Source of the DNA: Homarus americanus
Lineage: Eukaryota > Arthropoda > Malacostraca > Decapoda > Nephropidae
NCBI RefSeq assembly: GCF_018991925.1
Contig: NW_024737042.1
Location: 17,317,678-17,381,677 of the forward strand
DNA length: 64,000 nt
Direction of reading: 5' to 3'
Part shown: positions 1-64,000 of the stretch, piece after piece
How the letters are laid out: every line of letters begins with the position of its first letter
Numbering within the stretch: position 1 is the stretch's first letter
Program-made: the position numbers and the translations under genes
The notes under the pieces: generated by a model
What the model saw: only the letters and a program-made list of their open reading frames with translations
Told to the model about the DNA's origin: nothing
Database searches by the model: none

Positions 1-430
1 GGTCGCAACACTGCTGTAAAACCTCCATCGCCTGGCGCTCTTCTCCTGTACTGAGGATAGCCATCTTCTCCACTCTGAGTATCCTTTATCAGGTCTTTTG
101 GGAAGTTTTTGGTGCAACGTCCATCTTTCATGCATGGAGAGTGTCTGTTGAATGGTCCACATGGCCCATGAATCATTTGCTTCTTGATGATCTCAAAGAG
201 AACTGGATCTTCTTCTGGATCAGGAAACTCTGCTCGTATGCAGTTGTCAATCATGTTCGGTCGAAGTTTCTCTTTCAGCCAGATCAAGACATGGGCATGT
301 GGTAGACCTCGTTTCTGCCACTCAATGGAATACACGTAGCACCGTGTAAGGCCAAAGATCAATAGTTCATTAACGGTGTATGTAAGTTCTGCCATGTTTT
401 TCACTACAACGGTACAGCAAAGTATAATTT
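1..430 (-). CDS. Helitron replication-initiator (Rep/HUH) fragment, partial at window edge
   Basis: Read on the minus strand, one frame is open from about 430 to the left edge of the window, with a methionine codon at 393-395. It contains GLPHAHVLIWL, the His-X-His (HUH) metal-binding motif of the Helitron-like N-terminal domain, preceded by IEWQKR. A cysteine-rich stretch typical of this family follows (MIHGPCG, CMKDGRCTKNFPK). In the family the HUH domain nicks single-stranded DNA for rolling-circle transposition. The catalytic tyrosines and the helicase domain would lie beyond the left edge. The frame closes with a stop near 430, so the N-terminus is missing or in another exon. The family call is firm; whether the element is intact cannot be told. 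Confidence 0.85.
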
Positions 431-463
431 TTTAGCATTAAACTGTTATTATTTTATTGTCTA

Positions 464-700
464 ATCATCACTACATATAACACCATCCATCATCACTACA
501 TATAACACCATCCATCATCACTATATATAACACCATCCATCATCACTACATATAACACCACCCATCATCACTAAATATAACACCACCATCATCACTACAT
601 ACAATACCATCCGTCATCACTACTTATAACGCCACCTATCATCACTACATATAACATCATCCATCATTACTACATATAACACCATCCATCATCACTACAG
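464..700. repeat. 25-bp minisatellite, about 9 copies
   Basis: A tandem repeat with a unit of about 25 bp built on ATCATCACTACATATAAC followed by ACCATCC. Units differ by single substitutions and occasional one-base deletions. It lies between the Helitron fragment and a TA microsatellite. No coding signal. Confidence 0.9.
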
Positions 701-773
701 ATCGGTAAATTAGTTTCCGAGTTTCTGTGCGGACACACACAAACACAAATAAACGCACAGACATACGTCTTTG

Positions 774-774
<1 letters not shown>

Positions 775-869
<95 letters not shown>
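775..869. repeat. (TA)n microsatellite
   Basis: About 95 bp of uninterrupted TA dinucleotides. The apparent IYIYIY reading frames across it are artefacts of the repeat. Confidence 0.97.
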
Positions 870-871
<2 letters not shown>

Positions 872-1740
872 CTTTACAATTTTATCTCTCGTTTATTGTA
901 ATTTATTTCTCTTAATTTACAACAGATTTTTCCAACAAATTAATGATTGTTGGACGTTTCACTTCATGACAGATATCATCCAAAAGGTTTGACAATATAT
1001 ATTCCACCAACACATTATACCTGGAGGCCCGCCAGTACAACCATTTTAATATTTCATGTCCTGGCCAAGAATCCATGAACGTCATATTACAAATTCGAGA
1101 AAAATTGTAAAATGATTTCCATCCTTGACCTGGTTGGCAGATGATCTCCACGTGTCTTCAGCAGATCCCTCCCTCTCCTCCCCCCTCACACGTCAGTGAC
1201 ACATGACATGTCGAGACTACACCACTGCATAAGTCCACACCACACTTACCCATATTTATGGAAGTCAGCACCACCACAACATGTGTCAGCACCAACACAC
1301 GTCTTCACAAAAACACATAGATCATTACCACCGCGTGTATGTCAACACCACCATATATGTCAACATCAAAACACTCGTAACACCACCATATGTCCACAAT
1401 ACCACCCTCTTATACCTCACCTAGTCTCCCTATTTACCAATCCCATACCTTTCACCTTTCTATCATCCTCCTCCTCTCCTCTTTCCTTCACTACCTTTCC
1501 CTACTCCATCCTCGTCCTCTTTCTTCTCCTTCAGTCTTTTCTCTTCACCACCCAATTTCCTTTCCTCTCGCCCTTCCCTCAATCTTTCATCCCTTACCTA
1601 TCCTCATACAGCACCCTCCACCTCCTCATCGACCCCACCCTAGCACTGTCTTGTTACGTAGTCAGTTGGGCGCCTGGACGACAAATATCGTAGTGTTTGT
1701 TTCCCCTTGTGGACGTCCATAGACGTCTCTCACTAGATTC
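870..1740. other. Unassigned stretch
   Basis: No recognisable gene. A minus-strand frame at 912-1151 (79 codons) has ordinary composition but matches nothing I know. 1,200-1,400 is rich in CAC/ACC trinucleotides resembling degenerate satellite, and 1,400-1,640 is strongly pyrimidine-rich on the plus strand, so the plus-strand frames there are compositional. Confidence 0.5.
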
Positions 1741-1783
1741 TATCCCAGTCAATGCGATAACAAGCATCGCATTGACTGGGATA
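1741..1783. repeat. Perfect 18-bp inverted repeat (hairpin) with 7-base loop
   Basis: The left arm TATCCCAGTCAATGCGAT (1741-1758) and the right arm ATCGCATTGACTGGGATA (1766-1783) are exact reverse complements separated by AACAAGC. Symmetry stops at the arm ends. It precedes the Penelope-like segment at 1,975-2,196. It could be an inverted target or element end; its role is unknown. Confidence 0.9.
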
Positions 1784-1974
1784 ATGCCTCCTCAATATTA
1801 CCTTGTAATTCAATTGATAGTAGGGACATCATAGAATCTAGTCTTATTAAACATACCGAAGCATTCAACATGAATTTGAGTAACGGCTTGTACAAACTGG
1901 ACAATTTTGTAATTAATAAGATTTTTAACCAGGTGAGAAGGGCGGGACACCTTACCATCTGACCTGACCACCAA

Positions 1975-2196
1975 CCGTTGTGTGGTATTTAAAGATTAGT
2001 AGGGTCATTACCCAATACCTGACCATTATGGACCTGGTCTCACTCTCCTCTGTATATATACACCTTGTTTTGTACTTCTCTTTCGTCTGTACTCACCCCT
2101 GAAGATGTGAATTACACGAAAGCGCTTGGGAACTTCGTGTTTTCTTCTTTCCTTGTGGTTATCAGCATATACCTAGATCACGCGCAACTACAGTGA
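1975..2196 (+). mobile_element. Penelope-like terminal/UTR-type repeat, copy 1
   Basis: This segment contains CCTGAAGATGTGAATTACAC, then CGAAAGCGCTTGG and CCTTGTGGTTATCAGCATAT, ending in CTACAGTGATT. The same string of landmarks recurs at 36,725-37,040 and 38,698-38,805. 'Opposite-strand CTGAAGATG plus cell-wall-like short repeats' ends of this kind are common at Penelope-like elements, but no coding part is attached here, so the class is inferred. It joins directly to the SINE at 2,197, as in copy 3. Confidence 0.5.
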
Positions 2197-2362
2197 TTAG
2201 AGGTTAACGGCGCCATAAGCTCGTTGAACAGGCTTTGTGTGAAATATAACAAAGTCTAGGACTGCTTTTGTATCCTGGTGGTCCAGCGGTTAGCGTTCCC
2301 CGGTCACAGTCATAGGCTTGTGTGCCGTGGGTTCGAATCCTGGCGGGTTGAGGTGTTGATTG
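2197..2362 (+). mobile_element. tRNA-related SINE, copy 1
   Basis: It carries an RNA polymerase III A-box-like stretch (TGGTCCAGCGGTTAGCG, from 2279) and an exact B box GGTTCGAATCC (2330-2340). A second copy lies on the minus strand at 38,421-38,585 and is alignable over the full 165 bp, including about 75 bp upstream of the A box. The acceptor and T stems do not pair well, so this is not a working tRNA gene. It would be transcribed by Pol III and mobilised by a partner LINE. The next element, a LINE 3' end, starts 20 bp downstream. Confidence 0.8.
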
Positions 2363-2383
2363 TATGTAGAAATCCGCGTGCTT

Positions 2384-3540
2384 TAAGAACATAAGAACAT
2401 AAGAATGTAGGAAACTGCAGCGGGCCTATTGGCCCATACTGGGCAGTCCCGCTTACACCCAACCCCTATTGCTCATATAAGCATCCAACCTATGTTTGAA
2501 GCTATTCAGCGTATTCGAGTTAATGATGATATTTGGTAACTTGTTCCATTCATCCACTACTCTGTTTCCAAACCAGTGTTTACCGATTTCACGCCTAAAT
2601 CTAAATTTATCTAATTTAAAACCATTGTTACGAGTTCGCTCCTGGTTGGATAGTTTGAGTACCTTTGTAATGTCCCCTTTGTTTAGCCCTGCCTTCCACT
2701 TATACACCTCTATCAGGTCGCCCCTCGCTCTACGTCTTTCGAGGGAGTGCAAATTAAGTTGCTTTAGCCTGTCTCTATATTCAAGGTTCCTAATGCCCGG
2801 GATTAATCTTGTCATTCTCCTCTGAATTCTTTCCAAGGATTCTATATCCATTCTGTAATACGGTGACCAGAACTGAACTGCGTAGTCCAGGTGTGGTCTC
2901 ACAAGAGCAAGATACAGTTTTACGATGACCTCGCTAGTCTTGTAACTAACATTCCTTTGTATGAACCCAAGTACTTTATTAGCCTTGTTACGAGCAAAAA
3001 CACATTGTTTACTTGGTTTAAGGTTCCTACTTATCATTACTCCTAAATCTCTCTCGCAGTCGGATTTTTCTATGGCATCGTTGTTCATCTGGTATCTGGT
3101 TTCCCTGTTTACATCTCCTATACTGAGTACTTTACATTTGTCGACGTTGAATTTCATCTGCCATTTTTCAGACCATTCGAAAAATTTTTTTAGATCTTCC
3201 TGTAGTTTTGCCGAGTCCTCGTCAGATTTAATAACACGTCCTATTTTAGTGTCATCAGCAAATTTAACTTATGTTGCTGTGTCTATGCCGATATCTATGT
3301 CGTTTATGTATATAATAAAAGCAATAATGGTCCGTACTGAGCCTTGGGAACTCACTTGTGACATTGTCAATGGGACCCAATTACGCGTTAATGCTCACTC
3401 GCTGTTTCTGTCACCCTTATGCGCCTAATCGTTAAAGGATGTACCTTTGATGCCATAACATGCTTCCTACCTTTCTAATTAGTCTTTTCGTAGGACTCAT
3501 GTCAGAAGCTTTGCTAAAGTCCAGGATATGCCACATGCAT
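2384..3540 (-). pseudogene. CR1/L2-like LINE, 3' part of reverse transcriptase and tail
   Basis: On the minus strand a frame from 3157 to 2453 (234 codons) is the post-RT 'thumb' and C-terminal region, with ERDLGVMIS, ALVRPHLDYAVQFWSP, RIQRRMTRLIPG and ending in FKHRLDAYM. Upstream of its methionine the frame continues through FADDTKIG at about 3265, the catalytic YxDD-box equivalent, with a stop codon just before it (after the IYINDI motif). Further upstream (to about 3,540) only broken pieces remain. The 3' end on this strand is CTGCAGTTTCCTACATTC followed by TTCTTATG repeats (2,384-2,412). The same family is seen at 7,549-13,516 and 31,327-31,540. It is 5'-truncated and inactive. Confidence 0.85.
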
Positions 3541-3546
3541 TGACTG

Positions 3547-3548
<2 letters not shown>

Positions 3549-3585
<37 letters not shown>
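3549..3585. repeat. (TA)n microsatellite
   Basis: A short TA run of about 36 bp next to the broken upstream end of the LINE. Confidence 0.95.
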
Positions 3586-4339
3586 CATAATAATTTCTGA
3601 ATCTGAATCATTTTTCAATGGTTTGTTGATTGGGCATAAAAACAGAAACATTTAATGTTAAATACAGTACAATATATTCAGAAGACTCTGACTAGATAAC
3701 CGTTATTGTCTTGAATAATAACTTTTGTAGTCTTGTGTGCGAGATATCTATCGTGAGAGAAGTCATATTGTGCAGGAGATTCAATAGTAGAGCTTTCGTA
3801 TTAACAACATCACCAGATATCCACCTACTGTACGTCATCCATCTGTTCATGTAACAGAATAACATCATGGCGAGTAATAAAAGAGGTAGAGATATTTTCA
3901 TAATGTAAATTCATGGAGGTTATATCGGGTGGTACGTATTTAAAGGTGAAAATATTAAAGGTGTATGCTGGGAGACCCGAAGAGCGACCCGGGTACCGAG
4001 AATGATACTGTTCCACCCACCCGCCCACCCACGCCCACTTCACAAACACTCTGTTTATATGTCTCTGGGTTGAGTTCCTGTATATTCGATACCACTGAAT
4101 CTTAGAGTCTTAGTATACAAATAGGAATAAATAAGTAAAAAGTCCACGAATGTATATAAAAAACAGACAAACAGATAAACAACCAGATAGAAAAATGGAT
4201 AAAAAGAAGGAAAGAGAGTCAGAAAAGTGGGGAGACAATAGAATTTATCAATAATTCATAGGATGAAAACAATTCTTACCAAGACCAGTGATACAGATCA
4301 CTCTACTACCCACTTGAATTTCTCTCACCCATTGTAAGA
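3586..4339. other. Unassigned AT-rich stretch
   Basis: Nothing recognised. Short minus-strand frames at 3692-3901 and 3825-4049 show no motif. A run of CCCACCC triplets at 4,015-4,035 precedes the satellite. Confidence 0.5.
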
Positions 4340-7010
4340 AAAGTATCCCCACACACCATAAGTACTCCTAAACACCACAAGTACATCCCCCACACCACAA
4401 GAACTCCTTAACACCACAAATACCCTCCACACACCACATGTACACCCCACACACCACAAGTACAAACACACACCTCAATTACACGCCACACACCACAAGT
4501 ACCCCGACACACCACAAGTACACCCACCACACCAAGCACACCTAACACACCACAAATGCCTCCACACACCAGAAGTACCCCACACACCACAAGTACCCCA
4601 CACACCACAATGCACCCCAAACCACCACCACAAGTACGCTCCACACCACCACTAATAACCACGAATATACCCAAAAACCACAAGTACCCCACACACCACA
4701 CGTACCCCACACACCACAAGTATGCCCCACACACCACAAGTACCAACACACACCAAAAGTACATGCCCCACACACCACAAGTACACCCCACACCACAAGT
4801 ATCCCCACACACCACAAGTACACCCCACACACCACAAGTACAAACCAACACACCAAGTACACCCACACACCACAAGTACCCCAACACACCACAAGTACCC
4901 CCACACACTACAAGAACACCCCACACCACAAGTACCCCACACACCACAAGTACACCCCACACACCTTAAGAACACTAACACACCACAGCAACCCAACACA
5001 CCACAAGTAACCCAACACACCACAAGTACACCCAACACACCAAGTACCGACACACACCACACCACAAGCACCCCACACACCACAAGTAGCCCCACACACC
5101 ACAAGTACATCCCCACACCACAAGTACCCCACACACCAACACACCACAAGCACATCCACACAACAAGTACACCCCCCACACCACAAGTACACCCCACACA
5201 CCACAAGTACCCCCCACACACCACAAGTATATCCCCACACCACAAGTACACCCAACAAGTACACCAAACACACCACAAGTACCCCCACACACCAGAAGTA
5301 CACCACCACACCACAAGTACCCCCACAACAAGTACCCCACACACCACAAGCACACCCCACACACCACAAGTACCCCCACACCGCAAGTCACACCTAACAC
5401 ACCACAAGTACCCCCCACACACCACAAGGACCCCATACACCACAAGACCCCACACACCACAGCACACCCCACACACCACAAGTACCAATACACACCACAA
5501 GAACATCCCCACACAAAAGTACATCCCCACACACCACAAGTAGCCCCACACCACAAGTACGCCCCACACACCACAAGCACCAATCCACACCACAAGCACA
5601 CCCCACACACGAAGACATCCCCCACACACCACAAGTACGCCCCACACACCACAAGTACCACACACACCACAAGTACAGCCCCCACACATCGTAAGTACAT
5701 CCCCACACACCACAAGAAGCCCCACACACCACAAGTACCCCACACACCACAAATACACCACACACACAAGTATATCCCCCACACCACAAGTACACCCCAA
5801 GAACACAAGTACATCACCCACACCACAAGTAACCCTATACACCACAAGTATCCCCACACACCACAAGCACACCCCACACACCACAAGTACCCCCACACAC
5901 CACAAGTACTCTCCACACACAACAAGTACACCCCACATCAAAGGTACAATCACACTCCACAAGTACATCCCACATACCACAAGTACACCCACTTACCACG
6001 CAATTCCCCACACCACAAGTAACCCCAAACACCATAAGCACACCCCACAGTACTCCCTACATACAACAAGTACACCCCACACACCACAAGTACATCCCCA
6101 AACAAAAGTACAACCCCAAACCACAAGATCCCCACTACCGTCACCCTCACAAACCACAAGGACTACATATACACCACAAGTACACCCCACACCATAAGTA
6201 CCATCACACACCACAAGTACACCCCATGCACCACAAGTACACCCACTTACCACAAGAGCACCCCACACACCACAAGTACACCCCAAATAACACAAGCACC
6301 CCACAAACAAAAAAGGCCCTATACACCACAAGTACACCCCACCATCATAGGTAAACATCACACACCACAAGTACACCCCACATACCACAAGTACCCCCCA
6401 CACACCACAAGTACACCCCACACACCACAAGTACACTCCACACACCACAAGTACACCCCACACACCACAAGAGCACCCCTACACACCACAAGTACACCCC
6501 ACACACCATTGGTACCATCACACACCACAAGTACACCCCACACCACAAGTTCACCCCACACACCAAAAAAAAAAATACCCCACACCACAAGTGCACCCCA
6601 CACAACAAGCACACCCCACAAACCACAAGTACACCCCACACACCACAAGTACACCCAACACACACCCTCCACAGTACCAACACACACCACAAGTACACCC
6701 CCACACCACAAGTGCACCCAAGACACCACAAGTACCATCACACTCACAAGTACACCCACACAACCACAAGTACACCCCCACACACCACAAGTACACCCCA
6801 CACACCACAAGCACACCCAACACACCACAAGTAATCCTCAACACCACAAGTTCACCCCACATACCACAAGTACACCCCACAAACCACAAGTATACCCAAG
6901 ACACCACAAGTACCATCACACAACACAAGTACACCCCACACACCACAAGTACACCCAACACACCAGAAGTACACCCAGCACACCAGAAGTACCTCAACAC
7001 ACCAGAAGTG
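4340..7010 (+). repeat. Satellite 1 array, left arm (CACACCACAAGTAC units)
   Basis: Well over a hundred 17-20 bp units of the form CCCCACACACCACAAGTAC, the length varying with the number of C and CA steps. The plus strand is nearly all A and C with G and T almost confined to AAGTA, so the minus strand is G/T-rich. Long frames such as the 446-codon one on the minus strand (VLVVCGVYLWCVG) and proline/threonine/histidine-rich plus-strand frames are by-products of a repeat without stop codons. A subset of units carries CATCATAGGTACCATCAC, ACAAACAAAAAGGCCC or ACATCGTAAGTAC variants, which mark a higher-order organisation shared with the arm at 13,517-15,831. Confidence 0.97.
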
Positions 7011-7083
7011 AGGAACTTTTCAAGAGGTATAGGGAGGCGCTGGGGAAGATTAGAGATAGGGAGGATCCCGATAGTATGTGGTG
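7011..7083 (+). pseudogene. 73-bp LINE ORF1 fragment trapped in satellite 1
   Basis: This piece (starting GAGGAACTTTTCAAGAGG and reading LFKRYREALGKIRDRED) is nearly identical to the start of the LINE at 7,549. The satellite units directly upstream are also the same in both places (CAGCACACCAGAAGTACC), so the satellite/LINE junction itself has been duplicated about 540 bp apart. Satellite units resume immediately after it. Confidence 0.85.
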
Positions 7084-7548
7084 CCCCACACACCACAGCA
7101 CACCCAAGACACCACAGTACCATCACACCCAAGTACACCCCACACACCACAAGTACACCCCACACACCACAAGGCACACCCCACACACCACAAGTACACC
7201 CCACACACCCAAAGCACATCCACACACCACAAGTACACCTTAAACATAATTCATTAAGTAATCTCAACACCATAAGTTCACTCCCCACATACCACAGCAC
7301 ACTTGCACAAAACCAAGTATACCCAAGACACCACAAGTACCATCACACAACACAAGTACATCCCCACACACCACAAGTACACCCCACACACCACAGTACA
7401 CCCAAGACACCAAGGCACCATCACACTCCACACCCCACACCACAAGTACACCCCACACACCACAAGTACACCCCACACACCACAAGTACACCCAACACTA
7501 CTCAGAAGTACACCCAGCACAGCAGAAGTACCTCAACACACCAGAAGG
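7084..7548 (+). repeat. Satellite 1, segment between the two LINE junctions
   Basis: The same unit family as the main array. The stretch containing AAGTTCAC, CATACCACA and TATACCCAAGACACC at 7,264-7,360 repeats 6,839-6,940, which supports a local tandem duplication. Confidence 0.95.
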
Positions 7549-7985
7549 AGAACTTTTCAAGAGGTATAGGGAGGCGCTGGGGAAGATTAGAGATAGGGGA
7601 GGGATCCTGATAGTATGTGTGTCTTGCCCAGAAGAGGGGTTGGTCGTGAATGGCTGTCCAGGGCAATTGCCATAAATTGCCGACTGGAAAAAATAACAGT
7701 AAAAACAATGGCTGGGCATTCATTGATAACTGGCAACGATTCTATGGCAACGACTACCCGTACTGTCGCGACGGAGTACACTTGTCTCGTGAAGGGGTAA
7801 AGACGTTGTCTGCATCCCTGAGCGCGAAATCACACCTGAAGGGGGGGTTTCATAGTGAGAGGGGTCGGGGAAAGTGGACAAAAAACAAGCAGGTCCTGGG
7901 AAGTAAAATTCGCTGCTCAAGACAGGGGTGTTTGAGACCAGGGGGAAGGGTAGGTTTAAATGTATACTATACAAAACAGTAGGAG
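7549..7985 (+). pseudogene. LINE ORF1 C-terminus, SGNH-esterase-like
   Basis: Pieced across two frames, the stretch reads LFKRYREALGKIRD, then VLPRRGVG and WLSRAIAINCRL, then GWAFIDNWQRFYGND and YCRDGVHLSREG. The last motif is the conserved Asp-X-X-His block of SGNH/GDSL hydrolases found in ORF1 of CR1/L2-type LINEs. The N-terminal part with the catalytic serine is absent, because the element begins in satellite at 7,548. From 7,835 the frame passes into a basic linker that reaches the endonuclease start near 7,985. At least one frameshift is required near 7,660. Confidence 0.7.
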
Positions 7986-8650
7986 CGTTAGAAATAAAAA
8001 TAGACTTGCTGAGAGCGGTTGTATGTACCGAGAATGTAGACGTCACCGAAACTTGATGAATCTGGCGAGCAAAATTTTTTTATCAGAGTACCATAGAAGG
8101 GTACAACCTTACAAGGACAGGGAAGGTAGGGAAGGGGGAGGGGTCGCACTCGTCATATGATACATTAAAATGTTGTATTAATATTTCAATAAAGCGGGTG
8201 AAATAGGAACCGAGTCTGTGTGGGTAGAAATCACGAAGGAAGAGAAAAACCAATTATGGAGTGGGGATTTACAGGCCCCCAAGTCTTGGCAAAGAAGCTA
8301 GCTCAGCCCATATGGCAGGAAATGAGTAGGCAGCAAAATATAACAAATCTCTATGCATTATGGGGATTTCAACTTCAGAAATATTGACTGGGACAATGAC
8401 AGGCGACTATGAATCTGAAGACTTCCTAGACGCAGTACAGGACACTTTTTGAAACACACTACCACATAGAACCCATTAGGGGTGACAATATATTAGACCT
8501 AGTATTAATAAATAAAGGAAAATATTATCAGAGATATCACAGTAGGGGGAAGAATTAGGTAACAGTGATCACAGAGAAATCAGGTTCACCCGAAATTGGG
8601 AAACGAAAAACAATGACAATATGGTCAGAGTCCCAAACTTTCGGTTAGCG
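7985..8650 (+). pseudogene. LINE endonuclease (EEP/APE type), decayed
   Basis: In shifting frames the region shows RSVRNKNRLAE at the start, EGYNL/GGGVALVI, a GDFN-like step (TATGGGGATTTCAACTTCAG at about 8,362), DFLDAVQDTF, NILDLVLIN, and a GNSDH-like step at about 8,560. These are the ordered landmarks of the exonuclease-endonuclease-phosphatase fold that nicks target DNA for target-primed reverse transcription. Frameshifts and stops occur every 50-150 bp. The linker to the RT continues to the transposon A insertion at 8,767. Confidence 0.8.
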
Positions 8651-9129
8651 GATTGTCAGGGGTTAAGAAGGTACCTAGGTGAGGTCACCTGGTAACAGTC
8701 ACGTCAGTTCCCAGTAGGAAGGGGTGAGGTCATAGATGACACAACAATTGATCATGACTATAATATAAGGGTGTGTCATACGGAGGCGATATTTATTTTT
8801 TTGAGTTTGAAAAATCGGCCCATGGTATTAATGATGTAGTTCTATGTGCAGAATCATGTGATATCTTCAGATTTGAAAAGTTTTCATTTTTTGCTAGGTA
8901 AATTTTAACTTGAAATCTTATGAAAATTCAGTATTCCCACCCTTTTAGCTTATTTAAAGTAAAGTAAATGTATCAGGTTAATGTATTAGGACATGAAAAT
9001 GATCCAGAAGAAGTGAAAACGAATGATCTTGACATATTTATTAAATTTAATATTCCTTTAGAAAACAAAATCATCAAATACAAAAAACCGGTTTACTAAC
9101 ATTTAATTCGGGTGTTGTTGCACACCATA

Positions 9130-10500
9130 GAGAACATGTCTTTCATGCTTCTGTTTCTACTCATCACCTCCCTGTTGACCACCTGAGCTCGGATGTAGCC
9201 TTCCCCTCCTCTCCCTGGTTAATACGTGACTGCTGGCCCTGCTCACTTGCTGTACACAACGCTCTATACTCTGGGTGTGCGAGGGCCAGCAGGGACATGC
9301 ATGGGATTGTCCAGGAAAGCTCTGAATTTGAACATTGGTGAGGCTGCAGGTAAGAGGGGGGCTCACTGCCAGCCTGATGTTATCCAGATCTATGAGATCA
9401 GCGGAGAGGGTCTTAAGTACCCAGATTGACTTCAGGAGACTTCCCTGACCCTGAAGGAATCGTCACCATCTGATCTGTCATGCCCAGATCCTCCTTATAA
9501 GTCTCATATCCAAGATCTTTTGACTGCCACTCTTCTCTCCTCTCATCCCATTGCAGAGCATTGTCTGCAGAACTGCTCTTGATGAGCATACCAGGAAGAT
9601 CTCCCTACAGTCTGCCTCAGCGAATCTGAACAACCTTTCCTTGGCTGACTCTCAGAGCTCAAGCTGGAAGAGAACATGCCCTCGACCTCGGAGAACGATG
9701 ACTGACCTTGGTGTTGAACCAATTTGGCAAGTAGACACTCACGACACTGACAATAAGTCTCAGGTTGTGAAGCTGGTTCCCTTTCAGTTTATGATGAGCG
9801 ACCCAAATTCTGCAGAACCTTGAGAGCTGTTGTGAGTCACCTAGAATGTGAGACTGGACCCATTCAGTATCAGTTCATCAGGCATGCCCCCATTTGATGG
9901 CACCGTAAATCATGTAACCATAGTACTGGTCAGCACTAGGTCGTCAATGACAGTATGTGCAAGCCCAACGAGTGGAGGGCCAACTGTGATTTTTTTCAAT
10001 GTCGGATTTATTTCTAACTCAGTGGCAGAGTCCAGCATCTTGCCAAGAGGACCAGACCATCTGTTGTTTTAGAGTCCTGCCATCCAGCTCCTGGATCAGA
10101 TGTTCGAGTGGCAACTCGTTGGTGGAGGTCACAAACAATCCAGACCCAGGCTTCCCTCCCAATCTTCCGCCTATCCATCAAAGGACCCCCCTTGCCACCC
10201 TGTGTTCGTAAGTTGGTACTGTCCCCTCCAATGCCACCTGCAGGGTCTGGTCTACGTTCCCTCTCTCTGAATAGTTCAATGTTATCTGCCACTATCTCTA
10301 TATTGGCTTCCTGATGTCATCTTTTCTCTGGAGTGAAATGTCACAAATATTTCCTCCTGGTTCACTGCAGCAGAAGTAGTGTTCCTCCTTCACCATGGCA
10401 GGGAACAACTTGTCAGAATCAACTTTCATGAACACTTTAGTGTCATCCCTTCCCATCAAAGAACAAACAATTGATTCCATTTTCTTATCCCCTTATCAAA
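9130..10500 (-). pseudogene. Transposase of element A, decayed, same group as B1
   Basis: Minus-strand pieces in several frames align in order with the B1 protein: near 10,480 a FDG-type step and TKVFMKVDSDKLFP; VKEEHY and SEPGG; near 10,200 a VCDLH and NELPLEHLIQELDG block; near 10,070 a WSGPLGKMLDSATELE block; near 9,760 RFCRIWVAHHKLKGNQ; near 9,620 WYAHQEQF; near 9,310 a WPSHTQSIERCVQQVS block; near 9,215 GYIRAQ. Their B1 counterparts are YFDGKKT, VKDHYVIMVEPG, ICQLHGNELPFRAV, RGPIGKQIKES, MWFYIK, YFAHTDQL, WPNSTQAVERGIKVM and DGYIRQRL. Numerous frameshifts make it non-functional. The superfamily is not assigned. Confidence 0.75.
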
Positions 10501-11765
10501 CTCCTCTTCTAGGTTACTGACAAGTTTCTCCTGAGCTCTCCTTATTTTGTTATGAGCTATCACCAGGTGAACATCATCAGGTGTTATCAAACCACCGTCA
10601 ATCCAGGCAGCTGTTGCTATCTCGTGGCTTCTCTGAGATCAGTGTGGTAAGTGTCGCATGCTGGCCAGAGCTATGCTCGGGATATCTTCCTATTTCTGAA
10701 TCTTATGCCCGAAGGTTTGGGATCATTATTTTCTGGGTTAGGGACAAAGTCACCATCTCCTTGGTCAGCACCTGATCAGCCATGGGGGACATTAAACTCC
10801 CCTGAATCAGCTTGACCTGATCATCAGCTCATCCAATTCTGGGCCTTCTAAGCTCCCTTTTCTCGGCAACTCTTCTCTTCTGTCTCTCTGTGGCAGCCTC
10901 TCCCTGTCTCTTGACTGGAATGATTTTTGCTAGAAATCATGAGAGAGCCCCTATACTGCTGCCAGTCTTCTCTCTCTGTGCTTTTGACAAATGCCCAGTT
11001 CGATCACAGGGAATCTTCAGTCTGCTTGTAAATAGAGGAGATGTGGGCCCCGGATTTACAGTCACGATCAAAAATCCCAAAACCCAGGACAGTAGAGAAC
11101 AATTGGGCACTTGCAAGTAATTATGTCAAATAACTGGTCCAGTTGTTTAAGTAAAGCTGTCTTAACTGCAAGTTTTCCTCTCCCCAAGAGAGATATCTCT
11201 GCCTTTTTCCTTAGAACTGGCTAGCAGTCTTCAATTAATCTTCTTCTGATTTGTTATGACTGGAGGTTTGAACTGAGCGTTAGCCAGAGTGTACTGTGCC
11301 AAGACGCTTTGGTCATATCACTGGCAATGTCTTTTGTTTGTGTAAGTTCTGGTTCTTTTCACTGATTTGCCTGATTAAAACACTGTATCGCAAAGCATCT
11401 CTCAATGTAGGGAACCTGACTTCAGAGCCTCTCCCAGACCCAAGATAGTGACTGAGATGGCTGGATTTTTGGTTCCTCGTCCTGGACACAAGCAATTCAT
11501 CGCAAATATTATCAACTTATAAATGCATCAGAATCTGAAACAGAAAAAATATTGTTAGTTGGGATGTTAAAGAATGAAGTCAGAAAAGCAATGTTCACTA
11601 TTTAATTGTAATGCACTAATGCAGTTGCATGTTAGATTTTCGATAAATTTCAGGCTAAAATTCTACCTAGCAAAAGGTTGCAAAAATAATAAAACTGGAA
11701 ATTATTTTCATTTATATACTAAAATCTACCAAAAATTGATGTATTATTGTTTTAGCTGACCTTTC
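10501..11765. other. Element A 5' region, unassigned
   Basis: This is the region upstream of the recognisable transposase core inside element A. By position it should encode the N-terminal, DNA-binding part, but I find no zinc finger or HTH I would defend. The subterminal inverted repeat at 11,632-11,675 lies here. Confidence 0.4.
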
Positions 11766-11792
11766 CCTCCTATGACACCCTACTATAATATA

Positions 11793-13470
11793 TTCACTAG
11801 TATACTATATAAAGCACAAGAACAAAATATACCATACAGAAAAATTAGGTCAACAAGAATGAGCCAAGGTGATGACCAGAAAACTTAAAACATAACATAG
11901 AATAAAAGAAAGGAATATATAAGAAAATTATAGGGAGGAGGAGCAGGCCCAGAAACAGGTATAATGAACTATCTAGGAATGTTAAGAAAAATGTAAGGAA
12001 AGCAAAGAGAGACTATGAAATCAAAATAGCAAGAAAATCCAAGGCGAATCCCAAGGATTTTCCAGGTATATAGGACAAAGGTCAAGCACAAAGTTGGGCC
12101 TTAAAGTCAGGAGGAGAATTGATAAATGGCAGGAAGAAATAAGCAAAGCATTGAACAGCTACTTTTTTATCAGTTTCTTTACAGAAGAAATTTGTGATGA
12201 AATTCCAGAGGTGGAACTGATATTTATGGAAAGGAAGAAGAGAAATTAAAGAATATCACTATCAGAAAGAGATGTTCTAAGAAGATAAATAAACTAAAGA
12301 AAACAAAAATCCCCAGGGCCGGATGAAATTTTCCTTGAGTCTGAAAGAGTGTAGGGAAATAGATTAGCTGGACCCCTGCAAACTTATTTACAAAAATCAT
12401 TAGACACTGAGTTGTGCCAGACTCCAGTGGAAACAGGCAAATGTAGTAAATCTATATTCAAAAAAAGGGAGTATGTACATCAAAAGTCAAATTACCGGGC
12501 TGATCATTTGACGTCAGTAGTGGGGAAATTTCTTGAATCAATTATATAGATAAAGAACTGATCGCATCTAGAGAAAAGCAAATTAATATACGACTCTCAA
12601 ACATGTGGGTTTACAAGGAAAAATCTTGTCTAACAAACCGTTAACGTTTTTAGAAAGTCTTTGAGGTGGTAGATAATAATAAAATTAAGGGATGGTTTAC
12701 TTAGACTCTTAGCAAAGCATTTGGACAGAGTACCGCATCAGAGGCTACTGAGAAAAATTAAGGCTTGTGTATCGAGGGAAAGTTTAAATTGGATAAAAAT
12801 CATGGCTCACCGATAGAACCCAGAGGTCAGCGTAGATGGTGTAAAATCTGAGTGAAGTCGACTTGCGAAAGAGACCTAGGGGTACTTGTAAGCCCCGACC
12901 TACGGCTGGAAAAACAGTGCGTTAATGTTCGAAATAAGGCAAACAGAGTATTGATTTTATATCTAGAAGTGTAAGTAACAAGAGTGCAGAGGTCTTATTG
13001 CAACTATATCTGCGCCAGTCAGGCCGCACCTCGATTATGTTCAGTTCTGGTGCCCCTATTATAGAATGGATATAAATTCACTAGAGTCGGTAGAAGAATG
13101 ACAAAATGATTCCGGGACTTAGAAACCTTCCATATCAGGATAGGTTAAAGAAACTTAACTTGCATTCCTAGAAAGACGAAGATTGGTGGGAGACATGATA
13201 GAAGTATTTAAGTGGGTGAAAGGAATCAATAAAGGGATATAGATAAAGTTCTTATAATATCCGAGCAGGATAGGACTCGGAGCAACGGATCTGTTGATAA
13301 GTTTAGGTTTAGGAGGATAGGAAGAAACTGGTTCACAAATACGGTGGATTGAGTGGAACAAGCTTAGCAACTTTGCAGTAAGTGTGGGAACTCTGAAAGT
13401 TTCAAAAGGAGGCTAGATAGATTCATGGATGATAGAGAGTGGTAGAACTCCGACAGGAGGTGCCATGCAC
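11793..13470 (+). pseudogene. LINE linker, reverse transcriptase and C-terminus, decayed
   Basis: After the transposon A insertion the frame resumes as FTSILYKAQEQNIPYRKI. It continues through RNVKKNVRKAKRDYEIKIAR, ALNSYFF, SPGPDEIF (about 12,313), FLESI, TLSKAFG (motif A region, about 12,705) and, after a deletion removing the YxDD region near 12,840, ERDLGVLVSPDLRLEKQC (about 12,868), DKFRFRR and FKRRLDRFMDD (about 13,400). Stops and shifts are frequent. The missing catalytic box between about 12,835 and 12,860 is a real deletion relative to the copy at 3,265. Confidence 0.8.
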
Positions 13471-13516
13471 AGGCCAACCGGCCTATTGCAGACTCCTTAT
13501 TTTCTTATGTTCTTAT

Positions 13517-15831
13517 GTAAGTATCCCCACACACCACAAGTACCCCCCACACCACAAATACACCTAACACACCACAAGTACCCCCACACCAGACGTACCC
13601 CCACACACACCACACACGTATGCCCCACACACCACAAGTACCAACAGACACCACAAGTACATCCCCACACACCACAAGTACATACCCCACACACCACAAG
13701 TATCCCCACACACCACAAGTACACCTACACACCACAAGTATGCCCCACACACCACATACCCCAACACACCACAAGTACCCCCACACACTACAAGCACCCC
13801 ACACACCTCAAGTATACCCCACACACCAAAAGTACACCCAAAATACCACAAGTACCCACACACACACCACACTACCCACCCACACCACAAGTACCCCACA
13901 CACCAAGCACACCCCACACACCACAAGTACCCTCACACACCACAAGTCCAACACACCTTAAGTACACCGAATGCACCACATGTACCCCAACACACCACAA
14001 GTACCCCACACACCCCAGGTACCCCACACACTACAAGCAAGTACCCCACACTTAAATACCCCACACACCAAAAGTACACCCAAAATACCACAATTACCCA
14101 CCCACACCACAAGTACCCCCCACACCACAAGTACCCCACACGCTACAAGCACCCCACACACCACAAGTACACCCCTGCACACCAAAAGCACCCACACACC
14201 ACAAGCACCCCACACACCAGCACCCCACACACCACAGGTACCCACACACTACAAGTACTCCCACACACCACAAGCACACCCTGCACCCCACAAGTACACC
14301 CAACACACCACAAGCACTCCACACACCACATGTACCGACGTACACCACATCAAAAGTACCCCACACACCAAGTAGCCCCACACCACAAGTACATCCCCAC
14401 ACCACAAGTACCCAACACACCACAACCACAAGTACACCCAACACACCAAGTACACCCACACACCACACGTACACCCCCCAACACCACAAGTACACCCCAC
14501 ACACCACAAGTACCCCCACACACCACAAGCACATCCCCACACCACAGCACACCCAAGACGCCACAAGCACACCAAACACACCACAAGTGCCCCCACACAC
14601 CAAGCACCACCACACACCACAAGTACCCCCCACACTAAAGCACCCCCACACACCAGAAGCACACCCCACCCACCACAAGTACCCCCTGACACCACAAGTA
14701 CACCTAACACCCCACAAGTACCCCCACACACCACAAGTACGCTCCACATCCCATACCAATACACCACAAGTACATCCCCACACATCGTAAGTACATCCCC
14801 ACACACCACACGTAGCCCCACACACCACAAGTACACCCCACACACCACACCCCCACACAACGCAAGTACACCCCACACCACAAGTCCCCCACACACCACA
14901 AGTACACCACACACACAACAAGTACCCCCACCACAAGTACACCCCACACACCACAAGTACATCCCACATACCACAAGTACCCCAACACACCACAAGTACC
15001 CACACACCACAAGCACGCCCACAGGTACTTCCACACACAACAAGTACACCCCACACACCACAAGCACGCCCCACAGGTACTTCCACACACAACAAGTACA
15101 CCCCACGCACAACAAGTACATCCCCAAACAAATACACCCCACTTACCACAAGATCCCTACTTACCACAAGTACCCCACAAACCACAAGGCTCCTATACAC
15201 CACAAGTACACCCCACACATCATAGGTACCATCACACACCACAAGTACCTCCCATGCACCACAAGTACACCCACTTACCACAAGTACCCCACACACCACA
15301 AGCACACCCCACACACCACAAGTACCCCCACAAACAAAAAGGCCCTATACACCACAAGTACACCCCACTCATCATAGGTACCATCACACACCACACGTAC
15401 ACCCACTTACCACAAATACCCCCCCACCACCACAAGTACACCCCACACACCACAAGTACCCCTATGCACCACAAGTACATCCCACACACCACAAGTACAC
15501 CCCACACACCACAAGTACATCCCACACACCACAAGTACACCCCACACACCACAAGTACACCCCACACACCACAAGTACCCCTATACACCACAAGTACCCC
15601 CATACACCACAAGTACATCCCACACACCACAAGTACGCCCCACACATCATAGGTACCATCACACACCACAAGTACATCCTGCACACCACATTTTCACCCC
15701 ACACACCAAAAGTACCCCCACACCACAAGTGCGCGCCACACACAAGTACACTCTACAAACCACAAGTACCCCCACACACCACAAGTTCTCCCCACACATC
15801 ACAGGTACCCCCACACACAACACAAATACAA
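13517..15831 (+). repeat. Satellite 1 array, right arm
   Basis: The same unit family and strand bias as the left arm. It begins directly after the LINE tail. Landmarks ACATCGTAAGTAC (about 14,783), ACAAACAAAAAGGCCC (about 15,331) and CATCATAGGTACCATCAC (about 15,220 and 15,369) occur in the same order as in 5,686-6,360. Long minus-strand frames (up to 406 codons) are repeat artefacts. Confidence 0.97.
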
Positions 15832-15910
15832 CTACTTTGAAGTCACTCGGAATTGAGTCGGACTATCATCAAGCTATGTTACAATAGTGTGAGGTATTAA
15901 GGATGTCACT

Positions 15911-16510
15911 TACGTTGGTGAGTTCCTAGGTGGTTAATGAGGCCGATTAGGGACCGGCAGGGTCGTTCACAGATGTTGCACATGTGGGTCTTCATGTAGT
16001 GCCGGAGGGGCAGTGGCAGCGTCCTTCCGGCGTTGGCGTTTATCCGCCTTGTTATGCAGCCGGGCTAACTCGAAAGTAGTGACATCTCTTTGTGTGGTGC
16101 TCCTCCAAGCGTTACGGTGTGGAGTAATCGTGTCCCAGTTGAGGGGGTCGATTTGGCATATTTTCAGGTTTGTCTGGAGACTATACTTAAATATATTCAG
16201 TTGCCTGCCAGTGTAATGTTTGTTAATCGTTAGGTGACTGTAAAGTAACTGCTTTGGCAGTCTACTTCCCGTCCAGGCGGGTAACATGGATAGTCCAGCG
16301 TAGTTGTTCATGGATAATGGTAGCCTCGATGCTACTACAAATGGTATCAGCCAGAATACTGGCATTTGTTCTCTAGCCTTCCCAGTGAACTCGGAGGATG
16401 GAACGTAGACTACGTTGGTGAAAGTTTTCAAGTGCCTTGAGGTGTCGCCTGTATGTGACCCATGTCTCGCTGCCATATAACAGGGTGGGGAGGACCATTT
16501 GCTCGATATA
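15911..16510 (-). pseudogene. LINE 2 C-terminal region with zinc-finger-like end
   Basis: A minus-strand frame from 16,476 reads AARHGSHTGDTSRHLKTF, GRQLNIFKYSLQTNLKI and LNWDTITPHRNAWRSTT, a typical LINE region after the RT. It then continues in another frame to CNICERPCRSLIGLINHLG with a closing TH (C-X2-C...H-X3-H pattern) and a TGA at about 15,911. A frameshift is needed near 15,970. Confidence 0.75.
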
Positions 16511-16675
16511 CGAGTACGTGTATCTTTATAGATAATTTTAGATCCCTTCAGCAGAAGACATGGTTTTGGAGTCTACCAACGGTTAGAGATGCACATCTGA
16601 TCCGATGCTGAATCTCTCCATCGACGTCCGCGGTGGTGGATAGGTGGCAGCCGAGATACCGAAAGTGGGTAATCA

Positions 16676-17560
16676 TTACAGAGGTGTGTCTGAACTAGGG
16701 GCAGGCTGAAAGAGAATTTGAGTTTTACATACATTCACCACAAGGCCGAAGTGTGCATACACTTCTGCGTAGGTGTTCAGGATCTCCTGTAGGTCGTATT
16801 CAGTGTGAGCGTCAAGGGCGAAGTCGTCTACATACTGAAGTTCAGTAATGGAACCTGCCGACACCTTTGTTCCTGCCTGGAGTCATCTTATGTCGAAAAG
16901 ACCGTTCATACAGTATTCGACGTCCACCCCGCCGGCTAAAATGGGGCTGGCACGAGTAAGGAAGGCAGACAAGAAAATGGAAAAGAGAGTTGGTGCCAGT
17001 ACACACCCTTGCTTATCTCCCGTATGGATGGGAAAGAACTCAAACTGGGTGCCATTGCGCAGGACACTGCCGTTCATGCCATCGTGAAGTTGCCTCAAAA
17101 TGGCGATGAATTTTGGTGGGCAGCCAAAACGTCTGAATGTCCGCCAGAGACCTTCCCTGTTAACCGAGTTGAAGGCCTTGGTTAGGCCGATGAAGGCCAT
17201 GTGCAGGTCTCTGCACTTTTCCTGTATCTGGCTGGCAGCAAAGATCATGTCAGTGGTGTCAAGTGATGGTCTAAAGCCACATTGAGATTCTGGGAGGAAG
17301 TTTTCCACCTCAGGAAGAAGTCTGTTTACGAGGACTCGGGTGATAGTCTTGCCAGCTACGGACAGCAGCGAGATCCCACGGTAGTTGCCACAGTCTGACC
17401 GGTCTCCCTTGTTCATATAAATATTGACGATAAAGGCCACTTTAAGAGCTTCGGGGATTTCCTCCTTTTCCAATATATTCTCCAGGAGAGAGTGGAGTCG
17501 GCTGGTAAACAGAGGTCCTCCTGCTTTTTACACCTCGGCTGAGATTTCGTCAGGCCCTGA
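16676..17560 (-). pseudogene. LINE 2 reverse transcriptase
   Basis: The main open piece runs 17,473-16,883: IYMNKGDRSDCGNYRGISLL, SQCGFRPSLDTTD, AFIGLTKAFNSVNREGLW, then GDKQGCVLAPTLFSIF. After a break at about 16,880 the same frame gives LQYVDDFALDAHTEYD (16,860-16,676), with the catalytic YVDD box. In motif A the usual catalytic aspartate (family pattern AFDxVNR) is asparagine here (AFNSVNR). The protein would therefore be dead even without the frame breaks. Confidence 0.85.
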
Positions 17561-17730
17561 GGCTTTGTTATTTTTCATGTTTGATGGCAGTAGTTACCTC
17601 ATCTAGGGATGGAGGATAGCTGAAGTGGGTCAGCTCTGGATGCTGAGGAACCTGCTGGGTTGTGAGGACATCCACATCGGTGTTTCGGTTGAGCAGTGAA
17701 TGGTAGTGGTCTTCCCAGCCTTCTTCATCT

Positions 17731-18890
17731 TTAATTAGGAATTACCGTTGGATGGGCGGAGGAGGGCTGTGTCATGAGTGATTGGCCCATAAAATGTTTT
17801 AGTGGAATTGAAAAATTCGTGCATCTTGTGCTGATCTGCAAGTTTTTGTGTTTCACATGCTTTAATTTTAAACCAGTCGTTGTTCTGCCAGGCAGCAAGT
17901 TTATCATCAACGAGTACATTGATTTTCGGGTCATTTTCATCAAACAAGTCCTGGTGTATTCATTCGATCTGGCCGAGGGTCTTTCTGAAGGTTTTGCTAT
18001 GACAGTGTAGAAAATATTCCATTCGGCCCTGGGGTTTGGGTTGTTTGATGTTGGGTTGTTTATAATCCCATGTTCGAGCTGCTCTCTGAAATCATATGCT
18101 ACCGCTGGATCCTCCAGACGTTTAGTGTTAAAACCTCTTCTGGAGGCTTGGTGCCTTCGCCGTTTTGGGGCGACGTGAAGCGAGACCTTGGCTCTGATGA
18201 GTCGATGATCAGTGTCGCACTGGTCTGAGCCACGCATTGCTCGGGTGATGAGGACATCTCGGCGATCTCTTTTTCTGACAATGATGTAGTCAATGAAATG
18301 CCAGTGTTTGGATCGTGGGTGTTCCCACGAACTCTTGAACTTGTCGGCCCGCCTAAACAAGGTATTGGTGATAGTGACGTTGGGATTACACTTGCTATGA
18401 TGATTCAATGCTAACTCTGGCATTGACATCACCAAGGAGCACAACCTTATATTCTCTGGGGATAGAGGTTAGCACTGTCAATGTCAGCATAAAAGACTTC
18501 CTTGATGCCATCCTCTGCACCTATTGTTGGGGCGTATGCACTGATGAAAAAGGCATGACATGAGTGATTCAGTAGGACTCTGAGCATCATGAGGTGCTCG
18601 TTGATCCCAACCCTCATCTCAGATTGCCTGTGTAGGATGAGTTGGTGTTTGGCAAAGCCAACTCCATAAATGTTGTTTCTCTCTGCAGTAGGCTTACCCT
18701 TCTAGAATAAGGTTTTAGGCAGACCCCCTTTCTGTGAGTAGACCCTCGTCTGGAAGCCGGGACTAACTAATGGCTGCTATGTCGAAGTGATATATAGCCA
18801 GCTCTTTTGCCACAAGGGCAGTTCATCTTTCAGGACGCTCATTTGTGCCAGTATCCAGAAGGGTCCTGACATTCCATGCAGCGACCATAA
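17731..18890 (-). pseudogene. LINE 2 endonuclease
   Basis: A minus-strand start MVAAWNVRTLLDTGT at about 18,885 opens the EEP fold (WNVRTL is the usual first block). It is broken by stops at about 18,810 and 18,750. The C-terminal half is open from 18,444: NTLFRRADKFKSSW, HPRSKHWHFIDYIIVRKRDR, then CDTDHRLIRAKVS, where TDH replaces the usual SDH/TDH catalytic block. A linker follows to about 17,731. Confidence 0.8.
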
Positions 18891-19299
18891 GAGGTTGTAT
18901 AGTTTGTTTTTGTTTGGATATGTTTTCGACCGCATAAGGATGACTTTACTAGGTACGGTTGCCCACTCAGGTTTTTTTTTAGGCAGGTTATGTTTCGGGC
19001 ACCTTTTCTAGGGTGAGCAGAGTGGCGCCACGAAAGGGCTGCTCATTCGCACAGACAGGACCGGATTGCACTGCTGCCTTGATCCCAGTGCATAAACGAC
19101 CATCTTATCCCGCCCATGTGCAGAGTTGTGACTAGAGACTCCCGGCAGTCATCCCTGTCTGTCACCGTCGCCACTTGTCCGTCGCCATAGGGTTTTTGGG
19201 GTATAAGGCTTTGATGATGATGAGTATGATGAGCTGGTTGATGGCTGTGCGTGAGTTGATTTATGTGGTGAGGCAGGAGCGCAGACTGCAACCAACCCA

Positions 19300-19325
19300 C
19301 TCACCACAAGTACCCCCTGAATCTA
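19300..19325 (+). repeat. Satellite 1 remnant at LINE 2 right edge
   Basis: CACCACAAGTACCCC right after the LINE 2 leader shows that the satellite continued beyond the insertion before being cut off by the next element. Confidence 0.7.
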
Positions 19326-19429
19326 AGATTTTCTGCCTTTGCTCCCTTCCTCTTGCTTTTGGATCGACAACTACTCGTAGAATACAACCTCAATCCTCCA
19401 TGAGGGTAAGATGAAACTTCTTTGTAGGT

Positions 19430-20400
19430 ACGTCACCTGAAGTCAAATATCGATGGCTGAACGAGGCGGAAGAGAGATACCCAGACACTAACTTTCAGTT
19501 CAGAGCCAATACACAAGATCTCATGTTCTGCTTGAAAACGACCCGGCAACCATACGAGTTCTCACCAGTAGCATAGAGGGAATAACCATGGAACAACCAT
19601 CCCAACCATCGAGCAAGAAAACCATCTTAATCATGGGGCTTGACGCAGTACAAGACCCATGGAATACTGAAAGCTAATTCTAACATTAGAGGGACAAAAT
19701 GATTCATGGGCATGAACGCAGTCATTGCAGACTGGATTGGCTCGGGGGACCGACCCAAGAACCCTTCCTGTCCGTGGTGCCTATCAGCCTCTTTCCTTGA
19801 GGTGTTACATGTATCAACACTGGAGCCATGTGGCCCGAGTATGCCCCTCTACCAAACCGTGGCGATAACATGCAACACAGAGCTGTTCAACCCTTTCACA
19901 GCGGGAGGTAACCCTAAGCTGAATAAAATCTTCTGGTGGAAGACAGAATAAAATGGCAAGTGCGTGACACGCGGTGGAAGGGTTACTCGAGATAGGTTTT
20001 AAGGCGCAAATCAGATGGAGTTACTGTATGGTTCCCTGGCTGTCCAGAGGTCCTACACCCCCTCAGCACCCAGACCTGCAACCCATGCAGGTCTCAAGAA
20101 ACACTAATTCTACAAGGGATTCTCCTACGGCATGGGGAAACACAGTCGTACTAACACAACAGGTAACTGCCAACACCCCCCGTGAGCACGCACAAAATAA
20201 AGAGATTAGCGATTTAAAAAATTATATTAAAGAACGCAAAACCCAATTTGCAGCTCAAACGGATACGTTAAAGTGTCTCTGCGATGCACTACAGAAACAA
20301 AACATAGCCAACATAGAGCAGCAGCAATGGAAATTACAATCCAATTGAAGACATTCAAATGTCAGTACCATATGTGGAAAATCAAGTCATTTGGAACTCA
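19430..20400 (+). pseudogene. LINE 3 gag-like ORF1 with a zinc knuckle, decayed
   Basis: Plus-strand pieces in shifting frames: KYRWLNEAEERYPDTNFQF near 19,450, and near 19,800 RCYMYQHWSHVARVCPS, a CCHC zinc knuckle (C-X2-C-X4-H-X4-C) in which the second cysteine has become tyrosine. Near 20,200-20,350 there is a lysine/glutamine-rich, coiled-coil-like stretch (LKNYIKERKTQFAAQTD). ORF1 proteins of this kind bind the element RNA. A frameshift separates each piece. Confidence 0.6.
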
Positions 20401-20648
20401 TGTCCAAGTAGAGGAAAACAGTGATACTGGGTCATAGACATCGAAGATGAACAGATAATACTAGAAAATTATGATGATGTAGAGTGTCATAATAGTGTGT
20501 GCGAGTCCTCCGGTGAAATAAAACAAATGCTTGCTATTACATGCTCCAGAAATGTTTCTAGAAAACTAAGGCTCCTCCTGCCTAAGGTGGGGACAGAACA
20601 ATATAATATCTTAAATTCGCTGCGACTTCTTTCCAAGTATAGTGCGTA

Positions 20649-21660
20649 ATGGCCAGTGTTAATACCAGAAGGAGGTACAGGGAGGTGAAGGTGATGAGTT
20701 GGAACATCTCATCCCCCATGAAACGATATCCTGACCTTCACCACAAAGTGGTGACTGAGGACATCGATATTGTGTGTCTGCAAGAGTGTCTCACACCTAA
20801 TGGTACGCCCCCACCCAGTCTGCCCAATTATGTGTATCATGATCTTAGTTCTACTCATACATGTATTTCTTGTACCAAAAAAATACTACAACTTTCAGTA
20901 CCATGGGATCACTATCCACGTGGGTAACTCCACACTCAACGTGCCAAACGCCCATGCTCCCTCAGATCAGATTCAATACACAGATCTCCCAGACTTTGTA
21001 CACACTGAACCCATTGTTCTAATTTGTGACCTGAATACTAGACAAAAGAAATTAGGTGACCCCATCAATAACACCAATGGTAGGAGACTTTTCCCACTTC
21101 TCAGCATATATGAAGATGCTCAAATTATAGGTAATAATGAACCAACACACATCTATGGAGGGGCTCTAGACACGTTTAGTCACTGATCTCATATCTAATC
21201 AACACCCAATCCAAGCTTGTATATATGTGGCCAATGCCACCCCCACTGGCGGTAAACTCAACAGATGTAGACTCACAGTCAAGCAAGAACATGAAAGCCA
21301 GTTCATAGACTTCATCCATGACTGGTATAAGGATTACAAGCCTGACTAGTACCAAAGTCTGTATGATGATCTGATTGATAGGACTTATACATTCTTCACC
21401 AACAATGCCTCCACCAAAAAACAGAGAAAGCGTGGTCAGCATCCTGAGAACAGACAACAGCAGTGCAATGATGACCCCAAACTGAAAACAAAACAAAACT
21501 CAGGGCGAGAGTCAGGAGGGTGGGCAAAGGAGCGTGTAAACAAACTCAGACAAAATGGATGGGAAACATTTGTCAACACACTCCCCTCAGCAAAGCCAGG
21601 AAAGATATAAACACAATCAGAGGTAAAACAGTAGACACGTCTTTCACCTCAACCCGCTGC
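20649..21660 (+). pseudogene. LINE 3 endonuclease and start of linker
   Basis: The frame from 20,649 reads VMSWNISSPMKRY and DIDIVCLQECLTPNG, the N-terminal blocks of the EEP endonuclease. After a shift near 20,880 it continues NAHAPSDQ, VLICDLNTRQKKLGDP (catalytic GDLN-like step with G changed to C) and THIYGGALDTFSH to a stop at 21,186. The linker AKERVNKLRQNGWETF is readable up to about 21,600. RT is absent, so this is a 3'-deleted copy. Confidence 0.7.
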
Positions 21661-22200
21661 AAAAATCGAATGAGCTAATAACAAAGTGGGACTATATCTC
21701 TAGCTATGAATCTATGACATGATACTAACTAGGACTTGACAACTCCTTGATGCGAAGTCTGTAGAGGGAAGTAATCTCATTAACTTTATGCTGGGCAAAC
21801 AGCACGATTAGTGTGATATTCCATAGACTAGAGTAGGAGCTTGATGCCGCCCTCGCCAAAGTCTTGTGTCAACTATGGTTGTAGTCGAGTTGCCAATTCA
21901 TGAATATAATTTTCTTCATTATTTAAGCAGATAGACGAAAATTTGGAAACTTCTCATGATCTAAAATAATTATGAATAGTTTATTATTATAAAAATGCTA
22001 CCTTTGGTTTGTTTAATATTCATCCTGACAGTGATACAGCGAAAATAGATCCACCAATCACAATCACCTCTACATACAGTCTTACTTTACCAAGTATTGC
22101 TAGGTAAAATTGCGCGTAAGAGACCCAGGGTGGGGTGAGTGTATCTTTGGTTGACTGTACACGCAGCCTGTGAAAACCTCGGTTATATTATCTCCACTGA
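21661..22200. other. Unassigned stretch
   Basis: Nothing recognised: no long frame, no repeat, no RNA gene. Confidence 0.5.
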
Positions 22201-22204
22201 GAAA

Positions 22205-22511
22205 ACTAAAGGCGGCGGCACACAGGGCTCTTTCCTCCAAACATGTTTGGCAGACACGGTCCGGCCAGCGAAACGAAGAAACGTTTTGCGTCACACTGGG
22301 ATGTTTTGTTGGCGCATCTGCCAAACGCAACGTAAACAACAACAAAGCTTCTAGACGAGGTTCGCCATGGATCTCGTTACTACAGTTGAGGCCTTGCAGG
22401 ATTGATTTTATTGTTCTACAATTGCTGAAGCAAGTGAGGCGTCTGCAAAAGCTAAAGAAAAGACAATGGGTGCGTCGTGAAGTTTCTTTAAAAGTGGCGG
22501 CTGCTGGCTGC
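22205..22511 (+). other. Possible 5' remnant of a DNA transposon, cut by an LTR
   Basis: A 10-bp inverted pair GTTTGGCAGA (22,245-22,254) and TCTGCCAAAC (22,317-22,326) sits just before an ATG at about 22,367. The frame there reads basic residues (LLKQVRRLQKLKKRQWVRR), resembling the basic N-terminus of HARBI1-type nucleases. The LTR at 22,512 interrupts it. This is a weak reading; it may equally be chance. Confidence 0.25.
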
Positions 22512-23276
22512 TGTTACGCCGTCTCATAATTTACTTAAATATCCAGGTTCTAGGCGTAACCAAACAAAAATGTGAAGTAAATTAAAAGGGAATAAAAATA
22601 AATAAGGCAAACCTTTAAGAATTTAATTAATTAAATATTAACACAATAAAGAGCCTCATAGGCTGTCACAACAAATTGATTCACCATCGAAACTTTTAAG
22701 ACAAATGATACTAAACATCGAAACATCAAAAGAATAATAATAAAGCATTGGATCACGTTAACACTGCATGAACATATAAAAACTAACACTGAAATTAACT
22801 AACGTGAAAGAACACTGAATTACTTAAATGTATCTAAGCAAATACTGATGGACATAAATAGAGACATAAATAGGTACTCACAAAGATATACCACATTGGT
22901 GGCGACAGGAACAACACAAATAAATTAAGTATAAGTAACAGGTGACGAGTGTCACTCAAAGGATGTGGACTGTATGACAAGAGGACTGAACTGACTCAAG
23001 TCAGTTGGTGGGTCCTATATATAAGGTCGGCTCCCGCCACGCGACCCGCCGGTGGGTCGTTTAACGATGCAGATGGTCGTAGAGAAACAAAGAATGCTTG
23101 TTACAATACAAAATGGGTTTGAACAAATAATAACAGTTAAAACCTTAACAGCACAGCACAGGGTAAGGTGACTAGATTATATAATAGTAAATACAACACA
23201 TCTTTCCAGGAATAATATGGAACATGGAAGCATGTTCTATAAAAAAAAAGTAGAAAAATACGACACGGTCGTAACA
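22512..23276 (-). repeat. Ty3/gypsy long terminal repeat (765 bp)
   Basis: It begins TGTTACG and ends CGTAACA, a short inverted pair with TG...CA ends. On the minus strand it is preceded by the polypurine tract ATGGGGGGAAG (23,277-23,287), as expected for a 3' LTR. It contains a TATATA box (about 23,015-23,025). The second LTR is not in the window. Confidence 0.8.
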
Positions 23277-23309
23277 CTTCCCCCCATAAAATAAAATTTT
23301 GCTTGCACA

Positions 23310-24255
23310 AATTTTTATATAACAAAAGTGTTCTGACACCTTGAAGTCCAACAAAATATATTACCCTTCTTCAACAAATCAGCAAGGGGTACTGCCAACT
23401 CGGCAAAATTACAAATATATCTCCGGTAATAACCCACACAACCCAAAAATCTGCGGACTTGTCGTTTGTTACATGGAACAGGCATCTGAGAAATAGTGTC
23501 ACACCTTGCTGTGGGAGGAGCAAGTTTCCAACCCAATTACATGTCTCAGATACAAAAGTTGAGCACAAACAAATTCTGACTTAGCAAAGTTTATAACAAG
23601 TCCTACATTTTCTAACTCGGTGAAGAGAGCGTCTAGCTGACATAAATGGTCCGACCAAGTGTCAGAAAAAATTACATCTAAATATACTACACAACCAGGC
23701 CAATGGGCCGTGACTTTTGACATCAGTCTTTAAAAGGTAGCAGGGGCATTGCAAAGCCCGAAAGGCATAACAATAAATTTATAGGTTTTACCTAATGTCA
23801 CAAAACTGGAAATGTCTTTAACACGACAGGTCAATGGTACTTGCCAAAACCCTCGAAGGCAATCAATCTTAGAGAGGAACTTGGCGTTCCCGATTGCTTC
23901 GATGCAGTCGTCGACTCTTGGTAGAGGGAAGCTGTCCTTGCTGGTGACTGCGTTGACCTTGCGGAAGTCGATGCAGAATCGAAGAGTGCCGTCCTTCTTC
24001 GGTACTAGAGTGACTGGGGAGCACCACTCGCTGGTAGGGAACCTGCTTGATAGGCTAAGCAGAACCAACGTCAATAACATGCACCACGGCAGTGGTACAG
24101 CCAGGCCTGTCTTGGAAGACAAGAGGATGTTGTTGGATGGCGGTCAGCACATCAGCTCTCTGGTATCCCGGTAGATGCTGTAGCTTCTCCTGCTACTCCA
24201 CGGAGTTGGACTGCCAAACCCTGACTGATGACATGGCGAGTGGACTTGCCCTTTC
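23310..24255 (-). pseudogene. Ty3/gypsy pol remnant: reverse transcriptase, RNase H and integrase deleted
   Basis: On the minus strand: HPLVFQDRPG with HVIDVGSA near 24,130; after a shift SEWCSPVTLVPKKDG, RFCIDFRKVNAVT, FLSKIDCLRGFWQVPL, MPFGLCNAPATF (to 23,730); then CVVYLDVIFSDTWSDH (YLDD-type box with the second aspartate changed to valine), FAKSEF, and VRRFLGCVGYYRRYI to about 23,360. The frame stops in the first block of RNase H (FCWTSRCQNTF). Only about 60 bp later the polypurine tract and LTR begin, so RNase H and integrase were deleted. The right edge joins Jockey sequence near 24,255. Confidence 0.85.
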
Positions 24256-24261
24256 TTTTTC

Positions 24262-26330
24262 CTCTTCCTTCTCACTATCTGTGTGACATCATCTGCGTAT
24301 GCTATATATTCTGATTGCCGTGGCTGCGGCATGTCTGCCGTGTATACAGTGTATAATGTCGGCGATATATTACTACCTTGGGGAGCTCCACTTTGAAGGT
24401 TGAAAGTTTGTCCTAGATGGTTGTCGATGATTAATTTGGCCTTTCTGTTGTCTAAGAAATTGCATAGTAGTGTTGTGATATTGGTAGGCATGTCCAATTT
24501 TATTATTTTTAGCTTCAGTCCTTCATGCCAGACTTTATCAAATGCTTTTGACACATCTCTTAGAATTATATTGCATTGGTCTCTGTTGCTTGCAGCATTT
24601 GCAATTAATTCGTATATTAGTGCTATTGCTGTGTTGGTTCCTCGATTGTTCCGAAAGCCGTGCTGTCTGGGGTTATATTTGTTTTCTTGGTCTAGAAAAT
24701 TTCTGAGTCTGTGGTTGACTATTTTTTCCAATATTTTACCGGGTGTTTCCAGTAGTGAGATAGGTCTGTAGTTCTCTGCTTGGGTATGGTTCTTTCCTGC
24801 TTTCGGGATGAGTCTGATTTTGGCTATTTTAAATTTGGTAGGGAAGAAGCCAGTTGCAAGTGAGGCATTATATATATTTTTAAGCTGTTCGATCATAGAC
24901 TGAGGAATGTTTTGTAGTACGATTTTATTAATTTGGCTTATGCCAGGTGCTTTGTTCTTGAAGCTTGCTATTGTTTTTTCAATATCATTTTGAGTTAATG
25001 GAGCAATTATTGGGTTATTGATGTTTAATGAATTAAGGTTGATTTTCCTGGTAGGTTTCCATTTCTCTGTGTTCTGGCTCAAATATGTTCTAGTTGCCTG
25101 TTCTGTTTCTTGTCAGAAGCTTCTATTGTCTTCGTCGTTGATTCTGAATATGTCTTTCCAGTATTCTCTAAATATTGGTTCTTTATCGTGTGGTTCTGTT
25201 GCCTTTCTACTGTTTTTGTCTTTTATGTAGCTAGTTTCTTCCGAATTAGTTCCCATTAGGTTTTTTATTTTTTTCCAGAATGCTTTTGGATTTCTGTAGT
25301 CTGCTTGTGTATCATGGATCAGCTTGTTCCATGTTTCATTGTGTTTGTTCTTGCTTATGTCTTTCAGTTCTTCTTTTAGATTCCTGTATAATATTCTGTT
25401 GTCATTGCTCCATCCGTGTGTTTTTGTGTATTCATATAGATTGGTGAATCTAGTTTGGATCATTTTCTCTTCATATGCTAATTGTGCATGTGGTAATGGA
25501 CGGTATGTTGTTTTTGGGATGTTGTTTTTCATTGCTGTTATTACTTCATTGTACCATGTATCCAGTGTTTTGTCAATCTCTGTTGTGTCTTTGTTGTGTA
25601 GGAGTGTTGGTTCGTTGTTGCTAAGATCCGATTTAAATTTTTCCCAATTTGCTCTATTGAGTGAAAATCTTGGGATTGATGGAATTTGTATCGGGGATGT
25701 GGATAGAGTTGCTGTTATGGGTAGATGATCACTGGTTGTTGTGGGTCCAGCTTTTAGATGTACGTTTAGATGGTGATGCCTATTGGTTAAAACAATGTCT
25801 GGTTTCCCAGAGTTACCGGCTGATAGCTAAGTTGCGAACTCGGGCCCGAGGTGTGTTATTGTCCCGTGTTCGATGAGAGCATGGAGGATTTTTCCTCCCG
25901 GGTTTCTAATATTGTTTCCTAAGGTTGTTTGTTTTGCATTGAGGTCTCCTATGAAGTATGCTGGATTGTTTTGCCTCATTAGTTTTAAGATGTCCCCTGT
26001 AGGCAATATTGGCCTTCTGAATGTTAAATATGAAGTTCCAATAGTTATTGGGCCTCTTGTTGTATTTATTTCGGCTGCAAGAAAGTTACTTTGAAAGTTG
26101 TCAATGATTTTGTATTGTATGTTGCGTTTTATAGCTATTGCTATTCCGTCATGTGGTTCGCCGTGTATGTTCATTTGATGTACATGGTAGTTAAAGATCT
26201 TGATTTTGTCATTGTTTTTCCGACCATGTGCGTTGATAAGGATGATGTCTGGGTCTATTGTGCTGTATATGTTGGTAAGTTCTGATTTCCTCGTCAGATT
26301 CCAGGCAAGGACGTTGTGCTGAATTATCTT
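24262..26330 (-). pseudogene. Jockey-type LINE ORF2 (endonuclease-RT), 3'-truncated
   Basis: One minus-strand frame holds from the end of ORF1 (26,330) down to about 24,262, broken only by in-frame TAG at 25,827-25,829 and TGA at 25,113-25,115. Endonuclease blocks are HNVLAWNL, GEPHDGIAIAIK, AYFIGDLNAKQTTLG and TSDHLPITA. RT blocks are LIPKAGKNHTQAENYRPISL, HGFRNNRGTNTAI, LRDVSKAFDKVWHEGL, SGAPQGSNISPTLYTVY and EYIAYADDVTQIV. The sequence switches to gypsy pol right after YADD, so the thumb and C-terminus are missing. A fragment of just that missing part, same strand, is at 42,970-43,580. Confidence 0.9.
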
Positions 26331-27901
26331 TAATAATTTGTTTTGAGCAGTCGTGGATCCCGAGAACTTGGTGTAGGGTGTTTGCTGGCTCGTGTATCTC
26401 CTGGCGAGTGTCTACTCCTTTCCTCCTTCAATCCCGTTCTGATTTTCTTAAACTTAGTTATATCTACTCTTTCAATTTTATTGTATTTGGTGTTTATAAG
26501 TCCTGCATTTATCAACTGGTCTATGTAGGATTCTTCTACCCTCTCCTCTTCGTAGGTGAATTTGACTGTGCCTTTCTTGATTTCCTGCAGAAGTCTGTCA
26601 TTTGTTATTGTAGGTGGTGTGTTGACTGAGTAGAAGCGGATACCGATCTCATTGCCTAGGTCTGCTGGCTGCACATCGCTTGGTGAAGATGGGGGGGGGG
26701 GCACGATGGCCAGAGTGGGATTCTTTTCTTGATTTCGCTTTGGTTGGGTCAGCTTTTACAGGTTGTCGTTTCTCTGTTTGCTGAGTTGTGGAATCTGATG
26801 ATTTGCGGTGTGGTGTGCCTAGTTTGGTTATGTGCTCCTGTGGTTTGGTTATTCCCAGGCTACTCTCGGTGACAATTTTAAATATTTCTGTTGAGGGGGC
26901 GTCGTCTGGAAATTTCACCTCCGGCATATTGTTTGCAGCAAACATTTCCCTGATCGTTTTTCCAAAGGTTCCTGGTTTTGCAATGTTGTTGATGTGTGCA
27001 TGAATAACACTGGTTAGAATTGTGAAAGGTAATCCTTCGCTCAGATTGAGGTATGTAGGTTGCATGAGGGGATTTTCTTTGGCTTTCTTTAGGACATTGG
27101 AGGCGGTATCTTGCAGCTTTGCAATTGCTGCATATGTCTTGTTAGGGTCTGTTTCCATCTTCTTATTTGTCTTTTCTTTTTCTCTCAGATTCCTGATTAT
27201 TTCTTTCCTTATGGGACAGCGTGCTGCTAGTGTTCGGTGGTCCCCATTGCAGTTCAGGCATTTGGGGTTATCTTTATTGCTGCATTCTCTGAATGTGTGG
27301 CCCTCTGCTGCACATTCGGAGCAGAACTTCTTATCTTTTTGGGGACAGTTTATGGCTAGATGATTGTATTTATAGCAGTTCCAACACGGTGTTATTGCGT
27401 AAAATTCCTCCTGCTCAATTTGTTGTTTTGACAGATGATAGTGGGAGATGCAGAGGCCATTCTCTAGGGCTTTTTGTGCCATGGAGATCTCTCCAAACCT
27501 GACCTTCATCATGGTGGGAGCACCAGGCATTAGCACCACCTCCTCAACTCTGGCCCATGGGTTCTTCTCTTCTATATTGTTAGCAATGTAGCTTGGTGTT
27601 TCTTTCAGTATATTTTTGTCTACCCTTTAATTACTACGGATTTTTTTGCACGTAGTTGTGGTGGTATTACTGTTTCAAATCCTCGTTCTTTTAATTTCTT
27701 TGTTGAGTCGGCAGAGAGCATATTATCTACATCCTTTTCTTCCAGGCACACGACTATGAAGGAGTCCTTTGTTTCGATCAAGGCGGCGAATTTGATGTTT
27801 AGCTGGGCACATAGTAGTATGCCCAGTTCCTCCTTGCGTTTTTCGGAAACGCCCCCCAAGAGGGAGCGTGCCCGTATCCTGTTTCCAGTTGTCCTAGTCA
27901 T
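26330..27901 (-). pseudogene. Jockey-type LINE ORF1 (gag-like, three zinc knuckles)
   Basis: It starts at an ATG at 27,899-27,901 (MTRTTGNRIRARSLLGG), with an RRM-like region (LLCAQLNIKFAALIETKDSF). A frameshift at about 27,622 (TTTAATTA run) moves it to the frame of MMKVRFGEISMAQKALENG, followed by three CCHC knuckles (CWNCYKYNHLAINC, CSECAAEGHTFREC, CLNCNGDHRTLAARC). A second shift in the G10-12 run at 26,691-26,701 leads to the C-terminal part ending at 26,330 (SRDPRLLKTNY). The ORF1 stop overlaps the start of the ORF2 frame, the usual Jockey layout. The homopolymer shift may be a sequencing error. Confidence 0.85.
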
Positions 27902-28400
27902 TTGCTTTGGTCGTTCTCCTTGGCATCAGTCTTGTTGTGGTTTTACGGAAGTTACAGGCACCCTACCTATTCCGGGCGAGCAACCTAAACACAGGAATTA
28001 CAGCACTCCCCACCTCCACTTGCTGGTCGAGTGGTCGTGGAGTGGTTCCTGTGTCACTCACCCAGGAGCCCCGTTAGGGGAACCTATATCCCTATTGTTG
28101 GTGATTGCTCACTTATAGGCGTGAGCTTAAAGTGTACCTATTCAGGGGAGGGGTGGAGGATTAAGGATTGCGACCCCCTTCCTAGGTGGACCCGCACGAT
28201 CACGGTTACCCAGGAAGGCTCGCCGGAGGGGTGGGTTCTGCTCCTACCCCCTTTCGTATTCACAATCTCCTACAGTGGAGGTGAAAAGTTACAGGGGGGA
28301 CCCAAGGACGAATACACCTCTAGGGTGCAGGTCCCCAGGCCAGGCCAATGGTGCAAGTGACACCAGTGGGATCGCGGCCTAAGTCCGCTGCAGAAAGCCG
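27902..28400 (-). other. Jockey 5' leader (probable)
   Basis: GC-rich non-coding sequence immediately upstream of Jockey ORF1. I cannot place the exact 5' end of the element; the composition changes near 28,370-28,400. Plus-strand frames here lack motifs. Confidence 0.45.
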
Positions 28401-28815
28401 TTACAGATCTCCCAATCAGGGCCGCCACTGATCAGGAGTCACCCCTGATCAGTGGGGAGGCACAGAAAGGGCGTTGTCTGGAACAAGCTTCCCGGGTGTG
28501 TAAGTAATGGTGGTTAGGTGGTCGTTTTCGTTCGGGTCGTCAACGGTTAAAGACAGGCTGGCAGGCTTTAGCAGTGAAGGGTCAGAAGAGAGGTCCGTTC
28601 ACGGCGAAGGCTGGCTGGCGAATGTGTGAATAGACTTCACGGCGAGGCTGGGAACTTATATACACGTCCACCGGAAGTAAGGGTCGCTGGTGGGAACCCC
28701 CCCCCCCCGCGAGTCCAGACGTCTAGGCTTGACAGAGAAACACGCCGGGTGGCCGAACCCCGCCGCGAGTCAAGACGGCTAGGCTGTAATTGGGAAAGAA
28801 CTTATTGATGAATTT
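28401..28815. other. Unassigned GC-rich stretch
   Basis: It contains a poly-C run (28,697-28,709) and two similar pieces, CGCGAGTCCAGACGTCTAGG (about 28,708) and CGCGAGTCAAGACGGCTAGG (about 28,763), a degenerate direct repeat of about 55 bp. No gene seen. Confidence 0.4.
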
Positions 28816-29129
28816 GACGCAAGCAGAAAAATATATTGGGAGCAAGTAATAAGATCATTAAATTACAAGAAGTTGTAACCACTAGACTAAGGTTAGGATA
28901 TAAGTACCTCTGGCAGTATATCCCTCAAGCAGATGTAAACAAGACTAAATGTAAAGTGTGTGGTCAAACATATGGCCACTCGCTCGAATACTACGTCCTT
29001 GACTGTGTGAAGATGGAACCATTTAGGGTCAGGTCCAAGTACGCAGTGTGTGAGATAGCACAACACTTTGTCCCTAATTGCAAGATAGCTGACATATTAA
29101 GATTGTATCCACCTTTTTGCACTCAGTAG
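28816..29129 (+). pseudogene. LINE C-terminal fragment (zinc-finger-like region after RT)
   Basis: The frame 28,836-29,129 reads TTRLRLGYKYLWQYIP, KCKVCGQTYGHSLEYYVLDC and RLYPPFCTQ to a stop. The C-X2-C...H...C pattern with RLRLGY in front is the conserved C-terminal tail of several crustacean and insect LINEs. Upstream, 28,795-28,836 reads ELIDEFDASRKIYWEQVIRS in another frame. Neither RT nor a poly-A tail is attached. Confidence 0.7.
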
Positions 29130-29278
29130 CTATATCATATCTGTAGAACCAAACACACAATGTGCTTGAATACCTCCGAGGCAAATGTGAATAACAAAGT
29201 GTGCGGCCAGACATATTGCCTCACACTCCTGTACTCACGCAGTTGCGAATAAGTCACACTGCCATTTTTTAGGGTCTA

Positions 29279-29581
29279 GGACAACTGGCCGCCGCCATCT
29301 GGCCGCAGCCCAACTGGCCGCGGGAAACTCGCCGCGGCCGACTGGCCGCCATATGGAACTTTTTGTTGACAACCTAACCTAACCTAACCTAACCTAACCT
29401 AACCAAACCAAACCTAACCTAACCTAACATAACATAACCTAACCTAACCTAACCTAACCTAACCTAACCTAACCTAACCTAACATAGAGCGCAAAAATAG
29501 GCGTTTGCAGTTTACCCCCAGTCCGCGGCGAGTTTCCCGCGGCCAGTTGGGCTGCGGCCAAATGGCGGCGGCCAGTTGTCC
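29279..29581. mobile_element. Foldback element with 59-bp inverted arms around a TTAGG array
   Basis: The left arm 29,279-29,337 and the right arm 29,523-29,581 are reverse complements at 58 of 59 positions; the single difference is CCATCTGG against CCATTTGG. The arms are GC-rich with repeated TGGCCGC steps (ACTGGCCGCCGCC, CAACTGGCCGCGGG). The 185-bp centre holds the CCTAA array and short unique spacers (CATATGGAACTTTTTG; GAGCGCAAAAATAGGCG). No open frame. A MITE or foldback transposon is the likely class; no target duplication was found. Confidence 0.85.
29371..29484. repeat. Interstitial telomere-type (AACCT)n / (TTAGG)n array
   Basis: About 23 five-base units, nearly all AACCT, with a few AACCA and AACAT variants. 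TTAGG is the ancestral arthropod telomere repeat. The array lies exactly between the two foldback arms, away from any end of the sequence. Confidence 0.95.
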
Positions 29582-29584
29582 CAT

Positions 29585-29735
29585 TCCCATTTTTTTAAAC
29601 ACTCGGGGCAGCAAGTCCGAAGAGCATTCCCGAATGTTAGGTTACTATTTAGTAACCCGTCAAATGGATTCGTCAAACTCGAATATCAATCCTGAACATC
29701 GGGTTACTATTTAGTAGCCCGAACGCCGCAACTCG
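29585..29735. repeat. Palindrome-bearing repeat (CGGGTTACT...AGTAACCCG), copy 1
   Basis: Contains GGTTACTATTTAGTAACC (29,640-29,657) and CGGGTTACTATTTAGTAGCC (29,699-29,718), two palindromes about 60 bp apart, plus ATTTTTTTAAACACTCGGGG at 29,590. The same parts occur in inverted order at 41,590-41,765. Confidence 0.6.
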
Positions 29736-30237
29736 AGAGGGTTGGTACGCCTTATCCAAGATAATTATAAATAAACAGGTCATCCACGCGCCAAAATCAA
29801 AGCAGAACATGAGCCGTGAAGAAGATAAAAGTTCCTCTTCAGGGGAGAAGGCAACTCCTTTGAATGATAAGCAAAGGCTAACATAAAGTGATCCAGGATA
29901 GGTCACACGGTCTCAACGCAATAAACCAAAAACAGGATGCTTGGGAGCAAATAACGATGGGCTTCAATGCCATGTATCCTCTGGACAAGCCCAGGAGTAT
30001 ACTACAATTAAAGTAAGCCTGGGAATACATCAGAAAGAGGTAAGAAAATATTAGAGTTGGTTAATATATAGGACTAACCCTTAGATTTAATCTGCGTTTG
30101 GAATATACATGATACATACTAGGGAAAAACTGTAAGGCAATTCTCGATAATTGTCATGCCTGTAAAGTATAAAATTCAACAAGGTAAAAATTCGTTTAAT
30201 GGCTGTGGGTCCATTTTGTTATGATAATAGTTTTTTG
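29736..30237. other. Unassigned stretch
   Basis: Nothing recognised beyond a 77-codon minus-strand frame (29,673-29,906) without motifs. Confidence 0.45.
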
Positions 30238-31250
30238 TGACGAAGAGGAGAACCAGGGTAAACACAACCATCTTGACCATATGGGCTTCTTTTAATCGCT
30301 AACGTTTCGGAAATAATCGTTTTCCATCATCAGAGCCTAAAAACACAAACGTTTTAAAAACGTTTAAAAAATACAGGTGATATACAATAAAAACATAATA
30401 TTATACGAAAATTTACCTTCGATAAATTTTAAAATTTTAAAAAATAGCAATCCAATTCAAAAAGTATGAAATATAATATTCAGGGGGGGTAATACCTTAA
30501 TTCAGACGAGCCTTAGTGAGAGAAACACAGCAATTCACTAGATGCCATATCACAAAGGGATGGCTTTGCTTTATCACTTGTGTAATGCCTCCATAATGAG
30601 GAGGTCTGTATCACAGACTCTCCTGCCAAGAACTGAGAAATCAGACGGCGAAAACAGGTGGTCATGTTGGTGGGCGTGGTTGCGAATAGCTGAATGTGGT
30701 GGTTGTGCGATTAACTGGCCTGTTAGAACGGAACGGCCCAAGTGTTCATGGATGCGAGTTGTCAAATGTCTTTTAGTTTTACCTATATATGCTGCCCTAC
30801 AGCTAGCACACGTAAATTGATAAACAACTGAGGATTGCAGGTGTGTGGGTATGGTGTTTTTTAATTTTAAAGAATTTTTTAATTGAACTCTGGGATTTAA
30901 AGATTAGTCTATGAGAAATTTTTGGATAGAATTCATTGAAAAGCTTCTTAAGTTTATTTCTAAGGGTGAAACTGAGTGTGCCTGTGTACGGGATGGTGAA
31001 ATTGATAGAATATTTAGGGACAGTGTGGATTTGAGGCTGTGTGGGACTAAAAACCTATTAAGGGTTTTGCCAATATAAGTGTCTGTAAATCTCTTAGGGA
31101 ACCATTGTTAAAGAGTAGTTCCTTTATGTATTTTAGTTCAATATCCAAGTGGAAATAGCTTGAACATATATGAAAGGCTCTGTTGGTAAGAGTACGTACC
31201 CTGGTTCTCCTCTTCGTTATAAACTATGCTTTCCACGTAACAAGTCTATT
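30238..31250 (-). pseudogene. Penelope-like retroelement: RT end and GIY-YIG endonuclease
   Basis: Minus strand. From about 31,200: VRTLTNRAFHICSSYFHLDI and ELLFNNGSL, the C-terminal RT/linker of Penelope-like elements. After at least two frameshifts (near 31,050 and 30,895) comes LQSSVVYQFTCASCRAAYIG with TKRHLTTRIHEHLG, the Cys-X2-Cys plus GIY-YIG block (here AYIG), then RNHAHQHDHLFSPSDFSVL and ending ALHK at about 30,594. The 3' part (30,310-30,480) has CGTTTTCCATCATCAGAGCC near CTAACGTTTCGG, usual for this class. A 23-bp inverted repeat (30,238-30,260 and 31,197-31,219) frames it. Confidence 0.85.
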
Positions 31251-31307
31251 GCTGTAGTTTTTTGTGTATTTAGGTGTGTTTTTCTCAAATCTTACCCTCA
31301 TTATTAT

Positions 31308-31605
31308 TGGTCTACAAAGATATCTTTAAGAACATAAGAATGGAGGAAACTGCAGTGGGTTATTGTCCCAGACTAGGCAGCTCTGTATACACCCAACCCT
31401 AAGCTCCTCTGTCCGACCAACCACTATTTGAAGCTACCCAGCATGTTTGAGCTTATAACGTTCGGTAACTTGTTCCACTCATCCAATACTCTATTTCCAA
31501 ACCAATGTTTACATACCTCATGGATAAATCTAAATTTTTCTAAACTAACCGAACCTGACCTGACCAAACCAAACCTAAAGTAATGTAAATATTTTGTAGA
31601 CTGCA
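31308..31605. mobile_element. Small inverted-repeat element, copy 1, split by a LINE 3' end
   Basis: GGTCTACAAAGATAT at 31,310 and TTTTGTAGACTGCACACTAT at about 31,591 match the two ends of the element at 40,472-40,578, including the flanking GCACACTAT. The piece between (31,545-31,577) has degenerate CCTAA/CCAAA units. A 3' LINE fragment lies within it. Confidence 0.6.
31327..31540 (-). pseudogene. CR1/L2-like LINE, 3' end only
   Basis: Minus strand: [21 protein letters not shown], then [16 protein letters not shown], followed by the tail with CTGCAGTTTCCTCCATTC and TTATGTTCTT at 31,327. It belongs to the same family as 2,384-3,540 and 7,549-13,516. Confidence 0.8.
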
Positions 31606-31611
31606 CACTAT

Positions 31612-34035
<2,424 letters not shown>

Positions 34036-34429
34036 AATGTACGCGGTGCCTTGCCAGAATCGAAATGCTTGATTTACGCAGTAAATTTGGTCATTTACGC
34101 GGAGAGCATCTGGAGGTCCAGCCGCGCCGCGCCATTTTTGCATTCAAACCTCCCGCCATCTCACGCCATCCCGCCATGTTTGGGTGAGCGTAGTGAGTAA
34201 GGTTGCACATTATGTCGGTGTTGCGTTATCGGTGACGTTATATGACGTGTCGGACTGTGATTGGGCCACGCATCCTTACCTCCCTCCCCCGCTAGCTGTG
34301 ATTGGTTTAATGTAATATGACGTGACCTGCCACGGGAGGGAAGAAGCCGCTGACCTAGCCGCGTCAGTCGCTCTCCTCCCAGTCACTCCGTGTAAACTGT
34401 GTTCTATTGTGCCCGCTAATCTCGTAAGA
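34036..34429 (+). other. Upstream region of the Tigger element
   Basis: GC-rich, with TTTACGCAGTAAATTTGG and CATTTACGCGG near 34,071-34,102, steps shared with CATTTACGCG near 36,677 at the other side of the Tigger gene. I could not fix the terminal inverted repeats. Confidence 0.4.
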
Positions 34430-36305
34430 ATGGCTTCCACTGGACCCCCACCACCACAAAAATACCTTGCATTACCTGGTCCCAGTCGCCCTAAGCCAAA
34501 GAAGATACGACGTTCCCTAAGTTACTAAGTTAAGTACAAGATCGTACAAGATTTAGAAAAAGGAACGAGACAAGTTGATTTGGCGCGCCAGCATGGCGTG
34601 AACGAATCGACGATCAGGACGATCAATAAGGATGCCGCCAAGATAAAAGAACACATGAACATCACAAAGTCTGCAGGTGCTTCAATGGTGAAGTACTGTC
34701 AGAGCAAGGTGCTGCAGCAGCTCAAGACGGAGAATTTCCTTGTGAGCTACTTGATTCGTCACGCAAGACGGAACATGGCGGTGGACACGCGGTCAATTCA
34801 GGACTACGCACGTGAACTGTACGTAGCAGTGGTATGTAAGATGGGAATTGCAGAGCCCAAACCCTTCAATGCTTCCTCTGGGTGGTTGCAAGGGTTTAAG
34901 AAGAGGAGCAAGATCACCAACATTAACATTGGTGGTGAAGGAGCGAGTGCTGACCATGTTGCGGCTAGTGATTTTCCTCCATTCTTACGTGACATTATGG
35001 AGGATGGACAGTACACCGACGACCAGGTGTTCAACATGGATGAATCCGGTCAGTTTTGGAAAAGCTACCTTCCAAGACCTTCGTTGTCAAGTCTGCCAGC
35101 AAGTGTCGGGGCAGGAAGCTGCAGAAGGAGCGCATCACAGTCCTGTTCACCACCAATGCCTCCGGTACCTGTAAACTCAAGTTATCGGTGATCCACACAG
35201 CACGCAAGCCGCACACCTACAAGAACATGGACATGACCAAGCTCAATGTCCACTGGCTAACCGCGCGTAAGGCGTGGATGTTCACTACTCTGTCCCTCTT
35301 CTGTTTTGACGACTGTTTCGTTCCCGACGTCAAGAAATTCTGCGAGCAACAGAATGCTCCATTCAACATTTTGTTGCTCTTTGACAACGCACCAGGACAC
35401 TCGCCCCTACTGTTGGATCGTCACCCCAACGTAAAAGTGGCCTTCCTTCCTCCCAACACTACGTCGTTAATCCAGCCCACGGACCAGGAGTTGATATGCA
35501 ACGTTAAGGCTGCATTCTCTACAAAGAAGTTTAAGCTCCTGAACGACTGTACCAACACCAAGGATGAGTTAACCTGGGTGACACCGATAGCCAGAGCGAC
35601 GACGAGGAACAAGCGTTGGCGGATCAAGAAGTTCGCGTCAAACAGTTTTGGAAGAAATTTATCGTCAAGAAAGCTGTTGATTTCTTGGTGGAGGCATGGG
35701 AGCAGCTGTCTGTGGCAACGATTCGTCACGCATGGCGGCATGTGTTGCAAGGTATCCCAGGTGGGAGGCAGAGTCAACCTGTGACTGGTGAAGTTCAGTC
35801 TGTTGCAGTGGCAGTGGACCTTGCAAGAGAAGCTGCGCAGAGTGTTTCAGCTGCAGGCTTCTCCGAGACCACCAACGACGACATTATGGAGGTGATAAGG
35901 GATCCTGAGGTGACTGCCGACGAGATATTAGAAGACAATGACGTCAGTGAAGATGCAGGTGGTGCGTCATCCCGAGAAGAACACAAGTTAACGCATGGTA
36001 CTGTTAAGGATGACATCGAGTTTGCAGAGAAACTCAAGCTCGTCCTTTCCAAATTCCCTGACGATCACCACTATGAAGTCTTCAATAACCAGCTGTTGCA
36101 GACTATGGAGCCGTACATCCAGATGTGTCACGACAACATCAACACTAGCCGTCAGCGTAACATTACGGACTTCTTCGCTCGCAACCCACCACAACCAGCC
36201 CAAGCCAGTGATAGTGACAGTGACGCTATGGACTTTGAAGGATTTGTCAGGGAGGCCCTGACAACTATGGTGGATAGTGATGGTGATTCACCTGAGGGCC
36301 AGTAA
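34430..36305 (+). pseudogene. Tigger/pogo transposase (CENP-B HTH, DDE_1), four lesions
   Basis: Starts MASTGPPPPQKYLALPGPSR at 34,430. An in-frame TAA lies at 34,526-34,528, then KYKIVQDLEKGTRQVDLARQ and HGVNESTIRTI (first HTH), ENFLVSYLIRHARRN with FNASSGWLQGFKKR (CENP-B-type second HTH), and VFNMDESG (first Asp). A one-base deletion at about 35,060 moves on to LPSKTFVVKSASKCRGRK, LLLFDNAPGHS (second Asp), LPPNTTSLIQPTDQE (third Asp). A second shift at about 35,580 leads to DDEEQALADQEVRVKQFWKK, an acidic tail, and RQRNITDFF near the end (stop 36,303-36,305). The DDD triad is intact. Length and order fit Tigger1-like proteins; the lesions make this copy inactive. Confidence 0.9.
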
Positions 36306-36361
36306 TCTGCCCTCTGCCTCGGAACCAGGCCCCATCAACGTAGGCCGGCCCATCTCTTCTA

Positions 36362-36495
36362 CTAACGTAAGTGTCAAACCTAATCTAACGTAAGTGTTAA
36401 ACCTTGATTTTTTCTAAACTAACCTTACCTTACGCAAGTGTTAATCCTTGATTTTTTCTAACCTAACGTAAGTGTTAAACCTTGATTTTTCTTTT
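36362..36495. repeat. About 45-bp tandem repeat, 3 copies
   Basis: Units contain CTAACGTAAGTGTTAAACC followed by TTGATTTTTTCTAA. They lie just downstream of the Tigger stop. Confidence 0.75.
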
Positions 36496-36724
36496 ACCTG
36501 GTACAGTATAGTATTATCTTATTGATATTTCTCTTCTATATTATGTTTGTGTGCATACCATCATAAAGTTAAGATACTATTTTAACTACAACGTACGTAT
36601 TGTGTCAGAAAAAGTGGAGTTTGGGGGGTCGGCCCAGTCTCTATTTCAATTAATCCCATATGTTCTGTTATTTCATTTACGCGTTTCTCGTTTTACGAGG
36701 TACTCCGCGGGTTCAATTGACCGC
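36496..36724. other. Unassigned, Tigger 3' flank
   Basis: AT-rich; CATTTACGCGTTTCTCG at about 36,677-36,693 may be part of the Tigger right end. Nothing else seen. Confidence 0.4.
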
Positions 36725-37040
36725 TGATAACCACAAAGAAACAAGAAAACATGAAGTTTCCAAGCACTTTCGTGTAATTCACATCTTCAGGGGTGAGTAC
36801 AGACTAAGGAGTAATACTTGACAAGGCTAATATATACAGTAGAGGAGAGTGAGATCAAGTCCCTAGGGGACCGGAGGTGTCCACAATGTTCCGGTCATAA
36901 GGCAGTGACCCAACCCTTACTAATCTTCTTAATAAAAAAATTGACCATGCCATCTCTAAGCACAGCAGCTGTCCGTAGTCATGTTTCCTTGTGGTTATCA
37001 GCATATACTTGGATCACGCGCACCTACAGTGATTTAAAGG
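36725..37040 (-). mobile_element. Penelope-like terminal/UTR-type repeat, copy 2
   Basis: The reverse complement of the landmarks at 1,975-2,196 occupies 36,725-36,935 (GTGTAATTCACATCTTCAGG; GCTGATAACCACAAAG). The distal part TTGTGGTTATCAGCATATAC with CACGCGCACCTACAGTGATT follows at 36,988-37,035 in the opposite orientation. So TTGTGGTTATCAGC occurs in both orientations around about 250 bp. Confidence 0.55.
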
Positions 37041-37485
37041 AACAATACCGTGGTCTTTGAACAATGGAAAGGTCTCGTTGTCTTTATCCCTAAATTTGCA
37101 AATTACGTCCATATAAGACCAGCCACAACCTTCACATGTCATGCTAAAAATGAAACTGTCGCAAGCCCAGGGAAAAGCGTGCCTAGTCGCCTAATTATCC
37201 ATGAAACAAAATATTTGCTCTAGAAATGATTATCATATGAGAACTCACAGAAAAAAATAAAGTAAGACAATAAACAGTAATAAAAATAACTCGTCCACGG
37301 GTTAGTCGTAAATATTAGCCATATACAATATATCACTGAAGGTGTAAAAACTAATGATTTTGTCAATTGAACGATTTGGATAATACTTGTTGACTTAATG
37401 TTGCAAAATATTTGTTACAAACAGAGCATATATTTTCTTTAATGTACTGTTTATTTTATTAGGGTGGAAAAGGAGCACAGCCAGT
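37041..37485. other. Unassigned stretch
   Basis: Nothing recognised. By position it may hold the upstream exon of the Harbinger DNA-binding gene, but no motif is visible. Confidence 0.4.
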
Positions 37486-38248
37486 ATATCCGAAAAAAAA
37501 AATTGCAACTGGAGTGGCCCACCTCCTCCACCTCCAAAGCAGGGACACTTGGCTGTGGCTGCAGACATGATGTCTGTGGAAATGTTATTTGCCGAGGACC
37601 AGCTTGATAGCACTTCAGCAACTATTTTGCATGAATCTGATGACTGTCTGTTTCAAACTCTTCAATATTTGATTCGTTCAGTATAAAAAAAAACATTTTC
37701 AATACATTATATAAAAATGTTATGGAAGTGATATGCAGTATATTATAAATAATAAGTCTTAATGTAACTTAGATCAAGGTGTTCCAATTTTCAATCTGGT
37801 ATAAAAATGTACTGATTTATTTTCCAGAGTACAATTATGATGCTAGCTTCCTTCCTAGATCATCTGTAAGGCAGTCACCACCACCAATGATGCCTGCATC
37901 TGCACCAGCAGGAACACTTGGATCAAATAATCTAACATCAATATCACCCATGCCACCAGCAGTAACAGGAGGTTCACCTCCAGCAGTACAACCACCAGCA
38001 GCATCAACATCTAGTAGTAGTCACAGGGGAAAAAAAGGAAGCAGGTGAATAGTAGGAGTAAATGTTTCAATGCCATTAAAAAGAATTCAGAAGAACTTAC
38101 TGGTGATATAAGAGAGGCCTTAATGGCCTTCACTATTATGTGTAACACAGTATCGGCACAATCAATGCATATTGCTGTTAATTTTGAGTTGCTCGCCAGT
38201 GCCATACGTCAAGAGTACAGCCATAATTCCACAAACGGCTTTGCATAA
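37486..38248 (+). pseudogene. PIF/Harbinger accessory (Myb/SANT-like) protein, C-terminal exons
   Basis: 37,486-37,687 reads WSGPPPPPPKQGHLAVAADM (the family usually has TGGGPPPPP here), MLFAEDQLD and DDCLFQ. A polypyrimidine stretch and acceptor TTTATTTTCCAG precede 37,829, after which the frame reads EYNYDASFLPRSS, a proline/serine-rich linker and SSSHRGKK. A one-base shift in the A7 run at 38,030-38,037 leads to NSRSKCFNAIKKNSEELTGD and ALMAFTIMCNTVSAQ, ending at 38,248 (FA). The second gene of Harbinger elements helps the nuclease reach DNA ends. The Myb/SANT domain itself is not visible here. Confidence 0.6.
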
Positions 38249-38382
38249 TTTAGTTAAATTGTGGAGACTTTTCTCTTTACTGTTTTTGACACTTAACAGA
38301 GAATTTGAAATAGCTTATTATGTTCTAACATTAGTTATACAGTTTTAGTTCTTTTAGTTCTTGTGACAACTACATTCTTTCA

Positions 38383-38396
<14 letters not shown>

Positions 38397-38420
<24 letters not shown>
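38397..38420. repeat. (TA)n microsatellite
   Basis: A short TA run preceded by (CA)5, next to the SINE tail. Confidence 0.9.
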
Positions 38421-38423
<3 letters not shown>

Positions 38424-38585
38424 CAACACCTCAACCCGCCAGGATTCGAACCCATGGCCCACAAGTCCATGACTGTGATCGGGGAACGCTACCTCTGGAC
38501 CACCAGGATACAAAAGCAGTCCTAGACTTTGTTATATTTCATACAAAGCCTGTTCAACGAGCTTATGGCGCCGTGAACCTCTAAT
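38421..38585 (-). mobile_element. tRNA-related SINE, copy 2
   Basis: The reverse complement of the SINE at 2,197-2,362, including the B box GGTTCGAATCC (38,443-38,453) and an A-box-like stretch (GGTCCAGAGGTAGCG, 38,488-38,502). It sits inside the Harbinger element between its two genes. The 5' end (38,585) leads into a TA run and then copy 3 of the Penelope-like end, the same order as at 1,975-2,362. Confidence 0.8.
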
Positions 38586-38591
38586 GGGGAC

Positions 38592-38694
<103 letters not shown>

Positions 38695-38697
38695 AAT

Positions 38698-38805
38698 AAA
38701 TCACTGTAGGTGCGCGTGATTCGTATATGCTATAACCACAAGGAAAAAGAAAAAGTTAGCACCGTGTAATTCACATCTTCAGGGGGTGAGAGTGCAGACT
38801 GCAGA
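38698..38805 (-). mobile_element. Penelope-like terminal/UTR-type repeat, copy 3
   Basis: AATCACTGTAGGTGCGCGTG, ATATGCTATAACCACAAGG and GTGTAATTCACATCTTCAGG repeat copy 1 in reverse complement. Confidence 0.6.
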
Positions 38806-38823
38806 CTGATCTGTACTTTCACC

Positions 38824-38825
<2 letters not shown>

Positions 38826-38902
<77 letters not shown>
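38826..38902. repeat. (TA)n microsatellite
   Basis: About 75 bp of TA. Confidence 0.97.
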
Positions 38903-38908
<6 letters not shown>

Positions 38909-39232
38909 CTGTGATAGTGTGTATTGTATGCTCATACTTAGTGGGAAATTTTAAGCAATAATTTTATTCACCTTTTTTGTACTTTAATTACAATTCCAAT
39001 AATGGTTCAGTACTTTTAAAATCTTTCAAGAAAGATAATTCCTATTGTTTGCAATTTCAAACTAAGTATGATTACGGATACTGTAATTTATATACAGCAC
39101 TGTATTCTGTAAAGGTAAGGTACTGTGATAAATTTAGTTTTACTGCTTCTTATTTAAAGCAACTAAATTCAAGTTTTGTTTATATATTTCTCTGACACTT
39201 GCAAACTGTTTCACAAAAGTACTTTGAAGCAT
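38903..39232. other. Unassigned AT-rich stretch
   Basis: A 72-codon plus-strand frame at 38,977-39,195 shows no motif. By position this stretch replaces the missing end of the Harbinger nuclease. Confidence 0.4.
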
Positions 39233-39889
39233 TTAAAAAACGGTGCTAGCATAATCACCATCCTCTAGCATTTGGCATACTCTGGAATTGTCAAACACCC
39301 TACTATTATGCACACTACCTGGCCAGCTGCATATAACGTTGTGGAAAATTAATTTTGCATCACAAATTCCCATAAGATTGATAGAGTAATACCCCTTTTT
39401 ACATCTATATAATTCATCAGTGTTTCCTCCAGGACTTCTAATAGGGATATGAGACCCACCAATGCAGCCAATTACAATAGGCATCCCTACAATGGTGTGA
39501 AATTCATCAACCAGGTTTTGTACATTGCCTGATTCTGGAAATTTGATATTATCTTTTGCCATATGGGTCAAAATATTTGCAAAGCATCTGACAAACTTGC
39601 AAACTGACGATACAGAAATTTTCAAGCAGTCTCCCATACTAATTTGGAAGCTGCCACTGCTGAAGTATCTCAATGCAGTTAATAGTTGGAGGTGTGCTGG
39701 AATACTGCATCCTGTAGGATAGAATTTTTTTTACTTTACTCTTTTGTCTAACATTGCACATCCTGAGTATGATGAACAACAGTGCTCCTACGATGATAGA
39801 CATTACTGTATTACATTTTAATATCTTGAGAGAATGAACCTCTATAAAGTGCGATATTTAAGTAATATTCTCGTTAGCTGGAATAAATG

Positions 39890-40260
39890 GGGATGAGAGA
39901 TCTCTGATTTTCCAGAGCGCAAGAGGACTCTCTCAAACCCTAATAAATCCCTCATTCCTGGAATTTTTCCGGATACTGATAAAAGTTTCCAAGTCTAAAC
40001 ATTCTTTCATCCTTGGAGACCCAGGAAAACACTTGGAAAGAGTTTCCAGAAGTGTTCTCAAAATTTTTCAGAAAGTGTGCATGATATTCAACCTTAAAAT
40101 TTGCTCCCAAGCCTGGATAGAAATTTTTTAAGAGATTTTATGGAATTTTCTCAGAAAATGGGCCTGATTTTCAACCTCGAAAACTCGTTCACAGACCCGG
40201 AATGGAGAGATTTTCCCAAAACGATTCCAAGCCTATTTAAATTCTAAGTATTGGAGCGTT
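39890..40260. repeat. Degenerate tandem pair within the Harbinger intron
   Basis: Two diverged copies of about 100 bp: one around TTTTTCAGAAAGTGTGC and ATTCAACCTTAAAATTTGC (40,065-40,110), the next around TTCTCAGAAAATGGGCC and TTCAACCTCGAAAACTCG (40,148-40,189). They are non-coding. Confidence 0.5.
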
Positions 40261-40471
40261 AGTTGCTAATGGAGATCTTACTACTTGTAATTATGGCTTG
40301 TTTGTATTACTATTGTACATAGGAGGTGGTATTAGGAGTTTTAATGAGTGCTGAGTATTTTACAATGACGATGTCGTCCCTCTACTTTTTTTTGCACCAT
40401 TGCATAACATTCAATAAATACCCAATACAGTACATCACTAAAGAAAGACCAAAATCCAAAGTTTAGAATTT

Positions 40472-40578
40472 TGGTCTACAAAGATACCTCTAACCTAACC
40501 TAATAACCCTTCCTAACATTACCTAACCTAACCTGACCTAATCTAACCTAAGCTAACTTAACCCAATTATCTTGTAGA
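40472..40578. mobile_element. Small inverted-repeat element with telomere-like core, copy 2
   Basis: The ends GTCTACAAAGATA (about 40,474-40,486) and TATCTTGTAGAC (about 40,568-40,579) are inverted with one gap. Between them are about 70 bp of degenerate CCTAA units (ACCTAACCTAATAACCC, ACCTAACCTGACCTAATC). The flanking GCACACTATAGTAACAC is shared with copy 1 at 31,308-31,605. Confidence 0.65.
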
Positions 40579-40811
40579 CAGCACACTATAGTAACACCAG
40601 AATTTCTTACCTCGTCCATCTTCAAATATTGGCATATGTGTCTCAACTCGTTCAAGAAGTTCATGGATACATTCCTTGGACAGCCTATAACTCCTTATGA
40701 ACTCCTCCTCAGAAAGATAAGCAAAAGGATTTTGACGGTCTCTTATTACAAACCATGGTAGCCTCACCGCATCAGCCAGCTCTGCATACCAGAATGCTAT
40801 AATGCCAGCCT

Positions 40812-41589
40812 GAAAAAATAAAACAAAATCTAATATCCATTATCTATATAATGCAGTAACTATTGTATATTAGGTAAATTACTTTTGATAATATTTTGTA
40901 AACTTGTTGCATAGCTATTAGAGAGAATTTCCTCAAGAAATTTAAATTTGTTTACTGTTGTTCAAATTAAGATAGGACCGACATGATAAAGATCAAATGA
41001 TTGAAAACATCATTAATCAAATATGGCACTTTTTTTCCAGCCCTGAGTTCGAACCTTACCTCTAAAAAATATTTTATGTTGCCTAACTTAAATTTACAAA
41101 CATTGGTAGTACCTAAACACAACGGGAACAACAACTCAAACAGTGAAATATAGCAGGAGAATTTTTTTTCCGAGGCAATTATCAGCGTGGGTCGCAGATG
41201 ACACTTGTTGTACACTATTACCTCGGCAATCTACCAAGTACATTTGACTCATCTTATATCTTCCTTATATAATATATTGGCGAATTGGAAATGGCATTAC
41301 ATCTATCCATCACAAACAAAAGTGTGTTACTTATCATACTTGAAGCTATAAGAGGATGATTGTAGGAATGCAATGCTTGATAAAATTGGAGAAGGGCGAT
41401 GGGGAGACGAAAAATATTCGGAATTGAAGGTACGACGTCACAGGTGTAGGCCTACACGGCGGTCTTTTAAAAATATATACATTTTCATTGGAACCGGTTA
41501 TTAGGACATTTTAATATTTGTTTTCCTTATTATCTCATCATAATTTACATATTGTTTTTCAGAGACGTTTTCTATTCATATATAACTAG
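40812..41589. other. Unassigned stretch
   Basis: Nothing recognised. It presumably holds the upstream exon(s) of the Harbinger nuclease, but no motif is visible. Confidence 0.4.
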
Positions 41590-41765
41590 TTTGAACATTC
41601 GGGATAAGTTTTTCGGGTGCCTACCCACACCCGAGGACTTTCCAATAATATTGTATGACTACCAAATGGTAACCCGACAAAATTTGGTTGAAAAAATTGG
41701 ATTAATGCTCGGAGGGCGCTTTCGGGTTACTAATGAGTAACCCGAATGTTTAAAAAAATGGCCGA
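41590..41765. repeat. Palindrome-bearing repeat, copy 2
   Basis: CGGGTTACTAATGAGTAACC (41,723-41,742) is a palindrome of the same kind as in copy 1, and GAATGTTTAAAAAAATGGCC (41,745-41,764) is the reverse complement, with small changes, of the start of copy 1 (29,585-29,605). CATTCGGGATAAGTTTTTCG marks the other end. Confidence 0.6.
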
Positions 41766-41952
41766 GCGATGTACAGAAGTAAACAAAGAATTTATTTTAA
41801 ATACTCTGAAACATTCAATGCCATAATATCCTGACCCTTGTGAAATCTACTCTGTAATCCTTTTGCACTACTACTCACAGGATAGGTATGGGGTGCTCAA
41901 TATGCTAGCCGCTGTAAGTAGCAAAATAACAAAAAACAATTAAAGATCAAAT
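41766..41952. other. Unassigned stretch
   Basis: Nothing recognised. Confidence 0.4.
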
Positions 41953-42352
41953 TACACCCCCTCATACAATGAGTACTCCCCTGACAGCAAGTACCCCCTG
42001 ATACAACAAGTACCGCTCTGAAATAACAAGTACCGTCATCCACAACAAGTATCCCAACACACAATAAATACCCCCCACATACCACAAGTACCCCCACACA
42101 CTACAAGTACCCCCCCCACACACTACAGTATAAGTACCCTCACACACTGCAACTATCCCCACACAGCACAAGTACCCCACACACAACAAGTACCCCCACA
42201 CACAAGTACTTCCCACACCACAAGTACTCCACACACCACAAGCACCCCCACACACCACAAGTACCCCCCACACCCCTAAGTATCCCCAACACCACAACTA
42301 CCCCCCACACACCACAAGTACCCCACACATACAAGTATTCCCACACATTACA
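41953..42352 (+). repeat. Satellite 1 patch
   Basis: About 20 diverged units of the CACACCACAAGTACCCC type, more degenerate than at 4-19 kb (for example TACAACAAGTACC, CTACAAGTACC). Confidence 0.9.
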
Positions 42353-42969
42353 AGTACTTCTATACAGGCAGCTATCAACCAGGGAGGTACTACAGCCTGG
42401 GAAGATATTGGAAGCATAATGTATTGTCTTGACTTGACTTGACGTCTGTAGATAAGGTAGAAGGCTATTGCTTGTAATGCTGGGTGGGAGGGCCGGGATG
42501 AGGATTGGAAGTTCATTGATGGCGATTTGTGGGAGAGGGGATTGGCTTAGGATCAAGGAAAAGAGGGAGCAACCAGATATGCTGAGGTTATAATAATTAT
42601 ATTTGAACTTACATCTTGCGTGATTAGGTTCTAGCTCTCAAGCCTTTGTCATTTAGTTAAAAGTATGTTTATTTTGAGGTAGCCATTGTTTCAAGGAAGG
42701 GGTGACGACCTCTGGCCAGGTTCTTGTGGAGCTGGCTGAGCAGCGTATCTTTTGTTTTAATAAGAGTAGAAGGAAGGGCAAGAAGACGGGTTGAGAGGCC
42801 AAGGATAGTGTCCTTGATCACTCTCATCTTTTAATGAAGCGTTTTGTTTATATAGTAGGAAGTTTAATTTAGGAAGAGTTGTAGGATCCAACTTGCTACT
42901 TTGTTCACGGAGGTGGTCCTATCTTTTGGTTTAATTGAAAGATTGAAGCTTTACTTGAAGGTACAGTAT
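42353..42969. other. Unassigned stretch
   Basis: No gene. CAGCCTGGGAAGATAT followed by AATGTATTGTCT at 42,394-42,428 is repeated with small changes at 43,589-43,622, on the other side of the Jockey fragment. Confidence 0.4.
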
Positions 42970-43580
42970 TTAATGGCTATACAGTTCTTTTGTTTTTGTA
43001 TTGAATTTGATAATTTTTAGATGTATTTTGGTATTGGTGATGAGCTGTCGACTTTTATTCTGCTTAATCTGAACCAAGCGTGTTCTTCTCTTGCTCTTCT
43101 TACTGGTTCGTTGTCGAGCCAGTTTGCTACAGTTTCTGAGTCTAAATCTCGTACTTTTTCCCATGTTCTTTTGGCTGATGTAGATGTCTACGTTTACTGC
43201 GTTGATGTTGGCTCTTCTATGGAGTTCTTCTGTTTGTTACTCTTTTCGTAACTGGTGTTATATTATGAATCTTAGGCTTTTATTTTGTACCGTTTGAAGT
43301 TTCTTGATTCTCGTTGCGCTAAATGAGTTGGTTGGTACAGGCGGGTAGCACATTACTGTTTTTATTAGTGCCGTGTATAATTTCCTTTTGTTTGGTATGT
43401 TCAGTTTTTTAAATCTTCTTATTTCTGAGAATTTGCTACGTAGTTTGTGAACTTTTTCGTTGATGAAGCTCTGGTAACCATTTGTTGAGAGTTTCAGTCC
43501 CAGGATACTGCCTTCGTTGGTGTATGGGTAAATTTCTCCATCTACTATTACTGGTTCGACTTTTCTTGGCAATTGGTATG
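42970..43580 (-). pseudogene. Jockey-type LINE ORF2, C-terminal region only
   Basis: Minus strand, frame from 43,572: PRKVEPVIVDGEIYPYTNEG, SILGLKLSTNGYQSFINEKV, RSKFSEIRRFKKLNIPNKRK, LYTALIKTVMCYPPVPTN to 43,258. It then continues in other frames as AKRTWEKVRDLDSETVA and RTSKKSKRRTRLVQIKQNKS to a stop at about 42,970. This is the region between RT and C-terminus that is absent from the Jockey copy at 24,262. The tail is not clear. Confidence 0.8.
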
Positions 43581-43813
43581 ATTTTACAGCCTGGGAAGAT
43601 ATGAAGATATGTATTGTCTAATGGTAGACCCTGCTGCTATATGGCATCACAAAAATTGTGACCAAGTCCCAGGTTGCTGATCTAACTTTCTGCCTCATTT
43701 ACACACAATTACAGGGTCTCAATTGTTTCTCTTACTTTGACAACACAACATTCATATATCGTTTCTCACTATTGATCTTTTTTCATTTTTGTATTTATTT
43801 ATGGTTCTTTATT

Positions 43814-43940
43814 ATATTATTATCAGTGTTGTTATTGTTATTATTGTTATTAATATTTTATCTTATATTTTTAATTATAAATTTTATTTACTATGAACTA
43901 ATTATTTTTATTATTGTCATTATTATTATTATTATTATTA

Positions 43941-43992
<52 letters not shown>

Positions 43993-44095
43993 TATTATCA
44001 GTGTTGTTATTGTTATTATTGTTATTAATATTTTATCTTATATTTTTAATTATAAATTTTATTTACTATGAACTATTATATTTTATTATTATTAT

Positions 44096-44136
<41 letters not shown>

Positions 44137-44137
44137 C
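43814..44137. repeat. AT-rich duplication with (ATT)n microsatellites
   Basis: A piece of about 85 bp (TATTATCAGTGTTGTTATTG through TTTATTTACTATGAACT) at 43,816-43,897 is repeated at 43,988-44,072, each followed by ATT triplet runs. It is a local tandem duplication of about 172 bp. Confidence 0.85.
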
Positions 44138-44189
44138 ATTTCCAGGCCCCGATGTGGGTCAGTGACCTATGCCCGGGTGGGCTAATCCC

Positions 44190-44602
44190 TGTAAAGAAAA
44201 AACAACAACACAAGTACCTCCACACACCACAAGAACCTCCACACACCACAAGTACCTCCACACACCACAAGAACCTCCACACACCACAAGAACCTCCACA
44301 CACCACAAGTACCTCCACACACCACAAGTACCTCCACACACCACAAGTACCTCCACACATCCACAAGTACCTCCACACACCACAAGACCCCACACACCAC
44401 AAGTACCTCCACACCACAAGTACCCCACACACACACACACCACAAGTACCCCCACACACCACAAGTACCCCCACACACCACAAGTACCCCCACACACCAC
44501 AAGTACCCCCACACACCACAAGTACCCCCACACACCACAAGTACCCCCACACACCACAAGTACCCCAACACACCACAAGTTCCCCCACACACCACCCCGG
44601 GT
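44190..44602 (+). repeat. Satellite 1 patch, homogeneous
   Basis: About 20 units, first of the ACCTCCACACACCACAAG kind (19-20 bp), then of the ACCCCCACACACCACAAG kind. They are far more uniform than the patch at 41,953. It ends at CACACCACCCCGGG. Long frames on both strands are repeat artefacts. Confidence 0.95.
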
Positions 44603-45951
44603 CTACATAATCTCTCTCCTACACGGCTAACTTCTCTCCGGAAAACAAATTTCCATAACTTACGTCAGCAGCAGATGAGAAAAATTTAAATCATGATAAT
44701 TGAGATCTCAGGGAAGTGAAGGACAGACGAAGAGCCCAATTTTCCTTCCGCTGTTAAGGAGAGGGATGGAGGTACTGGCCCCTCCTGCCTACTACTTTGT
44801 GTTTTCCTCTGTTGGATCACCAATAAACTCTCACCTACACTATAATGAAGCGAATTATTATGCAAATAAGTAAACAAATTTCTTGCTTTTTTGTGTCACT
44901 CATCCCGCTCATTGTCTATTGAGTTGTATATACCTATGTGCCTCTTATATTTATTATCTCTGTTGAAATATGGGTGTCCTAGAAACTTCTTCAAGAGAGT
45001 CATAAAAGAGTGCAAATAAATCGTAGTAACAAAAGTGGTGACCCGTCTAGAGGTGCTGGGATACAGGACTTTGAGCTCCGCCATCCTTGGTGGGTTGAGT
45101 GAACGAATATAGATAATTCAAGGAAAGATGAGATGATTGTCCCTAACTGTCTATGTGTGCGGTATCTTTATTTATCATCCCCTGTAATTTTTATTGACTT
45201 AATTCACTGCGTATATGAAGATTACAAGGCAATGATCTTAAAGCTATTAATTACATTGCACTGAGACTGAGTTCCACCGCCATCTCAGCACCAGGGCCGT
45301 GTTCTACTGTGGACGGCTACGCTGACACTGGAGTCTTTGGTGGTTTCATTCAGGTCACAACCCAGTTCACTGAATAGCTTAAGAACATCATCTCTCTCTT
45401 CCTCTCTCTTTCTCTACATATACATAGTAGCGATAAAATAACTCATATAATCATATAGAAAATACCCCCCAAAAAATATGTTATACTAAAATGAAACGAG
45501 TTGGAAAACAAATAGCGCGAATAAGAACAAAAGTGAAGCAGAACGACCATCAATAAAACAGATTGCCTTTAAATAACAATGCTATTTTTTCCCGGTTTAC
45601 CATAGGTTAAGCCATTGGATTTGTAGCGAGTGCAATTAGTCTAAAATAAATTTCCAAAACAGCTGTGTGACTCTCTAACCTTTTTATGTAACGTATGGCA
45701 TCAGAGGTGAAAACAAAGCTGTGGAAACCAGATATAAACAAGTGATTGATTTTCATAATAAGCGTAATTGAATTCATGTGACAAAACAAATTATTGCATA
45801 TTTCTTTCATAATGTTTCCTTCAGATGATTGTTTATTGTGTTTCAAGGAGATGAACGTTTCTTGATCCTGACAGTACTAAAAGTAGGTCCTGTCTGTCTG
45901 TTTGTTTGTGTGATGGTTTAGCAGTGACTTGCCTCATCAACTTGACGATGG

Positions 45952-45954
<3 letters not shown>
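44603..45954. other. Unassigned stretch
   Basis: No gene recognised. Short frames at 44,686-44,877, 44,896-45,084 and 45,607-45,846 (minus) have ordinary composition but no motif. Confidence 0.45.

Positions 45955-45999
<45 letters not shown>
45955..45999. repeat. (GA)n microsatellite
   Basis: About 22 GA steps. Confidence 0.95.
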
Positions 46000-46002
<3 letters not shown>

Positions 46003-46074
46003 TCAGTCACATAACGAGTACAACACATCTCCACTCAGTCCCACATGACTTGCTGTGGATTACAGTTGTGTTAT

Positions 46075-46855
46075 ACAGTTGGGTTCTACAGGGTTGGTTC
46101 AGCTGGGTTCTACAGGGTTGGTTCAGCTGAGTTCTACAAGGTTTGTTCAGCTGGGTTCTAAAGGGTTTGTTCAGCTGGGTTCTTCAGAGTTGGTTCAGCG
46201 GGTTATATGTGGTTGGTTCAGCTGGGTTCTACAGGGTTGGCTCAGCTGGGTTCTACAGGGTTGGTTCAGCTGGGTTCTACAGGGTTGGTTCAGCTGGGTT
46301 CTTCAGAGTTGGTTCAGCGGGGTTATATGTGGTTGGTTCAGCTGGGTTCTACAGGGTTGTCTCAGCTGGGTTCTACAGGGTTGGTTCAGCTGGGTTCTAC
46401 AGGGTTGGTTCAGCTGGGTTCTTCAGAGTTGGTCCAGCTGGGTTCTTCAGAGCTGGTGCAGCTGGGTTATACGGGGTTGGTTCACCTGGGTTCTACAGGG
46501 TTGGTTCAGCTGGGATCTGCAGGGTTGGTTCAGCTAGGTTCTACAGGGTTGGTTCAGCTGGGTTCTACAGGGTTAGTTCAGCTGGGTTCTACAGGATTGG
46601 TTCAGCTGGGTTCTGCAGGGTTGGTTCAGCTGGGTTCTACAGGGTTGGTTCAGCTGGGTTCTTCAGAGTTGGTCCAGTTGGGTTCTACAGGGTTAGTTCA
46701 GCTGGGTTCTACAGGATTGGTTCAGCTGGGTTCTGCAGGGTTGGTTCAGCTGGGTTCTACAGGGTTGGTTCAGCTGGGTTCTTCAGAGTTGGTCCAGTTG
46801 GGTTCTACAGGGTTGGCTCAGCTGGGTTCTTCAGAGTTGGTCCAGCTGGGTTACA
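46075..46855 (+). repeat. 24-bp minisatellite with 120-bp higher-order unit
   Basis: About 32 units built on GGTTGGTTCAGCTGGGTTC with a TACA, TTCA or TGCA step. Because 24 is a multiple of three and the unit lacks stops, all three plus frames stay open (GFYRVGSA, VQLGSTGL, WVLQGWFS). 46,561-46,680 and 46,681-46,800 are identical 120-bp blocks of five units, and the GGTTATATGTGG variant at 46,201 and 46,321 is also 120 bp apart. No start context or domain suggests a real protein. Confidence 0.9.
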
Positions 46856-47036
46856 GTGCCTCTTATCCACGAGAGTACTCACCGGCCCCAACATAATGCG
46901 GTACAGCTGTTCCTTTAAGTTTAATACAAAATTGTTTTTTGTTTTTCATAAGTCGCAGATTTTTTTTTTTTTTTTTAGACATAACGGAGGGATTGTATAA
47001 TCGTGAAGTACGGTGATAATATTGCAGAGGGAAAAA

Positions 47037-47038
<2 letters not shown>

Positions 47039-47092
<54 letters not shown>
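47039..47092. repeat. (GT)n microsatellite
   Basis: About 27 GT steps. Confidence 0.95.
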
Positions 47093-47097
<5 letters not shown>

Positions 47098-47460
47098 AGG
47101 AAGTAAAATTTAACAAATTCTTTCTCGGAGATTTCATATTGAAACCCGAGCTCCGGAAGCCACACTAATCTCGCAAGAGAGCAGGAAAACATGTTTTTTA
47201 GAACCGAAAAACATCACTTGCTCCATTTTTTGCCTCCGTCCTTCCACCACCACCATCCGGCCCCTACCTGCACGTCGTCAGAGAAGATTGCTTGTACGCT
47301 GTTCCTCTCACAACAACAAAACTCTCACGGTAGAACCCTCAAAAGATCGAAGAAAAACTTTTGTACACAGTCTATGTTTTAGAAAACACATCCCCTATAA
47401 CCATATATGATCATCTTCTAATATCGCAGGATAAATATACAACGACTTAGCTGTTTTTTA

Positions 47461-48004
47461 TCAGTATATTGAATATACTGTACCATCATGTTGTAATTGT
47501 CGAGAGGTAATGCAATATCGTCCAGGGTGCAAATTTTCATTCCACATCAGGTAAGTTCCTATTCTTGGCGATCCTTCTCCTTCATCACTGACCTTCTGAT
47601 GTCCTTGCTTCTCCCTCTGCCGCCTCTGAATCATATCACGAAGGACTTTAGGAAAATCTTCAATACTGTGAGCAGGAAGAGCAAGCCAACGCGCCTTTGA
47701 GAGCAACACCGCCACTACGCACACCTCCACCGTGTTGTGATGCTGATATGTACCTTTTATTAAGCTGTTTGGCTGATGAAATGTTGGACTGCATATGGAA
47801 CAGCAGGAGATGGAACTGTGAAGTAAACTGGGGAAGAGCATAACAGGCCCTGGCTAGCTCAGGCCATGAAGTCATCAGCTGGTTTACGATAACCCCCCAA
47901 AATTCGGGTAGAGTCGCTATTTGACGTGTTTTGTTCCTAAAAAAAAAGGCAAACATTTCACACATTTCAAACCTGACGTCCCGCGCAGACACTGGGGTCG
48001 CCAT
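47461..48004 (-). other. Unrecognised open frames
   Basis: Two overlapping minus-strand frames (48,004-47,660 and 47,841-47,461). The first begins MATPVSARDVRFEMCEMFAF; the second contains VEVCVVAVLLSKARWLALPA and RDMIQRRQREKQGHQKVSDE. They could be one protein joined by a frame change near 47,800. I do not recognise either, and there is no repeat explaining them. Confidence 0.25.
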
Positions 48005-48552
48005 CTATATGATAAACAACTCTTTCCATGAATAACATAAACTTAAAACCTTTTCCTGAGCGTAGTGCAAGTTTTTCTCTGTTTCTCTTTTCTCATTTCG
48101 TGACTTTAACTGACCTAAAAACCATATTATTAGAATCTGATTAACTTTCTCTCTGATATCGTTCGTTAAGAGCACTAGTAGTGACTGCTACTAATTACAC
48201 GGAGTTTATGGCATCTTAAAGACATTTTGTATACATTAATTTTGGAGACCGCATATCAACATTGTCATATATTAAGAGGTACACTTGTGGACAAAAATAA
48301 TTCGGCAGGGAGGGAGTGTAAGCCACGCCTACCTCTTAATTAACTAAAAAACAATTAAATTTGTGGTGCAGAAAGAAAATCGCAAACCCATAATCGCCAC
48401 CTCCATGCGACTGTATCAAGACTCCATCTACCCCTGCCCTCCCATGCACCACCTCCCTCCCTCCCTCTCATTTTTTTATCTGCAAATGTGCAATTAAGAT
48501 GACACAAACAGTAAAGGATGAAATAGTGCGAATTTCGGTCACACAGGCATTC
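48005..48552. other. Unassigned stretch
   Basis: Nothing recognised. CCCTCCCTCCCT-type pyrimidine runs occur at 48,450-48,475 before the satellite starts. Confidence 0.45.
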
Positions 48553-51500
48553 AAGATTAAGTGATCACGCACACATACTGTACATTGGCAGGCAAAAGTA
48601 AGTGATCGCACATACATACACCGGCAGGCAGGAGTAAGTTATCACGTACACATACTGTACACTGGCAAGCAAGAGTAAGCGATCACGCATACATACTGTA
48701 CACTGGCAAGCAAGAGTAAGTGATCACGCACACACACTGTACATTGGCAGGCAAGAGTAAGCGATCACGCATACATACTGTACACTGGCAGGAGAGAGTA
48801 AGTGATCACGCACGCATACTGTACATTGGCAGGCAAGAGCAAGCGATCACGCACACATACTGTACATTGGCAGGCAAAAGTAAGTGATCGCACATACATA
48901 CACTGGCAGGCAAGAGTAAGCGATCACGCATACACACTGTACACTGGCAAGCAAGAGTAAGCGATCACGCACACAGACTGTACATTGGCAGGCAAGAGTA
49001 GGTGATCACACACACATACTGTACATTGGCAGGCAAGAGTAAGCGATCACGCACACATACTTTACATTAGCAGGCAAGAGTAAGTGATCACGCACAAATA
49101 CTGTACAGTGGTAGGCAAGAGTAAGTTATTACGCTCACATACTGTACATTGGTAGGCAAGAGTAAGTGACCACGCACACATACTGTACATTGACAGGCAA
49201 GAGTAAGTGATCAAGCACACATACTGTACATTGGTAGGCAAGAGTAAGTGACCACGCTCACATACTGTACATTGGTAGGCAGGAGTAAGTGATCACGCAC
49301 ATATACTGTACATTGGCAGGCAAGAGTAAATGATCACGCACACATACTGTACATTGGCAGGCAAGAGTAAGTGATGACACACACATACTGTACATTGGGA
49401 GGCAAGAGTAAATGATCACGCGCACATACTGTACATTGGCAGGCAAGAGTAAATGATCACGCACACATACTGTACATTGGCAGGAAAGAGTAAGTGATCA
49501 CGCACATATACTGTACATTGGCAGGCAAGAGTAAGTGATGACACACACATACTGTACATTGGGAGGCAAGAGTAAATGATCACGCGCACATACTGTACAT
49601 TTGTAGGCAAGAGTAAGTGATCACGCACACATACTGCACATTGGCAGGAAAGAGTAAGTGATCACGCACATATACTGTACATTGGCAGGCAAGAGTAAAT
49701 GATCACGCACACATACTGTACATTGGCAGGCAAGAGGCGGATCACGCACACATACCGTACATTGGCAGGCAAGAGTAAATGATCACGCGCACATACTCGT
49801 ACATTGGCAGCAAGAGTACATCACGCACAATATTACCAGCATTGGCAGGCAAGAGTAAGTGATCACGCACACATACTGTACATTGGCAGGCAAGAGTAAA
49901 TGATCACGCGCACATACTGTACATTGGTAGGCAAGAGTAAGTGATCACGCAAACATACTGTACATTGGCAGGCAAGAGTAAGTGATATCGCACACATTCT
50001 GTACATTGGCAGGCAAGAGTAAGTGATCACTCACACATACTGTACATTGGCAGGCAAGAATAAATGATCAAGCACACATACAGTACACTGGCAGGCAAGA
50101 GAAAGTGATGACACACACATACTGTACATTGGTAGGCAAAAGTAAGTGATCACGCACACATACTGTCCACTAGCAGGCAAGAGTAAGTGATCACGCACAC
50201 ATACTGTACATTGGCAGGCAAGAGTAAGTGATCACGCACACATACAGTCCACTGGCAGGCAAGAGTAAGTGATCACGCACACATACTGTACATTGGCAGG
50301 CAAGAGTAAGTGATCACGCACGCATACTATACACTGTGTGGCAGACAAGAGTAAGTGATCACGCACCAATACTGTACAGTGGCAGGCAAAAAGTAAGGAT
50401 CGCACATACATACATGCCAGGCAAGAGTAAGGATCACGCCAATATTATTTCAGCACTGGCAGGCAAGAGTAAGTGATCATGCACACATACCGTCCTATTG
50501 GCAGGCAAGAGCAAGTGATCACGCACATACCGTACACTGGCACGTTAAGAGTAAATGATCACGCATACATACCGTACATTGGCAGGCAAGAGTAAGGGTT
50601 CACGCACAAATACTGTACATTGCAGGCAAGAGTAAGTGATCACGCACACATACTGAAACATTGGTAGGCGCAAGAGGCGTTCACGCACACATACTCGTCC
50701 AGACCGGCAGGCAATGAGGCGATCAGTCACGCATACTGTACATTGGCAGGCAAGAGTAAAATGATCACGCACACATACTCGTCCACTGGCAGGCAAGAGT
50801 AAGTGATCACGCACCAATACTGTACACTGGCAGGCAAAAGTAAGTGATCGCACATACATACACTGGCAGGCAAGAGTAAGCGATCACGCACACATACTGT
50901 ACATTGGTAGGCAAGAGTAAGCGATCACGCACACATACTGTACATTGGCAGGCAGGAGTAAGTGATCACGCAGACATATTCTACACCGACAGGCAAGAGT
51001 AAGTGATCACGCACACATACTGTACATTGGCAGGCAAGAGTAAGCGATCATGCCCACATACTGTACAATGGCAGGCAGGAGTAAATGACCACGCACACAT
51101 ACTGTAGACTGGCAGGCAAGAGAAAGTGATCATGCACACATACTGTACATTGGCAGGCAAGAGTAAATGATCACGTGCACATACTGTACATTGGCAAGCA
51201 AGAGTAAGTGATCATGCACACATACTGTACATTGGCAGGCAAGAGTAAATGATCACGCACACATACTGTACATTGGCAGGCAAGAGTAAGTGATCACGCA
51301 CACATACTGTACATTGGCAGGCAAGAGTAAATGATCCGCGCACACATACTGTACATTGGCAGGCAGGTAAGTGATCACGCATGTATACTATGCACTGGCA
51401 GGCAAGAGTAGTGATCACGCACCATACTGTATGCTGGCGAGCCAGTAAGTGATCCTTTTATACATACGCATGAGCCAGGTAAGTGATCCGCACCTGGCGA

Positions 51501-54500
51501 GCAAGTGATGATCACACGCCGCCACACACTGGCAGGCAAAGAGTAAGTTATGCGCACACATACTGTAAACTGGCAGGCAATAGCACGTTATCACGCACAT
51601 ATACTGTACACTGGCAAGCAAGCGTAATGATCACGCACACATACGGTACACTGGCAAGCAAGAGTAAGCGATCACTCACACATACTGTACATTGGCAGGG
51701 AAGAGTAAGTGATCACGCACACATACTGTACATTGGCTGGTAAGAGTAAGCGATCACGCACGCATACTGTACACTGGCAGGCAATAGTAGGTGATTACGC
51801 ACACCTACTGTACATTGGCAGGCAAGAGTAAATCATCACGCACACATACTGTACATTGGTATGCAAGAGTAAGTTATCACGCAAGCATACTGTACACTGG
51901 CAGGCAAGAGTAAGTGATCACGCACCAATACTGTACACTGGCAGGCAAAAGTAAGTGATCGCACATACATACACTGGCTGGTAAGAGTAAGTTATCACGC
52001 ACACATATTGTACACTGGCAAGCAAGAGTAAGCGATCACGCACACATACTGTACACTGGCAAGCAAGAGTAAGTGATCACGCACACACACTGTACATTGG
52101 CGGGCAAGGTAAGTGATCCATATACACATACACTTTCTTGAGCAAGTAGTGATCGCGCACACATACTTTTGCACTGGCGGGCAAGTAAGTGATCACGCAC
52201 ATACAGTAGCGAGCAGAGTAAGCGATCACACATACGCACTGGCAGGCAAGAGTAAGTGATCACGCACACGCGCGAGCAGGTAGTGATCGCATACATACAC
52301 TGGAGGCAGAGTAAGTGATCATGCACACATACACTGTGAACGCAGTGGCGATCACACACACATACTGCATTGGCGAGCAGAGTAAATGATCCTTTACATA
52401 CCTTATATTGGCAGGCAAGTGGTGATGACACGCACATACTGTACGTTGGCAGGCAAGGTAAGTGATCATGCACACTATACTGTCACTAGCAGGCAAGAGT
52501 AAGTGATCACGCACACATACTGTATATTGGCAGGCAAGAGTAAGTGATCACGCACACATACTGTCCACTGGCAGGCAAGAGTAAGTGATCACGCACACAT
52601 ACTCTACATTGGCAGGCAAGAGTAAGTGATCACGCACACATACTGTACATTGGCAGGCAAGAGTAAATGATCACGCACGCATACTGTACACTGGCAGGCA
52701 AGAGTAAGTAATCACGTAAACATACACTGGCAGGCAAGAGTAAGTGATCACACATACATACTGTACACTGACAGGCAAGAGTAAGTTATTACGCACACAT
52801 ACTGTACACTGGCAAACAAGAGTAAGCGATCACGCACACATACTGTATATTGGCAGGGAAGAGTAAGTGATCACGCACACATACTGTACATTGGCTGGCA
52901 AGAGTAAGTGATCACACACACATACACTGGCAGGCAAGAGTAAGCGATCACGCACACACACTGTACATTGGCTGACAAGAGTAAGTGATCACGCACAAAT
53001 ACTGTACATTGGCAGGCAATAGTAAGTTATCACGCTCACATACTGTACATTGGTAGGCAAGAGTAAGTGACCACGCACACATACTGTAAATTGACAGGCA
53101 AGAGTAAGTGATCACGGTCACATACTGTACATTGGTAGGCAAGAGTAAGTGACCACGCACACATACTGTACATTGGCAGGCAAGAGTAAGTGATCACGCA
53201 CCAATACTGTACAGTGGCAGGCAAAAGTAAGTGATCGCACATACATACACTGGCGGGCAAGAGTGGTTATCACGCACACGGATACTACACTGTCGGCGAG
53301 AGAGTATGTGATCGTACTACTGTACGTTGGAGGCAAAATGGTGATCACGCATTACCTGTATGGCGGAAGTAATGATCGCACATACTGTACATTGGCGGGC
53401 AAAGGTGGGTTCACGCACAAATACTGTCACGGCGGGCAATGAGTAAGTGATGTCACACATACTGGACTTGGCGGGCAGAGTAAATGATCGCACATGCTTT
53501 CCACTGGCTGGCAAGGTAGTGATCACGCGAATACTGTACACTGGCAGGCAAGTAAGTGATGCTTATATGCGTGGCGGGCAAAAATGTAGGATTATGCACA
53601 TACTGTGCATTGCAGGCAAGAGTGGTGATCACTCACATGCTGCGTTGGCAGGCAAGAGTAAGTGATCTGTCATACTGTATGGCAGGGGAAGAGTGAAGTG
53701 ATGACGCGCACATACTGTGCGTTGGCGGGCAAGTGTAGTGATGTGCATATACTGTACTTATTGAGCAGGTGTGTGATCACGCACACATACTGTATATTGG
53801 CGGGCAGAGTAAGTGATCAGCACACATGCTCTCATTGGCAGGGAAGTGTGTGATCACGCGCACGATGTTTACACTGGCAGACAAAAAGTAAGTGATCGCG
53901 CATACATACACTGGCAGGCAAGAGTAAGTGATCACGTAAATGGACTGGCGGGCAAGGAAGGTGATCACGCATACATACACTTTGCAGGCAAGAGTAGTGG
54001 TCATTCGCATACTGTACACTGGCAGGCAAGTGAAGTTATTGTGCACACGTGCACTGTACATTTGCTGGCAAGGTAAGTGATCACGCACACATACACTGGC
54101 GGGCAAGAATAAGTGATCACATAGCATTCACTGGCGGGCAGAGTAAGTGATCACGCACACATACTGTACACTGGCAGGCAAATGAGGTGATCACGCACAC
54201 ATGTACATTGGCGGGGAAATGTGTGATCGCACGCATACTGTACATTGGCTGGCAAGTGAGGTTCACGTATGAATGCTGTACATTGGCGGGCAATGTAGGT
54301 GATCACGCATACTGAACATTGGTGGAGGTAAAGTTGTTCACGCACACTTGTCATTGGCAGGCAGAGTATGTGATCACGCACACATACTGTACATTGGCAG
54401 TCAGAGTAAGTGATAACACCCTGTACATTGGCAGGGCAGAGTAAGTGTTCACACAAATGCTGTCATTGGCAGGCGGGGTAGTGATCACTGAACATTGGTA

Positions 54501-57500
54501 GGCAGGAGTTAGTGTTCACGCGCACATACTGTCCACTGGCAGGCAATGGTAAGTGATCACGCGCATCTGTATATTGGCGAGGGTAAATGATCACGCACCA
54601 TACTGTACACTGGCAGGCAAAGTAAGTGATCGCACATACTATACGCTGGCGGGCAGAGTAAAGTGATCACGCACACATACTGTACTTGGTGAGCAAGAGT
54701 AAAGTGATCACGACATACTATGCGCTGGCGGGGTAGGTAAGTTATCACATTCGCATACTGTGTGCGCGGCAGGGTAAGTGATTATCACGCACACGTATTC
54801 TACAGACAGGCAAGATTGTGGTCGATCACGCACATACTGTACATTGGCGGGCAGGTAAGTGATCTTGCCACATGACAATGGCAGGCAGGGTAAGTGATCA
54901 CGCACACGAGTGCACTGGCGGATGAGTAAGTGATCATGCACACATACTGTACATTGGCAGGCAAGGTAGTGATCACGTGCACGCCTGTACATTGGAGCAA
55001 GAGTGTGATCGCTGCTGTACATTGGCAGTCAGAGTAAATGGTTCACGCATACTGTACATTTGCTGGCAAGAGTAAGTGATCACGCACACTATACTGTGAG
55101 CGAGTAGCGATCTTGTACATTCACTGGCAGGCAAGAGTAGTGATCGCCGCACATACACTGGCAGGCAAGAGTAAAGCGATCACATACATATGCTGGCAGG
55201 CAGAGTAAGCGATCACACATACATGTATACTGGCGGGCAGGTGGTTGATCACATACATATGCTGGCGGAGGCAAGGTAAGCGATCACCGCAGCCACATAT
55301 GCTGGCGGGCGAATGGCGATCGCATACATATGCTTGCGAGGCAAGAGTAAGCGATCACCGTACGCGCTGGCTGGCAGGTAAGCGATCACACATACATATG
55401 CTGGCGGAGCAGGTAAGCGATCACATACATATGCCTGGCAGGCAAGAGTGGCGATCACACAGCCACATACACTGGCTGGCAAGGTAAGCGATCACATACG
55501 CTTATATCTTTGGCAGGCAAGAGTAAGCGATCACACATACACATATGCTGGCGGAGGCAGGTGGCGATCACACACACGCCGCACTGGCAGGCAGGTAAGC
55601 GATCACATACATATACTGGCAGGCAAGGTAACGATCACATACACATATACTGACGAGCGAGTGGCGATCACACATACATATACTGACGAGCAAGAGTAAG
55701 CGATCACCACGCATCCTGGCAGGCAAGAGTGGCGTCACACATGCACATATGCTGGCGGGCAAAATAAGCGATCACCACATATATGCTGGCAGGCAGGTAA
55801 GCGATCACACATACATACACTGGCTGGTAAGTAAGTTATCACGCACACATATTGTACACTGGCAAGCAAGAGTAAGCGATCACGCACACATACTGTACAC
55901 TGGCAAGCAAGAGTAAGTGATCACGCACACACCTGTACATTGGCAGGCAAGAGAAAGTGATCACATATACATACACTGGCAGGCAAGAGTAAGTGATCGC
56001 GCACACATACTTTACACTGGCAGGCAGGTAAGTGATCACGCACACACATGCAATGGCGAGCAAGGTAAGCGATCACATACATGCACTGGCAGGCAAGAGT
56101 AGTGATCACGCACATACACTGGCAGGCAAGAGTAAGTGATCACACATACATACACTGAGGCAAGAGTAAGTGATCATGCACATACAGTACATTGGCAGGC
56201 AAGAGAAAGTGATGACACACACATATTGTACATTAGCAGGCAAGAGAAGTGATCACACACATACTGTCCACTAGCAGGCAGGTAAGTGATCACGACACAT
56301 ACTGTACATTGGCAGGCAAGAGTAGTGAACACGCACACATCTGTCACTGGCAGGCAAAGTAGTGATCACGCACATACTGTCATTGGCGGGCAGAGTAAGT
56401 GATCACGCACACACACTGTAGCTGGCAGACAGAGTAAGTGATCACGCACACATACTGTACATTGGCAGGCAGAGTAAGTGAACACGCACATACTCTCCAC
56501 TGGCAGGCAAGAGTAGTGATCACGCACACATGCTACATTGGCAGGCAAGAGTAAGTGATCACACACATACTGTACATTGGCAGGCAGGTAAGTGATCACG
56601 CACATACTGTACATTGGCAGGCAAGTAAGTGATCACGCGCGCATGCCTGTACACTGGCAGACAAGAGTAAGTGATCACGCACCAATACTGTACAGTGGCA
56701 GGCAAAGTAAGTGATCGCACATACATACACTGCCAGGCAAGAGTAAGTGATCACGCACATACTGTCACTGGCAGGCAGGTAAGTGATCATGCACATACTG
56801 TCCATTGGCAGGCAAGGTAGTGATCACGCACAATCACTAACCAGGCAAGAGTGATTCGCACACATACTGTACCAGTGCACGCAAGAGTAAATGATCACGC
56901 ACACATACTGTACATTGGCAGGCAAGAGTAAGGGTTCACGAATACTGTACATTGGCAGGCAAGGGTAAGTGATCACGCACACATACTGAACATTGGTAGG
57001 CAAAGGTAAGTGTTCACGCACACCTGTCCACTGGCAGGCAATGAGTAAGTGATCAGTCACGCATACTGTACGTGCAGGCAAGAGTAAATGATCATGCACA
57101 TACTGTACACTGGCAGGCAGGTAGTAATCACGCACCAATACTGTACACTGGCAGGCAAAAGTAAGTGATCGCATATACATACACTGGCAGGCAAGGTAAG
57201 CGATCACGCACACATACTGTACATTGCAGGCAGAGTAAGTGATCACACACACATGCTATATGGCAGAGGTAAATGATCACGCACACATACTGTATATTAG
57301 GGCAAAGAGTAGGTGATGACACACACATACTGTACATTGGCAGGCAAGAGTAAGTGATCATGACACATACTGTCACTAGCAGGCAAGAGTAAGTGATCAC
57401 GCACACGCCTATTGGCAGGCAAGAGTAAGTGATCACGCACACATACTGTCCACTGGCAGGCAAGAGTAAGTGATCACGCACATACTCATTGGCAGGCAAG

Positions 57501-60500
57501 TAGTGATCACGCACACATACTGTACATTGGCAGGCAAGAGTAAATGATCACGCATACTGTACACTGGCAAGCAAGAGGTAAGTAATCACGTAAACATACA
57601 CTGGCAGGCAAGAGTAAGTGATCACACATACATACTGTACACTGACAGGCAAGAGTAAGTTATTACGCACACATACTGTACACTGGCAAACAAGAGTAAG
57701 CGATCACGCACACATACTGTATATTGGGGGGAGTAAGTGATCACGCACATACTGTACGTGGCTGGCAAGAGTAGTGATCACACACATACACTGGCAGGCA
57801 AGAGTAGTGATCACACATACGCCACTGGGAGGCAAGGTAGTTATCACGCACAATGCATGCATTGGCGGGCAAGAGTAAGCGATCACGCACACATACTGTA
57901 CATTGGCAGGCAAGGTAAGTGAACACGCTACTGTCCACTGGCGGGCAAGAGAGTGATCACGCACACATACTGTACATGGCAGGCAAGAGTAAGTGATCGC
58001 ACACATACTGTACACTGGCAGACAAGAGTAAGTGATCACGCACACATACTGTACATTGGCAGGCAGGTAAGTGAACACGCACATACTGTCCACTGGCAGG
58101 CAGAGTAAATCACGCACACATGCACTGGCGGTGGCAGGCAAGAGTAAGTGATCACACACACATACTGTACATTGGCAGGCAAGAGTAAGTGATCACGCAC
58201 ATACTGTACATTAGCAGGCAAGAGTAAGTGATCACGCAAGCCATACTGTACACTGGCAGACAAGGTAGTGATCACGCACCAGCACTGTGCAGTGGCAGGC
58301 AAAGTAAGTGATCGCACATGCATACACTGCCAGGCAAGTGAAGTGATCACGCACACATACTGTACCTGGCAGGCAAAGTAGTGATCATGCACATACTGTC
58401 CATTGGCAGGCAAGTGGTGATCCAGCACATACTGTCCACTAGCAGGCAAGTTAAGTGATTCCGCACACATACTGTACACTGGCACGCAAGTAAATGATCA
58501 CGCACACATACTGTACATTGGCAGGCAAGTGGGGTTCACGCACAAATACTGTGCATTGGCAGGCAGAGTAAGTCACGCACACCTGCGAACATTGGTAGGC
58601 AAGAGTAAGTGTTCGCACATACTGTCACTGGCAGGCAATGAGTAAGTGATCAGTCACGCATACTGTACATTGGCAGGCAAGAGTAAATGATCATGCACAC
58701 ATACTGTACACTGGCAGGCAAGGGTATGTAATCGCACCAATACTGTACACTGGCAGGCAAAGTAAGTGATCGCACATACATACACTGGCAGGCAGGTAAC
58801 GATCACGCACACATACTGCTTTGCAGGCAAGGTAAGTGATCACACACATACTGCATGGCAGGCAAGGTAAATGATCCGCACACATACTGTATGTTGGCAG
58901 GCAAGAGTGGTGATCACCAATACTTGGGCAGGCAAGAGTAAGTGATCCACACATACCATCACTGGCAGGCAAAAGTAGTGATCACGCACACATATACATT
59001 GGCAGGCAGAGTAAGTGATCACGCACATACTGTACACTGGCAGGCAAGAGTAAGTGAACACGCACACATACTGTATGGCAGGCAAGAGTAAGTGATCACG
59101 CACATACTGTGCATTGACGGGCAGGTAAGTGATCACGCACACATACTGTACACTGGCAGGCAAGGTAAGTAATGCGCAACATACACTGACGGGCAAAAGG
59201 TGTCACATACATACTGACGGCAGGTAAATCCATACACTGGCGAGGAGTAAGTGATCACACATACACATACACTGGAGGCAAGAGTAAGTTATCACGCAAA
59301 ATACTGTACATTGGCAGGCAAATGGCGATCACGCACATACTGTACATTGGCTGACAAGAGTAAGTGATCGCACAAACATGTTGCAGTGGTGAGCAATAGT
59401 AAGTTATCACGCTCATACTGTACATTGGTGGGCAAGTGAAGTGACCACGCACACATATAAATTGACAAAAAGTAAGTGATCGCGGTCATACTGTACATTG
59501 GTGGGCAGAGTAAGTGACCACGCACATACTGTACATTGGCAGGCAAGTGGTGATCACGCACATACTGTCATTGGCAGGCAAGGTAAGTGATCACGCAAGC
59601 ATACTGTCACTGGCAGACAAGAGTAAGTGATCGCAACAATACTGTGCAGTGGCAGGCAAATGTAGTGATCGCATACATACACTGCCAGGCAAGTGTAAGT
59701 GATCACTGCACATACTGTACTGGCAGGCAAGAGTAAGTGATCACGCACACATACTGTACATTGGCAGGCAAGAGTAAGTGATCACGCAAGCATACTGTAC
59801 ACTGGCAGACAAGAGTAAGTGATCACGCACCAACACTGTGCAGTGGCAGGCAAATGAAGTGTCAGCATATACGCATACACTGGCAGGCAAGAGTAGTGAT
59901 CACGCACACATACTGTACACTGGCAGGCAGAGTAAGTGATCATGCACACATACTGTCCATTGGCGAGCAAAGGTAAGTGATCACGCACACTGGCCTGCTG
60001 GCAGGCAAGAGTAAATGATCCACGCACACATACTGTCCATTGGCAGGCAAAGTGGGGTTCACGCACAAATACTGTCCACTGAGCAATGATGGTGATCAGT
60101 CACGCATACTGTACATTGGCAGGCAAGAGTAAATGATCACGCACACATACTCACTGGCAGGCAAAGAGTAGTGATACACACATACTACATCACTGGCAGG
60201 CAAGGTAAGTGATCACGCACCAATACTGTACACTGGCAGGCAAAAGTAAGTGATCGCACATACATACTGGCAGGCAAGAGTAGCGATCACCTACCTGCAT
60301 ACCATTGGGCGAGTAAGTGATCACGCACACAAACTGCATTGGCTGGCAAGGTAAATGATCACGCACATACTGTATATTGGCAGGCAAGAGTAAGTGATAC
60401 ACACACTACTGTACATTGGCGGGCAGGTAAGTGATGCGCCTGTCGCGGCGGGGCAGGTAGTGATGCGCACACTGTTACATTGGCAGGCAAGAGTAAGTGA

Positions 60501-61241
60501 TCATGCACACATACTGTACATTGGCGAGCAAGAGTAAGTGATCACGCACGCATACTGTACACTGACAGACAAAAAGTAAGTGATCGCACATACATACACT
60601 GGCAGGCAAGAGTAAGTGATCACACATACATACACTGGCAGGCAAGAGTTGATCAGTGTTACATACATACACTGGCAGGCAAGGTAAGTGATCACACACA
60701 TATACTGGCAGGCAAGAGTGTTTACCACATCACACACACTGGAGGCAGAGAAGTGATCACACACAATACACTGCAGGCAATAAGCGATCACACATAATTT
60801 ATACTGGCAAGAAGAGTAAGTGACCACACATACATACACTGGAGGCAGGAAGTGGTTCACGCATTATATATACTGGCAGGCAGAGTAAGTGATCAGCCGG
60901 CCATACTGTAATTCGCGCAAGAGTAAGCGATCGTATAGCAGCGCGCACTGGCAGGCAGGTAAGTGATCAGCGCACATACACTGGCAGGCAAAGGTAAGCG
61001 ATCACACTTCTTACACTGGCAAAGAGTATAAGCGATCACGCACATTACCTGTACACTGGCAAGCAAGAGTAAGCGATCATCGCACACATCTGTACCTGCC
61101 AAAGTGCGATCGCCATTCTGAGAATAGCGGGAAGAGTAAATCACGCACACATACTGTACACTTGCTGGCAAGAGGCTGGATCACGCACGCATACTGTACA
61201 CTGGCAGGCAACGTAGGTGATCACGCACACATACTGTACAT
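48553..61241. repeat. Satellite 2 array (41-bp units with GTGATCAC), part 1
   Basis: About 300 units. The common unit is 41 bp: TACATTGGCAGGCAAGAGTA followed by AGTGATCACGCACACATACTG. A shorter variant (about 36-37 bp) has GTGATCGCACATACATACAC. The pair CACCAATACTGTACACTGGC plus the short variant recurs at about 50,812, 51,925, 53,198, 57,135, 58,735 and 60,220, a higher-order feature. Units up to about 49,700 are uniform; from about 49,730, and strongly from 51,300, units lose 1-3 bases in many places. Minus-strand frames (LLLPANVQYVCVI and similar) are artefacts of the unit. Confidence 0.95.
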
Positions 61242-63175
61242 TGGGGGCAGTGAAATTTGCTCAAGCTGCACCCCTTCGGGCATTGTTCATATACATATCT
61301 AAGACTCCATGCATTTGAAGCCGATATGTCGAGGTTTAGTCTGCCGCATTTTTGCTGAAATTTTAAATCATACCTACAGTACTAGCTGCCGCTGTATGGC
61401 ATTGTTCTGTTCAGTGTTTATCAACTTTTTTTCATATCTCTTATTTCATTAAGTTGTCTTTTTTGGAGATGCGTGTATGGTGCTATGTCTATATTGATTA
61501 TCAGCCTTTTCTCATTTCATTTCAGTCGTTGTGTTACTGTACTGTGTAATGTGGGAAGACCGCCACTCGTGTGATGATAAAGAATGAGAAGACCGAGAAA
61601 TGGAGTTCGAGGATGATGGTGAAAGATCATTATGTCATCATGGTTGGGTCTGGCAATGAATATCTCACTGTTGACTCCCAAGACTGGACACGAGCAGATT
61701 GCCAAAACTATTCACGAGTTTCTGGGAGAAAAATCTAACCCAGCAGCCCATTGTGTTGGTTGTGATGGAACTAATGTAAATGTAGGATCGGAAAATGGAG
61801 TCATCTATCAACGAAATGCTTGGTCACCGGCCCATTATTTCATATGTCAGCTTCACGGAAATGAGCTGCCTTCCGCAGTTTTTTTCACTATGATGGTAAA
61901 CCAAGTGTCCTGAGCATTAGGTGTCCCATTGGAAAGCAGATCAAGGAGTCTTTGTCCGAGCTTCCAGTTGTCGCCTTCCAGCCAGTCAGTTTCCTGATTT
62001 CTGTGTTTAATGATGAAGGAGAAAGATCTGTCCTGGGAAGAAACACCTGTATAGATTTGTAAAGAGTTATCACAAGTGTTGTTGAATAACTTGGCTGCTA
62101 TTGAGCCAGGTCCTCCCTGTGTGTCAGGTGGGCACCTTATGGAGTAGAATCCTCAGGCTGTATGTAGCAACATCAAGACCTAGCCATGAGTTGAAAAGAT
62201 TGTCATTACAATAATAAAGTTCAGTGCTCAATGTGGTTTTACATCAAGCTACGCCCATACCGTAACACACGGCTCAAGACATGTATTGTTCCTGCTATAT
62301 AGTGAAACACCTGAATAGTGAGGGAGGGAGACGATAGTAGAAGAAAGGCTGTCAGAGAAATGCATACTTCATACACACAGATCAACTTCTTCTTGGTATG
62401 TGTGCAGATGAGGACTATGACTGTTAGAAAAAAGCTGTCTCAATGATAGAGAAAAATTAGAGGAGAATCAGCAAAAGGAAGAATGCACTGGCAGATCTGA
62501 AGAGGAGGAGGAAGGTCTGATGCTGCTGTTGACGAGAATTTGTTAAACTATACTGATGAGGAGGGTAAAGATGGAGATGGGAATGAGATGTGCCTCCTGT
62601 AGTCTAACAGAAGGTGGTGACTCCAAACTAAGTGGCAAGCAAAAACAATCATTCCATGATTAACTGGAGGAATGAACTCAAGACTGGGTCTCCTTACATT
62701 GCTTCTCTGTCAAATCCAGGTTGACATCTGATGTAGAACACCATTAGTGGTGCCCAAGGTGTGAAACAGCACTCAGGCGGTCGAGAGGGCATAAAGTGAT
62801 GACTGAAGCTTGCGCTGATGACAGGATACGAATCGAGAATGGATATTTAGCAGGTGTTGTCTGGAAAATGATGCGGGGTTCGCACAAAAGAATTTCAATA
62901 TGAACTTGTAATGATTTTCTACGGTGTACCTGTAAAATAACATGTGAATTAAATCGATGTCACCCATGTAAAAATTTATCATTATCCTGAAAAGCATTAA
63001 ATGTTACCTAATTTTTTGTATACTTTTCACTAAAGTTGACAAAAGTCGTTTCGCGATGCGGCAGGGTAAATATGCTTGAAATGGCATGAAATTTTGCACA
63101 GGTGTTTACAGCCATACAAACGATGCCTGAAAAGTGCAGCCTGCAACTCAAATAAAAGTGTTTTTCCCTGCCCCT
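61242..63175 (+). mobile_element. DNA transposon B, copy B2, inserted in satellite 2
   Basis: The left end GGGGGCAGTGAAATTTGCTC (61,243) and the right end TTTTTCCCTGCCCCT (63,161-63,175) match the two ends of B1 in opposite orientation. Satellite units flank both ends; the break falls inside one unit (TGTACATTG before, ACAGCGTTGGCGGCAAG after), so the original unit is split at ACATTGG with possible short duplication. Length 1,934 bp against 2,267 in B1. Confidence 0.85.
61540..62915 (+). pseudogene. Transposase remnant of B2
   Basis: Plus-strand pieces follow the B1 protein in order: KTATRVMIKNEKTEKWSSRM is present at 61,556 in broken frame, then TPKTGHEQIAKTIHEFLG, CVGCDGTNVNVGSENGV and YFICQLHGNELPSAVFF (61,632-61,913), then blocks from the remaining two thirds in changing frames down to the ACAGGATACGAATCGAGAATG step near 62,820. 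The segment for B1 residues 1 to about 65, with the YFDGKK motif, is missing between 61,553 and 61,560. Differences from B1 are mostly 1-3 base deletions. Confidence 0.8.
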
Positions 63176-64000
63176 ACAGCGTTGGCGGCAAGATGAAAGT
63201 GATCACGCGCATACTGTACACTGGCAGGCAAGAGTAAGTGATCACGCACAGCCTGGCCACTGGCAAAAAAGGTGATCACATACACTGGCAAGAGTAAGTT
63301 ATCACGCACACACTGTACACTGGCAGGCAAAGTGTGTGATCGCACTACATACACTGGCGGGCAGGTAAAGTGATCATGCACCAACACTGTACACTGGCGG
63401 GAAAAAGTAAGTGATCGCACATACATACACTGGCAGGCAAGGTAAGTTATCACGCACACATACTGTGCACTGGCGGGCAAAAGTGGTGATCGCACATACA
63501 TACACTGGCAGGCAAGAGTAAGTGATCACGCAATGCTATAACCACACTGGCAGGCAAAAAGTAGGTGATCGCACATACGCTGCACTGGCAGGCAGGTAAG
63601 TTATCGCACACATGCTGTACACTGGCGAGCGAAAGTAAGTGATTGCACATACATACACTGGCAGGCAAGTAAGTGATCACGCGCCAATACTGTACACTGG
63701 CAGGCAAAGTAAGTGATCGCACATACATACTGGCAGGCAGGTAAGGTTATCACACGCATACTGTACCCTGGCAGGCAAAATTAACTGATCGCACCAATAC
63801 TGTGACACTGGCAGGCAAAAAGTAAGTGATCGCACATACGCACTGGCAGGCAAAATGGTATTATCACACACACATACTGTACACTGGCAAGCAAGAATTA
63901 GCGATCACTCACATGCTGTACACTGGCAAGAAAGGTAAGTGATCGCACATACTGTACATTGGCAGGAAGACTAAGTGATCACGCGCGCACATACTGTACA
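63176..64000. repeat. Satellite 2 array, part 2
   Basis: The same unit family as 48,553-61,241, continuing to the right edge, with many indel-bearing units. Confidence 0.95.

What the first reader, a model, noticed from the sequence alone, without database searches (positions are those of the whole stretch)
29279..29581. Foldback element built around a telomere-type TTAGG array
Two 59-bp GC-rich arms match as inverted repeats at 58 of 59 positions and enclose about 23 CCTAA units plus short spacers, with no coding capacity. The array sits centrally between the arms. Interstitial telomere repeats are usually explained by break repair or old chromosome ends, neither of which predicts precise flanking inverted arms. 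The arms' near identity suggests recent movement or gene conversion. A mobile element that distributes telomere repeats would explain scattered TTAGG sites.
Basis: partly seen in the sequence, partly recalled or inferred. Interest (0 to 1): 0.75.

Follow-up and report, generated by a model that had tools for sequence, protein, structure and literature searches.

The report
Transposon carrying captured telomere repeats
A small jumping-DNA family in this large genome lost its middle, probably more than once, and had it replaced by chromosome-end (telomere) repeats, which it then carried to new places; most scattered telomere repeats in the genome appear to have another origin.

Summary
In detail: 58 of 59 arm positions match and a telomere-type array lies between. 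The element is larger than reported (29272-29588, 317 bp) and belongs to a mobile family: a 37-nt arm probe hits 291 places in the 2.2-Gb genome; of 73 distinct two-ended insertion sites with the window's left array joint, 59 have perfect 9-bp target duplications; empty sites exist (one in this window, for another copy). The anatomy matches Tm1/Phantom Mutator-foldback transposons: asymmetric 7-bp ends, GGA, 14-bp subrepeats and, in one copy with the same left end, an unbroken 461-aa FLYWCH+MULE transposase. Array-free relatives show that (CCTAA)n replaces deleted interior. Copies read show seven left joints, each with 1-5 nt of microhomology, at least eight right joints, and one array orientation. 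Best reading: telomere repeats were captured, probably repeatedly, as filler in internal gaps, multiplied by transposition, then changed length in place. The family is not the main source of scattered TTAGG: 67,691 positions match six perfect units; 0 of 20 arrays sampled from that listing lie in it. Whether telomerase, a telomere, an interstitial array or a sibling copy supplied the repeats is open. New variant of a known kind.

The parts
29263..29271 (+). left target-site duplication (CATTTTTTA)
   Evidence: 7 of 9 identical to 29589-29597; 59 of 73 distinct two-ended sites of joint-A copies have a perfect 9-bp duplication
29272..29278 (+). left outer 7-bp motif GGGTCTA, differing from the right end
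   Evidence: 95 of 97 detected left ends read GGGTCTAGGA
29279..29350 (+). left terminal inverted repeat: GGA followed by about 14-bp subrepeats (CAACTGGCCGCCGC type)
   Evidence: 72-bp family consensus identical on both sides; TRF period 14, 4.9 copies at 29282-29350
29351..29370 (+). native left inner sequence, ending at joint A (GTTGACA/ACCTAACC)
   Evidence: pattern across the joint hits 138 places genome-wide, reversed control 0
29371..29483 (+). captured telomere-type array, about 22.6 units of CCTAA (TTAGG on the minus strand), with CCAAA and CATAA variants
   Evidence: TRF; another 37 places in the genome continue from the same left sequence into native interior instead
29484..29522 (+). 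native right inner sequence, entered at right joint class J2 (CATAGAGCGC)
   Evidence: compared with copies L046 and L049, which have no array
29523..29581 (-). right terminal inverted repeat, 17 bp shorter than in the long copies
   Evidence: 58 of 59 match to the left arm; missing stretch by comparison
29582..29588 (+). right outer 7-bp motif CATTCCC (GGGAATG on the minus strand)
   Evidence: 96 of 101 detected right ends read TCCCATTCCC
29589..29597 (+). right target-site duplication (ATTTTTTTA)

Best explanation
The window holds one copy of a short, non-autonomous member of a Phantom-type Mutator family with foldback-like (Tm1-like) ends. Shown: the family moves, makes 9-bp target duplications, has relatives with a FLYWCH+MULE transposase gene, and carries (CCTAA)n where interior sequence is missing, at several different joints. 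Inferred: breaks or gaps inside copies, most simply those left by excision and unfinished gap repair, were filled by telomere-type repeats, with a left-side 3' end pairing by 1-5 nt with a TTAGG-strand template and the right side joined by end joining. Some products stayed mobilisable through their intact ends and spread. Afterwards arrays lengthened or shortened in place, as seen in copies that share an insertion but differ in unit count. Confidence that it is a Mutator/foldback element is about 0.95; that captures happened more than once, about 0.65.
For: Copy number: 291 arm hits at up to 2 mismatches, reversed control 0; 138 hits across joint A, control 0. Mobility: 59 of 73 two-ended distinct sites have perfect 9-bp duplications; of 75 copies tested for empty sites in the sequence held, 10 gave a match, 7 of them with 0-2 mismatches in 35, among them L013 (0) and L026, whose empty site is in this window at 28882 (1). 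Class: FLYWCH 3.5e-12 and MULE 1.1e-11 in an unbroken 461-aa frame of L172, which has the same left end. Capture: all 37 hits with the native left sequence were fetched; 18 carry an array, at joints B (14), C, G, H (one each) plus one composite, and 19 show none in the stretch read; joints D, E, F in L115/L125, L127, L121. Left microhomology A2 B2 C5 D/E3 F1 G2 H3, against a null of 76% zero and 6% two or more per distinct product. In-place length change: L009 16 against L076 5 CCTAA; L055 18 against L109 23; eight loci with duplication CCACTCCCC, 7-13.
Against: One array orientation throughout (100 of 119 loci scored so, 18 without a call, one apparent flip, L123, which its printed sequence shows to be a scoring artefact) fits spread within the family by sibling-templated repair as well as repeated capture. 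Right joints have mixed and often no microhomology, some with non-telomeric filler, so no one enzyme pathway is shown. Joint C has whole-unit homology on both sides and could have begun as a short seed that expanded. 14 of 73 sites lack a perfect duplication. Two pairs sharing an insertion (L011/L012, L016/L018) have equal arrays. Array-free deletions exist too (L113, L129, L130, L153, L166). No copy was read that has an intact transposase and both ends with a duplication.
Confidence: 0.75

Rival explanations
1. A single founding capture (joint A) gave the family its array; all other joint types arose when breaks in long copies were repaired from a sibling's array, or by recombination inside the terminal repeats.
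For: One array orientation in the copies scored. L028 is a composite of a long and an array copy joined within the terminal repeat, and L121 (joint F) keeps right joint J1. Joint A has many right joints on one left joint.
Against: Joints B, C, G and H lie at different places of the native interior, and the copies tested (L023, L043, L156, L176) keep the AAAATTAGG right side, unlike the J1 copies tested (L030, L036, L121).
Confidence: 0.3
2. Telomerase itself added TTAGG units to the right-hand 3' end of a break, and the extended end was then joined to the left side.
For: The array strand is the one telomerase would make on the right-hand 3' end. Some right joints have telomere homology (L036 3, L034 1, J3 2, B 2, C 5, D 2).
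Against: Homology is more consistent at the left joints; other right joints have none or carry non-telomeric filler (J1 0, J2 -2, J4 -1, J5 0, J6 0, E 0, G -1, H -6). Tens of thousands of existing positions could serve as template instead.
Confidence: 0.25
3. Ordinary microsatellite birth: a chance CCTAA-like seed at a deletion joint expanded by slippage, with no capture of telomeric DNA.
For: Joint C has CCTAA on its left and TAACC on its right in the native sequence; arrays clearly change length in place.
Against: At the other left joints only 1-3 nt match, so the same pentamer would have to arise by chance at several joints, always the telomere unit.
Confidence: 0.1
4. A local break-repair event or old chromosome end, not a mobile element.
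For: 20 of 20 other sampled arrays lie outside this family, and only one of these loci (L137) shows an inverted match of 11 nt or more across its array (12 nt), so such a history is plausible for them.
Against: 291 arm hits, 9-bp target duplications and empty sites for this family.
Confidence: 0.02

Closest known systems
Tm1 Mutator/Foldback family of root-knot nematodes (PMC3169594; passages and section 5 read)
   Same: Asymmetric 7-bp outer motifs, then GGA, then 13-15-bp (mostly 14-bp) subrepeats; mostly 9-bp target duplications; FLYWCH+MULE transposase assigned there to the Phantom subclass; MITE-like copies.
   Different: The 7-bp motifs and subrepeat letters differ. Tm1 copies include histone-hairpin ones; the word 'telomer' has 0 occurrences in that paper's main text.
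Phantom subclass of Mutator (Marquez and Pritham 2010; known here only through PMC3169594, the paper is not held)
   Same: N-terminal FLYWCH plus MULE domain in one 461-aa frame.
   Different: No transposase tree was built; interior telomere arrays are not mentioned in what was read.
MITEs with hitchhiking (GTCY)n microsatellites (Coates et al. 2011; seen only as a reference entry and table row in PMC6947457)
   Same: By its title, a short inverted-repeat element that carries a simple repeat.
   Different: Here the repeat is the telomere unit and replaces deleted interior at several joints.
Tetris foldback transposon of Drosophila virilis (PMC4079207, passages read)
   Same: Foldback structure with tandem repeats in the arms, 8-10-bp duplications, Mutator membership suggested by its authors.
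   Different: Its tandem repeats (TIR-220) are part of the arms, not telomere repeats between them.
Short interstitial telomeric repeats formed at break repair (recalled); abundant AACCT arrays in Penaeus monodon (PMC3124438, passages read)
   Same: Abundant AACCT arrays through a genome.
   Different: The passages read do not place those arrays in a mobile element.
Oxytricha telomere-bearing elements (recalled) and Magnaporthe MoTeR (opening of an abstract listed)
   Same: Mobile elements associated with telomere repeats.
   Different: Telomere repeats at element ends, or elements inserted in telomeres, rather than interior replacement in a foldback MITE (partly recalled).

Membership tests
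Mutator superfamily (Phantom subclass) | MULE transposase domain (PF10551) | tested here: met
   L172 frame, E 1.1e-11, above cut-off; also a frame of L050, 8.8e-10
Mutator superfamily (Phantom subclass) | N-terminal FLYWCH zinc finger | tested here: met
   same L172 frame, E 3.5e-12; L048, 2.5e-12
Mutator superfamily (Phantom subclass) | target duplication of about 9 bp | tested here: met
   59 of 73 distinct two-ended sites of joint-A copies perfect at 9 bp; the window copy itself matches at 7 of 9
Mutator superfamily (Phantom subclass) | intact transposase gene between two family ends with a duplication | tested here: inconclusive
   L172 has the left end and an unbroken frame, but no right end was found in the 4.2 kb read; L171 has both ends and a 9-bp duplication, but its listed frames show no stretch like the MULE part (not scanned by profile)
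Mutator superfamily (Phantom subclass) | transposase groups with Phantom in a tree | not tested
   no tree was built
Tm1-like foldback ends | asymmetric 7-bp outer motifs followed by GGA | tested here: met
   GGGTCTA in 95 of 97 left ends, GGGAATG in 96 of 101 right ends, then GGA
Tm1-like foldback ends | 13-15-bp tandem subrepeats, variable number | tested here: met
   TRF period 14; arm variants with extra units and arm indels
Tm1-like foldback ends | purine-rich inner motif D | tested here: inconclusive
   by eye, GGGAAACTCG lies within the arm, but no clear 12-bp purine stretch
MITE | short, many copies, no transposase gene, conserved ends | tested here: met
   317 bp, too short for the 461-aa gene; 291 arm hits
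Interstitial telomere left by local break repair | no target duplication and no repeated element around it | tested here: not met

The most novel reading that the evidence does not exclude
Internal breaks of this transposon are healed again and again with telomere DNA, in one polarity and primed by left-side microhomology, so that the family works as a recorder of telomere-type healing at transposon-made breaks and as a vehicle that turns repair scars into mobile telomere arrays.
Probability: 0.4. Interest if true: 0.65.

Novelty: new variant of a known kind. Interest (0 to 1): 0.5.

Why it matters
Interstitial telomere arrays are usually read as scars of break repair or fusion (recalled). Here the same kind of repeat lies at several deletion joints inside one mobile family whose array-free relatives are still present, so joints, polarity, microhomology and later length change can be read directly. 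That makes the source of the filler testable. It also shows that telomere arrays can spread by transposition, although by a rough estimate this family accounts for only about one percent or less of them here.

Tried and rejected
Rejected: a local repair event (291 arm hits). Gene conversion as the reason for this copy's matching arms: consensus arms are identical family-wide, and in the first 40 bp of 67 of 80 two-ended copies (13 set aside for many differences, mostly arm indels) 108 left and 115 right changes gave only 9 shared ones; part of these changes are misaligned indels. The family as source of scattered TTAGG: 0 of 20 sampled arrays; that sample was picked from the head of a listing in contig order, mostly small contigs, and is not random.

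Led nowhere: the protein search of the own genome did not complete. The homologue search gave 6 short proteins among 8 candidates, 4 with a FLYWCH domain, without informative names. Ten literature searches, seen as listings, showed no title or abstract opening on telomere arrays inside a Mutator or foldback element; the library lacks most subscription journals. The organism was not identified.

Limits: one search scored 40 of 305 candidates. Of 138 joint-A hits only 100 are listed; 93 joint-A array copies, window included, were read. The 20 arm loci are the first unread ones of the list; later ones in that list and the unlisted ones were mostly not fetched. Among the 37 native-left loci several share flanks and may be one insertion each (six with ACATGGGGC; L153/L166; L157/L170), and most were read for only 0.5-1 kb. 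The null for microhomology uses about 180 nt of the element's own sequence. The figure of about 24,000 runs scales 36 runs, counted by eye, in the first 100 positions. The foreign-looking interiors of L065, L118, L119, L122 and L128 were not tested.

Full report
What is there. The two arms match at 58 of 59 positions, and the longest exact inverted match, 38 nt, lies far above the maximum of 14 in 100 shuffles. Between them is an array of 22.6 AACCT units. The element runs from 29272 to 29588: GGGTCTA, then GGA and 14-bp subrepeats, a short native stretch, the array, another native stretch, the second arm, and CATTCCC. The flanking 9-mers match at 7 of 9, as expected if one T-run changed length.

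It is a mobile family. A 37-nt arm probe has 291 hits at up to 2 mismatches and none for the reversed control. A probe across the window's left array joint (joint A) has 138 hits and none for the control. I read 93 joint-A array copies, window included, at 82 distinct insertion sites; 73 sites have both ends, and 59 of the 73 show a perfect 9-bp duplication. For the empty-site test I joined the flanks of 75 copies with duplications of at most one mismatch and searched the sequence held. Ten gave a match: L013 without mismatch in 35 nt, about 1.1 kb from the element in the same contig; L026 in this window at 28882 with one mismatch; L043 (2) in a retroelement stretch of L048; L062 (1), L066 (2), L071 (0) and L088 (1) in tandem-repeat surroundings; L041, L014 and L015 only with 3-4 mismatches.

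Its class. Consensus arms are identical over 72 bp and bordered by different 7-bp ends. The 8.4-kb copy L048 has a FLYWCH frame and nested reverse-transcriptase frames. L050 has a MULE domain beside the same left end. L172 has the same left end and one unbroken 461-aa frame with FLYWCH (3.5e-12) and MULE (1.1e-11). L171 is 2440 bp with both ends and the duplication CTACAGGAG, but its listed frames show no stretch like the MULE part. Passages and section 5 of PMC3169594 describe Tm1 with the same order of parts: asymmetric 7-bp ends, GGA, 13-15-bp repeats, mostly 9-bp duplications and a FLYWCH+MULE transposase of the Phantom subclass. I call this Phantom-type with Tm1-like foldback ends. A transposase tree was not made, and no copy with an intact gene and both ends was read.

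The array replaces deleted interior. All 37 hits with the native left inner sequence were fetched, most for 0.5-1 kb: 18 carry an array and 19 show none in the stretch read. Fourteen share joint B, with small variants (L022, L023, L111, L117, L154, L155, L157, L159, L167, L168, L170, L174, L175, L178; L157 and L170 share one duplication and may be one insertion). L043, L156 and L176 have joints C, G and H of their own, and L028 is a composite. Among 20 further arm loci taken from the list, 11 carry arrays (L111 and L117, counted above, and L112, L115, L120, L121, L123, L124, L125, L126, L127), adding joints D, E and F. At joint A the 82 sites fall into right-joint classes J7 29, J1 20, J3 15, J2 8 (the window's class), J5 2, J4 1, J6 1 and other 6. 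Array-free deletions exist too, such as L113, L129, L130, L153 and L166.

How it may work. Microhomology at the left joints is 2 (A), 2 (B), 5 (C), 3 (D/E), 1 (F), 2 (G) and 3 (H). The null gives 76% zero and 6% two or more per distinct product. At the right joints it is lower and mixed: J1 0 (variants L036 3, L034 1), J2 -2, J3 2, J4 -1, J5 0, J6 0, B 2, C 5, D 2, E 0, G -1 and H -6, negative values being inserted bases; J7 was not scored. This fits a left-side 3' end pairing with a TTAGG strand and copying it, followed by end joining on the right. Joining of a telomerase-extended right end by left-side microhomology is not excluded. The array has one orientation in the copies scored (100 of 119 loci, 18 without a call, and the L123 artefact) and in the later ones, which a polar mechanism or sibling-templated repair would both give. 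L023, L043, L156 and L176 (joints B, C, G, H) keep the AAAATTAGG right side seen in long copies, while the J1-type copies tested (L030, L036, L121) have AAAAATAGG, which speaks for separate events. I put recurrence at about 0.65.

Afterwards. Copies that share an insertion can differ in array length: L009 and L076 have 16 and 5 CCTAA, L055 and L109 have 18 and 23, and eight loci with duplication CCACTCCCC have 7-13; two other pairs (L011/L012, L016/L018) do not differ. These may be duplicates, alleles or assembly copies.

What it does not explain. Six perfect units match 67,691 positions genome-wide, with 1 for the reversed control. The first 100 listed positions fall into 36 runs by my count, which scales to very roughly 24,000 runs. 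Of 93 joint-A copies read, 59 hold six perfect units in a row. Of 20 arrays from that listing read with flanks, 0 belong to this family. The family therefore carries about one percent or less of the genome's arrays. PMC3124438 reports abundant AACCT arrays in a shrimp.

Novelty. The transposon type is known, and MITEs carrying simple repeats are known (a reference entry seen). Ten searches of one library showed me no listing on telomere arrays as recurrent interior filler in a Mutator or foldback element. I file it as a new variant of a known kind.

Noticed in passing
window 28882-28916: A stretch here is the empty-site counterpart of another family copy's insertion (L026): 34 of 35 positions match across its joined flanks.
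   Followed up: yes
L034 and L035 (C5576, about 5.8 kb apart): Two family copies in opposite orientation have exchanged flanking 9-mers (CTGAACACC occurs beside one end of each), as expected after an inversion between them.
   Followed up: partly
L172 434-1819 (-): An unbroken 461-aa FLYWCH+MULE transposase frame; six loci (L152, L158, L160-L163) share the left flank ACATGGGGC. The family may have been active recently.
   Followed up: partly
L065, L118, L119, L122, L128: Copies whose interior looks unrelated to the family, possibly captured host or other element DNA.
   Followed up: no
L025 and L028: Chimeric copies joined at an element end or within the terminal-repeat subunits.
   Followed up: partly
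window 48552-60435: A 12-kb degenerate tandem array with a 41-bp period, continued in pieces towards 63984.
   Followed up: no
window 4347-7547, 13519-15822, 41984-42357, 44205-44595: Four separated arrays of one minisatellite type (CCCCACACACCACAAGTAC).
   Followed up: no
window 46076-46852: A 24-bp array, 32.4 copies at 87% matches, with a period divisible by three; coding not tested.
   Followed up: no
window 36377-36471 and 40490-40563: Two further short, imperfect AACCT-like stretches; no other arm match was found in the window.
   Followed up: partly
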